64,000 bases of DNA. Origin: Williamsia soli (lineage in GTDB: Bacteria > Actinomycetota > Actinomycetes > Mycobacteriales > Mycobacteriaceae). The notes below the pieces were generated by a model. It saw only the letters and a program-made list of their open reading frames with translations. It did no database searches and was not told the DNA's origin. Shown here piece by piece: positions 1 through 64,000 of this stretch. Made by a program: the position numbers and the translations under genes. The stretch is from contig NZ_JAFRDR010000015.1 in assembly GCF_017377795.1 (NCBI RefSeq), positions 1 to 64,000 of the forward strand, written 5' to 3'. Each line of letters starts with the position of its first letter. Position 1 is the first letter of the stretch.

Positions 1-347
1 AGGATCGTAAGCAGTTCGGGAAGTCGATCAGCTCGTTTCAGGGTGTGGAGTTCATGATCGCGGATATGGCGATGAAGATCGAGGCTGCTCGTCTGATGGT
101 GTACACCTCGGCGGCGCGGGCTGAGCGAGGGGAGAAGAATCTGGGGTTCATCTCGGCGGCGGCGAAGTGTTTTGCCTCGGATGTGGCGATGGAGGTGACC
201 ACCGATGCGGTGCAGTTGTTCGGTGGTGCCGGTTACACCCGTGATTTCCCGGTGGAGCGGATGATGCGTGATGCCAAGATCACCCAGATCTACGAGGGCA
301 CCAACCAGATCCAGCGCGTCGTGATGTCACGAGCACTCCTGCGCTAG
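1..347 (+). CDS. acyl-CoA dehydrogenase, C-terminal part (5' end outside window)
   Basis: Open frame from the window edge to a TAG stop; reading starts at base 3 and gives about 114 residues. The segment carries the family's C-terminal hallmarks: the FGKSISSFQ-type helix, [22 protein letters not shown] and the closing [10 protein letters not shown] motif that lines the FAD/acyl-CoA site. These flavoenzymes introduce the alpha-beta double bond into acyl-CoA in fatty-acid or branched amino-acid breakdown; substrate class cannot be told from this fragment. A hairpin element follows 9 bases after the stop and may end transcription. Confidence 0.93.
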
Positions 348-355
348 CCCGATCG

Positions 356-406
356 TGGTGGGTTCTGGCGAGCATTCGTCCAGGTCGGCGTCGCCACAAC
401 CCACCA
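356..406. repeat. intergenic inverted-repeat element, copy A
   Basis: Left arm TGGTGGGTTcTGGCGA (356-371) pairs with right arm 391-406 at 15 of 16 positions, around a 19-base loop. The same arm sequence recurs at 38557-38611. It sits directly behind the acyl-CoA dehydrogenase stop, so it could work as a terminator, but it has no T-run. Confidence 0.7.
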
Positions 407-461
407 ATTCCGGGGATACAGATCCACCCCAGGTCTGATGTGCGACCGCGTCCGGTGCCAC

Positions 462-467
462 TAGATT
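462..467 (+). promoter_or_regulatory. -10 hexamer for leaderless transcription of the sensor kinase
   Basis: TAGATT ends 7 bases before the ATG at 475, the spacing that makes transcription start at the start codon in actinobacteria. No Shine-Dalgarno sequence is visible. This supports ATG 475 over the in-frame TTG at 466, which overlaps the hexamer. Confidence 0.5.
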
Positions 468-474
468 GGGCGCA

Positions 475-1686
475 ATGAACACCCAGCGGATCATCGAGCG
501 CTGGAATCGGTTCGCGGAGCCGCGGACATTGCTGCTCGACGCGCTTCTGGCGATCGCCATCGCCACGGTGACGGTGCTGCCGGAGCTGTGGGAACAGATG
601 GGTCCGAACGTCTGGTGGCGGATGCTGCTCGGCGCGGTGTGCTGCGTGGCACTGGCATTCCGTCGAACCCGGCCGGACCTGGCCGGATCTGTGATCGCGC
701 TGGCCGCGTTCGTGCACATCGTCGTCGACGAGCAGCTCAGTCCGGCTGTCACCGTCACCGCCGTCATCGGGCTCTACTCGATGGCGGCGTACGGTTCGAC
801 GTGGGGCACCAGGGCGGCTCTGGTGCTCGGCGTCCTCGGCGGGGTTGGATCGTCCGGACGCTTCTACTCAGAAGCCCCCGAATCGCGTTCGTTCGAGTAC
901 AACGCCATCGGGGCCTCCTTTCTGGCAGCCCTGACGGTCGGTATCTGGGCCACCGGAATGTTGCGCCGATCGCGCATGCGCGAGGTCTCCTCACTACGCG
1001 AACGGGCTCGGCTGCTCGAACTCGAACGAGCGCAGGAGGCCGAGCTCGCCGCGATCGGTGAGCGCACCCGTATCGCCCGCGAGATGCACGACATCATCGC
1101 CCACACCCTGACGGTGGTGATCGCGCAGGCCGACGGTGGCCGGTACGCCGCGGAGCAGGATCCGGGGGCGGCTGCACGTGCGCTCGAGACCATCGCGGAG
1201 AACGGGCGACAAGCCTTGGCCGACATGCGTTCCCTGCTCGGGGTGTTGCGTGAGGACGGGCCGCGTGAGGTGCGTGCCGTGCCGGGCATCGCCGACGTGC
1301 CGGACCTGTTGGCCGTGGTGCGGGCCGGCGGCCTACCCGTGACCTTCTCGTCCTCCGGTCCCGAGCGAGCGGTCTCGGCGGGGTGTGGACTCACCGCGTA
1401 CCGGATCATCCAGGAATCGCTGACGAACGTACTGAAGCACGCAGGACTCGGTGCGGATGCCGACGTCCGAGTGCGTTGGGAGCCCGCGGAGTTGCGCATC
1501 ACGATCGTCGACGACGGACGCGCCGACACGGTCGAGGCCGACTGGGTCGCTCCCGCGGGTGGTAAAGGGTTGTTGGGCATGCGGGAACGAGCAGAATTGC
1601 ACGGTGGGACGCTGACCGCCGGCGCGCGCCCGGATCGCCGCGGGTACCGGGTAGAGGCGATCTTGCCGACGGGGGAAGCGTTGTGA
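475..1686 (+). CDS. sensor histidine kinase, NarL/LiaS type (HisKA_3)
   Basis: 403-residue membrane kinase. About four to five hydrophobic helices span residues 18-165, followed by a short coiled linker and the HisKA_3 dimerisation helix with the phospho-acceptor His at about 205 (REMHDIIAH). The HATPase_c domain shows an N-box ESLTNVLKHA (Asn ~318), a DDG G1 motif (~346) and GGKGLLGMRER (~362-372). There is no large extracellular sensor loop, so it probably senses within or near the membrane. The stop overlaps the GTG of the response regulator by four bases (GTGA), which indicates coupled translation. The signal is unknown; the adjacent ABC transporter suggests envelope or peptide-antibiotic stress (inference). 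Confidence 0.9.
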   Translation: MNTQRIIERWNRFAEPRTLLLDALLAIAIATVTVLPELWEQMGPNVWWRMLLGAVCCVALAFRRTRPDLAGSVIALAAFVHIVVDEQLSPAVTVTAVIGLYSMAAYGSTWGTRAALVLGVLGGVGSSGRFYSEAPESRSFEYNAIGASFLAALTVGIWATGMLRRSRMREVSSLRERARLLELERAQEAELAAIGERTRIAREMHDIIAHTLTVVIAQADGGRYAAEQDPGAAARALETIAENGRQALADMRSLLGVLREDGPREVRAVPGIADVPDLLAVVRAGGLPVTFSSSGPERAVSAGCGLTAYRIIQESLTNVLKHAGLGADADVRVRWEPAELRITIVDDGRADTVEADWVAPAGGKGLLGMRERAELHGGTLTAGARPDRRGYRVEAILPTGEAL

Positions 1687-2384
1687 GCGAAGTGATTCGG
1701 GTTGGACTCATCGACGATCAGGCGCTGGTGCGAGCCGGGTTCGGGATGGTCATCAACTCTCAGGCCGACATGGAGGTGGTCCTCGAAGCCGGCGACGGCA
1801 ACGAGGCCATCGAGCAGATCGGCGCGACAAAGGTCGATGTGGTGCTGATGGATGTCCAGATGCCGGGTCTTGACGGTATCGCGGCAACGCGCCGGTTGCT
1901 GGACGGTCTCGACGATGCGCCGAAAATCGTGATGCTCACGACCTTCGACACCGATGAGTATCTGCTCGCGGCCATCGCGGCCGGTGCGAGCGGGTTTCTC
2001 CTCAAGGACGCGCTTCCCGAAGAACTCCTGGCGGCCATCCGCACTGTCTTCGCCGGGGATGCGGTGATAGCGCCGCGGTCTACGCGACGGTTGCTGACCC
2101 ACGTGGCCGCGGGGGTGAGTGCGGGTCCCGAGTCGGTCACCCCTTCGCGGGTCGACCTCGTCGACCCGCTGACCCCGCGCGAGTGTGAAGTGCTGCGGGC
2201 CATCGCGATCGGGATGACCAACGGCGAGATCGCCGCAAGCTTTCATCTGTCGACAGCGACGGTCAAGACCCACGTAGGTCGGGTGTTGACCAAGACCGGT
2301 TCGCGAGACCGAGTGCAGGTCGTGCTGTTCGCTTTCAGGACCGGAATGGTGGCGCTGGCCGACATCCTCGGCCACCACGCGTAG
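1683..2384 (+). CDS. response regulator, NarL/FixJ family
   Basis: 233 residues. The receiver domain (5-120) has the acidic pair D11/D12, phospho-acceptor D57 in LMDVQMPG, the T/S switch in MLTTFD and K in FLLKDA. The C-terminal LuxR-type helix-turn-helix is LTPRECEVLRAIAIGMTNGEIAA...TVKTHVGRVLTK. It forms a cotranscribed pair with the kinase upstream. The next genes in the same direction encode an ABC transporter, and the 140-bp gap before them holds a palindromic structure that would be an obvious target site (inference). Confidence 0.93.
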   Translation: MSEVIRVGLIDDQALVRAGFGMVINSQADMEVVLEAGDGNEAIEQIGATKVDVVLMDVQMPGLDGIAATRRLLDGLDDAPKIVMLTTFDTDEYLLAAIAAGASGFLLKDALPEELLAAIRTVFAGDAVIAPRSTRRLLTHVAAGVSAGPESVTPSRVDLVDPLTPRECEVLRAIAIGMTNGEIAASFHLSTATVKTHVGRVLTKTGSRDRVQVVLFAFRTGMVALADILGHHA

Positions 2385-2480
2385 TACTGCGGTCGTACCG
2401 CGAATCACCGCATGGGTGGACGCGGGTGTACACCATGATCGGCCCTGACTCCGACGATTCCTTCACCCACCGAAAATACG

Positions 2481-2515
2481 CTTGTCCGGCAATGACATTC
2501 ATTGACAGGGACAAG
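2481..2515 (+). promoter_or_regulatory. nested inverted repeats overlapping the ABC-transporter ribosome-binding site
   Basis: Outer arms CTTGTCC (2481-2487) and GGACAAG (2509-2515) pair perfectly. Inside the loop, AATGA-cat-TCATT (2491-2503) forms a second perfect repeat. The right outer arm shares the AAG of the AAGGAG ribosome-binding site (2513-2518) for the ATG at 2525. It may be a response-regulator operator, an RNA hairpin masking the ribosome-binding site, or both. Confidence 0.45.
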
Positions 2516-2524
2516 GAGTAAGCG

Positions 2525-3355
2525 ATGTCGACTAGGAGAACCCAGGTGAACGCTGCTGAGACCGCCGGCGCCAGTGGGGTGCAGCCGAGCCACGCTTCCA
2601 GTGGCACAGTGGCGGCTCGGGCCATCGGGTTGCAGAAGACGTACGGCGAGAAGGACGCGAAGGTTCACGCGCTGCGCAACGTGAGCCTGGCGATCCCTGC
2701 GGGCAGGTTCACTGCGATCATGGGTCCGTCCGGCTCGGGAAAATCGACACTCATGCACTGCCTGGCCGGGCTGGACACCCCCACGGCCGGCACCGTGATG
2801 ATCGGGGACACCGATCTGTCCCGGTGCGATGACACGCAGCGGACTCGAATCAGGCGGCGCGAACTGGGATTCGTCTTCCAGTCGTTCAATCTGTTGCCGG
2901 TGCTCTCCGCGAGGGCGAACATCCTGTTGCCGCTCACGCTGGATCGCCGGCGCCCGGACGGGGCATGGCTCGATGAGTTGGCGGACGTGCTGGGTATCGC
3001 TGATCGTCTCGACCACAAGCCATCCGAGCTGTCGGGCGGTCAACAGCAGCGGGTGGCGATCGCGCGTGCTCTGCTTCCTCGGCCACGTCTGATCCTTGCC
3101 GACGAACCGACAGGTAATCTCGACAGCCATGCGGGAGCGCAGGTGCTCTCGCTGCTGCAGGCGAGTAGCCGCCGGGCGGGCCAGACCATCGTGATGGTTA
3201 CTCACGACCCGGTGGCGGCCAGCTATTGCGATCAGGTGATAGTCCTGGCCGATGGTCTCCTGGTAGACCAGATTGATTCCCCGACAACGGATTCGGTGTC
3301 CGCGGCGATGCTGCGCCATGGCTCGGTGGTCGGTGCGGCGGGGATCGTCCGATGA
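2525..3355 (+). CDS. ABC transporter ATP-binding protein, LolD/MacB class
   Basis: 276 residues. Walker [10 protein letters not shown] (67-75), Q-loop Gln119 in [10 protein letters not shown], signature LSGGQ (169-173) and Walker B LILADE (189-194) followed by PTGNLD, typical of the MacB/LolD/FtsE-like class whose permeases are mechanotransmitters rather than pores. About 35 residues precede the domain and look unstructured. ATG 2525 follows AAGGAG at a 6-base spacing. The stop overlaps the permease ATG by four bases. Together with the two-component genes upstream this resembles sensor-transporter modules for exporting or detoxifying envelope-active compounds (inference). Confidence 0.92.
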
Positions 3356-5808
3356 GAAGTGTTGCGCTTGCCCAGCTCCGGGCATACAAAGGTCGCTACC
3401 TGGCGTCGGGCTTGGCCGTCGCCATCGCCGTCGCGTTCGTCGCCGCCACCCTCACGCTGTCGGAGACCTCGAGCGCGTCGATGCGCGCATCGGTGGCCGG
3501 GCAGTTCGCGAATACGGACGCCGTAGCGTTCGTACCCGGTGAGTTCGCCGACCGGACGGGTGCGGCGCTCGCCGACACGGCGGGGGTCGCTGCGGTCGCG
3601 ATCGACACCACCCGGTGGGTGAGTGTGACCAGCGGGACGAAGTCGTACGGTCAGGTCCAGCTGACCGCCATCGCGCCCGACGAGTCGTTGCGCTGGCAGA
3701 CCCTGTCGGTGGGACAGCTGCCCCGGGCAGACGACGAGATCGTAGCCTTCACCGGGTCGAACTTCGCTGTCGGCCAGCACTTCTACGTCCGTCCCGACGT
3801 CGACACCGCCACCGACAGGGTGGCCCGGGAGATGACAGTCGTGGGGCTGCTGGATCGTGGCTCGATGACCACCAGCGCGCCGCAGTTGTTCGGCACCAAC
3901 GCGGGTGTCGCCGCCATCGAGCCGGGGCGGGCGGTCGATCAGGCCGAGAGCGTCGTCATCCGGATGGCGCTGCGCCCAGACGCCGACCCGGTCGCAGTGA
4001 TGTCGGCGATCACCGGACTCGTCACCTCGGTGCCCGGTGGCCAGGCCATGACCGGTGGCCAGGCCACCGACGAGGTGATGAGCCGGTATGTCGGTGAAAC
4101 CGACGTGCTGGCAACCGTATTGCTCGTCTTCGCCGCCATCACCGCGTTGGTGTCGTGCCTTGTGATCGCGAACACCTTCGCGGTCCTGATCGCCTCGCGC
4201 ACGCAGGAACTCGCACTCCTGCGGTGTATCGGGGCCGATACCGGGCAGGTGCGATCAGGGGTGCGATTCGAGGCGCTGCTCCTGGGTGTGGTGGCATCGA
4301 TCGTCGGGGTGGTGTTCGGGATCGGCGGCGTCGCAGCGGCATCGGCGGTGGTGCGCGGGGTGGGCTCGAACTTTCCGCTGACCGAACTGACGGTGCCGCT
4401 CGCCGCGCCGGTGGTCGCCGTGGTGCTCGGCGTGGTGATGACGCTGAGCGCCGCCACCGTTCCTGCCCGACTCGCGACCGCTGTATCTCCGCTGGCGGCG
4501 TTTCGTGCGGTCGTTCCGGCGTCCAGCGGACGTCGCGGGGTCGCGCGGTTGGCCGTCGCCGGGGCATTCGCAGGTGGTGGGACCATCGTGATGATCGTGG
4601 GTATGGGTGGGGAGTCCGTGCCCGCGGCCGGGTTCGGCGGCGCCTTGAGCTTCCTCGGCTTCATGCTCGCCGCTGCGGTGCTGGTGCCCCCTGTGGTCCG
4701 CGTGATCGGGGTCGGCGGCGCACGCCTGCTGCGGGGAACCGCGGCCGGGCCTGTCGCCGGACTGGCTGCCGCGAACGCGACACGCCACCCACGACGCACT
4801 GCGGCGACGGCATCGGCGCTCATCATCGGTATCACCCTGACGACGATGATGGTGGTGGGGGCGCAGGTCGTGCGGTCGAGCGTCTCGGGTCTCATCGGTG
4901 AGATGCACCCGATCGACGTGATCGTCTCGTCGAGTGCACCGCTGGAACCGTCGCTCGTCGACGCGGTGGCGAGTACATCGGGGGTCGAGGCTTCGATACC
5001 CGTCACGCGTACCGAGGTGTCGGTGAACGGGAAGCCCCTGAGTGTGGGTGCCCTCGACACCGCTCGTCTGCCGCAGGTGATGCGGTCAGGGCGCGCACCC
5101 GCCGCTGATGAGATCGCTCTGGCGCCGGAAGATCAGACCCTCGCGGGAGTCGGACCGGGTGAGCGAGTGCGACTCGTCTCCGGGGGAGCGATTCGCACCG
5201 TGACCGTCGTCGACGGCGCTTCGGGTTCGTTTGTCGATCGCGGCCTCGTGGCCGTGGCGCCTGCGCCCACCGGTCTCGTGGTCCGGCTGGAGTCGGGCGG
5301 TGCCGGGAGTTCGGTGGTGATGACCGGGATCCGTGAGCTGGTGGCGAACTCGGCCCCCGACGCCACCTTCGGGGGCGGTGTCGAGATAGCCCAGCAACTC
5401 GATCAGATCCTCACGCTGCTTTTGCGAATCGTGCTGGCACTGCTGGCCGTTGCGGTGGTCGTCGCGCTGATCGGGGTGGGCAACACGATGGCGCTCTCGG
5501 TCATCGATCGATCTCGCGAGAACGCGATGCTGCGGGTGATCGGCCTGAGTTCGCGCGGTGTGCAGGGGATGCTGCTGGCGGAAGCGACCCTGATCGCGGT
5601 GGTCGGATCCGTCGTCGGTGTGCTGCTCGGGACCGGATACGGGATGGCGGGTGCTGCCGCTGTGGTCGGCGTCGACCGGGTGTCGCTGCCGGATCTACCA
5701 CTTGTCGCGCTGACAGGGATCGTCGTGGTCGGAGGGATGGCAGGATTGCTCAGCTCGGCCATTCCGGCCCGTCGGGCACTGAAGGCAGATCCGGCTGCGG
5801 CGCTGTGA
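3352..5808 (+). CDS. FtsX-family ABC transporter permease
   Basis: 818 residues. An N-terminal helix (about 15-35) is followed by an extracytoplasmic MacB-like domain (~40-250), three clustered helices with the first FtsX domain (~255-385), further helices (~400-460), a second helix plus extracytoplasmic domain (~485-680) and a final FtsX domain (~690-810). This duplicated layout is typical of large actinobacterial FtsX permeases. It pairs with the ATPase upstream (ATGA overlap). The substrate is unknown; lipoprotein, lipid or peptide handling is usual for the family. Confidence 0.9.
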   Translation: MRSVALAQLRAYKGRYLASGLAVAIAVAFVAATLTLSETSSASMRASVAGQFANTDAVAFVPGEFADRTGAALADTAGVAAVAIDTTRWVSVTSGTKSYGQVQLTAIAPDESLRWQTLSVGQLPRADDEIVAFTGSNFAVGQHFYVRPDVDTATDRVAREMTVVGLLDRGSMTTSAPQLFGTNAGVAAIEPGRAVDQAESVVIRMALRPDADPVAVMSAITGLVTSVPGGQAMTGGQATDEVMSRYVGETDVLATVLLVFAAITALVSCLVIANTFAVLIASRTQELALLRCIGADTGQVRSGVRFEALLLGVVASIVGVVFGIGGVAAASAVVRGVGSNFPLTELTVPLAAPVVAVVLGVVMTLSAATVPARLATAVSPLAAFRAVVPASSGRRGVARLAVAGAFAGGGTIVMIVGMGGESVPAAGFGGALSFLGFMLAAAVLVPPVVRVIGVGGARLLRGTAAGPVAGLAAANATRHPRRTAATASALIIGITLTTMMVVGAQVVRSSVSGLIGEMHPIDVIVSSSAPLEPSLVDAVASTSGVEASIPVTRTEVSVNGKPLSVGALDTARLPQVMRSGRAPAADEIALAPEDQTLAGVGPGERVRLVSGGAIRTVTVVDGASGSFVDRGLVAVAPAPTGLVVRLESGGAGSSVVMTGIRELVANSAPDATFGGGVEIAQQLDQILTLLLRIVLALLAVAVVVALIGVGNTMALSVIDRSRENAMLRVIGLSSRGVQGMLLAEATLIAVVGSVVGVLLGTGYGMAGAAAVVGVDRVSLPDLPLVALTGIVVVGGMAGLLSSAIPARRALKADPAAAL

Positions 5809-5869
5809 GTTTCGGGTAGGCGTCATCGCGGACTTGACAGGAAATAGAACGGATGTTCGACTGGGCATC

Positions 5870-6913
5870 ATGCGATGGGACGCACAGTTGCTCGAGTCCG
5901 AGAAGGATTCGGGAGAGGACTTCGCCAGGCCGGCTCTTCCAGGATTGGAGCGAGCCGGCCTGGTCCGGTCTGTGCAGACCCCAGAGTTCTCTGGGGTGAC
6001 CTTCCACGAAGTGCTCTGCAAGAGTGCTCTGAACAAGGTCCCCGACGGCTCACGGGTGCCGATGCGCTGGACCATCAATCCGACCAGGGGTTGCCTGCAC
6101 CAGTGCGTCTACTGCTTTGCCCGGGGAAGCCACGAATACCTGGACCTCGATGCGGGCCGTGACTTCGACACCCAGATCGTGGTGAAGGTGAACATCGCGG
6201 CAGTCTTGCGAAAAGAGCTGGGACGCAAGAGCTGGAAGCGCGAAACGGTGGCTCTGGGCACCAACACCGATCCTTACCATCGCGCGGAGGGCCGCTATCG
6301 GTTGATGCCGGGCATCATCGGCGCCCTCGCCGATCACGGGACCCCGATGTCGATCCTGACCAAGGGGACCCTGCTGCGGCGCGACCTGCCGTTGTTGTCC
6401 GTGGCAGCACAATCGGTCCCGGTGACCATCGGGATCTCGTTGGCGCTCTTGGACGAAGATCTACGTCGGCAGGTCGAGCCCGGCGCTCCCTCGGCCAGGG
6501 CCCGTCTCGATCTGATCACCGCCGTGCGTGAGGCAGGTTTCGATTGCCACGTGATGGCGTCGCCGATACTTCCCGCGCTCAAGGATTCCCGGGCCGAGCT
6601 CGATGAACTGTTCGGCGCCCTGGCCGCGGCGGGCGCCACCTCGGTCACCGCCTCGGAATTGTTTCTTCGGGGACCGACCCGCAACTGGTATCTCACCTGG
6701 CTCGGTGACAACCACCCCGCGTTGTTGCGTACCTATCGGCGGATCTACGGACGGGGTTCGCACCCCGCGCCGGAATATCGGCAGTGGTTGCGCGAGCGCA
6801 TCACTCCGCTGCTGGACAAGCACGGCCTCACCGGCAGGGGTTACGACGAGATCCACGTTCCTCGGCCTCAGGTCGCGACAGCGCAACCTCCCGTCCAGCC
6901 GACGCTTTTCTAG
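5870..6913 (+). CDS. Rv2578c-like radical SAM protein
   Basis: 347 residues. The radical SAM cluster motif CxxxCxxC is C75-C79-C82 (CLHQCVYC), followed by FARGSHEYLD and a long segment with GTNTDPYHRAEGRY and SILTKGTLLRRD. Both resemble the spore photoproduct lyase-like/Rv2578c family that is widespread in actinobacteria. The ATG at 5870 matches the family N-terminus (MRW...); an upstream TTG at 5834 is in frame but unlikely. The biochemical reaction of this family is not established; DNA photoproduct repair or a related radical reaction is only a guess. It appears to be a single-gene unit. Confidence 0.85.
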   Translation: MRWDAQLLESEKDSGEDFARPALPGLERAGLVRSVQTPEFSGVTFHEVLCKSALNKVPDGSRVPMRWTINPTRGCLHQCVYCFARGSHEYLDLDAGRDFDTQIVVKVNIAAVLRKELGRKSWKRETVALGTNTDPYHRAEGRYRLMPGIIGALADHGTPMSILTKGTLLRRDLPLLSVAAQSVPVTIGISLALLDEDLRRQVEPGAPSARARLDLITAVREAGFDCHVMASPILPALKDSRAELDELFGALAAAGATSVTASELFLRGPTRNWYLTWLGDNHPALLRTYRRIYGRGSHPAPEYRQWLRERITPLLDKHGLTGRGYDEIHVPRPQVATAQPPVQPTLF

Positions 6914-6978
6914 CTCGTGGCCACCGGTCGCCTTCCGGGGATTCCCCCAGCGCAACCTTTCGGCGGGGCCCAGGGTGG

Positions 6979-7695
6979 TCAGGTCAGGGTCGCGGTGACC
7001 TTCTCGGATTCGGCCCGCCCGGGTAGCTTGGCAATGTCAGGGTTGGCCACCTGTACCAGCGAGCCGCCGCTGACGAGTGTGGCGAGCAGATTGGCGATCA
7101 GATTTCCTGAGTCGTCCCACGGGCGGGTGGTCATGATTCGCGAACCGGCGACGATCCCCGCCTCGACGGCGAATTCCTGGGCCGCGGCGATGACTTCGTC
7201 GACCGTTCGGTCGTCGAGCGCTGGGCCGCCGGGCCCGGTCGGTTGGAACTGGTCGCCGTGGACGCGCACCGATGCGGCGTAGTCGGTGAGTCCGATCGGC
7301 AGGTCGCGCATGGGCATGCCGAACGGGTCGAGGGATACGACTGCGATCTCTGGCGCCGCGTCGACCCGTTCCAGGGTCGCCATCGAACAGAAGGCCAGAG
7401 CCGCGTCGTCGGAGTATCCGAGGCGGACATGAACCCCTGCCCACCACGCGCCGAGCAGAACCGCAGCACTCTGCCAGTGCGTGGGCAGGTCGACAGACAC
7501 CACGTCGCCGGCCATCAGGCCGAATTCGTCACGGATCATGTTGGCTGTCTTTGCGGCCCAGTTCGCCGTGGTGATCCCGGACAGCTCTGTGCGTTCACCG
7601 GTGGAGTCGTCGTAGTAGGTCAGCAGCGGTTGCGATCCGTCTTTGGCCAGCGCGGGATTCAGCGCGGCATCGGTCACCGTGGTCAATTGACACAC
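6979..7695 (-). CDS. TIGR03089 family protein (AMP-binding-like fragment fold)
   Basis: 238 residues. It resembles the N-terminal part of acyl-adenylate-forming enzymes (PLLTYYDDSTGERTELS, then GDVVSVDLPTHWQSAAVLLGAWWAGVHVRLG) but lacks the adenylation P-loop and the C-terminal lid, so activity is doubtful. The family is restricted to mycobacteria and relatives and usually follows the LCP gene, as here. GTG 7695 overlaps the LCP stop; GTG 7677 just downstream of that stop is an alternative start. Function is unknown. Confidence 0.82.
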   Translation of the reverse strand: MCQLTTVTDAALNPALAKDGSQPLLTYYDDSTGERTELSGITTANWAAKTANMIRDEFGLMAGDVVSVDLPTHWQSAAVLLGAWWAGVHVRLGYSDDAALAFCSMATLERVDAAPEIAVVSLDPFGMPMRDLPIGLTDYAASVRVHGDQFQPTGPGGPALDDRTVDEVIAAAQEFAVEAGIVAGSRIMTTRPWDDSGNLIANLLATLVSGGSLVQVANPDIAKLPGRAESEKVTATLT

Positions 7696-9527
7696 TCCGG
7701 TCCGGTGCCGCCGGCGGTGATGGTCTTGGCCGGCGGGGCAGCCGGATCCGAGGTCGGCGCGTCCTGGCTGTCCTGCGAGCCCTGGTCGTCGATCGAACCC
7801 GGTCCCTGGTAACTGTCGGTGAGTACCACTCTGATGGTGTTGGGGGCCAACGTCTTGTCCTCTGTGATGGGCAGACCGCCGAGTTGCTCGGCGACAGCCT
7901 TGGCTCCAGGGTTGTCGGTGCTCGCGGTCTGCACCTGACTGTCCGTGGTGGAATCGGTCTCGTTACCGGTGGCGCCGGTCAGGTATCCCTTGGTGGAGAC
8001 GATCTTGGACACGTTGGTGGCCAGCCCGTCGACGGTGCCGGTGTTGACGACGTCGACGGTGTAGTCGCCGGCGCGGAACTTGGTCTGGCCCGAAGCGTCC
8101 TTTTCTCCGAGTAGACCTGCGGTGAACGCTTTGACCGCCTGCGGATCTATTTCGACCACGCTCTGGGTACCGTCGTCGCTCCACCCCTGTTCGGTCACGA
8201 CGGGAATCGTGGCGAATTGCACCCGGCCACCGGACAGGTCCTTGAGTTGCTCCACGAAGTTGAGGATGTCCCAGCTCTGGTCGATCACCACCGACCGCGA
8301 CACCGCGTTCTCGAGGTCACCGAGCTTGCCCGGACTCGAGAGGGTTCCCGCGGAAAGCACCTTCTGGGCAAGCGAGGCCATGAAGACCTGCTGGCGGACG
8401 ATCCGATCGAGATCGCCACGCGGGAGGTCGTGGCGCTGGCGCACGAAGCTCAGGGCTTCCGCCCCGTCGAGCGTCTGCCGTCCCGCCGGGAAGTCGGCAC
8501 CCGAATAGGGCTCCGACACGGGCGCTTTGAGGCAGACCTCGACGCCTCCCACGGCATTGGTCAGCAACACGAATCCGAGCAATCCGACCTCTGCGTAGTG
8601 GTCCACCTCGACTCCGGTCAGATTCGCGACCGTGGTGATCAGCGCGTCGCGTCCCGCCTGCACCGAATCTTTGTCAGCCTGTTCGAGATCCATGCCGTCG
8701 TTCACGAGTTGTTCGCGACGTTCCTCTTTGGATGATCCGTACGCCGAGTTGATCTTGGTCTTGCCGATGCCCGGGACGTCGACGTAGGAATCGCGGGGGA
8801 TCGAGATCGCGGTGGCAGAGGATCCGTCGTTCGGGATGCGGATCAACAGGATCGTGTCGGTGTTGGTGCCGACGTCGTCGCCCGAGTGAAGTTGCGCCAG
8901 CTCTTTCTCGGACAGGGGGTTGCCCTGGGCGTCGGTGCGGGAATCGGTCCCCACCATGAGTATGTCGACCGCGCCGTCCTTGCCAGAACCGAGCGAGAGC
9001 CCGTCGAGCTTGGTGATGCTGTTTTCCAGTCGGGTCATCTGATTCCAGGCGAAGCCGGTAGCGACCAGTACCGCCACCGACACCAACGCGACGGCGGCCC
9101 GCGTCAGTGAGCGTCCCGACCGGCCACCCGGGGCGGACTCGCCGGCAGGTGGCCTGGTCGCAGGTGGTGGGGGAGTCGGTGCGTTTCGGCCCGACCGCGA
9201 TCGATCGTCGCGTCCGCCGCGCCGCCGCGGGGCTTCCGGTTCCTGCGGACGGGCACCCCGATCACGCCGACCCGCACGTTCGTTCGATGCCCGCACAGCA
9301 CGCTGGGCACCGGAGCCGTCGTCCGGTAAGGGCCTGCGGGGTCTCGGGGACGCCGTCCGGCGGGGTGGTAGCTCGGCGGGCTGCTCCCGCTCGCGCCGAC
9401 GGGCTGACGGCGGGCGCTGTGGTTCGTCGCCGCCGGATCGCTGGTGGCGGCCGCCACCAGCGCGGCGCTGCCCCGATGATCCCGTACGGCGCTCGCCCGG
9501 CGGTCGATCCGACGATGGACGATCCAC
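7683..9527 (-). CDS. LCP (LytR-CpsA-Psr) family cell-wall ligase with LytR_C domain
   Basis: 614 residues. A long Arg/Pro-rich cytoplasmic tail (1-140) leads to one transmembrane helix (~143-161). The LCP catalytic domain follows (~185-345) with DILMVGTDSR, the Arg/Asp-rich pyrophosphate-binding motifs (SIPRDSYVD) and SFVRQRHDLPRGDLDR. A LytR_C domain closes the protein (~505-605). In Mycobacteriales such enzymes transfer arabinogalactan from its lipid carrier to peptidoglycan. The location next to divergent rmlD-wbbL, which make the rhamnose-containing linker for that bond, fits. GTG 9527 is preceded by AAGGAG at 11 bases. The cytoplasmic tail is unusually long and could be a kinase or partner docking region. 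Confidence 0.92.
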   Translation of the reverse strand: MDRPSSDRPPGERRTGSSGQRRAGGGRHQRSGGDEPQRPPSARRREREQPAELPPRRTASPRPRRPLPDDGSGAQRAVRASNERAGRRDRGARPQEPEAPRRRGGRDDRSRSGRNAPTPPPPATRPPAGESAPGGRSGRSLTRAAVALVSVAVLVATGFAWNQMTRLENSITKLDGLSLGSGKDGAVDILMVGTDSRTDAQGNPLSEKELAQLHSGDDVGTNTDTILLIRIPNDGSSATAISIPRDSYVDVPGIGKTKINSAYGSSKEERREQLVNDGMDLEQADKDSVQAGRDALITTVANLTGVEVDHYAEVGLLGFVLLTNAVGGVEVCLKAPVSEPYSGADFPAGRQTLDGAEALSFVRQRHDLPRGDLDRIVRQQVFMASLAQKVLSAGTLSSPGKLGDLENAVSRSVVIDQSWDILNFVEQLKDLSGGRVQFATIPVVTEQGWSDDGTQSVVEIDPQAVKAFTAGLLGEKDASGQTKFRAGDYTVDVVNTGTVDGLATNVSKIVSTKGYLTGATGNETDSTTDSQVQTASTDNPGAKAVAEQLGGLPITEDKTLAPNTIRVVLTDSYQGPGSIDDQGSQDSQDAPTSDPAAPPAKTITAGGTGPECVN

Positions 9528-9747
9528 TGCGGGGTGCGCTCCTTCTCAGTACAAATTGCTCCGGCTGTACACGTCAGCGTTGTGCTCGTCGAGGTCGCAC
9601 ACTCTGGTGTGCGCGGCCGTCGTCGAACTGACCGCAATGCTACGTGCGAAACTTCGCCACCTGACGCAGCCGGTTGTCCCGTGTCCCTCACATCGTCACG
9701 CGATGGGCATTGGGCGTCCGAGTGGCCAACACGACGCGAAAGCGGAC

Positions 9748-10740
9748 ATGATTGTGGCCATGCAGACCTTTGGCGGAGACGGAGCGGAGCGGAGCTCGAC
9801 CTTTGGCGGAGACGGAGCGGAGCGGAGCTCGACCTTTGGCGGAGACGGAGCGGAGCGGGGCTTGCCTGGGTCGGGATCGATTGTCGTGACCGGGGTCGCC
9901 GGACAACTGGGCACGCAACTTCGCACCCGCGGGGGTTCACGGGTCCGGGGGCTGACCTCCGCTCAGCTCGACATCACCGATCCGGTGTCCGTTTACCAGG
10001 CGCTGGGAAAGCTGGCGCCCGGTGATGTGGTGATCAACTGTGCGGCCTACACCGCGGTCGACAACGCCGAATCGGACCGCAGCACGGCTGCTGCCGTGAA
10101 CGCGGATGGCCCGGGATATCTGGCTGAACACACCGCGCGGACCGGAGCTCATCTGATCCACATCTCCACCGATTATGTGTTCACCGGTTCGTCGTCGCGT
10201 CCCCTGGAACCGGGAGATCCGACCGGGCCTGACTCGGTGTATGGAGCGACGAAGCTCGCCGGCGAACAGGCTGTCCGAGCCGGCGATCCGGCGGCAACCA
10301 TCGTCCGGACGGCGTGGGTCTACACCGGTGCCGCGGGTTCAGCCGACTTCGTGGGCACCATGCGCCGGCTCGAACGGGAGCGTGACACGGTGTCGGTCGT
10401 CACCGATCAGGTGGGGTCGCCGACTTATTCAGGTGATCTCGCCGACGGGCTGCTCGAGCTGGCCGGGGAGGTGAGCGGTCCGGAATCGGTGGCGTCCGGG
10501 CAGATCCTGCACGCGACCAACGCAGGCAGTTGCAGTTGGTTCGACCTCGCTCAAGCGGTGTTTGCCGAAGTCGGCGCCGATCCGTCACGGGTCCTGCCCA
10601 CGACGTCGGCGGAGTTTCCTCGCCCGGCGCCGCGTCCTGCGTACTCCGTTCTCTCCGGACGGGCCTGGCAGGACGCAGAGCTCACACCGCTACGGGACTG
10701 GCGCGCGGCCTTGACGGCAGCGGTGCATCACGGTGGGTGA
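9748..10740 (+). CDS. rmlD: dTDP-4-dehydrorhamnose reductase
   Basis: Last enzyme of dTDP-L-rhamnose synthesis. Rossmann motif VTGVAGQLG, the AAYTAVDNAE loop, STDYVFTG, and the YGATK catalytic Tyr/Lys pair are all visible. From ATG 9748 the protein has 330 residues, about 35 more than usual. The extra N-terminus is made of three copies of an 11-residue repeat (TFGGDGAERSS). TTG 9862, just after the repeats and preceded by GGAG, would give the normal ~292 residues, so the true start is unresolved; ATG 9760 is a third option. The rhamnose goes into the linker built by WbbL, encoded next. Confidence 0.88.
   Translation: MIVAMQTFGGDGAERSSTFGGDGAERSSTFGGDGAERGLPGSGSIVVTGVAGQLGTQLRTRGGSRVRGLTSAQLDITDPVSVYQALGKLAPGDVVINCAAYTAVDNAESDRSTAAAVNADGPGYLAEHTARTGAHLIHISTDYVFTGSSSRPLEPGDPTGPDSVYGATKLAGEQAVRAGDPAATIVRTAWVYTGAAGSADFVGTMRRLERERDTVSVVTDQVGSPTYSGDLADGLLELAGEVSGPESVASGQILHATNAGSCSWFDLAQAVFAEVGADPSRVLPTTSAEFPRPAPRPAYSVLSGRAWQDAELTPLRDWRAALTAAVHHGG
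9765..9863 (+). repeat. 33-bp tandem repeat, three copies
   Basis: Copies at 9765-9797, 9798-9830 and 9831-9863. The first two are identical; the third diverges only in its last few bases. The unit is 11 codons long, so copy-number change would keep frame. It lies at the 5' end of rmlD, either coding or in its leader. Confidence 0.9.
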
Positions 10741-10774
10741 TGCTGTCCTGTCCGGGCGACCCGGCGTGGCCGGT

Positions 10775-10780
10775 TACCCT
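10775..10780 (+). promoter_or_regulatory. -10 hexamer for leaderless wbbL transcript
   Basis: TACCCT ends 6 bases before the GTG at 10787, so transcription would begin at the start codon. This gives wbbL-manB a possible own promoter and supports GTG 10787 over GTG 10733. Confidence 0.45.
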
Positions 10781-10786
10781 GAGCCC

Positions 10787-11740
10787 GTGACTGCTGAGCC
10801 CACCCCGAAAAGTCCGGTCCCGAAGAGCGTGGCGGTGGTGACGGTGACGTACTCCCCGGGGGAGTACCTGACGAGGTTCATCCAGACGCTGGAACATGCG
10901 ACCGCGGCGAGCGTGTCGGTGATACTGGCCGACAACGGATCCGTGGACGGGGCCCCCGAGGCGGCGGCCGAGAAATACGACAACGTCTCCCTGCTGCGCA
11001 CCGGTGGCAACATCGGCTACGGCGGCGCGATCAACCGGGCAGTCGCCGAGGTCGATCCGGCGGCGGAGTTCGTGGTGGTCGCCAACCCTGACGTGGAGTG
11101 GGGTCCCGGCTCGATCGATCAGCTCTTCGAGGCGGCCGAGCGCTGGCCGCGGGCGGGCTCGCTGGGTCCGCTCATCCACGAACCCGACGGCACCGTCTAC
11201 CCCTCTGCCCGCCGTGTGCCCGACCTGGTATCGGGTACCGGTCACGCGGTGCTGGGGACGGTCTGGAAGTCGAATCCGTGGACGGCGGCCTACCGGCAAC
11301 AGGACGAGGACCTCTCCGAGCGACCGGTCGGCTGGTTGTCGGGCTCGTGTCTGCTGCTGCGCCGCGACGCGTTCGATTCGATCGAGGGCTTCGACTCGCG
11401 TTACTTCATGTATATGGAGGACGTCGATCTCGGTGACCGGCTCGGCAAGGCCGGGTGGCTCAACGTCTATGTACCGCAGGCGCAGATTCTGCACGCGAAA
11501 GGCCATGCGGCGGGCCGTGATCCGGGCGCGATGCTGCCGGCTCATCATCGCAGTGCCTATCGGTTCCAGGCCGATCGACACCCGCAGTGGTGGCAGGCGC
11601 CGCTACGACTGGCTTTGCGGCTGGGGCTCGCGGCACGGTCCGCGGTTGTGGTCCGCTCGGCCAAGCGTGCCGCAGGCCGCGACAATTCTCTGACCGGTGC
11701 CGACAGCTCTCGGGCGGCTGAACTGAAAGGCAGACCATGA
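10787..11740 (+). CDS. wbbL: rhamnosyltransferase of the arabinogalactan linker (GT2 family)
   Basis: 317 residues. GT-A fold glycosyltransferase with VAVVTVTYSP at the nucleotide-binding strand, LADNGSVDG, the DXD-like VANPDVEWGPGS, and the acceptor-side motif GWLSGSCLLLRRDAF...FMYMEDVDLGDRLGKAGW. This closely follows what I recall of M. tuberculosis WbbL (Rv3265c), which adds rhamnose to decaprenyl-PP-GlcNAc and is essential for joining arabinogalactan to peptidoglycan. An upstream GTG at 10733 overlaps the rmlD stop but adds 18 residues absent from that family. The stop overlaps the ATG of manB (ATGA). Confidence 0.9.
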   Translation: MTAEPTPKSPVPKSVAVVTVTYSPGEYLTRFIQTLEHATAASVSVILADNGSVDGAPEAAAEKYDNVSLLRTGGNIGYGGAINRAVAEVDPAAEFVVVANPDVEWGPGSIDQLFEAAERWPRAGSLGPLIHEPDGTVYPSARRVPDLVSGTGHAVLGTVWKSNPWTAAYRQQDEDLSERPVGWLSGSCLLLRRDAFDSIEGFDSRYFMYMEDVDLGDRLGKAGWLNVYVPQAQILHAKGHAAGRDPGAMLPAHHRSAYRFQADRHPQWWQAPLRLALRLGLAARSAVVVRSAKRAAGRDNSLTGADSSRAAELKGRP

Positions 11741-12840
11741 CCTCGAATGAGACCTCGCAGACGACCTCGGTCGACGACGTCCAGGCGGTGATCCTTGTCG
11801 GCGGGAAAGGGACTCGCCTCCGGCCCCTGACGCTGTCAGCGCCGAAACCGATGTTGCCGACGGCCGGCTTGCCGTTCCTGACCCACCTGCTCGCACGTAT
11901 CAGCGCGGCCGGTATCACCCGCATCGTGTTGGGTACCTCGTTCCAGTCGAAGGTGTTCGAGCAGCACTTCGGCGATGGCTCCAAGATGGGGCTGTCGATC
12001 ACATACGTGCACGAATCGGAGCCCCTCGGGACCGGCGGCGGAATCCGGAACGTGCTGTCGGAGCTCACCGCGGAGACCGTCTTGGTGTTCAACGGTGACG
12101 TCCTGTGCGGAACCGATGTGCGCTCGATCGTCGAGACCCATCAGACCTCGGGCGCGGAGGTCACCCTGCACCTCGTGCGCGTCACCGATCCGCGTGCTTT
12201 CGGTTGCGTGCCCACCGATTCCGAGGGGCGCGTCACCGCGTTCCTCGAGAAGACCCAGGATCCGCCGACCGACCAGATCAACGCCGGGTGCTACGTGTTC
12301 AATCGTTCGGTGATCGAGACGATCCCGGAAGGTCGGTCGGTATCGGTCGAACGTGAGGTCTTCCCGGGGCTGCTCGCCGAGGGTCGCCACGTCCAGGGTC
12401 ATGTCGACTCCGGGTACTGGCGCGACATGGGAACCCCGGAAGACTTCGTACGGGGCTCCGCGGACCTGGTGCGCGGTATCGCGCCGTCTCCCGCGCTGCA
12501 CGGACACCGCGGAGAGTTCCTCGTTCACGACGGCGCGTCGGTGGGGCCCGGCGCCTTGCTGATCGGCGGTACGGTGGTGGGCCGCGGTGCCGAGATCGGC
12601 GCCGGAGCCCGCCTCGACGGAGCGGTGATCTTCGACGGTGCGGTGGTCGAGGCCGGTGCGGTGATCGAGCGGACCATTGTCGGGTTCGGTGCGCGAATCG
12701 GTCCGCGGGCACTGATTCGCGACGGCGTGATCGGTGACGGTGCTGACATCGGTGCCCGGTGCGAGCTCCTGCGTGGGGCCCGGATCTGGCCTGGCGTGAA
12801 GATCCCCGACGGTGGAATCAGGTTCTCGACCGATGTCTGA
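11737..12840 (+). CDS. manB: mannose-1-phosphate guanylyltransferase / nucleotidyltransferase
   Basis: 367 residues. The N-terminal nucleotidyltransferase domain carries the signature VGGKGTRLRPLT (~21-32) and PKPMLP, then LGTSFQ and VFNGDVLCG. The C-terminal third (~245-350) is a left-handed beta-helix of hexapeptide repeats (GAEIGAGARLDGAVIFDGAVVEAGAVIE). This layout and the wbbL-manB order match the mycobacterial Rv3264c protein, described as a GDP-mannose pyrophosphorylase. GDP-mannose feeds lipomannan, PIM and glycolipid synthesis. A glucose-1-phosphate thymidylyltransferase-like specificity cannot be excluded from sequence alone. Confidence 0.85.
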   Translation: MTSNETSQTTSVDDVQAVILVGGKGTRLRPLTLSAPKPMLPTAGLPFLTHLLARISAAGITRIVLGTSFQSKVFEQHFGDGSKMGLSITYVHESEPLGTGGGIRNVLSELTAETVLVFNGDVLCGTDVRSIVETHQTSGAEVTLHLVRVTDPRAFGCVPTDSEGRVTAFLEKTQDPPTDQINAGCYVFNRSVIETIPEGRSVSVEREVFPGLLAEGRHVQGHVDSGYWRDMGTPEDFVRGSADLVRGIAPSPALHGHRGEFLVHDGASVGPGALLIGGTVVGRGAEIGAGARLDGAVIFDGAVVEAGAVIERTIVGFGARIGPRALIRDGVIGDGADIGARCELLRGARIWPGVKIPDGGIRFSTDV

Positions 12841-13627
12841 GGTGAGCGCCCCGCCGAGATTCAAACGTTTTGTCGCCCTTGGTGATTCGTTCGTGGAAGG
12901 GGTTGGCGACGTCGAGCCGCGCTGTCCCAACGGCGTTCGGGGCTGGGCCGATCGGGTCGCTGAGGTGATGGCGCGCGCGGACCCCGAGTTCCGGTACGCC
13001 AACCTGGGGATCCGGGGCCGGGTCCTGTCCGCGGTGCTCGGCGAGCAGTTGGAACCCGCGCTGGCGATGAACCCGGATCTGGTCGCCATCTGCGCGGGCG
13101 CGAATGATCTGCTCCGTCCGAGCGCCGACATCGACGCGCTGATCGAGACCTACGACGAGGCGATCGGACGACTGCAGGCGAACGGGGCCACGGTCGTCAC
13201 CTTCACCGCCTATGACACCGGCGGGAAGTCGGTCTTCGGGGCGTTGCGCGGGCGGTTCGCGGTCTACAACGAACTGCTCAGGGAGGTCGTCGAACGCCGC
13301 GAGGTGACGCTGGTCGACTTCTGGCGCATGCGCGTCTACGCCGAACCGCGTATGTGGGAGTTCGACCGGCTGCACATGTCCACCGCCGGACATGTGTACA
13401 TGGCGATCGAGGTGCTCCGCGCACTTGGCATCGAAAATGATCTGATTCCGGTGGAACTTGGTCCGGCACAGCGGGTTTCACCTACGCAGCGGCGACGCGA
13501 CAGTCGTCAGTGGACTGTGGAGTACGCCATTCCCTGGGTGGGTAGGCGGCTGCGGGGTGTGTCCACGGGCGACACCATCAGGCCGAAGTATCCAGAGCTG
13601 ACCGCAATGGCCCCGAGCGAGAGCTGA
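12833..13627 (+). CDS. SGNH/GDSL-family hydrolase
   Basis: 264 residues. Block I is ALGDSFVEG with the nucleophile Ser near residue 18. Block III is CAGANDLLRP and the catalytic Asp/His pair is DRLHMSTAGH. No signal peptide or membrane helix is seen, so it is probably a cytoplasmic esterase or lipase-like enzyme. ATG 12833 overlaps the manB stop by 8 bases. An upstream in-frame ATG at 12812 would lie well inside manB. The natural ester is unknown; cotranscription with sugar-nucleotide genes hints at glycolipid or polysaccharide deacylation (inference). Confidence 0.87.
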   Translation: MSEVSAPPRFKRFVALGDSFVEGVGDVEPRCPNGVRGWADRVAEVMARADPEFRYANLGIRGRVLSAVLGEQLEPALAMNPDLVAICAGANDLLRPSADIDALIETYDEAIGRLQANGATVVTFTAYDTGGKSVFGALRGRFAVYNELLREVVERREVTLVDFWRMRVYAEPRMWEFDRLHMSTAGHVYMAIEVLRALGIENDLIPVELGPAQRVSPTQRRRDSRQWTVEYAIPWVGRRLRGVSTGDTIRPKYPELTAMAPSES

Positions 13628-13635
13628 TCGACGCC

Positions 13636-13659
13636 GACCCGGAACCGACGTGTCGGGTC
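13636..13659. terminator. candidate hairpin between convergent genes
   Basis: GACCCG (13636-13641) pairs with CGGGTC (13654-13659) around 12 bases, between the convergent SGNH hydrolase and methyltransferase genes. It has no T-run, which is common in high-GC actinobacteria; the short stem makes it a modest candidate. Confidence 0.35.
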
Positions 13660-13668
13660 AGCGCCCGA

Positions 13669-14397
13669 TTATGCCGTCTCGGGCTCGAGCTGTGCCTTTG
13701 CTGCTGCGAGGAGTCCTCGACCGAGTGGGATGACCACGGGCAGGAGAGAGTCGTCGTCGGCGATGAGCAGGGCCGCCTCGCGTGCGGCGAGCGCGGCGGG
13801 GTCGGTGCTGGCGGGGTCGGCGACGGTCCCGTCGGCGGAGGCGTTGTGCACCACCAGTACTCCGCCGTCGCGCAGCAGGCGCAGACCCTCCGCGACGAAT
13901 CTGGGCTGATCGGTCACGGCGCCGTCGATGAACACCAGGTCATATCCGGCGTCCGAGAGTCGGGGGAGGACCTCGGCGGCTCGGCCGTTGATCAGCCTGG
14001 TGCGCGACGGGCCGATCCCGGCGGTGCTGAATGCGAGTTTCGCTGCTCGATGATGTTCGGCCTCGGAGTCGATCGTGGTGAGAACCCCCTCGGCACGCAT
14101 ACCGTTGAGCAGCCACAGTCCGCTGATGCCTGCACCCGTCCCGACCTCGACCACCGCCTTGGCGTTCACCAGCCGGGCCAGGAGTGACAACGTCGCCCCG
14201 ACGGCCGGCGTGATCGCCGGTGCGCCGAGTTCGTCCGATCGCTCCCGGGCCAGTCGCAGTGCCTCGTCCTCGACGATCGCAGCTTCGGCGTAGCGGCTGA
14301 GCACCGTCGGATCGATGGTGGCCGATCCCGTCGCTTCGGAGTTGGCGGGGACGCTGTGATCTGACACGGGTACGAGGTTAGCGCCGTCGCCGCCCAT
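13669..14397 (-). CDS. class I O-methyltransferase (Rv1220c-like)
   Basis: About 242 residues. The SAM-binding motif I is [19 protein letters not shown], motif II includes [11 protein letters not shown] and the metal/acceptor loop is [33 protein letters not shown]. This is the catechol-O-methyltransferase-like fold found divergent from sigE in mycobacteria (Rv1220c). ATG 14397 is used here; GTG 14367, ten codons later, gives a more family-like N-terminus and may be the real start. Substrate is unknown. It shares the intergenic region that holds the putative MprA box. Confidence 0.88.
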
Positions 14398-14477
14398 GAT
14401 GGCCTAGGCGCGCTGAGCTGCCCGGCGCGCGGATCGGCGTCGAATGGCCCGCTGAACTGCGTGGAAATGGTTGTGAC

Positions 14478-14496
14478 TCTCAGGTAACCCTCAGCC
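14478..14496 (+). promoter_or_regulatory. candidate MprA box upstream of sigE
   Basis: TCTCAGGT and CCTCAGCC are two similar 8-bp direct half-sites separated by 3 bases (AAC). This is the architecture described for the MprA box of the MprAB envelope-stress regulators at mycobacterial sigE, sigB and pepD. It lies about 150 bp upstream of the sigE start. A weaker third half-site (CTCTCATA) follows at 14497. Confidence 0.5.
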
Positions 14497-14648
14497 CTCT
14501 CATAGTGCGTGCACACCCCGGTCAGACAAGGTCATAGGGGAACAAAGCAGGCAGGCTTCGATGTTGGACGGACTGGGTATCAGTACCTGGATCCCATCTT
14601 GAGGGTGCGCAATACGACCGGCGCTAGCAGTTGGTCCTGGGGAGAAAT

Positions 14649-15341
14649 GTGGAGTTGATCGTGATCGATGCCAACACCGAAACCGACAGGGCAGCTATTG
14701 CGGTGGGCGAAGGCCGCTCCGATGGTGTGACGGATGCGCTCGAGACGACCGGTGACCCTGTTCCCGAAGGTGGTACCGCAAGGTTCGATGCGACCGGCGA
14801 TTCCACTCTCATGCCGGCTTGGGACGATCTGGTTCGCGAGCACGCAGATCGGGTGTACCGGCTGGCCTACCGCCTGTCGGGTAACCAGCATGATGCCGAA
14901 GACTTGACGCAGGAGACCTTCATCAGGGTGTTCCGTTCGCTGTCGAGCTACAAGGCGGGGACGTTCGAAGGCTGGCTGCATCGCATCACCACGAACCTGT
15001 TCCTGGATATGGTGCGGCGCCGCAACAAGATCCGGATGGAGGCACTGCCGGAGGATTACGAGCGGGTTCCCGGCAACGAGCCCGACCCCGAGCAGATCTT
15101 CCATGACGCCAACCTCGACCCGGACCTGCAGAGCGCACTGGACTCCCTTGCTCCCGAGTTCCGTGCGGCGGTCGTCCTCTGCGACATCGAGGGTCTGTCC
15201 TACGAAGAGATCGCCACCACCCTCGGGGTGAAACTGGGCACCGTGCGCAGCCGCATCCACCGCGGCCGGCAGGCCATCCGGGATCATCTCGCGTCGAGTG
15301 GTCACCACTCGGGCCGCTCCGTGCTCGCGCAGGACTTCTAG
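14649..15341 (+). CDS. sigE: ECF RNA polymerase sigma factor SigE
   Basis: 230 residues. Region 2 ([25 protein letters not shown] then [15 protein letters not shown]) and region 4 ([26 protein letters not shown]) are nearly those of mycobacterial SigE. GTG 14649 follows GGAGA and gives an N-terminus MELI..., like the MELL I recall from M. tuberculosis SigE. GTG 14661, six bases after GGAG, is an alternative that would give an alternative translation start. Neighbours rseA (anti-sigma), htrA and tatB downstream and the methyltransferase divergent upstream are the standard context. It directs the envelope and oxidative stress response. Confidence 0.96.
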
Positions 15342-15497
15342 CACCACGACCGCAACGCCTCGTGGTCCGCGGAACTCGCCGGACGGCGGAGGCGTTGACT
15401 CAGTGGATGACGACGACAACCGGCGATCCGCGCCGCGATTACGTACAGTCGGACTCTGACGTCGCGGGTGCGACACCGATGCGAAGGGGTGAAGACG

Positions 15498-16016
15498 ATG
15501 GACGAGCGCACTCCTGACGATTCGCGCCCCGACGATTCGCGCACCGAGGACTCCGAGCACGACGATTCGAAGGGCCTGCGGAACCGCCGGCGGGTCCTCG
15601 GCTGGCTACCTGCATCGTCGATGTTGACCCAGAACAAGAGCTATCGTGCACCCGGCAGCGCCGGGGGCCGCAAGTTCCTCTCGACCGAGCACCTCGCGAC
15701 CGAAGCCGTCGCTGCATACGTCGACGGCGAACTCCGGATGAATGCCTACATGCGGGCGTCCCAGCACCTGCAGGCATGTTCGCAGTGCCGGGCCGAGGTC
15801 GAAGCACAGAGCGCCGCCCGCGCCGCGCTTCGTCGGTCGGGTGAGGTCACCATGCCCGCAGGTCTGCTCGGCGAACTGAACCAGATCCCGACCCGCGAGA
15901 TCGACATTCGAATGGCCGACGGCGGTACCCGTGACGATCGACGTGCCGGTGAGGAATCGCCGCTGGACGCTCCAGGTTTCCCTGTCCACCGCGGCCAGCG
16001 GCGGCGTAATCGCTAG
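15498..16016 (+). CDS. rseA: anti-sigma-E factor RseA (zinc-binding ZAS family)
   Basis: 172 residues. The zinc-associated anti-sigma signature HxxxCxxC is H90-C94-C97 (HLQACSQC) inside the helical domain LATEAVAAYVDGELRMNAYMRAS. The N-terminal 60 residues are acidic and probably disordered; there is no membrane helix, so it is a soluble cytoplasmic anti-sigma. In mycobacteria RseA binds SigE and is degraded after PknB phosphorylation by ClpC1P2. ATG 15498 is preceded by an AAGGGG-type site; GTG 15468 upstream is less likely. It lies 156 bp behind sigE, so it may also have its own promoter. Confidence 0.92.
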   Translation: MDERTPDDSRPDDSRTEDSEHDDSKGLRNRRRVLGWLPASSMLTQNKSYRAPGSAGGRKFLSTEHLATEAVAAYVDGELRMNAYMRASQHLQACSQCRAEVEAQSAARAALRRSGEVTMPAGLLGELNQIPTREIDIRMADGGTRDDRRAGEESPLDAPGFPVHRGQRRRNR

Positions 16017-16035
16017 GACCGGCGCCAGGTAGCCT

Positions 16036-16087
16036 CGGTGAGGATCACCCGGTACACCCGGTGAGGTTCACCCGGTACACCCGGTGA
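16036..16087 (+). repeat. 23-bp tandem direct repeat upstream of htrA
   Basis: Two near-identical 23-bp units (16036-16058, 16059-16081; one base differs) plus the first six bases of a third. Each unit holds two CACCCGGT boxes, so four such boxes occur with regular spacing in the rseA-htrA gap. Confidence 0.8.
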
Positions 16088-16154
16088 CGTCCAGGCGACC
16101 AGCTGCAAGCGAGGGGTTCGAGTTCTTGATGAGACCGGCGATTCGGGCGGGCCA

Positions 16155-17678
16155 GTGACAGACGCTGACGACAACGGCTCGCAGCCATCTCCGCGGCGGC
16201 CGGACGCTGATCCCGCACGAGGCTCGGTCGACCAGGCGCCGCGATTGGGCCCGCGACCCAATTCGCACCCCGCCGTACCGGAGCAGACCACCGCAGTGTT
16301 CGGTAGGCCCGACGGTGTCGACGGAGCATTCGCCCCGCCCGAGGCCGCTCGCACGCGTCCCGCGCAACCGGTGATCGCCGACCCCGACCCCGTACTGCAA
16401 GAGGCGTTCTCCCGTCCCGAGGGTGCCGACACCCTCCAGCGTGATCCCGACTCCCGATTCGGTGAGAAGGAAACGACACCGGAGCCTGCCGACCCGTGGC
16501 GGGATCCCGACGCAGCCGCTGCGCTGAGCGCGCCGGCAGTCGACACTCCGGTAGCACCTCCTCCGTCTACCCCTGGGCCCAAACTCGGCGTCAGCGAGGT
16601 TCTCTTCGACCGCAAGGTCAGCTGGAGGGCGCTCGCGGTACTCACCGCCATCGCTGTGGTCATCGGTCTCGTCGGCGGTCTGATCGGACGGCTGACGGCC
16701 GAGGTCACTTCTCCCCTGCACTCCGACACGGTCTCGCTCTCGGGTAGTGACGACGACAACGAAGACGAGCCCCGCAGCCAGGTGGCCCGGGTGGCGCAGG
16801 CGGTCGAGAAGTCTGTCGTGATGATCGATGTCCGTCTCGCGGACGGCGGCGGCACCGGTTCAGGTGTGGTGATCGACAAAGAGGGATACATCGTCACCAA
16901 CAATCACGTCATCTCCATGGCAGCCAACGATCGCAGCGCCAAGCTGGAGGTCGTCTTCTCCGATCGCACCCGGGTCCCGGCGCGGATCGTGGGGCGCGAC
17001 ATCCGCACCGACCTCGCGGTCCTCAAGGTCGACGGCATCGACAACCTCACCGTCGCGAAGCTCGGCGACTCCAGCAAGATCCAGATCGGCGAGGAGGTCG
17101 TCGCGTTCGGCGCCCCCCTCGGGCTGGACCAGACCGTCACCAGCGGGATTGTCAGTGCCGAGGGACGTGCGGTCCCGCTGCGACCCGACGAGACATCCGA
17201 CACCGACGCGGTGATCGACGCCATCCAGACCGATGCGGCGATCAATCCCGGCAACTCGGGTGGTCCGCTGGTGGACGATCAGGGGCGGGTCATCGGGATC
17301 AACACTGCCGGACTGGCCCCGGGCGGCGGCTCCATCGGCCTCGGTTTCGCCATCCCCGTCAACGAATTCCTCCCGATCGCTCAAGCGCTGATCAAGGACG
17401 GCCGGGTAGTGCACGCGCAGATCGGCGTCAATGCGAGTTCGGTGCGAAACGACCGCGTGCTCGGCGCGCAGGTGCGCAACGTGGTCGAGGGATCGCCGGC
17501 CGCACGAGCCGGTATCCGCGAAGGTGACGTGATCACCAAGTTCGGCGATCGGGTCATCGAGGACGCCGACGAGCTCACCGTGGCCGTTCGTACCTCGGAG
17601 ATCGGCGCGGACGTGCCGTTCGAGTACTGGCGCGACGGACGCACCTTCGACGGAACCATCACCCCCGCCGCCGACTGA
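16155..17678 (+). CDS. htrA: membrane-anchored HtrA/DegP serine protease
   Basis: 507 residues. A Pro-rich cytoplasmic region (1-155) precedes one transmembrane helix (~158-178), then a trypsin-like domain with catalytic H251 (TNNHV), D286 (RTDLAV) and S368 (NPGNSGGPLV), then one PDZ domain (~415-505; the GIREGDVITKFGDRVI region). This is the layout of mycobacterial HtrA (Rv1223), an extracytoplasmic quality-control protease. Location behind sigE-rseA makes it part of the stress circuit. GTG 16155 lacks a strong ribosome-binding site. The 23-bp repeats upstream could regulate it. Confidence 0.93.
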   Translation: MTDADDNGSQPSPRRPDADPARGSVDQAPRLGPRPNSHPAVPEQTTAVFGRPDGVDGAFAPPEAARTRPAQPVIADPDPVLQEAFSRPEGADTLQRDPDSRFGEKETTPEPADPWRDPDAAAALSAPAVDTPVAPPPSTPGPKLGVSEVLFDRKVSWRALAVLTAIAVVIGLVGGLIGRLTAEVTSPLHSDTVSLSGSDDDNEDEPRSQVARVAQAVEKSVVMIDVRLADGGGTGSGVVIDKEGYIVTNNHVISMAANDRSAKLEVVFSDRTRVPARIVGRDIRTDLAVLKVDGIDNLTVAKLGDSSKIQIGEEVVAFGAPLGLDQTVTSGIVSAEGRAVPLRPDETSDTDAVIDAIQTDAAINPGNSGGPLVDDQGRVIGINTAGLAPGGGSIGLGFAIPVNEFLPIAQALIKDGRVVHAQIGVNASSVRNDRVLGAQVRNVVEGSPAARAGIREGDVITKFGDRVIEDADELTVAVRTSEIGADVPFEYWRDGRTFDGTITPAAD

Positions 17679-17711
17679 CCCCGTTCGATTCGACAGTTCG
17701 CCGTCGCACAG

Positions 17712-17717
17712 TAACCT
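17712..17717 (+). promoter_or_regulatory. -10 hexamer for leaderless tatB transcript
   Basis: TAACCT ends 6 bases before GTG 17724, placing transcription start at the start codon. tatB therefore probably has its own promoter in addition to any readthrough from htrA. Confidence 0.45.
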
Positions 17718-17723
17718 GGAGCG

Positions 17724-18236
17724 GTGTTCAGCAGCATCGGTTGGGGTGAGATAGCGGTCTTGATGATCGCCGGCCTGGTCATCCTCGGTCCCGAGCGTCT
17801 CCCCAACGCGATCTCATGGACCATGAAGTCGATCCGGCAGGTTCGCGATTACGCGACCGGTGCCACCAGCGCTCTCAAGGACGATCTCGGGGCGGACTTC
17901 GAAGACCTCCGCAAACCGCTCGCCGAACTCAACGAGCTGCGCGGTATGAGCCCGCGTTCGGTGATCACCAAACATCTGCTCGACGGTGACGATTCGATCT
18001 TCACGGGCAAGTTCGATTCAGGTGAGTCGAAAATCAAGCCCGTGTCCCAACCCCTGCCGACCACCGATGAGAACTCCACGGTGGTGTCACTCGGCAAGGG
18101 CGCAGGGTCCGGCAAGGGTGCAGGGCCCGGCAACGACACCGGGGCGGGTACGACCCCCGAGGAGAGCAAGGCAAGCGGGGCAACCGAACCCGCGACGTCC
18201 GCGACGAGCTCGGTCGATCGCTGGGACGCCACCTGA
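17724..18236 (+). CDS. tatB: Sec-independent protein translocase subunit TatB
   Basis: 170 residues. The N-terminal hydrophobic helix (~6-22, [18 protein letters not shown]) with the conserved GPERLP hinge and the following amphipathic helix are diagnostic of the TatA/B family. The longer cytoplasmic tail and position after sigE-rseA-htrA point to TatB rather than TatA. It forms the substrate receptor with TatC in the cytoplasmic membrane. The C-terminal 60 residues are a low-complexity Gly/Ser/Thr tail. A Tat-like signal is seen in this window in the molybdoenzyme at 51336-52904. Confidence 0.93.
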
Positions 18237-18349
18237 TCTCAGCGGCGTTGTCCTATCACGCCCACCGCAGTGCGCCAGGCACACGTTCACACATGGGCGC
18301 GGCGAAGTGCAACGTGCGCGAGAGGGTCTACAACTCGATGTTGCTGCGA

Positions 18350-19507
18350 TCAGCTTTTCGGGCTCGCGCTCCGGGTGGTGTCGATACCCAGATTCATGCC
18401 CGCCAGGCCGCGTTTGCGAACGGCGAGGCGTTCGGCGACCTGCCGCAGGGCGCCGCCGGCGGCCGAGTCCGGCGCAGAAAGCACCAGGGGCAAGCCCTCG
18501 TCTCCGCCCTCGCGTAGCGCGGGGTCGAGTGGGATCTGCCCGAGCAAGGGGACTTCAGCGCCCACGGCGACGGTCAGGCGCTCCGACACCCGGGCGCCAC
18601 CACCGGATCCGAACGGTTCGATGCGACTGCCGTCCGGCAGTTCCATCCAGGACATGTTCTCGACCACGCCCATGATCTTCTGCCGGGTCTGCAGCGCGAT
18701 GGCGCCCGCGCGTTCGGCAACCTCGGCCGCGGCCTGCTGTGGGGTCGTGACCACCAAGATTTCGGCACCGGGGATCAGCTGTGCCACCGAAATCGCCACA
18801 TCGCCGGTGCCTGGTGGCAGATCGAGCAAGAGGATGTCGAGATCTCCCCAGAAGACGTCGGCCAGGAACTGCTGCAGTGCCCGGTGAAGCATGGGGCCGC
18901 GCCAGACGACAGGCGTGTTGCCGCTGGTGAACTGTGCGATCGAGATGAACTTCACGCCGTGGCTCATCGGCGGCAAGATCATCTTCTCCACCTGTGTGGG
19001 CTTGGCGTCGTTTCCGAGCATCCGCGGCACCGAATGACCGTAGATGTCGGCGTCGAGCACGCCGACCTTGAGGCCCCGGTCGGCCAGTGCCGCAGCGAGA
19101 TTCACGGTGACACTGGACTTTCCGACACCGCCCTTGCCCGAGGCCACCGCATAGACGCGCGTGAGGGAGCCGGGCTGGGCGAACGGGATCACTGGTTCCG
19201 CGCGGTCTCCGCGCAGGCTCTTGCGTAGTTCGGTTCGTTGCTCGTCGTTCATCACGTCGAGCTCCACCGAAACTCGCCCGACCCCGGCGACATCGGCCGC
19301 GGCCGTGGTGACGCGCTGGGTGATCTCGGTCCGTAGCGGACACCCCGACGTCGTCAGGTAGATCTCGATGGCGACGCTGGCGTCGTCGGCGACAGCGATC
19401 GACTTGACCATCCCGAGGTCAGTGATCGGTTTCCCGATCTCGGGGTCATCCACCTTGGCCAGTGCCGCGCGAATGGCGGATTCCGTTGGCAACGTTGCTT
19501 GTGTCAT
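18350..19507 (-). CDS. mrp: Mrp/NBP35-type iron-sulfur cluster carrier ATPase
   Basis: 385 residues. An N-terminal MIP18/DUF59 domain (~8-85, with the conserved TTSGCPLR) precedes a ParA-like ATPase domain with deviant Walker A GKGGVGKSS (124-132), a Walker B LLLDLPPGTGD and VTTPQQAAA. These proteins bind and transfer Fe-S clusters to apo-targets. ATG 19507 is chosen because the MIP18 domain starts right after it and a reverse-strand TAAACT lies 8 bases upstream, suggesting a leaderless transcript. An open frame continues upstream but has no family similarity. Convergent with tatB, as with Rv1229c in mycobacteria. Confidence 0.94.
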   Translation of the reverse strand: MTQATLPTESAIRAALAKVDDPEIGKPITDLGMVKSIAVADDASVAIEIYLTTSGCPLRTEITQRVTTAAADVAGVGRVSVELDVMNDEQRTELRKSLRGDRAEPVIPFAQPGSLTRVYAVASGKGGVGKSSVTVNLAAALADRGLKVGVLDADIYGHSVPRMLGNDAKPTQVEKMILPPMSHGVKFISIAQFTSGNTPVVWRGPMLHRALQQFLADVFWGDLDILLLDLPPGTGDVAISVAQLIPGAEILVVTTPQQAAAEVAERAGAIALQTRQKIMGVVENMSWMELPDGSRIEPFGSGGGARVSERLTVAVGAEVPLLGQIPLDPALREGGDEGLPLVLSAPDSAAGGALRQVAERLAVRKRGLAGMNLGIDTTRSASPKS

Positions 19508-19515
19508 CAGGCGCG

Positions 19516-19521
19516 AGTTTA
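19516..19521 (-). promoter_or_regulatory. -10 hexamer for mrp
   Basis: On the minus strand TAAACT ends 8 bases before ATG 19507, compatible with a leaderless or near-leaderless mrp transcript. Confidence 0.4.
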
Positions 19522-19569
19522 CGCCCGCGGTCTCATCCACCCTGCTTCGGTACGCGCAACCCTGGCGGT

Positions 19570-20574
19570 TCAGCGAGCCGGCGCGGGTGCGGGAGGAGGC
19601 GGCGGCAGCAGCGACTGGACCTCGGGCGGCAAGCAGATGATCACGCAGGGCTCTGTGGTCGTGGTGGTGGACGGTGACGCGGACGGAGAACTCGGGTTCG
19701 CCGACGACGGCGAGGTGGAACTGCTGCTGGACGAACTCGATGACGTCGGGGCGGGTAGCGGGCCGGTGTCGGTCGGCGCCGCACCGGTCGCGTACCCCGC
19801 CGCCCACGACAGCACGTTCGAGACGTACTCCATCGAGTTGTTGTAGCGCAGCACCGCGCTGACCTTCGTCTTTTCCGCCATGATGTCGGTGACGCCGGAG
19901 CACAGGTATCGGCCGGCCGAGTAGGTGGCGTCGAAGATGTTGTTGGGATCGGACTTCCCGTCGCCGTTGGCGTCGCTGCCCCACGAGGCCCAGGTGGAGG
20001 GGATGAACTGCATAGGTCCCATCGCGCGATCGTGGCCCGGGTCTCCGTCGATCCGGCCGCCGTCGGTGTCGGTGATCACCGCATTGCCGGACAGGTGGCC
20101 GTTGAGCAACGGACCGGCGATCGGGGTCAGGGTGGTGCCGGAACTGTCGACGTTGCCGCCGCCGGCGTGCCCGGATTCGATCCGGCCGATCCCGGCGAGC
20201 AAGAACCAGGGCAGCTTGCACTGAGGTGACTCCGCAGCGACGCGCTGCTCAGCCATCTTGTACGCCTGCAACACGATTCCCGGAATTCCCAGCGGGCCCG
20301 TCGGCAGGGCATCTGCCCGGATCCGCGGTACCGACAGCGGATCGATGACCTGCGGCAGGTCGTCGGCGGGCGCGGGCGCGGGCGGGAGGAAGTCGAGTTG
20401 TGGACGGGCCGCGACCGGGAGGATCTCGAAGGCAGGTGTCGTAGGCCCCTCGATGCCGGTTGCGGCGGCGAGCGTGGGTGCGGGCCCACTGTAGGCGCTC
20501 GAACTCACGGCGGCCATCAGGCCGATACCGATGACCGCACACCCGGTCAGCAATTGCACTCGACCCCACCGCAC
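19570..20574 (-). CDS. secreted lytic murein transglycosylase (Rv1230c-like)
   Basis: 334 residues from GTG 20574, which sits 9 bases after AGGAG and starts a clear signal peptide (VQLLTGCAVIGIGLMAAVSSSAYS). The catalytic SLT-like domain (~95-275) has the active Glu at 133 in LLAGIGRIESGHAGGG, then MGPMQFIPSTWASWGSDANGDGK and a NIFDATYSAGRYLC segment. The C-terminus is a Ser/Pro/Thr-rich tail with a run of nine serines. An in-frame TTG at 20667 would bury the signal peptide and is rejected. It probably cleaves peptidoglycan glycan strands outside the membrane during growth or remodelling. Confidence 0.9.
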   Translation of the reverse strand: MRWGRVQLLTGCAVIGIGLMAAVSSSAYSGPAPTLAAATGIEGPTTPAFEILPVAARPQLDFLPPAPAPADDLPQVIDPLSVPRIRADALPTGPLGIPGIVLQAYKMAEQRVAAESPQCKLPWFLLAGIGRIESGHAGGGNVDSSGTTLTPIAGPLLNGHLSGNAVITDTDGGRIDGDPGHDRAMGPMQFIPSTWASWGSDANGDGKSDPNNIFDATYSAGRYLCSGVTDIMAEKTKVSAVLRYNNSMEYVSNVLSWAAGYATGAAPTDTGPLPAPTSSSSSSSSSTSPSSANPSSPSASPSTTTTTEPCVIICLPPEVQSLLPPPPPAPAPAR

Positions 20575-20734
20575 GTCCCGCAACTCCTGTGTTGATCTCC
20601 CCGGCCGCCATGCCGCCACGACGAATGTGACCCACGATACATATTTGCGGAATGCGTGCGCGGGCAAACCGATGTTTATCGCTTGGGCCCGCGCGGACGG
20701 CCACCCGTCGTCGCGTGCGGAGGAGTGCGATCGA

Positions 20735-21379
20735 TCAGTCGTCGAGCAGACCGTTGGACCGTTTGCGGTCGTCGAGGTCGTGCTCGTCGCGCCTGAGTTG
20801 TTCGTCCCGCCTGACGTGCTCGTCTCGTTTGGCCTGCTCGTCTCGTTTGGCCTGGTCGCCCAGTAGTCGATCGGAGAGTTCTGTCAGCAGGTCGTCGAGC
20901 TCGCGCCTGAGATAGTCGCGGGTCACGGTGTCACCGACGGCCAGTCGAACGGCTGCGAGTTCACGGGCCAGGAACTCGGTATCGGCCTTCGTCTGCTCGG
21001 CGCGCATGCGGTCCTCTTCGAGCGAGACCTTGTCGCGGTTCTCCTGCCGATTCTGGGCCAGCAGGATCAGGGGCGCGGCGTAGGCGGCCTGCGTAGAGAA
21101 GGCCAGGTTCAGCAGGATGAAGGGGTAGGGATCCCATCGCAGACTGATCACCACGAGGTTGAGGAAGATCCAGATGATGACGATGATCGTCTGGATGGCC
21201 AGATATCGGCCGGTGCCGAGGAACCGGGCGACGCGCTCGCTGTAGACCCCGACGACGTCGGAGTCGAGGTTCAGTTTCCAGCGGCGGTTCTGTCCGGGTG
21301 TGTCGAGTCGCCGGACGGAACGGGCATTCTGCCGCTCAGTCCTCGGGGTGGACCGGTTGTCACGATCGCTGGGGCTCAT
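20735..21379 (-). CDS. DUF1003 membrane protein with charged repeat tail
   Basis: 214 residues. Two transmembrane helices (about 58-78 and 86-110) bracket the family motif WDPYPFILLNLAFSTQAAYAAPLILLAQNRQ that defines DUF1003. A long helical cytoplasmic part follows and ends in a highly charged repeat (QAKRDEQAKRDEHVRRDEQ, then LRRDEHDLDD), visible as repeated DNA at about 20780-20860. ATG 21379 overlaps the stop of the MgtE-N/CBS gene (ATGA), so the two are coupled. DUF1003 function is unsettled; the pairing suggests magnesium-related sensing or transport (inference). Confidence 0.85.
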   Translation of the reverse strand: MSPSDRDNRSTPRTERQNARSVRRLDTPGQNRRWKLNLDSDVVGVYSERVARFLGTGRYLAIQTIIVIIWIFLNLVVISLRWDPYPFILLNLAFSTQAAYAAPLILLAQNRQENRDKVSLEEDRMRAEQTKADTEFLARELAAVRLAVGDTVTRDYLRRELDDLLTELSDRLLGDQAKRDEQAKRDEHVRRDEQLRRDEHDLDDRKRSNGLLDD

Positions 21380-22671
21380 CAGCGCAACCCCTCGGCGAGA
21401 TCGTCGTCGCCTTCGGTCTCGCGCCAATCCTCTGGCAGTAGATGATCGAGGAGGTCGTCGACCGTCACCGCTCCGATCAGGTGTCCGTCATCGTCGATGA
21501 CGGGTCCGCAGACGAGGTTGTAGGTGGCGAAGTAACGGGTGACCTTCTCGAGGGAGTCGTTCGGGCCGAGATTGGGAAGCCGATCGTCGATGATCCCACC
21601 GACGAGGTTGGCCGGTGGTTCCCGCAGGAGGGCCTGGATGTGGACGCAGCCGAGGTACTTGCCCGTCGGGGTGGCGGTCGGCGGCCGCACGACAAACGTC
21701 AAGGATGCGGACGCCGGCGTCAGGTCGGGGTTCCTGGCTCGCGCGAGGGCCTCCGCGATCGTGGTCGACGGCGTGACGACCAGCGGTTCGGTGGTCATCA
21801 GACCGCCGGCGGTGTCCGGGGAGTGCAGCATCAGTCGGCGGACCGGCTCGGACTCTTGTGGATCCATCAACTGCAGCAATGCCTCTGCCTCGGCGCCGGG
21901 CAGCTCACCGAGGAGGTCGGCGGCATCGTCAGGGTCCATCGCTTCGAGGACGTCGGCGGCCCGCTCCACGGCCATGTGGCCGAGGAGGTCGGTCTGATCG
22001 TCGGTCGGGAGTTCCTGTACGACGTCGGCGAGTCGCTCGTCGTCGAGTGCCGATGCGATCTCCTGTCGCCGTTTCGACGGCAGTTCACGCAGCGCGTGTG
22101 CCACGTCGGCAGCCCGCATGTCGTCGAACTGGGACAGGATCTGGGCCACCCCCTGACCGGGCAGGGCCAGGGCGCTCTGCGTCAACCCGAGGACGTGATT
22201 CCACTCGACCACGTGGGTTTCCCCGCGTCGGCCGAGGCGGGTGCGGGCGCCGCGGACGGCGACGCGCGAGATCACCCAGTCGCGGGTACGTCTGCGTTCG
22301 ATGGCGACGTCGACCACGGCCAGGTCCTCGTCGGCGAGGTGTTCGAGGTCCGGGTCGTCGACGCGCACGCGCGATTCCACTATCTGTCCGAGGACAAGTG
22401 CCTCTCCCGGACGCAGGATCAGCCGTCGCAGACTCACGGTTCCGGTGCTCAAGGTGACCGAGTTCGGCTCGATGGCGGTCACCCGCAACATCGGGACGAA
22501 GATCCGTCGACGGGTCGTCAGCTCGACAGCCAGCCCGAGGACTCTCGGTTGTCCTGTACCGAACCGGATGGAGACCACGACGTCTCGCACCCGCCCGATG
22601 GATTCGCCGTCGGGTCCGATGACGGCCAGACCGGCAAGCCTGGCCACGAATGCCTTGCTCACCGCTGCCAT
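21379..22671 (-). CDS. MgtE N-domain/CBS-domain protein without transport domain (Rv1232c-like)
   Basis: 430 residues. A PRC-barrel-like N-terminal part (VARLAGLAVIGPDGESIGRVRDVVVS, and a second copy further on) leads into MgtE_N superhelix repeats (~185-285: LADVVQELPTDDQTDLLGH, MDPDDAADLLGELP) and two CBS domains (~290-420). The membrane channel domain of true MgtE is absent, so this is a soluble sensor-like protein. ATG 22671 begins the conserved VSKAFVARLAGL segment; GTG 22737 upstream is less likely. The downstream DUF1003 membrane protein overlaps it by four bases and is a likely partner. Confidence 0.88.
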   Translation of the reverse strand: MAAVSKAFVARLAGLAVIGPDGESIGRVRDVVVSIRFGTGQPRVLGLAVELTTRRRIFVPMLRVTAIEPNSVTLSTGTVSLRRLILRPGEALVLGQIVESRVRVDDPDLEHLADEDLAVVDVAIERRRTRDWVISRVAVRGARTRLGRRGETHVVEWNHVLGLTQSALALPGQGVAQILSQFDDMRAADVAHALRELPSKRRQEIASALDDERLADVVQELPTDDQTDLLGHMAVERAADVLEAMDPDDAADLLGELPGAEAEALLQLMDPQESEPVRRLMLHSPDTAGGLMTTEPLVVTPSTTIAEALARARNPDLTPASASLTFVVRPPTATPTGKYLGCVHIQALLREPPANLVGGIIDDRLPNLGPNDSLEKVTRYFATYNLVCGPVIDDDGHLIGAVTVDDLLDHLLPEDWRETEGDDDLAEGLR

Positions 22672-23079
22672 GGTGGTAAGGGTAGTGGGGCGCGTCCGAG
22701 TGTGTCCGAGCGCGTCTTGCGCGGGGGCGGTGCTCACCGGTCATCACCCGGCACCGGTATGGGCGGTGGGTGAGTTCCGGGTTCCGGCGGGGGAGGTCGC
22801 ACCGGATGGGTTCTGTTCGAAACGCACTGACAAAGACCGTGTTTGACAGGTAGGGGCATGTAATGCGGTGCGTGGTGGCCCCTCTCACCTCGATGCAAAC
22901 ATGACCGCAACAGTCCTGCCGCGGTCACGTGATCATGGGCAGGCGCCGGCGATGCGCCGGGCGATGATGGCAGGCCCGGCGCCGATTCTGAGATGATTGC
23001 CATCAGAGGGGCCGAATGCGTCGCAGATTGCAGATGGCGGATTCAGGCCGACCCGGCATCACCACGAGGAGCGAAGACC
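22672..23079. other. 408-bp intergenic region with three potential hairpins, no gene seen
   Basis: This divergent spacer between the MgtE-N/CBS gene and the YflT-like gene holds no convincing coding frame. Visible inverted repeats are CTGACAAA/TTTGACAG (22827-22834 and 22842-22849, one mismatch), TGACCGC/GCGGTCA (22902-22908 and 22921-22927, perfect) and CCGGCG-atg-CGCCGG (22946-22960, perfect). Both promoters must lie here but I could not place them with confidence. A structured leader or small RNA is possible. Confidence 0.4.
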
Positions 23080-23565
23080 ATGAGCAACCCGATACGCCCG
23101 ACGCCACGCCCCGGACTGCCGACCCCACCCAAGGGGTGGCCGATCGGCTCGTACACGACCTACGCCGAAGCGCAACGCGCCGTGGATTTTCTGTCCGATG
23201 AGAACTTCCCTGTCCAGGACGTGACCATCGTGGGTGTCGACCTGATGCAGGTCGAGCGCGTCCTGGGCCGTCTGACCTGGGGGAAGGTGATCGGCGGTGG
23301 CATCGTGTCCGGTGCCTGGCTCGGCCTTTTCTTCGGTCTGCTCGTCGGAATCGTCGTCGACACGAATCCGTTGGTGCCGTTGCTTTTTGGTCTGGTCGGG
23401 GGCATCGTGTTCGGGGTCGTGTCGACCTCCATTCCGTACGCCGCGACGCGCGGCCAGCGCGATTTCTCTTCGACCATGCAGCTGGTCGCCGGTCGCTACG
23501 ACGTCCTCTGTGACCCCAAGAGCGCTGAACGCGCCCGGGACATGCTCAGCCGGCTCACTCCCTGA
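23080..23565 (+). CDS. YflT/general-stress-17M-like membrane protein (Rv1234-like)
   Basis: 161 residues. It starts with a Pro-rich stretch, then the GWPIGSYTTYAEAQRAVDFLSDENFPVQDVTIVG domain characteristic of the heat-induced stress protein YflT family, then two Gly-rich transmembrane helices (~75-95 and ~100-122) and a short C-terminal domain (YDVLCDPKSAERAR). ATG 23080 follows GAGGAG. In mycobacteria the equivalent gene lies just before lpqY-sugABC, as here, but a hairpin and a separate promoter lie between them. Function is unknown. Confidence 0.85.
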   Translation: MSNPIRPTPRPGLPTPPKGWPIGSYTTYAEAQRAVDFLSDENFPVQDVTIVGVDLMQVERVLGRLTWGKVIGGGIVSGAWLGLFFGLLVGIVVDTNPLVPLLFGLVGGIVFGVVSTSIPYAATRGQRDFSSTMQLVAGRYDVLCDPKSAERARDMLSRLTP

Positions 23566-23579
23566 GAGCGCCGGTGGGG

Positions 23580-23606
23580 GCGGGCGTCGCTCGGTCCCTC
23601 GCCCGC
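23580..23606 (+). terminator. candidate terminator after the YflT-like gene
   Basis: GCGGGCG (23580-23586) pairs perfectly with CGCCCGC (23600-23606) around 13 bases, 14 bases after the stop. It has no T-run. A second perfect hairpin (CCCGGTCA/TGACCGGG, 23626-23656) follows. Confidence 0.45.
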
Positions 23607-23699
23607 AAAGATGCAGCGTAGCGGGCCCGGTCAGGTGAGACCGGTCCGTGACCGGGGGGAACGATTTGGTGTCAGGTTGGCACGATCATGCCGATTGTG

Positions 23700-23734
23700 T
23701 TGCGCGTCACTCTCAGACGCCTATAAGTTAACTT
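23700..23734 (+). promoter_or_regulatory. candidate promoter and palindromic operator for lpqY-sugABC
   Basis: TTGCGC (23700-23705) and TATAAG (23722-23727) are spaced by 16 bases, about 70 bp upstream of the lpqY start. The perfect palindrome AAGTTAACTT (23725-23734) overlaps the -10 edge and the expected transcription start, a good place for a repressor. No regulator is known to me for this site. Confidence 0.4.
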
Positions 23735-23797
23735 GCAGGCATGGAAGGGTGCGTCCGTAGCGATCGGCGCACCTTTCGGACTCATCGAGGAGGCTGC

Positions 23798-25282
23798 GTG
23801 CGGTGCAAAGGCGATTCGGCCGAGAATGACGGTCGATCAGCAGGACCCAAGAAGTACGGCGGTTTGAAAAAGCTCGGATTGTCTTGTGCGGCAGTAGCTG
23901 TGACGCTTCCGGTGCTCAGTGCGTGCAGCTCCGGTTACACGACTGGGACGATCAACGTCTATGCGCCCGCGGATGGCGCGTCGTTCATAGAGGAAGCCGG
24001 GAACGCGTGCACTGCGGAGTCCAACGGCGAGTACAAGATCAAGACGTTCGCGTTGCCCAAGGCGGCGGACGATCAGCGCCTGCAGTTGGCACGTCGATTG
24101 GCGGGCAACGACAAGGGCCTGGACCTGATGGGTATGGACGTCGTGTGGACAGCAGAGTTCGCCGATGCGGGCTGGATCGAACCGGTTCCCGACGAGATGG
24201 CAGCGGAGATCAAGGCGACGACCCTCGGCGGTCCCTACGAGACCGCTCTCTGGAAGACCAACGATGACAACGAAAAACGTCTCTACGCGATTCCGACCTG
24301 GACCAACACCCAGCTGCTCTGGTACCGCAAGGATGTCATCGAGCAGTACCTGAACCGGCCGACCCCGCCGGCGACGTGGGACCAGATGCTGGCGGAGAAC
24401 GAGGAGATCCGCAAGGCCGGTGGGCCCAGCTACATCATGGTGCAAGGCAAGCAGTACGAGGGCCTGATGGTGTGGTTCAACTCGGTCCTCGCCAGTGCCG
24501 GTGGTCAGGTGCTCGACCCGGACGACCCGAACAAGCAGACACTCAATGACACCCCCGAGCATCGCGCCGCCACCCTCAAGGCACTGCAGACGCTCAAGGC
24601 AGTCGCGACCGCTCCAGGTGCCGATCCCTCGATCACCAACAGCGATGAGTCCTCGGCGCGGCTCGGAATGGAAAGTGGGCAGGCTACGTTCGAGGTCAAC
24701 TGGCCGTTCGTGTTCCCGTCCATGCGATCGAATGCCGCAGCCGGCGACGTTGCGTTCCTGGCTGACGTCAAGGCCGAGTTCGGTCCACTGTTCGCCGATC
24801 CCGACAACCCTCCTGCCGATGCCGAGTTGGCTCCGGTCAACGCCGCGGTACAGACCGCGTTCGACTTCTCCCGGTATCCGGGTGTGCTCCCGGACGAACA
24901 GTCGAAGGTCACCCTCGGCGGTGTGAACATCGCGGTTGCGGACACCTCGCAACAAAAGGATCTCGCCTTCAAGGCCGCTGCGTGCTTGACCAACGAGAAG
25001 TCACAGAAGCTCTACTCGATCAGTGGTGGTACACCGCCGACGATCGCGTCGATCTACGACGACCCAGAATTTCAGGACGCATACCCGATGGGCGACGCGA
25101 TCAAGGCCCAACTCGAGACCGGATCGGCCGCATTGCGACCGGCTTCTCCTGACTACCAGGCAATTTCGACTCTGATCACCGCGAAGCTCAGTCCGGTCGG
25201 ATCCTGGGATCCGGAGCAGATGGTCGACATTCTCGCCGAGCAGGTCACCAAGGCCATCGAAGGGGAGGGACTGATCCCATGA
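23798..25282 (+). CDS. lpqY: trehalose-binding lipoprotein LpqY
   Basis: 494 residues. A Lys-containing n-region and hydrophobic stretch end in lipobox LSAC, with the lipidated Cys at 43. The rest is a family 1 extracellular solute-binding protein (INVYAPADGASF, LDLMGMDVVWTAEFADAGWIEP, YAIPTWTNTQLLWYRKDV, MESGQATFEVNWPF). In mycobacteria LpqY-SugABC reimports trehalose released when trehalose monomycolate is used for mycolylation. GTG 23798 follows GAGGAGG closely; ATG 23741 upstream would add 19 residues to the signal peptide. The stop overlaps sugA ATG. Confidence 0.93.
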   Translation: MRCKGDSAENDGRSAGPKKYGGLKKLGLSCAAVAVTLPVLSACSSGYTTGTINVYAPADGASFIEEAGNACTAESNGEYKIKTFALPKAADDQRLQLARRLAGNDKGLDLMGMDVVWTAEFADAGWIEPVPDEMAAEIKATTLGGPYETALWKTNDDNEKRLYAIPTWTNTQLLWYRKDVIEQYLNRPTPPATWDQMLAENEEIRKAGGPSYIMVQGKQYEGLMVWFNSVLASAGGQVLDPDDPNKQTLNDTPEHRAATLKALQTLKAVATAPGADPSITNSDESSARLGMESGQATFEVNWPFVFPSMRSNAAAGDVAFLADVKAEFGPLFADPDNPPADAELAPVNAAVQTAFDFSRYPGVLPDEQSKVTLGGVNIAVADTSQQKDLAFKAAACLTNEKSQKLYSISGGTPPTIASIYDDPEFQDAYPMGDAIKAQLETGSAALRPASPDYQAISTLITAKLSPVGSWDPEQMVDILAEQVTKAIEGEGLIP

Positions 25283-26211
25283 CCGCAACGCTGGACAAGG
25301 AAGCCGCGCCGAGCAAGAAGAAGACGCAGCTCAGCGAGGGCAAGCGGGCAGAGCGCCGCTTGGGATTGTGGCTGATCACCCCGGCGGTGATCATGATGAT
25401 CCTCGTCACCGGGTATCCGATCGTCTACGCATTCTGGTTGAGCTTGCAGAAGGCAAGCCTGTCGGCTCCCGGTGAGAACGAGTTCATCTGGTTCAGCAAC
25501 TATGGGACCGTCCTCACCGACAGCTACTGGTGGACTGCCCTGAGCGTGACGCTGTTCATCACGGTGGTGTCGGTGATCATCGAGTTGGTGCTGGGCATGG
25601 CCATCGCCCTGGTGATGCACCGAACCCTGTTCGCCAAGGGCGCGATCCGCACGGTGGTCTTGATCCCGTATGGCATCGTCACCGTGGTCGCCGCGTTCTC
25701 GTGGTACTACGCCTGGACCCCCGGCACCGGTTATCTCGCGAACCTGCTCCCGGACGGTAGCGCGCCGCTCACCGAGCAGTGGCCGTCGCTGGCGATCATC
25801 ATCCTGGCGGAGGTCTGGAAGACGACGCCGTTCATGGCGTTGCTGCTCCTCGCCGGCCTGGCGCTGGTGCCGGATGACCTGCTCAAGGCCGCGCAGATGG
25901 ACGGTGCGGGTGCCTGGACGCGGCTGTGGCGGATCATCCTGCCACTCATGAAACCCGCGATCCTCGTGGCGCTGCTGTTCCGTACCCTCGATGCCTTCCG
26001 GGTGTTCGACAACATCTACATCCTGACCCGCGGCAGCAACAATACGTACTCGGTCTCGATGCTGGGCTACGACAACCTGTTCAAGGCCTTCAACCTGGGC
26101 GTCGGTTCCGCCATCAGCGTGCTCATCTTCGTATGTGTCGCGATCATCGCGTTCATCTTCATCAAGTTGTTCGGGGCCTCGGCACCCGGCTCTGACAACG
26201 AGGGGCGGTAA
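25279..26211 (+). CDS. sugA: trehalose ABC transporter permease SugA
   Basis: 310 residues. A charged cytoplasmic start ([15 protein letters not shown]) precedes six transmembrane helices; the first lies around 36-55. The EAA loop that docks to the ATPase is [24 protein letters not shown] (~195-220). This is the MalF-type subunit of a CUT1 sugar importer. ATG 25279 overlaps the lpqY stop and the protein ends 8 bases before sugB, so lpqY-sugABC is one operon. Confidence 0.93.
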
Positions 26212-26219
26212 CCGGACCG

Positions 26220-27050
26220 ATGAATACCTTGATGGGAAAACGCATCAGCTGGTCGGTCGTCAACCTGCTGGTCCTGCTCTACGCATTGATCCCGGTGGTG
26301 TGGATCGTCAGCTTGTCCTTCAAGCCGCCCGGCAGCGTGAAGGACGGTAGTTTCATCCCGAAGGAGTGGACGCTGGACAACTACTCCAGCATCTTCGAGA
26401 CCAGTGCTTTCACCTCCGCTCTGCGTAACTCGATCGGTATCGGATTGATAACCACCGTGATCGCGGTCGCACTCGGCACGATGGCGGCCTATGCCATTGC
26501 CCGCCTTGATTTCCCGGGCAAGAAAGCCTTGGTGGGCGCCGCACTGCTGATTGCGATGTTCCCGCAGATCTCCTTGGTGACACCGCTGTTCAACATCGAA
26601 CGACGGTTGGGCCTGTTCGACACCTGGGCCGGTTTGATCCTGCCGTACATCACGTTCGCCCTGCCGCTCGCGATCTACACGTTGTCGGCGTTCTTCCGGG
26701 AGATCCCCTGGGAGCTGGAGAAAGCCGCGAAGATGGACGGGGCCACGCCGGCACAGGCCTTCCGCAAGGTCATCGCACCTCTCGCGGCCCCGGGCATCGT
26801 CACCGCGGCGATTCTCGTCTTCATCTTCGCGTGGAACGATCTGCTGCTGGCGATCTCGCTGACCTCCACCGAGAGGTCGATCACCGCGCCGGTGGCAATC
26901 GCGAACTTCACCGGCAGTAGCCAATTCGAGGAACCAACGGGTTCGATCGCGGCGGCCGCCGTGGTCATCACGATCCCGATCATCATCTTTGTCCTGCTGT
27001 TCCAACGTCGAATCGTTGCCGGTCTGACCTCCGGCGCTGTGAAGGGATAA
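26220..27050 (+). CDS. sugB: trehalose ABC transporter permease SugB
   Basis: 276 residues with six predicted helices, the first at about 10-32. The EAA loop is [24 protein letters not shown] (~168-191). MalG-type CUT1 permease that partners SugA in the membrane; its end is separated from sugC by three bases. The ATG at 26220 is used; a second ATG four codons later is also possible. Confidence 0.93.
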
Positions 27051-27053
27051 CCA

Positions 27054-28226
27054 ATGGCCGAGATCGTTCTGGACCAGGTGAGCAAGAAGTACCCTGACGG
27101 TTCGCTGGCCGTCAGCGAGGTGGACATCACCATCGCCGACGGCGAGTTCATCATCCTGGTCGGCCCCTCCGGATGCGGAAAGTCCACAACCCTCAACATG
27201 ATCGCGGGCCTGGAGGACATCTCATCCGGCGAACTGCGTATCGCAGGGGAGCGGGTCAACGAGAAGGCGCCGAAGGACCGCGACATCGCGATGGTGTTCC
27301 AGTCGTATGCGCTTTATCCCCATATGACGGTGCGCGACAACATCGCGTTCCCGTTGACCCTTGCGAAGATGTCGAAACAGGAGATCGCGTCCAAGGTCGA
27401 CGAGGCCGCCAGGATCCTCGATCTCGGTCAGTACCTCGATCGCAAGCCGGCAAACCTGTCCGGTGGCCAACGACAGCGTGTCGCCATGGGTCGTGCCATC
27501 GTCCGTTCGCCCAAGGCGTTCCTCATGGACGAGCCCCTGTCGAACCTCGACGCGAAGCTGCGCGTGCAGACCCGCACCGAGATCGCCCAACTGCAACAGC
27601 GCCTCGGGACCACCACCGTCTACGTCACCCACGATCAGACCGAGGCCATGACGCTCGGCGACCGGGTCGTGGTGCTGCGGTCGGGGCTCGTGCAGCAGAT
27701 CGGTTCACCGGCGGAGCTGTACAACAAGCCGTCGAACCTGTTCGTCGCCGGTTTCATCGGATCGCCCGCCATGAACTTCCTGCCGGGACGGTTGACCCAG
27801 AATGGGATAGAGACCGCGCTCGGTGAGATCACGCCGGCGGACATGGGCCGGGTGATCGAGAACGCCAAATCGGTGCGAAGCAACGGCGAAGTGCTGATCG
27901 GCATCCGCCCCGAACATTTCGAAGATGCGAGTCTCGTCGAGACATTGACGAAGTCGCGGGGCTCGACCTTCACGGCGAAGGTCAGCGTGCTCGAGTCGAT
28001 GGGGTCGGACAACTACGCGTACTTCTCGGTCGAAGGCGGTGATGCGTCCGCACAGGCGCTCGCCGACATCGCTGCGGACGCCGGTCAGCCGATGGGCAGC
28101 GGGCAGCTGATCGCCCGGTTGTCCCCGGAATCGACCGTGTCCAAGGGCCAGAACGCCGAACTGTACTACGACACTTCGAAGGTGTCGGTCTTCGATCAGC
28201 AGAGTGGGGCCAACCTGAGCCTCTGA
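27054..28226 (+). CDS. sugC: trehalose ABC transporter ATP-binding protein SugC
   Basis: 390 residues. Walker A GPSGCGKST (37-45), Q-loop MVFQSYALYPHM, signature LSGGQRQRVAMGRAIVR, Walker B FLMDEPLSNLD and switch His in VTHDQTEAM. The C-terminal ~120 residues form the TOBE/MOI regulatory domain usual for MalK-type ATPases (IGIRPEHFED). It powers LpqY-SugAB trehalose import. It is the last gene of the operon and is followed by the large inverted repeat at 28236-28327. Confidence 0.94.
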   Translation: MAEIVLDQVSKKYPDGSLAVSEVDITIADGEFIILVGPSGCGKSTTLNMIAGLEDISSGELRIAGERVNEKAPKDRDIAMVFQSYALYPHMTVRDNIAFPLTLAKMSKQEIASKVDEAARILDLGQYLDRKPANLSGGQRQRVAMGRAIVRSPKAFLMDEPLSNLDAKLRVQTRTEIAQLQQRLGTTTVYVTHDQTEAMTLGDRVVVLRSGLVQQIGSPAELYNKPSNLFVAGFIGSPAMNFLPGRLTQNGIETALGEITPADMGRVIENAKSVRSNGEVLIGIRPEHFEDASLVETLTKSRGSTFTAKVSVLESMGSDNYAYFSVEGGDASAQALADIAADAGQPMGSGQLIARLSPESTVSKGQNAELYYDTSKVSVFDQQSGANLSL

Positions 28227-28235
28227 ACCTTCCCG

Positions 28236-28327
28236 TGATGTGCCCTTCTGGAGATGCCCACCCGGGTGGGACGACGCCGAAGGCGGAGCTCGACCAGTGT
28301 TTCAGCCGTCGCCAGAAGGGCACATCA
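28236..28327. terminator. 92-bp inverted-repeat element between convergent genes (element C)
   Basis: TGATGTGCCCTTCTGG (28236-28251) and its perfect reverse complement (28312-28327) form a 16-bp stem. The interior holds a 14-bp perfect palindrome CCCACCCGGGTGGG (28257-28270) and CGCC-gaa-GGCG (28275-28285). It separates convergent sugC and the ParB-like gene, so it probably ends transcription from both sides. Size and nested palindromes resemble a small mobile-derived repeat. It shares the core TTCTGG with the elements at 356 and 38557. Confidence 0.7.
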
Positions 28328-28331
28328 TGGG

Positions 28332-29195
28332 TCAGGGGAGCTTGCCGCGACGCCGTGACCGGATGCGGAGTTCGTCGATGATGTCCTCGTCCCAGATGTG
28401 CCTGCGCACCATCCGGTAGCGCTCGCACGCCAGCCAGATGTACAGCTCTGCGTCGCTGGTGATCTCCGGCAGGATGTCCGCTCGCCGTGCCATGCGCACC
28501 ACGGGCAGGAACTCTTCCCCGAACCAGCGGCGCGCCACCTCCGCCCGGCTCATGAACGTGCCGGTCTCCTGACCGAGCCGGAAACCCCAGGCTTCGACGT
28601 TCTCGGCGAGTTCGGCGTAGTCGAAAGGATCGTCGAACCAGATCGCCTCGCGCTGTTTGCCTTCCAGTGGGACCCGAGAGGCGAACAGGCGTCGGTGATC
28701 TTTCATGATCAGGTCGGAACGCGCGTTGATCCCTTCCGGCGAGATGCGAGTGTGGATCTCGGTGACATAGGCGTCGATCTTGCTGAACCGACGGGCGATG
28801 GCGATGGACACCCGGTGGTGACCGTCGATCACGAAGTGCATCGACCCGATCCGGTACAGCTGTACAGGCGGTACCGATTCACCGCGCCGTTGCGCGGTGG
28901 CCAGACGCTGCCAGCGTTCCCTGATCCGGGCCGATGTCGGCCGGAAGTAGCGGTCGAAGTCGCGGGTGCGGTCGACGCTGCCGACGATGGAGGAGACGTC
29001 GACGACCACGAGGCCGAGGAAGGTCTCACCGGTCTTCCCCAGGGCAGCAACCACTTCGTCGAAGGGCAGTATGGTGTTGACGTCGGCGGGCTGCCGTGTC
29101 AGCCACGCAGAGAGCCGGGCCAGTTCAGCACGTCGACGCTGCCTGCTGAAGTCGTTCTCGGCGTCCGCGCCGGGGAAACCAGTGTCACGCGCCAT
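28332..29195 (-). CDS. ParB/sulfiredoxin-domain protein
   Basis: 287 residues. The recognisable part is the ParB-N/Srx fold with VVDVSSIVGSVDRTRDFDRYFRP, PPVQLYRIGSMHFVIDGHHRVSIAIARRF (~125-152); the DGHHR loop is the usual nucleotide-binding and catalytic element. No DNA-binding helix-turn-helix typical of chromosomal ParB is evident and no ParA lies nearby, so partitioning is unlikely. The C-terminal half (IWFDDPFDYAELAENVEAW, RRADILPEITSDAELYIWLACERYRM) is unfamiliar. ATG 29195 overlaps the stop of the metallophosphoesterase gene upstream by 11 bases, so the two form an operon. A nuclease, NTPase or kinase-like role is possible. Confidence 0.75.
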   Translation of the reverse strand: MARDTGFPGADAENDFSRQRRRAELARLSAWLTRQPADVNTILPFDEVVAALGKTGETFLGLVVVDVSSIVGSVDRTRDFDRYFRPTSARIRERWQRLATAQRRGESVPPVQLYRIGSMHFVIDGHHRVSIAIARRFSKIDAYVTEIHTRISPEGINARSDLIMKDHRRLFASRVPLEGKQREAIWFDDPFDYAELAENVEAWGFRLGQETGTFMSRAEVARRWFGEEFLPVVRMARRADILPEITSDAELYIWLACERYRMVRRHIWDEDIIDELRIRSRRRGKLP

Positions 29196-29919
29196 GGCGT
29201 CTCCGGTGCACCTCGACTGTAGATCCACCCGGCTCGATGTCGAACAGGCAGTAACCGACGGTGTTGATCGAGATGGTGCTGCGTCGCAGGGTCTGCCCCG
29301 GGATCTGCTTCTTCAGTAGGATGGTGTGATCCATCGGCGTCTGCCCATGCGGATGAATGTGCCCGTGTATCAACAACTGTGGGCGCAGGCGATAGATCAG
29401 CGGCAGGAAGCACTTGAAGCCGCGGTGGGGCCCGTCTTCGGCGTCACCGATGCCGCGAGCGGGACTGTGGGTGAGCAGGATGTCCACCGCTCCCTGTCCT
29501 GGCATCACCCGGTGGCGGAAGCGACGAAGCGCAAGTCGATTCGCCCTCTGCCGCTGAGCCGCCTCGCGATACTGATTCGGCCCGTCGTTGTATCTGATAC
29601 ACCCGCCGAGCCCGGCGACCCGCACACCCGCCACGGTGACGATGCGGCCGTCAGCGTTGACGGCACCCTCTGGGCCCGGGTACCTCACCGGAAGTCCCGC
29701 TTGGGTCCACCCGCTGCGGGTGCGTTTGTAGCCGGTGAGGTCCTGGTCGTGATTGCCGGGGACGAAGACGCAGGGCACCCCGAACCGCGCCATGAGTTTT
29801 TCGAGGTAGTCGAACGGCAGATCGCCTGCGCCGATGATCAGATCAGGGGCGAGCTCGTCGGCCGCCCCGTGATTGAGGCTGTCGACGACTTCGTCCGATA
29901 CCGAGAGCACACGCACCAT
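29185..29919 (-). CDS. metallophosphoesterase (calcineurin-like) with altered motif I
   Basis: 244 residues. Motifs II-V are present: GAGDLPFD, VPGNHD, LTHSP and HGHIHPHG. Motif I, normally D-x-H near the N-terminus, reads VSDEVVDSL here, so the metal-binding His is missing. It has no signal peptide or membrane helix. ATG 29919 is chosen because homology starts immediately after it. It overlaps the ParB-like gene downstream and is divergent from the SUFU-domain gene. A cyclic nucleotide or nucleotide phosphodiesterase role is typical for the family but unproven here. Confidence 0.83.
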   Translation of the reverse strand: MVRVLSVSDEVVDSLNHGAADELAPDLIIGAGDLPFDYLEKLMARFGVPCVFVPGNHDQDLTGYKRTRSGWTQAGLPVRYPGPEGAVNADGRIVTVAGVRVAGLGGCIRYNDGPNQYREAAQRQRANRLALRRFRHRVMPGQGAVDILLTHSPARGIGDAEDGPHRGFKCFLPLIYRLRPQLLIHGHIHPHGQTPMDHTILLKKQIPGQTLRRSTISINTVGYCLFDIEPGGSTVEVHRRRHGA

Positions 29920-29992
29920 CCCATCGACCCTAGCGTGCGAGTGCAGCCCAGGGCCCGTCTCCGCGAGATGGTGGTGTTTTACTGGGGTGGCG

Positions 29993-30604
29993 ATGAGTGA
30001 GTCAGGATCGTCGGTGATCGACCAGGTGACGGCGCACCTGAAGCGAGCTTTCGAGGGCATCGAACCCCAGCGGGCGTCGGTGACCTTTCTGGGTCTGGAA
30101 TCCATTGACGTGCTGCGATTTACCGGCGGCTCCGACCCCGCCGGTCCTGATCAGGAGGTCGAGTACGTCTCGCTCGGGTGTAGTCGGCATCCCATGGGCG
30201 AGCCCGATCAGATCGTGGTCGATCCGAACGCCGGACCCCGGGGAGAGATCGTCATCCGGATGTATGCGTCGGCGCCGTTACCCGGACTGCACCGGTCGGT
30301 TGCGATGCTTGCGGCGGCGCCCGCCGTCGAGGGGCTGGTGCTGACCGCCGACGCGTTGATCGACCTCGGAGAACCACTGTGGGAGGGATCCAGGTGTAGC
30401 GCTGTCGTACTGGAGGCCGACCCGATCCCGCCATGTGCGCTGACCGGTGATCGCGGAGACGTGAACTTCTTCCGGGCCATCCCGGTGACCGCCAACGAGG
30501 CTGCGTGGATTCGGCTGAAGGGCGTCGACGCGCTGCGGGCTGCCTGGGTCGAGGCGGGCATCGACGTTCGCGATCCGGCCCGGGCGGGCGCGACCATCGG
30601 TTAG
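29993..30604 (+). CDS. suppressor-of-fused (SUFU) domain protein
   Basis: 203 residues, no signal peptide. The sequence resembles bacterial SUFU-domain proteins: an N-terminal helix (VIDQVTAHLKRAFEG), a strand segment ending EVEYVSLGCSRHPMG, and the late ADPIPPCALTGDRGDVNFFRAIPVTANEAAWIRLKG block. In bacteria such domains often act as immunity or stress partners, but this copy lacks an adjacent toxin. It ends in a 4-base convergent overlap with corA. ATG 29993 follows a G-rich site. The functional assignment is tentative. Confidence 0.72.
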   Translation: MSESGSSVIDQVTAHLKRAFEGIEPQRASVTFLGLESIDVLRFTGGSDPAGPDQEVEYVSLGCSRHPMGEPDQIVVDPNAGPRGEIVIRMYASAPLPGLHRSVAMLAAAPAVEGLVLTADALIDLGEPLWEGSRCSAVVLEADPIPPCALTGDRGDVNFFRAIPVTANEAAWIRLKGVDALRAAWVEAGIDVRDPARAGATIG

Positions 30605-31671
30605 AGCCAGTGATTCTTCCGAAAGGTCCGCCACAGTAGGACGCAGACCGTGACGAGGATCAGCAGCACGGCGTAATACCCATATTTCCACTGCAGTTCC
30701 GGGATGTTCTCGAAGTTCATCCCGTAGATCCCGGCAACCATGGTGGGAACGGACGCGATCGCCACCCACGCGGAGATCTTGCGCATGTCGGTGTTCTGCT
30801 GGATGCCGACCTTGGCCAGCGCGGCATCGATCAGGGAGGTCAGTACCTCGTCGTAGGCGGCGATGCGTTCGTTGACGCTGCTGTGGTGGTCCTGCACGTC
30901 GCGAAAATACCGACGGACCTCTTTCGGGACCAGTTTGTTGTCCGAGGACGTCATCCGGCGCAGCGCCAGATCCAGCGGATCGACAGCCCGGCGCAGTTCC
31001 ATGACCTCTCGTTTGAGCAGGTACACCGGCTCGATCTCGATGCGGCGCCCGGGGGAGAAGATGTTCTCCTCGACGGCGTCGACGTCGTGCTCGATGCTGG
31101 CGGTGACCTCGACGTAGGTGTCGACCACATGGTCGGCGACCGCGTGCATCACCGAGCTCGGTCCGAGTGCGAGTTGCTCGGGGCGAGACTCGAGATTGCT
31201 TCGGACACCGGCCAGGCCGGTGTGATCGCCGTGGCGGACCGTGATCACGAAGTCCGGCCCGCACACCACCATGATCTCGCCGGTCTCGACAACCTCGTTG
31301 GCCACCTGAAGTGTCTCGTGCTCAAGGTATTTCACGGTCTTGAGAACCAGGAACAAAATGTCGTCATACTGTTCGAGCTTCGGGCGTTGATGGGTTTCCA
31401 CCGCGTCCTCGACGACGAGTTCGTGGAGCCCGAATGCTTCTGCGACGCCCTGCATCTGACGATTGTCGGGCGAATGCAGTCCTACCCACACATAACCCTC
31501 GCCGGTCGACCGGACCTCATCGAGGGCGTGTGTGAAAGTACGCAAACCGGGCAAGCGCCTGCCCTCGACGTAGACGGCGCAGTCGACAACCGCGCGCGAC
31601 GCCGGAACCGGAACCCTGGCATGGGGTTTGGGACTGGCAGAGCTGCTCCGGAGGTGCGGCCGAGAGGGCAT
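30601..31671 (-). CDS. corA: CorA-family magnesium/cobalt transporter
   Basis: 356 residues. A cytoplasmic alpha/beta funnel domain is followed by a long stalk helix and two C-terminal transmembrane helices. The ion-selectivity signature YGMNF with GMN stands at the end of the first helix (IASVPTMVAGIYGMNFENIPE). ATG 31671 has a strong AAGGAGG site 5 bases upstream. In mycobacteria corA also follows the trehalose operon region (Rv1239c). It imports Mg2+ (and possibly Co2+ or Ni2+) across the cytoplasmic membrane. Confidence 0.95.
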   Translation of the reverse strand: MPSRPHLRSSSASPKPHARVPVPASRAVVDCAVYVEGRRLPGLRTFTHALDEVRSTGEGYVWVGLHSPDNRQMQGVAEAFGLHELVVEDAVETHQRPKLEQYDDILFLVLKTVKYLEHETLQVANEVVETGEIMVVCGPDFVITVRHGDHTGLAGVRSNLESRPEQLALGPSSVMHAVADHVVDTYVEVTASIEHDVDAVEENIFSPGRRIEIEPVYLLKREVMELRRAVDPLDLALRRMTSSDNKLVPKEVRRYFRDVQDHHSSVNERIAAYDEVLTSLIDAALAKVGIQQNTDMRKISAWVAIASVPTMVAGIYGMNFENIPELQWKYGYYAVLLILVTVCVLLWRTFRKNHWL

Positions 31672-31785
31672 GACAGCCTCCTTCTGCTTCGAGCGGGCGG
31701 GGGGTCGACCGGTCACCGAGGATGCTACGCCGCGATCGCGGGTCAACCCGCCCTTGGCGGCCGCCGCGATGAAAGACTGAACCCC

Positions 31786-32406
31786 ATGGGGTTCGACACC
31801 ACGCTCTATCTCACGATGCTGATCACGCTCGCGGTGATCATGGACCCGCCCGGTCAGGTGCCACTGTTCCTGTCCCTGGTCGGCCATCGGCCACCCGCTG
31901 TGCGCAACCGGGCCGCCTGGCAGGCGCCTGCGGTGAGCTTTCTGGTCATCACGGTCTTCGCACTCGCAGGTAACGCCATCCTCAATTACCTGCACATCGG
32001 GATCCCTGCCTTGCAGGGTGCCGGAGGCCTGCTGCTCCTGCTGGTCGCATTGCAGTTGCTCACCGGGCTCGGAAATGCGGGCAATCCACAGTCGGTCTCC
32101 GACGACGTCAACGTCGCGCTCGTGCCGCTCGGGACGCCGCTCCTGGCGGGTCCGGGTGCGATCGCTGCGGTCATCGTCAACGTGGGACAGGCGGACGGGG
32201 CCGCCAGTGCGTACCTGGCGATCGGTGCCGCGATCGTCACCATCCACATCATCTTGGTGCTCGTCTTGCGCTTCTCGACCGTCCTGATCAAGATCCTCGG
32301 GATCGGCGGGATCACCCTGATGGCCAAGATCGCCGGCCTGCTGCTCGCAGCGATCGCCGTGCAGCTGATCGCGGACTCGATCAAGGGGTTCATCGCCGCA
32401 GGTTGA
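31786..32406 (+). CDS. MarC family integral membrane protein
   Basis: 206 residues with six predicted helices. Family hallmarks are VIMDPPGQVPLFLSL near the N-terminus and VPLGTPLLAGPGAIAAVIV in the middle (the MarC repeat signature), then GITLMAKIAGLLLAAIAVQLIADSIKGF at the end. Despite the name, MarC proteins are not proven multidrug transporters and their function is unknown. It is divergent from corA with a 114-bp spacer. Confidence 0.9.
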   Translation: MGFDTTLYLTMLITLAVIMDPPGQVPLFLSLVGHRPPAVRNRAAWQAPAVSFLVITVFALAGNAILNYLHIGIPALQGAGGLLLLLVALQLLTGLGNAGNPQSVSDDVNVALVPLGTPLLAGPGAIAAVIVNVGQADGAASAYLAIGAAIVTIHIILVLVLRFSTVLIKILGIGGITLMAKIAGLLLAAIAVQLIADSIKGFIAAG

Positions 32407-32504
32407 GCATCGATCAGGTGGCCGGCGATCACCCGGGTCGCGGTTTCCTCACGATCGTCAGGTAATGCCCTGAGAGCTTTTCGAGTTGAAGTAGCGTAAT
32501 CGCC

Positions 32505-33698
32505 GTGACTGACGTGAGCGGCGTTCAAACGCCCGTACCCGAAGCAGATGCCAAGGCGATCACCCGTGAGGAGATCTTCGCCGGACATGAGGGTGGAAAG
32601 CTGTCGGTGGGCATCACCGCCCCTCTCGACACCAAACGCGCGCTCTCGATCGCGTACACCCCGGGAGTCGCGGAGGTCTCGCGCGCGATCGCCGAACAGC
32701 CCGAGCTGGCGCGCCGTTACACCTGGACGAGTCGCCTCGTCGTGGTCGTCAGCGATGGCAGCGCGGTGCTCGGACTCGGCGACATCGGACCGAGTGCCTC
32801 GCTTCCGGTGATGGAGGGCAAGTCGGCGCTGTTCAAGAATTTCGCCGGTCTCGATTCGATCCCACTCGTGCTGAGCACCAACGATCCCGATGAGATCGTC
32901 GAAACCCTGGTCCGGCTGCGCCATTCCTTCGGGGCGGTGAACCTCGAGGACATCTCGGCGCCGCGGTGTTTCGAGATCGAGAAGCGGGTCATAGAAGCGC
33001 TCGACTGCCCGGTGATGCACGACGATCAGCACGGCACCGCGATCGTGCTGCTGGCAGCGCTCAAAGCAGCCACCAAGCTGCAGAAGCGCGAGCGCGGCGC
33101 GCTCAAGGTCGTGATCTCCGGTTGCGGCGCCGCGGGCGTGGCCTGCACGAACATCCTGCTGGCCGACGGCATCTCCGACGTGACCGTCATCGACAGCAAA
33201 GGCATCGTCCACGCCGGACGCGAAAACCTCAACACCGTGAAGGAGGACGTCGCAGGCCGTACCAATCCCGACGGCCGCACGGGATCGCTGGCAGACGCGC
33301 TCGTCGGAGCCGACGTGTTCGTCGGCGTCAGCGCGGGCAAGGTCCCGGAAGAGGCGTTGGCGACGATGAACTCGGACGCCATCATCTTCGCGCTTTCCAA
33401 TCCGGATCCCGAGGTTCACCCGGATGTCGCCGCCAAGTACGCGGCGATCGTCGCGACCGGTCGCAGCGACTTCCCGAACCAGATCAACAACGTACTGGCA
33501 TTTCCCGGCGTGTTCCGGGGTGCGCTGGATGCCGGCGCCCGCCGGATCACCGAGGCGATGAAACTCGCGGCCGCAGACGCGATCGTCGAGGTTCTCGGAG
33601 ATGATCTCGCCGCGGACATGATCGTGCCCAGCCCGCTCGACCCCCGGGTCGCGCCGGCAGTCGCCGCCGCGGTCGCACGGGTGGCCGGCCAGGGGTGA
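32505..33698 (+). CDS. NAD(P)-dependent malic enzyme
   Basis: 397 residues, the short bacterial form. Visible are the malate-binding VAYTPGVAEVS-like segment (IAYTPGVAEVSRAI), the metal site LEDISAPRCFEIE and MHDDQHGTAIV, the Rossmann fold VVISGCGAAGVA and the C-terminal NQINNVLAFPGVFRGALD. It decarboxylates malate to pyruvate, supplying reducing power and linking the TCA cycle to pyruvate. GTG 32505 is preceded by TAGCGT (32492-32497), consistent with leaderless expression. The next gene's GTG overlaps its stop by four bases. Confidence 0.93.
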   Translation: MTDVSGVQTPVPEADAKAITREEIFAGHEGGKLSVGITAPLDTKRALSIAYTPGVAEVSRAIAEQPELARRYTWTSRLVVVVSDGSAVLGLGDIGPSASLPVMEGKSALFKNFAGLDSIPLVLSTNDPDEIVETLVRLRHSFGAVNLEDISAPRCFEIEKRVIEALDCPVMHDDQHGTAIVLLAALKAATKLQKRERGALKVVISGCGAAGVACTNILLADGISDVTVIDSKGIVHAGRENLNTVKEDVAGRTNPDGRTGSLADALVGADVFVGVSAGKVPEEALATMNSDAIIFALSNPDPEVHPDVAAKYAAIVATGRSDFPNQINNVLAFPGVFRGALDAGARRITEAMKLAAADAIVEVLGDDLAADMIVPSPLDPRVAPAVAAAVARVAGQG

Positions 33699-34570
33699 TC
33701 GCGCCGTCACATGGCCGGCGCGGCATCCTGCCCGCGCTGGCGCTGGTAGCTGCCTTGTTGGTGGCGGGGTGCGCCGAGTCGGGGCCGGCCCCGCAGGCGT
33801 TGGTGACCGGTTCGACTGCTGACACCCCCAGCCGGGTCGCCGCCGCCATCTATGCCGGCGCGCTGCGAGGCGCAGGGGCGCAGGTGTCAGCTGAACATCC
33901 GGTGGGAACTGATGCGGAGCTGTTGGGCAAACTAGACGACCGCTCGCTCGATCTGATCCCCGCGTGGTCTGGCGAACTGCTCGGTCAACTCGATCCGGGT
34001 ACCGCCGCGCTGTCGGCGGACGACGTCTACGCCCAACTCAACAAGGCTTTGCCCCAGGGTGTTTCGGCCGGTGATGTCACCAGTGTGGCGAACAAGCCGC
34101 TGGTGTTCGTCGCCGAGTCGCTCGCGACCTCTGCCGGGGTCGACGAACTCGCCGAGTGTGCACGCCTGCCCGTAGGCATACCGCTGGTGACAATCGACGA
34201 ACCGACCCCGGATATCGTGGCTGCGTTAAGTGCGGCGGGTTGCGGATTCGCGCCGCCGCGACAATTGGACGCGCAGACGGCGGTTGCCGAGGTCGCGGCG
34301 GGTAGGGCTGTCGGCCTCTTCCCACCCCTTTCGGTGGCCGCAGATGATTCGGGTCTGCAAGGGCTTGCCGACACGGGCGACGTGCTGCGCGCTGAAGACC
34401 TGGTGCCCGTCTTCCGGACCGCATCCCTGAGCCGGGGGTTGTTCCAGACGATGAACAAGGTGGCCGGAGAACTGACCACCGCCGACCTCACCACGATGTC
34501 TCGTGAGGTCGACGGCGGCGCAGAGATATCGACGGTCGCGCAGCGCTGGTTAGGTGAACACAGCCTCTGA
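33695..34570 (+). CDS. lpqZ: OpuAC/ProX-like substrate-binding lipoprotein (LpqZ-like)
   Basis: 291 residues. A hydrophobic leader ends at lipobox VAGC with Cys26. The mature part has the glycine-betaine/choline-binding fold signature (TPSRVAAAIYAGALRGAGAQV, LDLIPAWSGELLGQLDPG). In M. tuberculosis LpqZ (Rv1244) occupies this position before Rv1245c and kgd, so the symbol is by position and similarity. No permease or ATPase accompanies it. GTG 33695 overlaps the malic enzyme stop. It overlaps the convergent alpha/beta hydrolase gene by 21 bases at its end. Confidence 0.82.
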   Translation: MIAPSHGRRGILPALALVAALLVAGCAESGPAPQALVTGSTADTPSRVAAAIYAGALRGAGAQVSAEHPVGTDAELLGKLDDRSLDLIPAWSGELLGQLDPGTAALSADDVYAQLNKALPQGVSAGDVTSVANKPLVFVAESLATSAGVDELAECARLPVGIPLVTIDEPTPDIVAALSAAGCGFAPPRQLDAQTAVAEVAAGRAVGLFPPLSVAADDSGLQGLADTGDVLRAEDLVPVFRTASLSRGLFQTMNKVAGELTTADLTTMSREVDGGAEISTVAQRWLGEHSL

Positions 34571-35485
34571 CGTACGGAGATGAGCACTCAAGAAGTCACC
34601 CAGTTCCTCGACGGCCGCATTCGCCGCCGGCATGAGTGGCGCGGCCACGTGTCCGACGTGCCACAGTCGGCCGAGGTCGCTGAGTGTCGACTCGACACCG
34701 GCGGCCCGCAGTTTGCCCGCGAACTCGGTGACCTGGTCGAAAAGGATCTCAGGCCGGCCGATCTGGACCAGGGTCGGTGGGAGTCCTGCGAGATCTCCCC
34801 GGCCCGGTGCGTACCGCGGATCGTCGGGATCGCCATCCCCCAGGTACATGTCCGCGGCCTGGCTGGACCACGCGCCGTTGACCACGATGTCGGTGGCCCC
34901 GTTGCCGGTGTCGTCGTCGGATTGCCTGACGGCGGGGTCGACCCAGGGGGAGATCAGTCCCAGAGCAGCCGGTGTGATCTCGTGCTCGTCGATCAGCACC
35001 CTGGCGGTGGCGACCGAGAGCCCACCACCGGCAGAGTCACCCGCGATGGCGATCGACTCCGGGGCATATCCCCGACTCATCAGATCGCGGAAGGCCGCGA
35101 CGGCATCGTTCACCGCGGCCGGACATGGGTGCTCCGGTGCCAGTCGGTAATCGAGAACGTAGACCTCGGCTTCGGCGGCCCGTGCCAGGGTGGTGGTCAG
35201 CCCGCGATGTGACCTCGCCGAACCGACGGTGTACGCGCCACCGTGCAGATACAGGATCGCGCGGCCGTGGTGGGTGGGGCCCACCGTGATCCTCTCGGTC
35301 GGCCTCCCCGCGAGGGTGATCTGACGGATCACCTGATCGGGCAGCGCGGGAATCGCGAAGGCGCTCGCGTCGAGCAGCTTTCGCTGGATCGAGGGGGACA
35401 ACCGCGCGTTGAGCGACAGCCGGAACAACGGTTTGAAGAGCACCTCACTGACCGGGATGGACAGTGCCAGGCGGGGTGTTCTCAC
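34550..35485 (-). CDS. alpha/beta hydrolase (HSL/acetyl-esterase family)
   Basis: 311 residues. Hormone-sensitive-lipase signature HGGAY (81-85) forms the oxyanion hole; nucleophile Ser151 sits in GDSAGG; the later EILFDQ and RLWHVGHV segments supply the Asp and His. GTG 35485 overlaps the SDR stop by four bases (GTGA), so it is the last gene of a three-gene operon with the dehydrogenase and monooxygenase. A Baeyer-Villiger product would be an ester or lactone, which this enzyme could hydrolyse (inference). Confidence 0.9.
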   Translation of the reverse strand: MRTPRLALSIPVSEVLFKPLFRLSLNARLSPSIQRKLLDASAFAIPALPDQVIRQITLAGRPTERITVGPTHHGRAILYLHGGAYTVGSARSHRGLTTTLARAAEAEVYVLDYRLAPEHPCPAAVNDAVAAFRDLMSRGYAPESIAIAGDSAGGGLSVATARVLIDEHEITPAALGLISPWVDPAVRQSDDDTGNGATDIVVNGAWSSQAADMYLGDGDPDDPRYAPGRGDLAGLPPTLVQIGRPEILFDQVTEFAGKLRAAGVESTLSDLGRLWHVGHVAAPLMPAANAAVEELGDFLSAHLRTSEAVFT

Positions 35486-36342
35486 AGGAGCTCCGACGGA
35501 TGCTGGATGACGGTCTCCGGTTTCGGCGCGAGGCGCCCGGCGAACTTGGCGATGACGACCTCGTACATCGATCCGCCTGCGCGGACCAGCAGATCGATGA
35601 CCTTCGCGTCCGCGCCGACGAGGACTCGGGGGCGATTCTTCTCGATGGCCGAGATGATGATCTCCGCGGCGCGTGCCGACGTCGTCCGGGCCAGCTTCTT
35701 GTCGAAGAGTTCCGCCGTGGCTCTCTGATCGTGGCCGTCGGAGACGGTTGCGTTGCGGCCGATCGCGGTCTTGATGCCACCGGGATGCACACACGTCACC
35801 TGGACAGGATGACCGGCGATCTTCATCTCCTGGTACAGCGACTCGGTGAAGCCGCGCACCGCGAACTTGGCTGCGTTGTAGGCACTTTGGCCGGGCATGG
35901 CCAGGATTCCGAACAACGACGAGGTGTTCACGACATGGCCGTCGCCCGAGGCGATGAGGTAGGGCAGGAATGCTTTGGTGCCGTTGACGACGCCCCAGTA
36001 GTCGATGTCCATCACGCGTTCGTATTGCTTGAACTCGGTGATCTCGACCTCGCCGTGGTGGGCGATTCCGGCGTTGTTGATCACCAGGTTGACCTTGCCG
36101 AAGTGTTCGGCGACGGTGTCTGCGTACTCGAGAACCGCCTCGCGTTCGGCGACGTTGAGCAGCTGTGCGTGAACCTGCGCACCCTGCGCTGTGAGAAGGC
36201 GCTCGGTTTCTTCCAGACCTGCGGGGTTCACGTCGCTGATTGCGACGAGAGCGCCCTTACCTGCGAGCTGGAGCGCCAGATCGCGGCCCATACCCGATCC
36301 GGCTCCGGTCACCACTGCTACCTTGCCTTTGAAATCCTTCAT
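35482..36342 (-). CDS. short-chain dehydrogenase/reductase
   Basis: 286 residues. Cofactor motif TGAGSGMG (12-19), NNAG, catalytic Ser in NTSSLFG and the active pair Y-N-A-A-K in SAYNAAK. SDRs of this type interconvert alcohols and ketones. It would make the ketone substrate for the upstream monooxygenase and is flanked by it and by the hydrolase with ATGA- and GTGA-type overlaps on each side. Resembles Rv1245c by position. Confidence 0.92.
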   Translation of the reverse strand: MKDFKGKVAVVTGAGSGMGRDLALQLAGKGALVAISDVNPAGLEETERLLTAQGAQVHAQLLNVAEREAVLEYADTVAEHFGKVNLVINNAGIAHHGEVEITEFKQYERVMDIDYWGVVNGTKAFLPYLIASGDGHVVNTSSLFGILAMPGQSAYNAAKFAVRGFTESLYQEMKIAGHPVQVTCVHPGGIKTAIGRNATVSDGHDQRATAELFDKKLARTTSARAAEIIISAIEKNRPRVLVGADAKVIDLLVRAGGSMYEVVIAKFAGRLAPKPETVIQHPSELL

Positions 36343-37856
36343 GAGGTCACCGTTTCTTTCGCTGCAGGGATCGTGCCGGCCGTGGGGTTCAGTGAGCGAG
36401 CACTGGCTGTGTCGTAGGCGGCAAGGTCGAACTTACGGGTGATGCGCCGGTAATTGAATGTGAATCCGGGCCACAAGGTGGTGATGTTGCCGAATGCGTC
36501 CTTGTACCAGCTGGCGCAGCCGCCGGTCTCCCACACGCTGGACTTCAGGTTGTCCTGGATACCCACGTTGTAGTCGCGCTGGACGTCGGCGCGGACCTCG
36601 ACCCGTGCGATGTCGTACTGCCGCTGCAATGTGAAGTAGTCGACGAGATAGTTCAGCTGCGACTCGATCATGTAGACCATCGAGGTGTGGCCGAGACCGG
36701 TCGACGGTCCGACCATCAGGAACATGTTGGGGAACCCGTTGACGGTGGTTCCTTTGTAGGCCTGCATGCCGGTGCTCGCCCAGACCTCGGCGAGGCTGCG
36801 ACCGTCCTTGCCGATGATGTGTTCGAACACGGGGGAGTCGGTGACGTGGAACCCGGTGGCCACCACGATCGCGTCGACCTCGCGGGCGACGCCGTCGGCG
36901 GTGACGATCCCGGTCGCGGTGACCTCTCTGATGGGGTCGGTGACCAGTTCGACGTTGTCCTGGTTCAGCGCGGGGTAGTACGTGTTGGACAAGAGGATCC
37001 GCTTGCAGCCGACCTTCCAGTTCGGGGTGACGGCGGCGCGGAGCTTCTTGTCGGAAATCCCGCGGGCGATGTTCCGTCTGCCGGCGATCTTGCCTGCCGC
37101 GAGCATGTTCGGGGCATGGGTGAGGCCGAAGGAGACGAGTTCGTGTGCCGCGTAGATGGTTGCGCGGGTTGCTCGCTGGTATCCGGGGATGTTCTTGAAC
37201 GCCCAGTTCTCACCGGACGAGTACGGCCGGTCGGCACGCGGCAGGATCCACGGCGCGGTCCGCTGGTACACGTCGAGCTGTCCCACCGTCTTCGCGAGCT
37301 CGGGGATGATCTGGACGGCCGACGCGCCGGTGCCGATCACGGCGACCCGCTTGCCTTTCAGGTCGTAGTCGGAGTTCCAGCGGGCAGAGTGGAAGATCTC
37401 GCCGGTGAAGCCCTCGATGCCTTTGACGTCGGGCAGCTTCGGTTCACAGAGTGGACCGACGCCGGCGACCATGAAGTCCGCGCGGAACTGACCGTTCGAG
37501 GTGTCGATGATCCACTGCCCGGAGTCCTCGTCCCAGGCGGTGTTGGTGACCTCGGTGTTCCACTTCGTCTTCGACCCCAGGTTGTACTTGTCGGCGACGT
37601 GGTTGATGTAACGGTGGATCTCCGGCTGCTGAGAGAAGGAGCGGCTCCATGACGGGTTGAGGGCGAACGAGTACGAGTACAGGTGCGAAGGGACATCGCA
37701 GGCTGCGCCGGGGTAGGTGTTGTCGCGCCAGGTTCCGCCGAAGTCGCTTCCGCGATCGAGGATCACGAAGTCGTCGAAGCCGTTTTGCTGCAGCTTGATG
37801 GCTGCGCCCAGTCCGGAGAAGCCTGCGCCGATGATGGCGATCTTTACAACGTTCAT
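36339..37856 (-). CDS. flavin-containing Baeyer-Villiger-type monooxygenase
   Basis: 505 residues. FAD-binding GxGxxG is IGAGFSGLG (~7-15), the Baeyer-Villiger fingerprint FxGxxxHxxxW is FTGEIFHSARW, and the NADPH-binding GxGxxA/G is VIGTGASAVQ. Such enzymes insert oxygen next to a ketone to give an ester or lactone. It is the first gene of the operon with SDR and hydrolase, a natural alcohol-ketone-ester-acid route. ATG 37856 lies 7 bases after a TATGTT -10. Repression by the divergent TetR protein through the operator at 37874 is likely. Confidence 0.93.
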   Translation of the reverse strand: MNVVKIAIIGAGFSGLGAAIKLQQNGFDDFVILDRGSDFGGTWRDNTYPGAACDVPSHLYSYSFALNPSWSRSFSQQPEIHRYINHVADKYNLGSKTKWNTEVTNTAWDEDSGQWIIDTSNGQFRADFMVAGVGPLCEPKLPDVKGIEGFTGEIFHSARWNSDYDLKGKRVAVIGTGASAVQIIPELAKTVGQLDVYQRTAPWILPRADRPYSSGENWAFKNIPGYQRATRATIYAAHELVSFGLTHAPNMLAAGKIAGRRNIARGISDKKLRAAVTPNWKVGCKRILLSNTYYPALNQDNVELVTDPIREVTATGIVTADGVAREVDAIVVATGFHVTDSPVFEHIIGKDGRSLAEVWASTGMQAYKGTTVNGFPNMFLMVGPSTGLGHTSMVYMIESQLNYLVDYFTLQRQYDIARVEVRADVQRDYNVGIQDNLKSSVWETGGCASWYKDAFGNITTLWPGFTFNYRRITRKFDLAAYDTASARSLNPTAGTIPAAKETVTS

Positions 37857-37863
37857 GGGTAAG

Positions 37864-37891
37864 AACATACCGCCTATTGACGAACTGTCAA
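37864..37891 (-). promoter_or_regulatory. promoter of the monooxygenase-SDR-hydrolase operon
   Basis: On the minus strand TTGACA (37886-37891) and TATGTT (37864-37869) are 16 bases apart, and the -10 ends 7 bases before ATG 37856. This gives a strong leaderless-type promoter. The operator at 37874-37894 covers its -35 and spacer. Confidence 0.65.
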
Positions 37892-37894
37892 TAG
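37874..37894. promoter_or_regulatory. TetR operator 1
   Basis: CTATTGAC-N5-GTCAATAG is a perfect 8-bp inverted repeat. It covers the -35 and spacer of the operon promoter, so binding by the divergent TetR protein would block transcription. Confidence 0.7.
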
Positions 37895-37918
37895 TGAGAC
37901 ACACGGATCCGGATCGCT

Positions 37919-37937
37919 TATTGACAACGAGTCAGTA
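37919..37937. promoter_or_regulatory. TetR operator 2
   Basis: TATTGAC-N5-GTCAGTA repeats operator 1 with one changed base and the same 5-base spacer. It overlaps the -10 of the TetR gene and would allow autoregulation. Confidence 0.6.
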
Positions 37938-37941
37938 TGAT
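37936..37941 (+). promoter_or_regulatory. -10 hexamer for the tetR-type gene
   Basis: TATGAT ends 8 bases before GTG 37950, consistent with leaderless transcription. It overlaps operator 2. Confidence 0.4.
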
Positions 37942-37949
37942 CAGGTCTT

Positions 37950-38558
37950 GTGACCACCGCACGACGAACCAGGATGAGCCCCGAGGCCAGGCGAGACCAG
38001 CTGATCAGCCATGGTCTGCGGATGCTCGACGACCGCGCGCTCGACGAGGTGTCGGTCGAAGAGGTGGCCGAGGCGGCCGGGGTCTCGCGTGCGTTGCTGT
38101 TCCACTATTTCGAGTCCAAGCAGGACTTCTTGGTCGCACTGACGACGGAGCAGAGCCGGCGGATGCTCGCACGCACCGAACCCGATCTCACCCTGGGTGA
38201 CCCCATCGCCATCGCCAGGGGTTCACTTGCGGCGTACATCGACTACGTGTCGGCGAATCGCTCGGCCTACCTTGCGATCCTGCAGGGGGCCGGGGCGTCG
38301 GATCCCGCGATGCGCAAGGTCGCCGACGACACGCGCACGGTGATGGCGGAGCGGGTGCTCGGGCTCGCCGAACTCCTGGACCTACACCGGACACCTTTGA
38401 TCGAACTCGCGGTGCACGGATGGGTGACGTTCAGCGAACAGGTCACGGTCCGATGGCTGCAGGACGAGGCGGGCATCAGTCGTGACGAGATCGTCGAACT
38501 GATCGCCCGGTCACTACCGGTGCTCGCAACGCTGGCTGCCGACCCAAACAACCGATAA
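37950..38558 (+). CDS. TetR family transcriptional regulator
   Basis: 202 residues. The N-terminal helix-turn-helix (~14-60) reads ISHGLRMLDDRALDEVSVEEVAEAAGVSRALLFHYFESKQDFLVAL, a typical TetR fold with the HYF recognition turn. The C-terminal ligand domain has no recognisable subtype. It is divergent from the monooxygenase operon with 93 bp between starts, containing two matching palindromes. It probably represses that operon and itself until a substrate such as a ketone or its derivative is present (inference). Confidence 0.9.
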   Translation: MTTARRTRMSPEARRDQLISHGLRMLDDRALDEVSVEEVAEAAGVSRALLFHYFESKQDFLVALTTEQSRRMLARTEPDLTLGDPIAIARGSLAAYIDYVSANRSAYLAILQGAGASDPAMRKVADDTRTVMAERVLGLAELLDLHRTPLIELAVHGWVTFSEQVTVRWLQDEAGISRDEIVELIARSLPVLATLAADPNNR

Positions 38559-38611
38559 TGGTGGGTTCTGGTGAGCGTGACCTACGGAAACGCTCGCCAA
38601 AACCCACCATT
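38557..38611. terminator. inverted-repeat element, copy B, between tetR and kgd
   Basis: Left arm 38557-38578 pairs with right arm 38590-38611 at 20 of 22 positions with an 11-base loop. The arm begins at the last bases of the tetR stop codon. Its core TGGTGGGTTcTGG matches the element at 356. Between convergent genes it likely serves as a bidirectional terminator. Confidence 0.7.
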
Positions 38612-38627
38612 GTCAGGGTTTGGGGGA

Positions 38628-41600
38628 TCAGCTGAATGCGGTGTCGATGATCTCCTGCTGCTCGACGGCGTGAACCTTCGAGGAACCGGACGACGGTGCG
38701 GACATCGGACGACGCGAGACGCGGCGCAGTCCCTGGAAGAACTCCGGCAGCATTTCCGGGAGGTTCAGGCCGAAGAACGGCCACGCCCCCTGGTTCGCCG
38801 GTTCCTCCTGAACCCAGAAGATCTCTTCCATGTTCGTGTACTGCCCGAGCGCGTTGCGCAGGCGCTTATGAGGCACGGGGTAGAGCTGCTCGACCCGGAC
38901 GATCGCGACGTCGTCGCGCTTGTCCTTCTCCTTGCGCGCAGCCAGCTCGTAGTACAACTTGCCGGACACGAGCAGGACGCGACGCACTTTGTCGCGGTCG
39001 CCGCCGGCCTCGAACGCGGGGTCGTCGATCACGGACTTGAACTTGCCCTCGGTGAACTCGGAGATCGGGGACACCGCTGCCTTGTTACGCAGCATGGACT
39101 TCGGTGTGAAGACCACGAGCGGACGACTGATCCCGTCGAGGACGTGACGACGCAGCAGGTGGAAATAGCTGGCCGGTGTCGACGGCAGCGCGACGGTCAT
39201 CGAACCCTCGGCGCACAGCAGCAGGAATCGTTCGATACGTCCTGAGGTGTGGTCGGGGCCCTGACCTTCGTGGCCGTGGGGGAGCAGCAGCACCACATCG
39301 GAGGTCTGACCCCACTTGGCCTCACCCGACGAGATGAACTCGTCGATGATCGACTGCGCGCCGTTGACGAAGTCACCGAACTGGGCTTCCCACAGCACGA
39401 GGGCATCGGGGTCGCCGACGGAGTATCCGTATTCGAAACCGACGACGGCGTACTCGCTCAGCGCCGAGTCGTACGCGAGGAACCGGCCGGGGTTCTCCGG
39501 GTTGGTCTCCGCGACGGTCCGCAGCGGGGTGTACTCGTCGCCGTTGTCGCGATCGATCAGCACCGAATGGCGCTGGGTGAACGTGCCGCGGCGCGAATCC
39601 TGACCGGACAAGCGCACGGTGCGCCCCTCTTCGACGAGCGACCCGAAGGCCAGTAGCTCGCCGAATGCCCAGTCCACGTTGCCATTTCGGGACATCTCGT
39701 AGCGCTTCTTGAGCACCGGCTTGACCCGCTGGTGGACGGTGAAGCCATCGGGGACGTTGACGAACGCGTCGCCGATCCGCTCCATCGTCTCCTTCGAGAT
39801 CTTGGTCTCCAGCTTGACCGGGAGAACCTGATCGGACTCGACCGACGGGCTCGGAGCGGCCTGGTACTTCTCCAGCTCGCGGACCTCGTTGAAGACTCGT
39901 TCGAGCTGACCCTGGTAGTCACGGAGGGCGTCCTCGGCCTCCTTGGTCGAGATGTCACCACGACCGATCAGGGCTTCGGTGTAGCTCTTGCGGACGCTTC
40001 GCTTGGTGTCGATCACGTCGTACATCGCCGGCTGCGTCATCGAGGGGTCGTCGCCCTCGTTGTGGCCGCGACGGCGGTAGCAGACGAGGTCGATGACGAC
40101 GTCCTTGTTGAACTTCTGCCGGTAGTCGACGGCCAACTTCGCGGCCCAGACGCAGGCCTCGGGGTCGTCGCCGTTGACGTGGAAGATCGGCGCGCCGATC
40201 ATCTTCGCCACATCCGTGCAGTACTCGGACGAGCGTGACGCCTCGGGTGCGGTGGTGAAGCCGACCTGGTTGTTGACGACGATGTGGACCGTTCCGCCGG
40301 TCCGGTAACCACGCAGCATGGCGAGGTTGAGGGTTTCGGCGACCACGCCCTGGCCTGCGAACGCGGCATCGCCGTGCAGCATCAGCGGCAGCACCGTGAA
40401 GGCGCCGTCGCCGAGGTCGCGCAGGTCCTGCTTCGCGCGTACCAGTCCCTCGAGGACGGGGTCGACCGCCTCGAGATGCGACGGGTTCGCGGTCAGAGAC
40501 ACGTTGATCTCGTTGTCCCCGAACATCTGGTAGTACTTGCCCTCGGCTCCGAGGTGGTACTTCACGTCGCCGGATCCGTGCGCCTGCGACGGGTTCAGAT
40601 TGCCCTCGAACTCGGTGAAGATCTTCGAGTACGGCTTGCCGACGATGTTCGCCAGCACGTTGAGGCGTCCGCGGTGCGGCATGCCGATGACGACTTCGTC
40701 GAGTCCGTACTCGGCGCTCTGGTCGATGACGCCGTCCATCATCGGTATGACGGCCTCGGCACCTTCGAGCGAGAAGCGCTTTTGACCGACGTATTTGGTC
40801 TGCAAGAACGTCTCGAAGGCCTCGGCGGCATTGAGCTTGGACAGGATGTACTTCTGCTCGGCAACCGGCGGCTTGACGTGCTTGATCTCGACGCGCTCCT
40901 GCAGCCACTGCTGCTGCTCGGGCTCGAGGATGTGGGTGTACTCGACACCCACGTGCCGGCAGTAGGAGTCGCGCAGGATCGACAGGACGTCGCGCAACTT
41001 CATCTTGTTCTCGCCGTGGAAGCCACCGACGTTGAAACTGCGATCGAGATCCCACAGCGTCAGGTCGTAGGTGAGCACGTCGAGATCGGGGTGCGCCGAG
41101 CGGGCGTCGGAGTCGATCATCAGCGGATCGATGTCCGCCATCAGATGACCTCGATTGCGGTACGCCGCAATCAATTCCAGGACCCGCGCGTTCTTGTCTA
41201 CGGCACCTTCGGGGATGTCGCGCCGCCAGCGGATCGGCTCGTACGGGATGTGCAGGGTGGTGAAGATCTCGTCGAAGAACTCATCCGACAGCAGGAGCTG
41301 GTGAATGGTGCGCAGGAAGTCGCCGGACTCGGCGCCCTGGATGATCCGGTGATCGTAGGTCGAGGTGAGCGTCATCAGCTTGCCGACGGCGAGCGCGGCG
41401 ATCTGCTCGTCGGAGGCGCCCTGGAACTCGGCCGGGTACTCCATCGCACCGGCACCGACGATTGTGCCCTGCCCCTTCATCAGGCGCGGTACCGAGTGGA
41501 CGGTCCCGATGGTGCCGGGGTTGGTGAGGGAGATCGTCACGCCCGCGAAATCGTCGCCGGTCAGCTTGCCCTCGCGCGCCCGTCGGACGATGTCCTCGTA

Positions 41601-42497
41601 GGCCGCGTGGAACTGCGCGAAGTTCATGGTCTCGGTGCGCTTGATCGCCGCGACGACAAGGGTGCGAGACCCGTCCTTGCCGGGCAGGTCGATCGCGAGT
41701 CCGAGGTTGGTGTGTGCCGGCTGGACGACGTTCGGCTTGCCGTCGACCTCTTCGAAGTGCCGGTTCATGCCGGGGAACGCCTTGATCGCCTGGACGATCG
41801 CGAACCCGAGGATGTGGGTGAAGGAGACCTTGCCGCCGCGGGTGCGGGCAAGGTGATTGTTGATGACCACGCGGTTGTCGATCATCAGCTTCGCGGGCAC
41901 CGCACGCACACTGGTCGCGGTGGGGATCTGCAGCGAGGCCGCCATGTTCTTGGCGATCGCGGCGGCAGGCCCCCGCAACACCTTGTTCGTGGCCTCGTCG
42001 GTGGTCTCGGCCGGAGCCGCCTTTGCAGGCGCCGACTTCTTCGCGTCGGTACGCGGAGCGTCGGTCGTCGGGCGCACGGCCTTCTTGGGCGCGGCCTTGG
42101 GAGCGTCGGTCGACGGGCCCTGTTTCTCAGTTGCAGGCGCGGTCTGCGCTGTCGTCTGCGCCGATGCGTCCCGGCTGGTGTCGGACTGCCCGGCGGCGGC
42201 CTTGCTCGCCGGGGTTGCGTCCACGGCCGGCTTCGGCGCGGAGGCACCATTGCCGGACGAGGCGGTGCCGGACTTCTTCTCGGTCTTCCCCGCGGATCCG
42301 CCGTTCCCGGAGTCCTTGCTCACCGACGCGGTGCCTCCGGGGCTGTCGTCCCCGGAGCCGTTACCTTCCGAGGCATAGTTCTTGAGGAAGTCATGCCAAC
42401 TCGGATCCACCGAGCTCGGATCTTTTTGGAAGCGCTGGTACATTTCCTCAACCAGCCACTCGTTCTGCCCGAAGTCTGAAATCGAACTGCTGCTCAC
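38628..42497 (-). CDS. kgd: multifunctional 2-oxoglutarate decarboxylase/dehydrogenase E1-E2 (Kgd)
   Basis: 1289 residues. The start [28 protein letters not shown] is the family N-terminus, followed by a low-complexity Ala/Pro/Lys linker (~50-145), an E2 acyltransferase domain without lipoyl domain (active-site [14 protein letters not shown]) and the thiamine-dependent E1o domain ([16 protein letters not shown]...NNQVGFTT). This E2-E1 fusion is typical of Corynebacteriales/Mycobacteriales, where it works with a separate E2p-lipoyl protein and is controlled by the FHA protein GarA/OdhI. GTG 42497 gives the expected start; an upstream ATG at 42590 is less likely. Confidence 0.96.
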
Positions 42498-42631
42498 GGC
42501 AGTATCTCGCCTCAATTCCTTTACTGGTCTGGCTGCCAAGCCGACCTGACGCTCTTTGCGAAGTCTCCGGGTGTCAAGGTTAGTCCCCATGCGTCGGCGG
42601 GGCTATGCCGGTCGGTCACCACCACGAGTCG

Positions 42632-45600
42632 TCATTGACTCGGGACCTCATCCGGAGCGATACCCGCCTTCCACAGCGCGTGGTACCTGCCGTTCAACGA
42701 CAAGAGTTCCGAATGAGTTCCGAGCTCGACGATCCGCCCGCCCGCGACCACCGCGATCCGATCTGCCCTGGCAGCGGTGGCCAGTCGGTGCGCCACGATC
42801 ACGGAACTGCGCGAGCCGGTCAGGTGCCTGCCCGCCGCCATCACCCGGCGCTCGGTCGCCTGATCGAGGGTGGCGGTGGCCTCGTCGAGCAACAGCAGAT
42901 CGGGATTCACCAACTCCGCCCGGGCCAGTGCGATGAGCTGTCGCTGCCCGGAGGACAGTCCCTGGCCGCGTTCGCCGATGGGATGTGACATCGCACCGGG
43001 GAGTTCGGCGATCATCGACAGCGCGCCGACCGCTCGCGCCGCGGCGACGATCTCATCGTGGCTCGCCTGCGGTCTGCCGAAGGCGATGTTGTCCGCGACC
43101 GTTCCGGTGAACAGGTGCGGCTCCTGCGGGACGACGCCGAGTCTGGAGCGGTAGTGCCCGAGCCGGAAGTCGCGGATGTCGGTGCCGTCCATCCGGACAG
43201 ATCCGGTGGTCGGGTCGTAGAAGCGGGCCAGGAGCTTGACGATCGTGGATTTGCCCGCGCCGGTCTCTCCGACGAGCGCGAGTGACGTTCCTGCCGGCAA
43301 CTCGAGGTCGACGTCCGACAGGGCGTCGCGCACCGCGCCCGGGTAGCGGAAGCCGACGCCGTCGAGCTGGGCATGCCCGGCGAAACCGTGCTCGTCTTCT
43401 CGACTCGCGGGCGCGGTCCCGTCCGCGCCATCCGGGCATCGGACGCTGCTCCGGGTGGCCAGCAGGTCGGAGATCCGGCGTAGTCCGACCAGGGCCTGCT
43501 GGTATCCGTCGAAGACCTGGGATAGCTGCTGGACGGGTCCGAACAGCATCCCGAGGTAGAGGACGAAGGCCACCAGGGTGCCCGGGCTGGTCTCGCCGGC
43601 GGCGACCTGATGCGCGCCGAAGGCGATCACGCCCGCGGTGGCCAGGTCGGACATCAGGGTGATGAACGGGAAGAAGATCGAGATCGCCTGCTGCGAGACC
43701 ATTCGAGCGCGCACGTATGCGGCTGCGCGGGCGGTGAACTGCGCCATGGCGAACCCGTCGTGGCGGTATGCCTGGGTGGTGCGCACGCCGCCCACGTTTT
43801 CCTGGAAGTCGGCGTTGACCTCGCTGACGAGTTCGCGGGAGCGGGTGTACGCCCGGGCGGCGATGCGCCGGAAGAGCACCGTGGCGATGACGATCGGCGG
43901 GAACACGGCGAGCATCAGCAGGCCGAGCGAGGCGTCGGTCAGGATGAGTGCGACCGCGACGCCGACGAGCGTGAGCGAGCTGACGATCGCCGTGGACAGT
44001 CCGGTCTGCAGGAAGGTGGACAGCGCATCGACGTCGGTTGTCATCCTCGTCATGATCCGGCCGGACAGTTCGCGCTCGTAGTAATCCAGACCGAGGCGTT
44101 GCAGGTGCGCGTAGCTGCGGACCCGCAGCGCGTAGAGCACTCGTTCACCGGCTCGGGAGGTGACGACGGTCATCACCGCGGCGGCCACGAATCCGATCGC
44201 GACCGCGCCCAGGCCCGCGGATGCCGCGATCCACAGATGGCTGGACTGTTCGCTCGTCGCGCCGTCGATCCCGTAGCGCGCAATGGTGGGGAAGGCGAGG
44301 GAGACCAGCGTGTCGACCGAGATGCAGATCACCACGAGGGCGAGTAACCAGCGCACCGGACGCAGCAGTTGACGTAGCGAGAAGTCCGGCCGGTCCGTTC
44401 GTATCTCGGTGTCGTCGGCGGCCGGATCCTCGGTCGCGGGCGGGAGGGTGGCCACGGACTCGAGTAGTTCGGGCGTCGGGGCCATCGCTCCGAGCGCGCC
44501 GGACATGCCCCCTCCGCCCCGTGCACCGAGGGTTGCCGGCGCCGCCTGCCTGCGTCGACGTTCGACCGGCGCCGGCGCGTCGGCGGGCCACAGCGCCTCG
44601 GAGGGCAGGGGCAGCTCGGAGAACTCGTTCTCGAGGTCGTCGAACTCGTCGACATCGGTGCTCATCAGCGAACGGAACAGCGGGCAGCGCGCTGTCAGCT
44701 CCGCCTCGGTCCCGACGTCGACGATGCGTCCTGCGTCGAGAACTGCCACCCGGTCCGCGAGGGTGAGGGTGGATCGTCGGTGCGCGAGGATCAGCATCGT
44801 GCGCGTCGACGTACGCAGGTGCGTGAAGATGGCCGCCTCGGTCTGCGCGTCCACCGCGGACGTGGCGTCGTCGAGGATCAGGATGCGGGGATCGGCGTAC
44901 AGGGCCCGGGCGAGGGCGATGCGCTGGCGTTGCCCACCCGAAAGGGTGAGGCCGCGCTCGCCGACCACCGACCGGTATCCATCGGCCAGACCCGAGACGA
45001 AGCCGTCGGCATGCGCCCGTCTGGCCGCGGACTCGATACCTCCGGGCAGCGGGCCGTCCTCGTCGAACTTGCCGACGTGGGCGTTCGGGGCGATGTTCGC
45101 GGCGACGGTGTCGGAATAGAGGAACGGTTCGTCGAAGACGACGCCGACGGCCGATCGCAATTCGTCCGGGGCCAGGTCACCGACGTCGAACCCTTGGTCC
45201 GCGCCTCGCAATTCGATGATCCCCGTCTGGGGCCGGTGAAACCGATCGGCGAGCAGTGCGAGCGTTGACTTCCCGGATCCGGGTCTGCCCACCACGGCCA
45301 CCACCTCGCCGGGCGCGATGTCGAGATCGACCCCGGACAGCACAGGCGACGCGGCGCCCGGATACGTGAACCCGACGTCGCGCAGGGTCAGGCCCAGAGG
45401 TCCGTCGGGGAGCCGGCCGGTCCCGGCGAGCGCGGGGTCGGGTGGCTCGTCGATCACCTGGTAGACCCGCTCGACAGCGGCGCGGGCCAATTGCGCGGAC
45501 ACCAGCAGGCTGGTCAGCAGTCGCGCCAGACCGGTCATGGTCGTCACGTAGGTGGCGAAGGCAAGGAACGTTCCGACGGTGATGGATCCGTTCATGGTCA

Positions 45601-46468
45601 GATAGCCACCGAGCGCGATGATGGCCACCATGCCGATCTGGGGAACAGCGGCAAGCGTCGGTGCGAATCGAGCGTTGATCTTCGCCGACCGCATCCGGCG
45701 GGCATAGAGTCGCCGCCCGAAGCCGACGAGTTCGTCCACTGCTCGTTCTTCCTGGCCGAACCCCTTGACCACTCGCACTCCGGTGACGGTCTCTTCGACG
45801 TGCTGGGCCAGGTCCGCCGCCGACTGTTGTGCGGACCAGGTCGCGGCGAAGAGTTTCTTGCGGCTCGCGAATGCGACGGCCGCCGCCGTCGGGATCACCA
45901 ACAGGGCCACGAGCGTCAACGGTGGGGAGAGATAGAACATCACGCCGAGGGCGAGGACCACCTGGACTGCGGCGCCGAGCGAGAGCGGGACCATGGCCAG
46001 CAAACCCTGTACGAGCTGCAGGTCCGTGATCGATCTCGAGACCACCTGGCCGGTACGGATCTGGTCCTGCGCGGCGCCGCCGAGTCGGAGGACGCTGTTC
46101 AGCAGCGACAATCGCAGTGAGTTCTGGACGTTGAGCGACAATCGTCCTGCGGTGACCCGCCTGCCGTATTGGCAGCCGTAGCGGACGAAGGCGAGAACGG
46201 CCATCGCTGCCGCAATGGCCCCGATCGTGTATCCGTGAGACGCGGCACCCGTCGCCTCGTCGATGGCAGCCTTCGTCAGTAGCGGGACGGTGAGGTCGAT
46301 CAGGACGGCCAGGCCGGTGACGCTGAGGGTGATCGCGACCAGGCGGCGGTGCCGCAGACATTCACGGCCCAGTCGCCGGATCCAGCGATCGGTGAGCTGG
46401 GTTCCTTCTGGCTTGTTCGGCCGGCCCCCTTCGGCGCGGGTGAGACGGACCCCTCCGGTACGGGTCAA
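42632..46468 (-). CDS. fused double ABC exporter (Rv0194-like)
   Basis: 1278 residues: two exporter half-units joined in one chain. Half 1 has membrane helices at ~42-330 and an ATPase domain with Walker A GRPGSGKST (394-402) and LSGGQ (509-513). Its Walker B ends LDD instead of LDE (D534) and the Q-loop Gln is replaced (VVFDEPFL), so site 1 looks degenerate. Half 2 is canonical: Walker A GETGAGKST, VPQEPHLF, LSSGQ and LLLLDEAT. The arrangement matches mycobacterial Rv0194, a multidrug/beta-lactam-linked exporter. TTG 46468 overlaps the previous stop (TTGA) and no better start is visible. Confidence 0.9.
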   Translation of the reverse strand: MTRTGGVRLTRAEGGRPNKPEGTQLTDRWIRRLGRECLRHRRLVAITLSVTGLAVLIDLTVPLLTKAAIDEATGAASHGYTIGAIAAAMAVLAFVRYGCQYGRRVTAGRLSLNVQNSLRLSLLNSVLRLGGAAQDQIRTGQVVSRSITDLQLVQGLLAMVPLSLGAAVQVVLALGVMFYLSPPLTLVALLVIPTAAAVAFASRKKLFAATWSAQQSAADLAQHVEETVTGVRVVKGFGQEERAVDELVGFGRRLYARRMRSAKINARFAPTLAAVPQIGMVAIIALGGYLTMNGSITVGTFLAFATYVTTMTGLARLLTSLLVSAQLARAAVERVYQVIDEPPDPALAGTGRLPDGPLGLTLRDVGFTYPGAASPVLSGVDLDIAPGEVVAVVGRPGSGKSTLALLADRFHRPQTGIIELRGADQGFDVGDLAPDELRSAVGVVFDEPFLYSDTVAANIAPNAHVGKFDEDGPLPGGIESAARRAHADGFVSGLADGYRSVVGERGLTLSGGQRQRIALARALYADPRILILDDATSAVDAQTEAAIFTHLRTSTRTMLILAHRRSTLTLADRVAVLDAGRIVDVGTEAELTARCPLFRSLMSTDVDEFDDLENEFSELPLPSEALWPADAPAPVERRRRQAAPATLGARGGGGMSGALGAMAPTPELLESVATLPPATEDPAADDTEIRTDRPDFSLRQLLRPVRWLLALVVICISVDTLVSLAFPTIARYGIDGATSEQSSHLWIAASAGLGAVAIGFVAAAVMTVVTSRAGERVLYALRVRSYAHLQRLGLDYYERELSGRIMTRMTTDVDALSTFLQTGLSTAIVSSLTLVGVAVALILTDASLGLLMLAVFPPIVIATVLFRRIAARAYTRSRELVSEVNADFQENVGGVRTTQAYRHDGFAMAQFTARAAAYVRARMVSQQAISIFFPFITLMSDLATAGVIAFGAHQVAAGETSPGTLVAFVLYLGMLFGPVQQLSQVFDGYQQALVGLRRISDLLATRSSVRCPDGADGTAPASREDEHGFAGHAQLDGVGFRYPGAVRDALSDVDLELPAGTSLALVGETGAGKSTIVKLLARFYDPTTGSVRMDGTDIRDFRLGHYRSRLGVVPQEPHLFTGTVADNIAFGRPQASHDEIVAAARAVGALSMIAELPGAMSHPIGERGQGLSSGQRQLIALARAELVNPDLLLLDEATATLDQATERRVMAAGRHLTGSRSSVIVAHRLATAARADRIAVVAGGRIVELGTHSELLSLNGRYHALWKAGIAPDEVPSQ

Positions 46469-47244
46469 CTAGACATCGGCCCGTCATGACGGGACACGAT
46501 CTGCGGAGCACCACCCGACACGATGTGGGGTGGCCCGCCCGCCGCGGGCCATGCCATCGGGGCAGGACCGAACACCTTGTGCGAGTTGTTCACGATGATC
46601 TTGCCGAGGGCGCGGTTGCCCACACCGCCGATCACGGCGCCGAAACCGGCAGGGAGCAGCTTCCCGAAGGCCAGCGGGAGCTTCTGCAGCGTGTATTTCT
46701 TGAAGTAGGTCTTGACCAGTCGTCTGTTGAGCGTCTTGAGGACCGGGGTTGGGATGACGCCGCCGAAGGCGCGAGCCAGATTGCCGGACTTCGCTCCGAG
46801 CGAATCACGCACCACTGCGAGGCCGGACTCGCCGAGTGCGACGGTCAGCACCAGCGCCTTGCGGCGTTCGCGATCGGTGATCGGGATGCCGTGCACCTCG
46901 GCGACAGCCAGCGACAGCAGCGCGGATGCCTCGATGAAGAAGACCGTCTCGGCCCCCAGGGAGGCGAATGACGCGACGGTCCCGATTCCGGGGAACGCGG
47001 CGGCGGCGCCCACCGCCCCGCCGGATCCGGTGACGGCCAGCAGGAATCGGTGCTCGAGTCGCTCGATGATCTGGGCAGGCGACTCGTAGGGGTGCTCGCG
47101 GCGTAGATGGTGCACGTACTTGGCCACGGCAGGCGCCTGGAGGTGCTGAGCGTGGTCGACCAGGTTGTCGACCACACCCTCGGTCTTGCGGGCGGCGCCG
47201 ACGACCTGTCCGTCACCGATGGAGGAGAGCTGTTTCTTTGCCAT
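46465..47244 (-). CDS. conserved hypothetical, EcsC-like protein
   Basis: 259 residues, not confidently recognised. A Gly/Ala-rich hydrophobic core (~55-105, TGSGGAVGAAAAFPGIG then SLGAETVFFIEASALLSLAVAEVHG) with a later amphipathic helix (KYTLQKLPLAFGKLLPAGFGAVIGGVGNRALG) recalls EcsC-family proteins, which sit near ABC exporters. It directly precedes the fused exporter with overlapping stop and start, so it may assist that transporter (inference). ATG 47244 is chosen; an upstream GTG 47289 would overlap the GST gene by 38 bases. It ends in a polar tail. Confidence 0.7.
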   Translation of the reverse strand: MAKKQLSSIGDGQVVGAARKTEGVVDNLVDHAQHLQAPAVAKYVHHLRREHPYESPAQIIERLEHRFLLAVTGSGGAVGAAAAFPGIGTVASFASLGAETVFFIEASALLSLAVAEVHGIPITDRERRKALVLTVALGESGLAVVRDSLGAKSGNLARAFGGVIPTPVLKTLNRRLVKTYFKKYTLQKLPLAFGKLLPAGFGAVIGGVGNRALGKIIVNNSHKVFGPAPMAWPAAGGPPHIVSGGAPQIVSRHDGPMSS

Positions 47245-47251
47245 GGGGAGT

Positions 47252-48304
47252 TCAGGCTCCTTGTCCGGCAGGTACGACTTCGCCGTCACGGGGTGGAGGC
47301 GGCGGGGTTCCGTCGCCGAAGGGGCTACCGCCGAGTTCTTCGCGGTGATGGGGGCTGCGCCAATTGGACAGGTCGGGGCCGCGCGGCACGATCGCGGTCG
47401 GGTTTATGTCGGTGTGCACCATGTAGTAGTGCTGCTTGATCTGGGTGAAGTCGACGGTGTCGCCGAATCCGGGGGTCTGGAACAGATCGCGTGCGTACGC
47501 CCACAACACGGGCATCTCGGTCAGTTTGCTGCGGTTGCATTTGAAGTGGCCGTGATAGACCGGATCGAAGCGGGCCAGCGTCGTGAACAGTCTCACGTCG
47601 GCCTCGGTGATGGTGTCGCCCACCAGGTATCTCTGTTGGCGCAGCCGGTCGGACAATTGGTCGAGGCGTCCGAAGAGCCGGTCGTAGGCGTCATCGTAGG
47701 CCCGCTGATCACCGGCGAATCCGCAGCGATAGACGCCGTTGTTGACATCTTTGAAGATGACGTCGATGACCTCGTCGATCTCTTCGCGACGGCGCTCCGG
47801 ATAAAGATCGGGTGCGCCTTCGCGGTGGTGATCAACCCACTCGGTCGAGAAGTCGAGGGTCATCTGTCGGAACTCGTTGGTCACCACCGCGCCGGTCGGG
47901 ATGTCGACGATCGCGGGCACGGTGATACCTCGCGGGTAATCGGGATAACGCTTCAGGTAGGCGTCCTTGAGCCGTGGGATCTCGAGCACCGGGTCGATGC
48001 CGCCGGGATCGAGGTCGAACGTCCAACTGTCGGAGTCATGGGTGGGTCCGCACATCCCCATCGACAACGCAGCTTCGAGGCCGAGCAGTCGGCGGACGAT
48101 GATCGCGCGATTGGCCCAGGGGCAGGCGCGCGCGACGATCAGCCGGTAACGGCCCGGTTCGACCGGGAAGGTCTCGCCGGCGGGACCGACGCCGTCGCGG
48201 GTGATCCGGTTGTCGATGTAGTTCGTGTCACGGACGAACTCCTCGCCGGTGGTCACGTAGCCGCCGGGGGACTCGGTCCCCGCGTCTGCTTCCTCGATGC
48301 TCAT
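47252..48304 (-). CDS. xi-class glutathione S-transferase / glutathionyl-hydroquinone reductase family
   Basis: 350 residues. The catalytic Cys motif is ACPWANRAIIVRRLLGLE (the CPWA motif of the ECM4/YqjG family), and VTNEFRQM, GDTITEADVRLFTTLARFDPVYHGHFKCN mark the C-terminal helical domain. In E. coli these enzymes reduce glutathionyl-hydroquinones. Actinobacteria use mycothiol rather than glutathione, so a mycothiol-linked or different thiol reaction is expected (inference). It is the first gene of a run reading to the exporter, and divergent from padR. Confidence 0.88.
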   Translation of the reverse strand: MSIEEADAGTESPGGYVTTGEEFVRDTNYIDNRITRDGVGPAGETFPVEPGRYRLIVARACPWANRAIIVRRLLGLEAALSMGMCGPTHDSDSWTFDLDPGGIDPVLEIPRLKDAYLKRYPDYPRGITVPAIVDIPTGAVVTNEFRQMTLDFSTEWVDHHREGAPDLYPERRREEIDEVIDVIFKDVNNGVYRCGFAGDQRAYDDAYDRLFGRLDQLSDRLRQQRYLVGDTITEADVRLFTTLARFDPVYHGHFKCNRSKLTEMPVLWAYARDLFQTPGFGDTVDFTQIKQHYYMVHTDINPTAIVPRGPDLSNWRSPHHREELGGSPFGDGTPPPPPRDGEVVPAGQGA

Positions 48305-48397
48305 CGCTCCCAGAGTAGTCGCTCATCGAAGTTGGGTTTCGCGGGTTCGAAGCGGTATATTCCGTGCGGAGTAATCGGGTCGACGGGGGTGGTCACG

Positions 48398-49090
48398 ATG
48401 GCGGGGCGGCAAAGTCGATCAGCGCGCGTCGAGTTGACCCCGCTCGCTGTCCTCGTCCTCGGGCTCGTCAGCGAACGGCCGATGCACCCGTACGAGATGT
48501 TCCAGACCCTCGTCGAACGCCGGGAAGACCGATTCGCAAAGCTGCGGCCCGGCTCGCTGTACCACACCGTTGACCGCCTGCACGATCGAAAACTGCTGCT
48601 CGTCAGCGAGATTCAGCGCGAGGGCAATCGGCCCGAGCGTACGGTCTATGCGATCACCGACGACGGCAAAGCGATGCTGCGCGACAACATCGCGACCATG
48701 CTGAGCACGCCGGCCGAGGAATACCCGGCGCTGTATCTGGCGCTGGCCGAAGCGCACACCCTCGGTCGTGGTGAGGTGGTCGATCTCCTCGACCAGCGAC
48801 TGCACGCCATGCAGATCCGACTGGAAGGTATCGACGCAGAGGTTTCGCGCGCAGGAGCGAGGGACATCCCGGAGATGTTCATGCTCGACGCCGGCTGTCG
48901 ACGGGTCGCACTCGCAGCCCAGATCGCCTGGATCTTGCAGTTGCGCGACCGTTTGGCAACGGGACAGCTGATGTGGCTCGACGAATGGCACCGCCGGGCG
49001 AACAACGAACACCATGACGACAGCCACCATGCCGACGGGGCGCCGACCCCGGGTCGGGCACACCAGCACGGAACGAGGTCTGACCGATGA
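48398..49090 (+). CDS. PadR family transcriptional regulator
   Basis: 230 residues. The PadR winged helix reads LTPLAVLVLGLVSERPMHPYEMFQTL, then KLRPGSLYHTVDRLHDRKLL, followed by the wing ERTVYAITDDGKAMLRD. The C-terminal part is a helical dimer domain; the last ~20 residues are His/Asp-rich (NNEHHDDSHHADG), which might bind metal. ATG 48398 follows a G-rich site; GTG 48389 is in frame. The stop overlaps the MFS gene (ATGA), so it likely controls that exporter and its own operon. Confidence 0.9.
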   Translation: MAGRQSRSARVELTPLAVLVLGLVSERPMHPYEMFQTLVERREDRFAKLRPGSLYHTVDRLHDRKLLLVSEIQREGNRPERTVYAITDDGKAMLRDNIATMLSTPAEEYPALYLALAEAHTLGRGEVVDLLDQRLHAMQIRLEGIDAEVSRAGARDIPEMFMLDAGCRRVALAAQIAWILQLRDRLATGQLMWLDEWHRRANNEHHDDSHHADGAPTPGRAHQHGTRSDR

Positions 49091-50622
49091 GCAGTCCCAC
49101 CGCGGCTCCCTCCGCACCGATCTCCACGAGGCCGTGGCTCGCGCTCGGCGCGTTGTGCATCGGTTTCTTCATGATCTTGGTCGACATGACGATCGTGGCG
49201 GTCGCCCAGCCCGCGATCCAGCGAGCGCTCGACACCGACGTCAACGGCGTCATCTGGGTCTCCAGTGCATATCTGTTGACCTACGCGGTGCCTATGCTGG
49301 TTGCCGGACGACTCGGTGACCGGTTCGGCCCCAAGCGCATCTATCAGCTGGGCCTGATCGTCTTCACGGTCGCCAGTGTGCTGTGCGGGCTGGCCGAGTC
49401 GATCGAGATGCTGATTCTCGCCCGCGGCCTGCAGGGGGTCGGCGCCGCCCTGATCACCCCACAGACGATGGCGCTCATCACCAGGATGTTTCCCGCCGAG
49501 AAGCGCGGTGCGGCGATGGGGGTGTGGGGGACAGTGGCCGGTGTGGCCACGCTGCTCGGCCCGCTGGCCGGTGGCATCCTGGTCGACGGTCTCGGCTGGG
49601 AATGGATCTTCTTCGTCAACGTCCCGGTCGGGATCATCGGTCTGGTGCTGGCCTGGAAGCTCGTCCCGACCGTCCCCACCAACAAACGCAACGTCGATCT
49701 GATCGGGGTGGCGCTGAGCGGTATCGGTATGACTGCCTTGGTGTTCGGAATCCAGGATGGCGAGAAATACCACTGGGCGCCCTGGATCTGGGCCCTGATC
49801 GGGATCGGGGTCGCCGTCATGGGTCTGTTCGTCTACTGGCAGCACAAGATCCTGCAGGTACGGTCCTCCGCCGAACCATTGGTACCGCTGAAACTCTTCC
49901 TCGACCGCAATTTCTCGCTCGCCAGTCTCGGCATCGCGACCATGGGATTCGCGACGGCCGGGATGATGGTGCCGCTCATGTACTACCTGCAGTTGGTCGG
50001 TGGACTGTCACCGACCGAATCAGCCGTGGTCACCGTCCCCATGGCAGTCCTGACCGGTGTACTCGCCCCGATCGTGGGCCGACAGGTCGACAAGGTCAAT
50101 CCGCGCAACATCATCGCGACAGCCTTGCTGCTCAACGCGATAGCGATCGCCTGGCTCGGCGTGATCGCCACCCCCACCACACCGATCTGGCAGCTGCTCC
50201 TGCCGGTGTCGCTGATGGGGATCGCGAGCTCGGGCATCTGGGCACCGTTGGGGGCCACCGCGACCCGCAATCTGCCGATGAACAGCGCGGGCGCGGGAGC
50301 TGGTGTCTACAACACGACCCGGCTCATCGGCTCGGTGCTCGGAAGCGCCGCAGTCGGTGCGCTGATGCAGACCCGCATCGCCGCCGAGGTGCCTGCATTC
50401 GGTGCGCAGTCGATGGACGCGATGGTGGGTCAGCTGCCCGCAGCGGTGCGGGACGGCTTCTCATCGGCCATGGGCCAGTCGCTGTTCTTGCCTGCCGCCG
50501 CTCTGCTGCTGGGTGTGGTGGCCGCGACCTTCATGGCCAAGCCGCGACACATGACTGCGTCGGCGGACAAGAGGCCGGTCGAGACCGGGCCGGAAGCGGC
50601 TACGGCCGCGACGCGGGATTGA
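49087..50622 (+). CDS. MFS multidrug exporter, DHA2 (EmrB/QacA) family
   Basis: 511 residues with 14 predicted helices. Motif A LGDRFGPKRIYQLG follows helix 2; the family motif C-like GPLAGGILVDGLGWEWIFFVNVPVG lies in helix 5 region. H+-coupled efflux of amphipathic drugs or dyes is typical. Equivalent to Rv1250 in position next to kgd. It is coupled to padR and followed 58 bp later by a TetR gene, so two regulators may converge on one pump. Confidence 0.92.
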   Translation: MSSPTAAPSAPISTRPWLALGALCIGFFMILVDMTIVAVAQPAIQRALDTDVNGVIWVSSAYLLTYAVPMLVAGRLGDRFGPKRIYQLGLIVFTVASVLCGLAESIEMLILARGLQGVGAALITPQTMALITRMFPAEKRGAAMGVWGTVAGVATLLGPLAGGILVDGLGWEWIFFVNVPVGIIGLVLAWKLVPTVPTNKRNVDLIGVALSGIGMTALVFGIQDGEKYHWAPWIWALIGIGVAVMGLFVYWQHKILQVRSSAEPLVPLKLFLDRNFSLASLGIATMGFATAGMMVPLMYYLQLVGGLSPTESAVVTVPMAVLTGVLAPIVGRQVDKVNPRNIIATALLLNAIAIAWLGVIATPTTPIWQLLLPVSLMGIASSGIWAPLGATATRNLPMNSAGAGAGVYNTTRLIGSVLGSAAVGALMQTRIAAEVPAFGAQSMDAMVGQLPAAVRDGFSSAMGQSLFLPAAALLLGVVAATFMAKPRHMTASADKRPVETGPEAATAATRD

Positions 50623-50680
50623 CCAGTGTGGAACCATCGCCCGGTTGACGCGGTAGCCGCTGCGATATGTACTGTGCGCC

Positions 50681-51325
50681 ATGCGCAGTGACGTCCCGGG
50701 ATCACGACGGTTGTCGATGGAGGCCCGACGTGCGCAGTTGATCAACTGCGCTCTCGCGCTGGCCGATCGTGGTGGGATGAGCGCGGTCACCGTGCGCGGC
50801 GTGGCCGAGGAGGCCAAGGTCTCGCTCGGTGTCGTGCACTACTGCTTCGACGACAAAGAGCAACTCGTCGCGGCGATGATCGAAAAAGTGGTCGCCGAAC
50901 AACTCGAGGCGCTGCTGGCCTCGGTGCCGACCGGCAACCTCGGTACCGGCCGAGAGGCGTTGCGGGAGTGGATACAAGAAGCTCTCATCGCGGTGTGGCG
51001 AAGGGCGTCCGAGTTCCCGAATCGGTGGCTGTTGATGCTCGAATCGATGCTGTTCTCGCTGCGGCAGCCGACTGAGTCGGCGTCGGCAGGGCAGGCGAAG
51101 ATGCAGAACGAGATCGCCGAGAAGTACGGACACGCCTATCTCCGCGAGATCGGGGATCGCTGCGAGATGCGGTGGGATGTGTCGGAGCGGATCCTTGTCC
51201 GCTCTGCGTTGCAGACGTTGTTCGGGACGGTCCAGTGGTGGCTCGTGGACCGTGACGACGACGCCGCCCGTGCATCTCTGGCCCAGATCGCCGGTTGGAT
51301 CGCCGCGAGCGCCACACCGCGCTGA
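50681..51325 (+). CDS. TetR family transcriptional regulator
   Basis: 214 residues. The TetR helix-turn-helix is INCALALADRGGMSAVTVRGVAEEAKVSLGVVHYCFDDKEQLVAAMIEK. The C-terminal domain is AcrR/BetI-like and ligand unknown. It stands on the same strand as the padR-MFS pair with a 58-bp gap, so it is probably part of the same drug-response locus. It ends 10 bp before the convergent molybdoenzyme gene. Confidence 0.88.
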   Translation: MRSDVPGSRRLSMEARRAQLINCALALADRGGMSAVTVRGVAEEAKVSLGVVHYCFDDKEQLVAAMIEKVVAEQLEALLASVPTGNLGTGREALREWIQEALIAVWRRASEFPNRWLLMLESMLFSLRQPTESASAGQAKMQNEIAEKYGHAYLREIGDRCEMRWDVSERILVRSALQTLFGTVQWWLVDRDDDAARASLAQIAGWIAASATPR

Positions 51326-51335
51326 CGGACGCGGG

Positions 51336-52904
51336 TCAGCTGCGGACGGTCACGCCGATCGTGTCGAGTCCGCTGGCTCCATCGGGGACCGAGGGGGCCT
51401 CGGTCTCGGTCTGTGTGTTTCCCTCGCCGTCGATGGCGCGGACGGTCAACTGGTGGCGGCCGGGCTCGGCGTCCCACTCCCACTTCCACAGGCGCCACGC
51501 GTCGACGAGGTCGGGGTCGATCAGTTCGGCGTCCTGCCATCGCCCGTCGTCGACGCGCACCTGCACCGCGCTGATGCCGCGGCCCTGGGCCCAGGCGACC
51601 CCACCGACCGTGACCGGTCCCGTCGACACCGAGGAGTTGGGGCGCGGGACGTCGATACGCGAACTCGTTTTGATCGGTCCCTTTTCGGCCCACCCCAGGG
51701 TCGTCCAATATGCCTGTGCGCGATCGAATCTGGTGACCTCCAACGAGACGACCCATTTGGTCGCGGACACGTAGCCGTAGAGCCCCGGGACCACCATCCG
51801 AACCGGGTAGCCGTGCTCGATCGGCAAAGGTTCACCGTTCATCCCGACCGCGAGCATGGCATCACGGCCGTCGGTGAGTGCAGCCAGCGGAGTGCCGGCC
51901 GTCCAGCCGTCGGCACTGGTCGAGAGCACCATGTCCGCCTCGGCGGCGGGCCCTGCCGCGGCGATCAGGTCTCGAAGGAGGTAGCCGGTCCACCTGGCAT
52001 TGCCGACGAGATCGCCGCCGACCGAGTTCGACACACAGGTGAGCGTCACCACCGCGTCGACTGCGGTGTGCTCGCGACGCAACTGGGCCAGGTCGATGCG
52101 GACCTCGCGTTCGACCATGCCGTGGATGCGCAGCGACCAGCGTTCGCTGTCGACCTGCGGCACCGTGAGGGCGGTGTCGATGCGATAGAAGTCGTCGTTC
52201 GGAGTGAGGAAGGGGGTGCCGGGCGAGGCGCCCGGCGCCGCAGTGGTCACCGAATTGGTTGCGGTGGGTACGTCGAACGCGGCGCGGTCTGCTCCTACAT
52301 TGCCGACAGAACGTCGCAGGGCTGCACCACCAAGGCCGGTGATGATCACCCCGCCGCCGACTGCCCCTGCGCCGAGCAGGAACTTTCTCCTGCCGGTCGA
52401 GTCGTCCGCGTCGTCCGAACGACCGATGCCGGCTTCGGCTGCTCGCGGAGTCGGGTCGGTGCCGGGTTGGATCCGACGTATGAGTCCTCGCAGGGCAGCC
52501 ATACCCACGGCGACGCCGAGGAGCGTCGGTAGCGCCCAGGCGAGGTCTGCGGTCGGCCGCGTCGCTGCGGCGACGGAACCCAGGACCCCGACGAGAGCGA
52601 ACAGGACGAGTCCGACCGGCGGTCTGCGCAGTTCCGCGATCCCTGCGCAGGCCGCCAGCACCGCCATGATCAGCGCGATGAGCACCAGCAACGCGGGTTT
52701 GTCCGACGTCCCGAAGGCTTCGATGGCGAACTCGCGCGCACCTTCGGGCGCGCGATCGATCACTGCGCCACCGACCGCGGTGAGAGGAGCTGAACCCCTG
52801 TCCACCAGCGGCGCGAGCAGGTAACCCACCCCGACACCCACAGCGGCGCCGAGGATGCCGGCGAGGGCGGCAGCCGCTGCGCCCTGGCGGGGAGTGAAGG
52901 ACAT
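51336..52904 (-). CDS. membrane-anchored sulfite-oxidase-like molybdopterin oxidoreductase
   Basis: 522 residues. Four transmembrane helices (~8-140) are followed by GRRKFLLGAGAVGGG, a twin-arginine-like segment (~168), and then the oxidoreductase domain with the Mo-ligand Cys in TLTCVSNSVGGDLVG, the cofactor-binding HGYPVRMVVPGLYGYVSATKWV, and a C-terminal dimerisation/Ig-like domain (PRPNSSV...WDAEPGRHQL). It belongs to the YedY/sulfite-oxidase group; an extracytoplasmic active site is expected. ATG 52904 begins the first helix; the upstream in-frame extension lacks similarity. Confidence 0.88.
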   Translation of the reverse strand: MSFTPRQGAAAAALAGILGAAVGVGVGYLLAPLVDRGSAPLTAVGGAVIDRAPEGAREFAIEAFGTSDKPALLVLIALIMAVLAACAGIAELRRPPVGLVLFALVGVLGSVAAATRPTADLAWALPTLLGVAVGMAALRGLIRRIQPGTDPTPRAAEAGIGRSDDADDSTGRRKFLLGAGAVGGGVIITGLGGAALRRSVGNVGADRAAFDVPTATNSVTTAAPGASPGTPFLTPNDDFYRIDTALTVPQVDSERWSLRIHGMVEREVRIDLAQLRREHTAVDAVVTLTCVSNSVGGDLVGNARWTGYLLRDLIAAAGPAAEADMVLSTSADGWTAGTPLAALTDGRDAMLAVGMNGEPLPIEHGYPVRMVVPGLYGYVSATKWVVSLEVTRFDRAQAYWTTLGWAEKGPIKTSSRIDVPRPNSSVSTGPVTVGGVAWAQGRGISAVQVRVDDGRWQDAELIDPDLVDAWRLWKWEWDAEPGRHQLTVRAIDGEGNTQTETEAPSVPDGASGLDTIGVTVRS

Positions 52905-53000
52905 GCGATCCAGTATCCGCGCGGCGCCGCGTGCGGGTTGTCCGGCCGATCCATGACTTACGATGTGAACTCTCGTGGGGACCGGGGAGGCGAAGCCCGG

Positions 53001-53007
53001 GGAGGAG
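53001..53007 (+). promoter_or_regulatory. ribosome-binding site deciding the start of the membrane protein gene
   Basis: GGAGGAG lies 6 bases before GTG 53014, which favours that start over the in-frame GTG at 52975. Confidence 0.6.
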
Positions 53008-53013
53008 AAGTCA

Positions 53014-54306
53014 GTGCAACTGTTGATACCGGCGGCGGTACCGACGCGGGCCGACCGCACGCGGGACGTCCTCGCCGCTGTGGCACTGCTCGTGTCGCTT
53101 GCGCTGGAATGGAACGCCGACGGCGTCGGTGCCCTCCGCGTCGATGTCGCCATCGTCACCGCGCTCTCGGTTCTCTCCCTGGTGCTGCCCGCGGCCAGCC
53201 GTCGCGGTGTGTTCGGTCCGCGATGGACTCCGGCGAGATTGCGGCTGACCAAACTTCTCTGCGGTGTGCCTTATCTGGCCCTTGTCACGCTGTACCTCGG
53301 CTGGGACGTGGTCAGTCGCTGGGCCGAATGGGACTACGGCAGCACAGGTCTGGGTCCTGCGGTGTGGATCGGCTTCGCCGGTGCCGTGCTGGCGGCCCAA
53401 CCACGGGATTCCGAACTCTTCGACGTCGTGGATCTGCGCCGGACCCGCGCTCAGGCACGGACGGTCCTCATCGTCACCGGCGGCCTGTTCACTGCATCGG
53501 CGCTGTCCGCGGTGGCGACGGCCGTATACCGGTTCATCGAGGGCGTCGATGCGATCGCTGGTGTCAGGGTCGGGGTACTCGATCCACTCGTCGCCGCTCT
53601 GGTCGCCCTGTGCTGGCTCGCGATCGTCGGGCAGCTCGTGGCGGCCGCTGCAGCAGGCCGGGGCGGCGGGGCTCTGTGCCTGACCCTCCTCGGCTGGGCG
53701 GCGGCGACCTGGGCGTTGGTTGTCTCGATCCCCGGGGCCCCATTCGATTCCGTGGACACGGTCCAACTCGGGTACCTCGGGATCGGGTTCCTCGGTGGTC
53801 TCGGGGCCGCGGCGGCGTCTCCGGCGCTCGCCACCCCTCTCGCGATGACACAGCGCGACTATTACCTGCCCCCACTGAGGTTGGTGCTCGTGGTGTCGAC
53901 GCTGTGGGTGGCGGTGTCGGTGGTCCGGCTGACGTTGTACTCGGCGACCGTCTCCACATTGGCGGCACTGGTGTTCTTCACGGCGGCCGTCGCAGGTGCG
54001 ACCTACGTCCGCGAGCGCCTTTCCGGGAGTGTCGCTTCGCAGCGCGGCGCATTGCTCGCCGTGGCCGCGATGCTTTTCGCGATCGGCCTCGCGGTGCTCG
54101 TGACCATGGGTGTTCGTGTCAACTGGAACTATCCGGCGCCCATGGCGCTGTGGCTGTCCGGTGTGATCGTCCCTGCGCTGGTCGTCTGGCGTGAACTGCT
54201 CGCCCCCGGACTGCGCTCGCGCCCGGAATCCGGATCCCCACCAGACGGATTCGTCGGCTGGACAGCACCGGGCCCCGGCATGCAGACCGGCGGGACCGGC
54301 CGATGA
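53014..54306 (+). CDS. multi-pass membrane protein of unknown function
   Basis: 430 residues; I do not recognise the family. About ten hydrophobic helices alternate with short charged loops (for example VLAAVALLVSLALEW, LVLVVSTLWVAVSVVRLTL and AMLFAIGLAVLVTMGV). There are no ATP-binding or obvious catalytic motifs; residues after ~400 form a Gly/Pro-rich tail. GTG 53014 follows GGAGGAG; GTG 52975 is an alternative. It is divergent from the molybdoenzyme and overlaps the next gene by four bases. The two encoded proteins probably act together in the envelope. Confidence 0.78.
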   Translation: MQLLIPAAVPTRADRTRDVLAAVALLVSLALEWNADGVGALRVDVAIVTALSVLSLVLPAASRRGVFGPRWTPARLRLTKLLCGVPYLALVTLYLGWDVVSRWAEWDYGSTGLGPAVWIGFAGAVLAAQPRDSELFDVVDLRRTRAQARTVLIVTGGLFTASALSAVATAVYRFIEGVDAIAGVRVGVLDPLVAALVALCWLAIVGQLVAAAAAGRGGGALCLTLLGWAAATWALVVSIPGAPFDSVDTVQLGYLGIGFLGGLGAAAASPALATPLAMTQRDYYLPPLRLVLVVSTLWVAVSVVRLTLYSATVSTLAALVFFTAAVAGATYVRERLSGSVASQRGALLAVAAMLFAIGLAVLVTMGVRVNWNYPAPMALWLSGVIVPALVVWRELLAPGLRSRPESGSPPDGFVGWTAPGPGMQTGGTGR

Positions 54307-55964
54307 ACCACGTACCTCCGAATGCCCCGGCATACCCGGCCGGTGGGCTCCCACCGCAGTGGCAGTCGCCGTTCGGGCCGCCGCCGCGACGGCGCGGCCG
54401 CGCCGCCGCGAAGGTTGTCATCGTCCTCGTCGTGATCGCGCTCCTGTCGACGGCCGGATTCGTCGCAAATCGGTTGTTGGTCCAGGCAGTGGGAGGAGCG
54501 ACGTCGGCGACAGCATCGGTACAACAGTTCTTCGATGCGCTCGAGGACAAGGACTGGACGGCGCTGGGTGTGCTGCTGCCGCCCGACGAGACATACCAGG
54601 TAGCCGGGTTGCTGCGCGACACAGCGGATCTACAGGGATCGATCGGCGGCTCTGCGGACTCGATGGCCGACCAATTGGACGGCGTGAGCATCGATGTGTC
54701 GGACCTGTCCCTGTCGAGCGAGGAGATCGCCCAAGACCTGTCGAAGGTGACGATAGAGCGGGCGACCATCGTGATCGAGATCGACGAGAAGACAACCGAA
54801 TCGCTGACCGATCTGATCCCGGACGCAGGGATCGAGGGCCTCGGGTCCATCGGGGTCACCGTGTCGATCAACGGGCCCGAGGTGTCGTACGAGTACCGGG
54901 GCGGATCCGACAGCGATTCCGGCAGCGAGTCCGTGGTCATCGGTGGTGACGCCCAGCCTCCGTTTCTGATGTCGGTGCGCCGTGATGGTGGCTGGTTCGT
55001 CAGTCCCATGTTCACCGCCGCGCAGTACCTGGCGGAGGGGTCCGGCTGGGAGACCGCGGATTCGGGTGAATCGGACGTCACCTTCGACTCGCCGGACGAA
55101 GCTGCGGCCGGATTCGTCGATGGCTTGGCCGAGACGATCGCGACCGCCGACATCGGGCCCGTGGCCGACGCCATGGGCGGTGTGGAGGCGCGGCTGTTGC
55201 GTACCTACGCCGCCGGTATCAACGCCGAACTCGAGTCGGACCCTGACCTGGGGCTCGATGCCGATGTACAGATCGCGGTGCGGGACACCGACTTCGACGT
55301 CACGCCGGGGGAGAACGGACAGGCCCGGATCAGGATTTCGCACATCGGGCTCGAGTTGGGGTCGGACGGACGGCGCGCGACCATCGACTTCGACGGCGAC
55401 TGCGTCCGGCTCGTCGCCGATGACGAACCGGACGAGGGCGGATGTATCTCGGACGGCGGGGAGTTCGCGAGCAGGCTCTACCGGTCGCTCGGACACCTCG
55501 TCGCGATCCCGCAGGACGGCGGCTGGAAGGTCAGTCCCGTCGCCACCTACTTCGACTGGATGGGAATCGCCGTGCGTGAACTGGCCGGGGTCGACGCCGA
55601 TCTGCTCGCAGCAGTCGCGGCGCTGGACTTCTCGCGGTTGGCTGCGCGGGAGCCGGTGGGACGTATCGGGGTGTCTGACGAGATCACGGTGGAGATAGCG
55701 CCCGTGTCGAGCGCGATCTACGCGGGGGTGAGCGTGATCGAGGCGGAGCCCTCGGCGGATCTGATCGACTACTCCTGTACCAGCGCCAACAGCCCGTACT
55801 TCTGCGAGATCATCGTCGTCGATGCCGAGGGCCGCAGGATCGAGCAGGAGTCGAACTACGATGGCGGGGCCGGTTACCAGAGCGGATATGCGGTGACGGG
55901 GCCGACGCGCCTGCTGGTCGCCGGGGTGGCAGGTACGGTCGTCGTCGAGAGTATGCCGGGCTAG
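54303..55964 (+). CDS. single-pass envelope protein of unknown function
   Basis: 553 residues; family not recognised. A Pro/Arg-rich cytoplasmic start (PPNAPAYPAGG, PPPRRRGRAAAK) precedes one transmembrane helix (~37-57); nearly all the rest is acidic and extracytoplasmic. Two similar blocks recur: QQFFDALEDKDWTALGVLL and FVDGLAETIATADIGPVADAMGG start modules ending in DGGWFVSPMFTAAQYL and DGGWKVSPVATYFDWM, so the ectodomain may be two related repeats. Three Cys in the C-terminal half could form a disulfide. It is coupled to the multi-pass protein upstream. Confidence 0.78.
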   Translation: MNHVPPNAPAYPAGGLPPQWQSPFGPPPRRRGRAAAKVVIVLVVIALLSTAGFVANRLLVQAVGGATSATASVQQFFDALEDKDWTALGVLLPPDETYQVAGLLRDTADLQGSIGGSADSMADQLDGVSIDVSDLSLSSEEIAQDLSKVTIERATIVIEIDEKTTESLTDLIPDAGIEGLGSIGVTVSINGPEVSYEYRGGSDSDSGSESVVIGGDAQPPFLMSVRRDGGWFVSPMFTAAQYLAEGSGWETADSGESDVTFDSPDEAAAGFVDGLAETIATADIGPVADAMGGVEARLLRTYAAGINAELESDPDLGLDADVQIAVRDTDFDVTPGENGQARIRISHIGLELGSDGRRATIDFDGDCVRLVADDEPDEGGCISDGGEFASRLYRSLGHLVAIPQDGGWKVSPVATYFDWMGIAVRELAGVDADLLAAVAALDFSRLAAREPVGRIGVSDEITVEIAPVSSAIYAGVSVIEAEPSADLIDYSCTSANSPYFCEIIVVDAEGRRIEQESNYDGGAGYQSGYAVTGPTRLLVAGVAGTVVVESMPG

Positions 55965-56080
55965 CCGCGCCCACCTGAGGTGTCGATACTCGCAGGTGAC
56001 CCACCGGCCGACGTCCAACGCTCTGTCGGGGACCCCTCGTAGGATCGTCGCTGTCACCGGCGATCGGAGAGGAGGTCACT

Positions 56081-57283
56081 GTGAGTGCAGCGCTGCCGTT
56101 GTTCTTGCCCGAACAGCACGTGACCTTCATCCACACCGCCGATTGGCAATTGGGGATGACCCGGCACTTTCTGCGTGGCGACGCGCAGGCCCGCTACACC
56201 GCCGCGCGGCAGGAGGCCATCGGACGGATCGGCAGACTCGCCGACGCCCACCACGCGGAGTTCATCCTCGTGTGCGGCGACGTGTTCGAGGATCGGCAGG
56301 TCTCCTCGCGGGTGATCCGCCGCAGCCTTGATCATCTGCGGCAGGTGTCGTGCCCGGTGTATCTCCTTCCGGGCAACCACGATCCGATGGACGCTGCAAG
56401 TATCTACAACTCGAGGGTGTTCGTCGACAACAAGCCCGATCATGTACACGTGCTGGATACGGCCGGTGCGGTGCAGGTGCGTCCGGGCGTGTCCTTGATC
56501 GCGGCCCCGTGGACCACCAAGGTTCCTCTGTCGGATCTGGTGACCCAGCAACTCGATTGTCTGGTGCCCGGCGATGACATCCGTATCCTGGCCGGCCATG
56601 GCCGAGTCGATGTCTTTGCCCCGCAGTCCGCAGATCCGTCACTGATCGACGTGGATGAGCTCGAGCGTGCGGTTGCCGCCGGACTGATCGACTATGTGGC
56701 ACTGGGTGATCGGCATTCGACGACGGAGATCGGTGACTCCGGGCGGATCTGGTATTCCGGTGCCCACGAGGTCACCAACTACGACCATCGCGAGGCGAAG
56801 CCGGGCCAGGTGCTCGTCGTCGAGTTGACCCGCGGCGAGTCCGACTCCGACAGCGCTCCCGCCCAGTCGGTGACGGTGACCCCACACCAGGTGGGCGAGT
56901 GGACGTTTCGCACGGTCGAGCACGATGTGAACGGCGGTCACGACATCGCAGAACTCCGCCGCAGGCTCGAAGCCTTCGGCAACAAATCGCAGACTGTCGT
57001 CCAGCTCGCGCTCCGTGGTTCGGTGAGTATCACCGAACGGTCCGAACTGGACACGATGATCGAGGAGTTCACCGATCGTTTCGCCTCACTCACCTGGTGG
57101 GAACTGCGTCATGATCTGGTCATCAGGCCCGACGACAACGACTTCGCGCACCTGCAGCTGACTGGTTTCATCGGCGATGCCGCCGCCGAATTGTCCACCA
57201 GCGCAGCCGGTGACGGTGACGATGCCATCGCAGCGCAGGAGGCGCTCGCTCTGCTCTTCCGGTTGGCGGGTGGGAGCGCGTGA
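56081..57283 (+). CDS. SbcD-like DNA repair metallophosphoesterase (Rv1277-like)
   Basis: 400 residues. Calcineurin-type motifs are HTADWQLGM (motif I has Gln where SbcD normally has His), CGDVFEDR, LPGNHDP, GHGRVDVF and ALGDRHST. The rest (~205-390) is a cap-like accessory region. It pairs with the coiled-coil ATPase gene that follows, overlapping by four bases, as SbcD/Mre11 pairs with SbcC/Rad50, and is expected to cut DNA ends. The altered motif I also appears in what I recall of Rv1277. GTG 56081 follows AGGAGG. Confidence 0.86.
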   Translation: MSAALPLFLPEQHVTFIHTADWQLGMTRHFLRGDAQARYTAARQEAIGRIGRLADAHHAEFILVCGDVFEDRQVSSRVIRRSLDHLRQVSCPVYLLPGNHDPMDAASIYNSRVFVDNKPDHVHVLDTAGAVQVRPGVSLIAAPWTTKVPLSDLVTQQLDCLVPGDDIRILAGHGRVDVFAPQSADPSLIDVDELERAVAAGLIDYVALGDRHSTTEIGDSGRIWYSGAHEVTNYDHREAKPGQVLVVELTRGESDSDSAPAQSVTVTPHQVGEWTFRTVEHDVNGGHDIAELRRRLEAFGNKSQTVVQLALRGSVSITERSELDTMIEEFTDRFASLTWWELRHDLVIRPDDNDFAHLQLTGFIGDAAAELSTSAAGDGDDAIAAQEALALLFRLAGGSA

Positions 57284-59889
57284 AGCTGCACCGGTTGCGA
57301 CTGAGTCACTTCCGCGGTGTCGCTGAACGGGAGGTGCACTTCGCCGAGAACGGGGTCACCGTCGTCGAAGGCGCCAACGAGGCCGGGAAATCGTCGATGA
57401 TCGAGGCTCTCGATCTCCTACTCGAGGTGCGGTCGGACAGCAAGAGCGCGAAGGTGCGGGCGGTGTCGCCCGCGGGGGTGGACGCCGGGACGGTCGTCGA
57501 AGCCGACATCACCTGTGGCCCTTACCGGTTCACCTACACCAAGCAGTACAACAAGGCTGCTCGCACAGAATTGGTCATCCACGAGCCTGCGCCGCAGCAG
57601 TTCTCAGGGCGTACCGCCCACGACAAGGTGGGGTCGATTCTCGCCGACGAGGTGGATGCGACCCTGTTCAAGGCTCTGCGGCTGATGCAGGCCGGGGATC
57701 CGACGGTAGGCGATCTCGCCGCCAGCTCGGCGCTGTCCCGCGCCCTGGATGCAGCGGCGGGAACGACCAAGTCCGGCGTGGGCGATGGCGAGGGCGATGC
57801 GATGTTGCTCGAGTTGGTGAGGGCCGAATACGAAAGGTACTTCACTACGGGGCAGGGTCGCCCAGCACGCGAATTGGCCTCGGCAGCAATTCGTCTGGAA
57901 GAAGCGCTGGAACTGAGCAACGAACTGGCGGCCGCGATGGACCAACTCGGTGGCGACCACGCCCGGCTGGAGACGTTGACAGGGAACCGTCGTGAACTGG
58001 CGAACTCGCTCGAATTGGCGAAGGTGGAACTGTCGGCACTGAGCGAGCGATCCGCCGAATCGAGCGACCTGCAACGACAGCACACCGCAGCGACATCGAC
58101 TGCCGCTCTGCTCAGAGGCCAGTTGCGCCTGCACGACCGCGATGTCGCGCAGCGCGCCGCTTCCCGTAAGCGGATCGCGGACTGTGACAAGGCCGTGGAC
58201 GTCACCGGACGCGCCATCGCGACGCTCGAACGCAAGGATGCGGAGGTTGCCGCTGTCCTTGCAGACGTCGAGCGAGAGCTCGATGAGTTGCGTCGGGCCG
58301 ATAGCGAAGCCACGTCCCTGGTGCGCAGCGCGCGCGCCGCGGCCCGCTCGGCGAACCTCCTCGCGCGCCGTGACGAACTGACCGCGCTGCTGGCGCGCGT
58401 GGCAGACATACGCACCGCGCTCTCGGACGAACAGCGCACAGTTGCGGGTCTCGTGCACGACCGTGATGACCTCGAGGCCGTCGAGCAGCTGCTGCAGTCG
58501 GTGACCATCACGCGCGCGCAAGTGGAGTCGGCTGCCGCCACGGTGAGCGTGCGAAGGCTGGGCGACGCGCCGGTGACGGTCAACGGAGCCGAGTCCGACG
58601 AGTCCGAATGGCCGATCACCGGCGACACAGTCGTCGAGGTGGCCGGCGTGGTTCGCCTCGTGTTGTCCGCGGGCGCTGAGTCGGCATCCCTGATCGAGCG
58701 ATTTTCCCGTGCGGAACGGGAACTCGCTGATGCGTTGACGGAAGCGGGGGTCGACGACGTGGCCGAGTTGCGCGGGCTGGTTCGGGCTCGTGAGCGAGCC
58801 GAAGCGGAGGTCGACAACCTGCGTGGCCGTCTCACCGCGATCATCGCGGGCGGTGATGAAGGTGCGTTGCGTGCCGAGCTGTCGGAGCTCGAGAGTCGTC
58901 TCGAGTCCACCGCAGCGGCAGATCCCGATGTTCCGGACGTCGAGGAGGCCGAACGACGCGCAGGCACCGCCGCGGCGCGGTTGGCCGCAGCCGTCCAGCG
59001 AACAGCTGAACTGCGCAGTGAGCACCGAAGTGTCGACAGCGAATTGCGGATTCTGCGGGTACGACGCGACGAACTGATCGCCGAGCGCGTGGAACTCGCG
59101 CGGCAGGACGACGAGATCGGCGGTCTGGACGCTGCGGACCATCCCGACGACGACCCGGACCGGCTGCGCGAGCGGTTGCTGGCGGAGTTGTCCCAGGCAG
59201 ACTCCGAGGTGCGTCGCCTCGTCGCGAGGATCGACGATGCCGACCTCGAATCCCTGGAGTTGCAACACGCGAACATGCTGTCGGTGGTGGAACGAGGCGA
59301 ACCGCGACTGGCTGAACTCGGCAATCAGATCGCCGAGCTGCGCACGCGGATCGAGATCCGCCGGGACGACGGCAAACTCGACCAGGTGCATCAGGCAGAG
59401 ACCGAGTTGGCCGCCGCCCGTGGTGATTTCGATCGCATCAATACCCGAGCGCAAGCTGCCAGGTTGTTGTTGCAGACTCTCGAGAGACATCGAGATGCCA
59501 CTCGGCGGACATATGTTCAGCCGTTCACCGATCAGATCTTGCGGCTCGGGAAGGTCGTGTTCGGTCCGACCCTGCAGGTCGGGGTCGACGAAGAGTTGCG
59601 GGTCACCACGCGCACGGTCGGTGGGGTGACCGTGGACCACGACGCGCTGTCGGGGGGCGCCAAGGAGCAGCTGGGGATCATCAGCAGGCTGGCGTGCGCG
59701 ATGCTGGTCGATCCGGACGACGGGGTGCCGGTGATCATCGACGACGCGTTGGGATACACCGATCCGGAGCGGCTGGCGAGCATGGGCGCGGTGCTCAGCC
59801 ACGCCGGTCGCCACACTCAGGTGATCGTGCTGACCTGCACGCCTGCGCGCTACAGCAGTGTCGGGGGAGCGCATCTCATTGCAGTCTGA
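57280..59889 (+). CDS. SbcC/Rad50-like AAA ATPase (Rv1278-like)
   Basis: 869 residues. N-terminal ATPase lobe has Walker A GANEAGKSS (~35-43). A long coiled coil runs from ~190 to ~760, dominated by Glu/Ala/Arg heptads and interrupted by a globular insert near 410-455. No CxxC zinc hook is apparent at the tip. The C-terminal lobe carries the signature LSGGAKEQLGIISRLACAML and Walker B VIIDDALGYTD. It works with the phosphoesterase upstream in processing DNA ends or structures. Family size and layout match Rv1278. Confidence 0.88.
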   Translation: MKLHRLRLSHFRGVAEREVHFAENGVTVVEGANEAGKSSMIEALDLLLEVRSDSKSAKVRAVSPAGVDAGTVVEADITCGPYRFTYTKQYNKAARTELVIHEPAPQQFSGRTAHDKVGSILADEVDATLFKALRLMQAGDPTVGDLAASSALSRALDAAAGTTKSGVGDGEGDAMLLELVRAEYERYFTTGQGRPARELASAAIRLEEALELSNELAAAMDQLGGDHARLETLTGNRRELANSLELAKVELSALSERSAESSDLQRQHTAATSTAALLRGQLRLHDRDVAQRAASRKRIADCDKAVDVTGRAIATLERKDAEVAAVLADVERELDELRRADSEATSLVRSARAAARSANLLARRDELTALLARVADIRTALSDEQRTVAGLVHDRDDLEAVEQLLQSVTITRAQVESAAATVSVRRLGDAPVTVNGAESDESEWPITGDTVVEVAGVVRLVLSAGAESASLIERFSRAERELADALTEAGVDDVAELRGLVRARERAEAEVDNLRGRLTAIIAGGDEGALRAELSELESRLESTAAADPDVPDVEEAERRAGTAAARLAAAVQRTAELRSEHRSVDSELRILRVRRDELIAERVELARQDDEIGGLDAADHPDDDPDRLRERLLAELSQADSEVRRLVARIDDADLESLELQHANMLSVVERGEPRLAELGNQIAELRTRIEIRRDDGKLDQVHQAETELAAARGDFDRINTRAQAARLLLQTLERHRDATRRTYVQPFTDQILRLGKVVFGPTLQVGVDEELRVTTRTVGGVTVDHDALSGGAKEQLGIISRLACAMLVDPDDGVPVIIDDALGYTDPERLASMGAVLSHAGRHTQVIVLTCTPARYSSVGGAHLIAV

Positions 59890-59955
59890 GGTGGCGCGCC
59901 GCAGGCGTTTTGGGTTGCGGTTCGCAGATGCGCTAGGCTGACTCTCGCCCAACGA

Positions 59956-60028
59956 GCCCCCGTAGCTCAGGGGATAGAGCGTCCGCCTCCGGAGCGGAAG
60001 GCCGCAGGTTCGAATCCTGCCGGGGGCA
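59956..60028 (+). tRNA. tRNA-Arg (anticodon CCG)
   Basis: A complete 73-base cloverleaf: acceptor GCCCCCG/CGGGGGC, D-arm GCTC/GAGC, anticodon stem TCCGC/GCGGA with loop CTCCGGA, T-arm GCAGG-TTCGAAT-CCTGC, discriminator A. The anticodon at positions 34-36 is CCG, reading codon CGG for arginine. CCA is not encoded. A T-run (60031-60036) right after it probably ends transcription. Confidence 0.96.
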
Positions 60029-60121
60029 CATTTTTTCTCGTACGTCTCCGTAGGCGTCTGCTAGGTTTTCTTACCTCGCGGGTAATCGACCGCCGACGTT
60101 CTCGCCGCCATCGTTGAAGGC

Positions 60122-60487
60122 ATGGACACCACCTCGGCCTCGAAGACTTCCCTGCCACCGAGTACCCCGCGCTGGCTGCGTCCGGTATTGATCATGGATC
60201 GGGCCGGATCATCCTGGTACATCGGGATGGGATTCACCTTCGCGCCGCTGCTCATCATTCTCGACCCGTGGCCGCCCTTGGTGGTCGCTGCGTGGATCGC
60301 CATCGGACTGTTCGGCCTCTGGCTGGGGATCCTCGGCATCTTCATGGCGACCGGGCTGGCGATCATCCTGCGCGCGGGTGAGCAGGTGCCGGAGTCGTAC
60401 TGGCGCTCGGTCATCGACTTCCCGCCCACCGAGGGGGCGCAGCGGCGCATAGACGAGCCTTGCGGACCGTCGGCCCCGGAGATATAG
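60122..60487 (+). CDS. small membrane protein of unknown function
   Basis: 121 residues with two hydrophobic helices (about 35-60 and 64-87, containing WYIGMGFTFAPLLIIL and LGIFMATGLAIIL). I do not recognise the family. The last codons and stop overlap the palindromic operator of the next gene (60485-60502), so its 3' end is part of that control region. It could be co-regulated by readthrough with the MarR gene downstream. Confidence 0.7.
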   Translation: MDTTSASKTSLPPSTPRWLRPVLIMDRAGSSWYIGMGFTFAPLLIILDPWPPLVVAAWIAIGLFGLWLGILGIFMATGLAIILRAGEQVPESYWRSVIDFPPTEGAQRRIDEPCGPSAPEI

Positions 60488-60502
60488 TTAGTGCACTAAC
60501 TA
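60485..60502. promoter_or_regulatory. perfect 18-bp palindromic operator before the OhrR-like gene
   Basis: TAGTTAGTGCACTAACTA is an exact palindrome, beginning at the stop codon of the upstream gene and ending 30 bases before ATG 60532. A second, looser pair TTAGT-N6-ACTAA (60503-60518) follows. This fits autoregulation by the MarR-type product. Confidence 0.65.
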
Positions 60503-60531
60503 TTAGTGTCGTAACTAAGGGGTCGAAGCCG

Positions 60532-61014
60532 ATGGAACAAAACGTGGTTCTCGACGGTGACCCGTTGGCGCTGGAACGGCAGGTCTGCTTCGCCCTCGCA
60601 GTGGCCAACCGCACCGTGCTCGGTGTGTACCGGCCCTTGCTCGAGCCGCTGGGGCTCACCCACCCGCAATACCTCGTGATGCTGGCGCTGTGGGAGCGAG
60701 CGCCGATGTCCGTGCGAGAGATCGCCGGAGCTCTCCAACTCGATTCTCCGACGCTCTCGCCGTTGCTCAAGCGACTGGAGGCTGCGGGCCTGATCACCCG
60801 CACCCGCACCGCGGCCGACGAACGGCAGCTGGCGATCGAACTCACCGAGCGGGGAAGGGCGCTACGCACACAGGCGGAGAAGATCCCGCCGGCCGTGGTT
60901 CGCACGCTGGGGGTCGAGCTGGCGGCTCTCGAGGAACTGCGCCGAGTGTTGACCGAGGTCAATGTGGCGGCCTCCGCGGCCATCGCATCCGGCTCCATCT
61001 CACTCGAGCCGTGA
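60532..61014 (+). CDS. MarR family regulator, OhrR-type peroxide sensor
   Basis: 160 residues. The N-terminal helix with Cys19 (LERQVCFALAVANRTVLGVYRPLLEPLGLTHPQYLVML) matches the OhrR consensus, in which this Cys is oxidised by organic peroxides and releases DNA. The winged helix is MSVREIAGALQLDSPTLSPLLKRLEAAGLITRTRTAADERQ. ATG 60532 is chosen; an in-frame ATG further upstream (60460) would cross the operator. No ohr peroxidase gene is in the window, so its main target may be elsewhere or may be the neighbouring membrane proteins. Confidence 0.85.
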   Translation: MEQNVVLDGDPLALERQVCFALAVANRTVLGVYRPLLEPLGLTHPQYLVMLALWERAPMSVREIAGALQLDSPTLSPLLKRLEAAGLITRTRTAADERQLAIELTERGRALRTQAEKIPPAVVRTLGVELAALEELRRVLTEVNVAASAAIASGSISLEP

Positions 61015-61063
61015 CCACTTCACCGGACGCACGGAGCGCGTCTGTACGACAGGAGACGATGTC

Positions 61064-61444
61064 ATGACCGAACGCACCAGGCCGACACCATGGCAGTGGC
61101 TCGGCTACACAGCAGGACGGAAACTGCCTGACTCGATGCAGGATTGGGTGCGCCGCGATCTGACCGGTCCCTGGCGAGTACCACGACACCTGGTGCGCGG
61201 GATGATCCCGTTCACCCCGGTGTTCGCGGCGTTCCTGCTCTTCCCGGGTCCGATCTATCTGCGGTTGGCAATGATCCTGCTCGGGTTGATCCTCGCGGTG
61301 TTCTACTGCGCGGCGTACATGCCGATGAACCGGGCGCACAGGCTCGAACTGCACGGTCTGCCCGTCGACCTGGAGAGTCCAGAACGGGCGCGCCGACATG
61401 CGACCGATCGCACCACCTACGAGCGGCTGCACGGTCGCGACTGA
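61064..61444 (+). CDS. DUF5313 membrane protein
   Basis: 126 residues. Conserved WLGYTAGRKLPDSMQDWVRRDLTGPWRVPRHLVRGMIPF leads into two transmembrane helices (~50-67 and 70-88), then YMPMNRAHRLELHGLP and a charged end. I identify it as DUF5313, a family of actinobacterial proteins of unknown function. ATG 61064 follows AGGAG. It lies 49 bp behind the OhrR-like gene on the same strand, so it may be cotranscribed. Confidence 0.78.
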   Translation: MTERTRPTPWQWLGYTAGRKLPDSMQDWVRRDLTGPWRVPRHLVRGMIPFTPVFAAFLLFPGPIYLRLAMILLGLILAVFYCAAYMPMNRAHRLELHGLPVDLESPERARRHATDRTTYERLHGRD

Positions 61445-61457
61445 TCCCGGCCCAGCC

Positions 61458-61538
61458 GTCGACCGGGCCGATACGGCCGTCGAGTGGGCCGATACGGCCG
61501 CCGACCGTGCCGATCAGGCCGCCGACCGTGCGGTTCAG
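61458..61538 (+). repeat. 21-bp imperfect tandem repeat, 3.8 copies
   Basis: Units at 61458-61478, 61479-61499, 61500-61520 and a partial at 61521-61538 share the pattern GnCGAnnGnGCCGATnnGGCC. It lies between the convergent DUF5313 and DUF305 genes and just enters the end of the latter. Confidence 0.7.
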
Positions 61539-62404
61539 TTCATCGGAAGCGGCTGCGCTCCACGTGTTTCGAGCATCTTCGTCATCGTGTCCGACTCGGA
61601 TTCCTGGACATTGACCATCTGCTGAGCGAGCCTGCGCACGTAGTCCTCGCTGATGTGGTCGGGCTCGGTCGCGAACTCCATCATCTCGAGCCCGCCCTGG
61701 TGGTGGCGCAGCATGAGTTGCAGGAAGTACTTGTCCAACTCGGCGCCTTGCAGGGTCCGGAGCTTGTTCATGTCGTCGGTGCTCGCCATCCCCGGCATGG
61801 GCACTCCCGAATCGGGCATGTCCATGGTCATGCCGGCACTGGGTTCCGTACCTGAACCGCCGTGCGCGTGGCCTCCGTTGTGACCTTCCATCCAGGCCAT
61901 CGGCTCACCGGGATTGTCCAGGGGATAGTCCCAGCGCGACAACCAGGACTGCATCTGGCCGACCTGGTTGGTCTGCGAGGTTAGGATGTCGTAGGCGAGG
62001 CTGCGCACCTGGGGATCGCTCCCGCCGTACAGCTCGATGGTTGCCATCTCGACCGCCTGCTGGTGGTGGCGGATCATGTCCTGCGAAAAGCCCACCGCGG
62101 CTGAGTCCGCGGCAGGTCGATTGTCGTCGCCACCATCGAACGTGGTGCGCAGCAACAAACCGACAACCGCGCCCACCAGCAGCAGCGCGACCGCACCCAA
62201 TACGAGCAACGCGGACAGCTGCTTTCGGTTGTGGTCGGGCACCGGTTCAGCCGGGGCGGACGCAGTCGCCGGTTCTGCCTCGTCCTTTGTCGACTCCGTT
62301 TCGGTCTCGGGTGTGGAGTTCGCGCCCGACCCACCTACGGCGTCGGGCGTGGAGTCCGAGTCCGGCGGGTTGTGCGATTCTTCGTCGGGTGTGCCCACAG
62401 GCAT
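61535..62404 (-). CDS. DUF305 domain membrane-anchored protein
   Basis: 289 residues. A disordered acidic start (1-60) precedes one transmembrane helix (~63-85). The DUF305 domain (~95-289) shows FSQDMIRHHQQAVEMA and LMLRHHQGGLEMMEFA, each with the His-His pair common to the family, plus a His/Met-rich insert (EGHNGGHAHGG, MTMDMPDSGVPMPGM) suitable for copper or similar metals. ATG 62404 overlaps the DUF3105 stop, so the two are an operon. Extracytoplasmic metal handling is likely but unproven. Confidence 0.88.
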   Translation of the reverse strand: MPVGTPDEESHNPPDSDSTPDAVGGSGANSTPETETESTKDEAEPATASAPAEPVPDHNRKQLSALLVLGAVALLLVGAVVGLLLRTTFDGGDDNRPAADSAAVGFSQDMIRHHQQAVEMATIELYGGSDPQVRSLAYDILTSQTNQVGQMQSWLSRWDYPLDNPGEPMAWMEGHNGGHAHGGSGTEPSAGMTMDMPDSGVPMPGMASTDDMNKLRTLQGAELDKYFLQLMLRHHQGGLEMMEFATEPDHISEDYVRRLAQQMVNVQESESDTMTKMLETRGAQPLPMN

Positions 62405-63279
62405 CAGCCGGCCGGAGCAGGCTCGGGGATCCCCATGCCGTTCTCGTCGGTTGCCTGGGTCGATCCCGCACCGGTCATCGGTACCGCATCGGCCGGCACC
62501 GGGCCGACGTCGGCCGGCGGGGGATTGCTCGGGTCGAAGGCGCCTGGGATTGCCGCGCATTCGGCGCCGACCTCGGGGTACGCCGCTTCCTCGGGGTTGT
62601 CCGGGTACACGCCGGTGTTCGAGTTGCGCCGCAGGGCTTCGATGAACTGGTCGACGCGCTCATCACCTGCCGAATCGAGCTTGAGCTGGTGTCCCCACGA
62701 CTGCAACGAGATCGGCTTGTCGAGTCCCGGGTACGGCGAGAGCAGTAGGTACTGCTCACCCTCGACCTTGCTCTTGAGCGTGTCGAGATCACCCGCAGCG
62801 ATGGTGTCCGGGTTGTAGGTGATCCACACCGCCCCGTGTTCGAGGGCGTGCACCGCGTTCTCCGTGCGCAACGCGTTCGGGTAGACGATGCCCGTGCAGG
62901 TGGCCCACACCGCGTCGTGCGGACCGCCGAACGGCGGCGACTTGTCGTACGCGACGCGCTGTGTCGGCTCCACGTGCTGCCCGGCGGGGTAGAAGATCTT
63001 CTCGACCCCGTCGATCTTGTCCGACGGATCGGGATTGGACGACGACGGCGTGTACTTCGCGACCTCCCGCTGATCCATGTACTTCGGCACCAGATAGACG
63101 GCCAGGCCGGCCACGATCAGCAGCACCACGGCGACCGCGCCGATGGTCGCCCACGGAATGGCCTTGCCACCCCCGCCGGCTTTCACGACCGGGATCTGGC
63201 CGGGCTTCTTCTTGGCCGGTTTGCCGGAATTCCTGGGCTTCTTGGGAACGTTGCCGCCCTGCTTCTTGGCGTCAGCCAT
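62404..63279 (-). CDS. DUF3105 domain membrane-anchored protein
   Basis: 291 residues. A Lys/Gly-rich cytoplasmic start, one transmembrane helix (~42-65), then the DUF3105 domain (~85-235) with YDKSPPFGGPHDAVWATCTGIVYPNAL, HALEHGAVWITYNPD and SPYPGLDKPISLQSWGHQLKLD. Conserved His, Cys and Met-free acidic patches suggest metal binding but the function is unknown. It is the first gene of a pair with DUF305 and divergent from argS. The tail is Pro/Ala-rich. Confidence 0.87.
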   Translation of the reverse strand: MADAKKQGGNVPKKPRNSGKPAKKKPGQIPVVKAGGGGKAIPWATIGAVAVVLLIVAGLAVYLVPKYMDQREVAKYTPSSSNPDPSDKIDGVEKIFYPAGQHVEPTQRVAYDKSPPFGGPHDAVWATCTGIVYPNALRTENAVHALEHGAVWITYNPDTIAAGDLDTLKSKVEGEQYLLLSPYPGLDKPISLQSWGHQLKLDSAGDERVDQFIEALRRNSNTGVYPDNPEEAAYPEVGAECAAIPGAFDPSNPPPADVGPVPADAVPMTGAGSTQATDENGMGIPEPAPAG

Positions 63280-63457
63280 GGATCTCTTTCGGTGCAGTTC
63301 TATGGGGTGCGCACATGACGCTGCCGAGGAGGTCCTCCGGCGATCACACAGTGTACTTGGGCCGAAATGTGAACAAACTCGGTCCGAGCACCCCGAACTA
63401 CTCCCGCCCCGGTTGCGGCGAAAGCAATGCGATTGTCATGGAGGCGGCACCGGCCAA

Positions 63458-63463
63458 TAGGAT
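63458..63463 (+). promoter_or_regulatory. -10 hexamer for leaderless argS transcript
   Basis: TAGGAT ends 8 bases before GTG 63472, which supports that start and a leaderless mRNA. Confidence 0.45.
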
Positions 63464-63471
63464 GGTGCATC

Positions 63472-64000
63472 GTGACCCCCGCCGACCTCGCGGTACTGCT
63501 GCATGCCGCCACCTCCACAGTGCTCACCGACCACGGACTCGATTCGTCCGCGCTGCCGGACGCTGTTGTGGTGGAACGACCGCGCAATCCCGAGCACGGC
63601 GATTACGCCACCAACATCGCGCTGCAGCTAGGTAAGAAGGTCGGCGTGAACCCGCGTGAGCTGGCCGGATGGCTGACCGACGAGCTGCGCACCCGCGAAG
63701 GCATCGCGTCCGCCGAGATCGCCGGACCGGGATTCGTGAACATCCGTCTCGCGGCGGACGCCCAGAACGCAGTCGTCGCCGATGTCCTGGCCGGCGCCGA
63801 CGCTTTCGGCACCGGAGTCCTCTACGACGGTCTCAAGGTGAACCTCGAGTTCGTGTCCGCCAACCCGACCGGACCCATCCACCTCGGTGGCACCAGGTGG
63901 GCTGCGGTCGGTGACGCCCTCGGGCGGGTCCTCTCCGCGCAGGGTGCTGCCGTGACCCGCGAGTACTACTTCAACGACCACGGCGCGCAGATCGACAGGT
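63472..64000 (+). CDS. argS: arginyl-tRNA synthetase, N-terminal part (3' end outside window)
   Basis: About 176 residues up to the window edge. The arginyl-tRNA synthetase N-domain ([38 protein letters not shown]) leads to the class I catalytic core with [28 protein letters not shown], where HLGG is the HIGH-equivalent, and [14 protein letters not shown]. It charges tRNA-Arg; the window also contains one tRNA-Arg(CCG) 3.4 kb upstream. GTG 63472 is the start; the reading frame stays open to base 64000. Confidence 0.95.

Follow-up and report, generated by a model that had tools for sequence, protein, structure and literature searches.

In Williamsia soli, a gene for a TetR-family regulator lies back to back with an operon for a Baeyer-Villiger monooxygenase (BVMO), a short-chain dehydrogenase/reductase (SDR) and an esterase. 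Judged from its sequence, this arrangement very probably forms an autoregulated divergon, in which the TetR protein would repress both its own gene and the subterminal oxidation of alkanes and methyl ketones until a compound of the pathway releases it. The window analysed here is the whole stretch of 64,000 nucleotides that makes up positions 1 to 64,000 of contig NZ_JAFRDR010000015.1. The divergon, its operators and a leaderless promoter were confirmed as conserved sequence features. The regulator most likely sits on both operator sites, holding back its own gene and the fatty-ketone enzymes, and this reading is well supported because many related bacteria have the same switch.

Genes and proteins of the divergon

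The regulator gene (37950..38558, + strand) encodes 202 amino acids with the Pfam domains TetR_N (2.7e-13; 49.9 bits, cut-off 24) and TetR_C_46 (4e-9). Its AlphaFold2 model (26 sequences) is all-helical with a mean pLDDT of 90.5, and 13 of the residues between 44 and 58 are invariant across 26 aligned proteins. Two identities were considered for the protein and rejected: FasR (NF053731), which is its best NCBIfam match and scores 58.2 bits against a curated cut-off of 330, and EthR, whose structures it matches only over residues 5-66 (E ~6e-6) and not over the full length.

On the opposite strand, the type I BVMO (36339..37856, - strand, 505 aa; Pfam FMO/BVMO) is followed by the SDR (35482..36342, - strand, 286 aa) and by an esterase of the Abhydrolase_3, or hormone-sensitive-lipase, type (34550..35485, - strand, 311 aa) with a GDSAG motif. 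Each downstream start overlaps the preceding stop by 4 bp, as ATGA between monooxygenase and SDR and as GTGA between SDR and esterase, and the overlapping operon proposed in an earlier, sequence-only reading of this DNA is thus present. The monooxygenase carries both Rossmann motifs of the form GxGxx[G/A] (GAGFSG at 10, GTGASA at 175) and the motif [AG]GxWxxxx[FY]P[GM]xxxD (GGTWRDNTYPGAACD at 40), and its stretch FTGEIFHSARWN agrees with the fingerprint FXGXXXHXXXW[P/D] at all residues but the last, where N is found. The same fingerprint with a final N appears in the excerpts of the report on BVMO_4041, an active ortholog (PMC12724338).

Operators and promoters in the spacer

The spacer between the monooxygenase ATG (37856) and the tetR GTG (37950) measures 93 bp (37857-37949) and contains two palindromes, found both by inspection and by motif scan and assigned to neither strand. 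Operator O1 (37874..37894) is the perfect palindrome CTATTGAC-GAACT-GTCAATAG (8+5+8), and operator O2 (37919..37937) is TATTGAC-AACGA-GTCAGTA, with one mismatch; their centres are 44 bp apart. At up to two mismatches the window yields four palindrome rows (two sites on two strands) where shuffles predict 0.14, and none of 100 shuffles matched this number. In the 6.07-Mb genome, O1 and O2 are the only matches of the motif scan at up to one mismatch. Allowing two mismatches adds four sites, equal to the count for a reversed-pattern control, and a regulon outside the divergon was considered and is not claimed, since these extra sites are no commoner than the control.

Some of the surroundings of these extra sites are recorded here as observations in their own right. 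One lies upstream of the gene for a paralogous TetR (36% identity; L100, C11). This paralogue (L064, G000:C11 ~784560) has similar, TATTGAAC-type palindromes of its own upstream, which suggests a subfamily of related operators. A paralogous BVMO (37% identity over a stretch) has another two-mismatch site (G000:C9:4201-4219, L099) some 0.67 kb upstream of it, which may be due to chance.

The promoter of the monooxygenase operon (37864..37891, - strand) consists of TTGACA (37891-37886), N16 and TATGTT (37869-37864), the last of which ends 7 nt before the ATG at 37856, so that the promoter is of the leaderless type; it is the sole promoter-like match within 37700-38100. On the other side, a -10 element TATGAT (37936..37941, + strand) stands 8 nt before the tetR GTG at 37950, also of the leaderless type, and no -35 was recognisable for tetR in the promoter scan of 37700-38100. 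O1 spans the -35 and the spacer of the monooxygenase promoter, while O2 shares only its last two bases, the first two of the tetR -10 (37936-37937). The sequence-only reading was therefore accurate on the two palindromes, on their degree of perfection, on the position of O1 and on the promoter ending seven bases before the ATG, and its statement that O2 covers the tetR -10 was too strong, because only two bases of that element are overlapped. A hairpin or attenuator function of O1 was also considered and rejected: O1 lies upstream of the likely transcription start, and the sole terminator-like match overlaps the operator.

Conservation among orthologous loci

A search with the TetR protein matched all 61 genomes searched, no doubt often through other TetRs, and the best 30 matches became loci. 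The best-matching named records were titled Williamsia, then Gordonia, and one was titled Kitasatospora. The comparison comprised 49 loci in which the TetR gene has a divergent partner. Their spacers all differ in sequence, and they are not independent because close Williamsia strains are among them. Left out were shorter copies of the same places (L001-L030), nine loci taken to duplicate the places of others (L065-L071, L086, L087), TetR genes lacking a BVMO or SDR partner (L061, L064, L090, L091, L092) and loci in which the TetR match was missing at 1e-10 (L093-L096). The record titled Kitasatospora arboriphila (contig NZ_JNYV01000009.1, L070) holds a Williamsia locus, with a TetR of 89% identity and the same gene order, and looks misnamed or contaminated. 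Three Microbacterium TetRs (L090, L091, L092; 36-39% identity) have a single upstream ATTGACTCAGAGTCAAT-type palindrome and no adjoining BVMO or SDR match.

The palindrome, whose absence beside orthologous operons had been named in advance as evidence against the switch, was found at least once at up to two mismatches in all 49 spacers. Two or more sites were present in 34 of the 49 spacers at up to one mismatch, in 43 at up to two and in 46 at up to three, as against 0, 0 and 0.04% of base-shuffled spacers; at up to four mismatches, part of the extra sites overlap real ones. Exactly one site at up to three mismatches was seen in three loci (L040, L060, L062), two of which (L040, L062) lack a match to the monooxygenase but retain the TetR, one site and the SDR. 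The counts per column of the sites are partly built in, as the sites were chosen by their match to the consensus.

With respect to gene content, a BVMO match was present in 47 of the 49 loci and an SDR match in 48, the remaining contig being cut, and 38 had kgd close by, in the orientation expected. The esterase was matched in 27 loci, and one of the 22 without a match lies on a cut contig. The three-enzyme route is not obligatory, given these 22 loci; the complete alcohol-ketone-ester-acid route in one operon that had been proposed is encoded in the window, and as a conserved trait it does not hold.

The promoter facing the monooxygenase is conserved as well. In 48 of 49 loci the element TANNNT stands 5-7 nt from O1 and is followed, after 6-8 nt, by the start codon (ATG in 47, GTG in one), whereas this geometry arises in 7% of cases when the stretch from operator to start is shuffled; this difference argues well for an operon transcript of the leaderless type, as predicted from sequence. 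On the tetR side, 34 of the 46 two-site loci have TANNNT with 6-8 nt to the start, and 21 show the two-base overlap between this box and the end of O2 that the window has. TANNNT with 5-9 nt to the start was not found in 12 of the 46, nine of which are records titled Gordonia.

Operator spacing and distribution in the family

Across loci the distance between operator centres is mostly 20-23 bp, and wider spacings of 32, 33, 43, 44 and 54 bp lie near whole helical turns. For example, seven genomes of the window's genus (g1), among them that of the window itself, have 44 bp, and one each has 54 and 23 bp. In genus g13, three genomes have 32 bp, and one each has 33 and 43 bp; in three-site loci, sites 1 and 3 are separated by 43-44 bp. 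A phasing test gave R = 0.95 at 10.5 bp (p ~0.004) from six distinct genus-spacing states. The proximity of the spacings to multiples of the helical repeat is suggestive only, because these states are few, non-independent and were picked after inspection of the data. Outside the divergon, the wide pattern was matched in eight genomes, in seven of which the match adjoins a TetR of 32-36% identity; the eight spacings (24, 26, 26, 27, 32, 34, 44, 45) are not all off phase.

These distances fit a more ambitious proposal, which is held tentatively and with somewhat less than even confidence. The locus would be a family-wide local TetR switch for subterminal methyl-ketone oxidation, with its two operators on one face of the helix and both divergent promoters leaderless and each locked to its own operator; the spacing would change by approximately whole turns (2, 3, 4, 5) and would therefore imply cooperative or looping contacts between two TetR dimers.

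A strict paired-site pattern was matched in 210 of 401 family genomes, and its reversed control had no match among the matches listed for these genomes. As for the surroundings, 28 of the 30 best-ranked matches, which are no random draw and come from the matches listed, sit in a TetR/monooxygenase divergon. The genus of genome G036, which from its gene order we take to be Mycobacterium, gave one sampled pattern match (G345), without divergon genes beside it. In G036 itself (L189, 2757-9954), kgd, SDR, lpqZ and mez are consecutive with no TetR or BVMO match, and it is possible that the switch was lost there and the SDR kept. In genus g22 (L162, L163, L164), a different paired motif, of the type TTGAGC-N3-GCTCA, lies between genes for a TetR (32-33%) and an SDR (28-29%), and is another TetR divergon.

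Likely substrate and related systems

The function of the monooxygenase can be approached through BVMO_4041 of Rhodococcus erythropolis XP, an alkane degrader. According to the portions of the report available, this 524-aa enzyme, assayed in resting cells, accepted 2-dodecanone, 2-hexadecanone and 4-phenyl-2-butanone, converting the C12 and C16 methyl ketones to acetate esters, and was inactive on 2-heneicosanone and progesterone (PMC12724338). Its forward primer was located in five of the 401 family genomes, four times exactly and once with one mismatch. In G111 the two primers have exact matches at either end of a divergon gene of 524 aa, whose product is 61% identical to the window monooxygenase; the gene is surrounded by TetR, SDR, esterase and kgd (L188), with two operators 22 bp apart. 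The enzyme is thus an ortholog from the same kind of TetR/BVMO-SDR-esterase locus, as judged by these exact primers, and shares the fingerprint ending in WN; the excerpts of the report deal with the enzyme alone and mention neither an operon nor a TetR regulator (PMC12724338). Since primers and length identify BVMO_4041 as an ortholog from the divergon, oxidation of medium-chain methyl ketones is the most likely activity of the window enzyme, and the substrate of the module is likely a medium-chain methyl ketone or a secondary alcohol; no indication of cyclic alcohols emerged from the analysis. The proposal of a ketone-related catabolic module is in this way backed by a published ortholog.

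Several known systems resemble the divergon in part. In Mycobacterium tuberculosis, the TetR-type EthR is encoded beside the BVMO gene ethA, as in the window. The mymA operon of the same species unites a BVMO, a lipase/esterase and an SDR under an AraC-type regulator, VirS, and is likened here by gene content; MymA is a named BVMO, like the window enzyme. Acinetobacter is a Gram-negative genus distant from the host of the window. From what is excerpted of the literature, the sad cluster of Acinetobacter NyZ410 likewise serves subterminal oxidation, with a BVMO (SadD) and esterases acting on 2-ketones (Yin 2022, cited in PMC12753306, PMC13055320). In the actinobacterium Dietzia DQ12-45-1b, AlkX is also a TetR repressor of alkane oxidation and binds DNA cooperatively, but it controls the hydroxylase gene alkW1 and no BVMO operon, according to the sections available (PMC12472514). 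No description of the present TetR regulator was recognised among the open-licence papers listed, subscription papers lying outside their scope, which is weak evidence of absence.

Mode of regulation

Under the preferred reading, one TetR dimer on O1 would block RNA polymerase at the leaderless monooxygenase-SDR-esterase promoter, and a second dimer on O2, touching the start of the tetR -10, would block tetR. Both dimers would be placed on roughly one side of the helix and could assist each other. A hydrophobic compound of the pathway, presumably a medium-chain methyl ketone, ester, alcohol or fatty acid, would bind the C-terminal domain of the regulator and release it from the DNA. The SDR would then oxidise a secondary alcohol to a ketone, the monooxygenase would convert the ketone to an ester, a reaction published for C12 and C16 methyl ketones with the ortholog, and the esterase would cleave the ester to alcohol and acid; the SDR and esterase steps are assigned from the function of their families.

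It is improbable that TetR, bound to the palindromes, would serve one of the promoters as an activator or dual regulator. The best NCBIfam match, FasR, is a named activator and tetR has no recognisable -35, but the FasR score of 58.2 falls far below the cut-off of 330, and O1 overlaps the -35 together with the spacer, its distance from the -10 being maintained in 48 of the 49 loci, which is the geometry of steric repression. That the conserved TTGAC...GTCAATA sequences are promoter elements and no operator at all is harder still to credit, even though one half of O1 contains the -35 TTGACA. The other half of O1, together with O2, recurs without a clear -35 role, and 34 of 49 spacers, but none of the shuffled ones, contain at least two full palindromes with no more than one mismatch each; the counts of the site columns agree, though in part by construction, and the paired pattern of 210 of 401 genomes has no counterpart in the control among the matches listed.

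Somewhat less remote, and still unlikely, is the view that the operon serves lipid housekeeping or detoxification rather than catabolism. Its wide conservation, the nearness of kgd in 38 of 49 loci and the retention of the SDR beside kgd in G036, where TetR and monooxygenase have no match, would agree with such a role. On the other hand, a local repressor suits a substrate-induced pathway, and BVMO_4041, which comes from an alkane degrader, acts on C12 and C16 methyl ketones, as reported in the excerpts (PMC12724338).

Significance

The TetR divergon described here is a fresh example of a familiar type of control. It provides an exact candidate operator for a regulator whose gene accompanies BVMO genes in Williamsia, Gordonia and related genera, and links this regulator with an enzyme group of which one member has been tested in published work. 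The pattern of helical phase, moreover, lends itself to a natural test of whether TetR binds cooperatively. If the proposed switch is correct, it would supply an inducible pair of leaderless promoters for actinobacteria and would explain how subterminal alkane and ketone oxidation is switched on in these bacteria.
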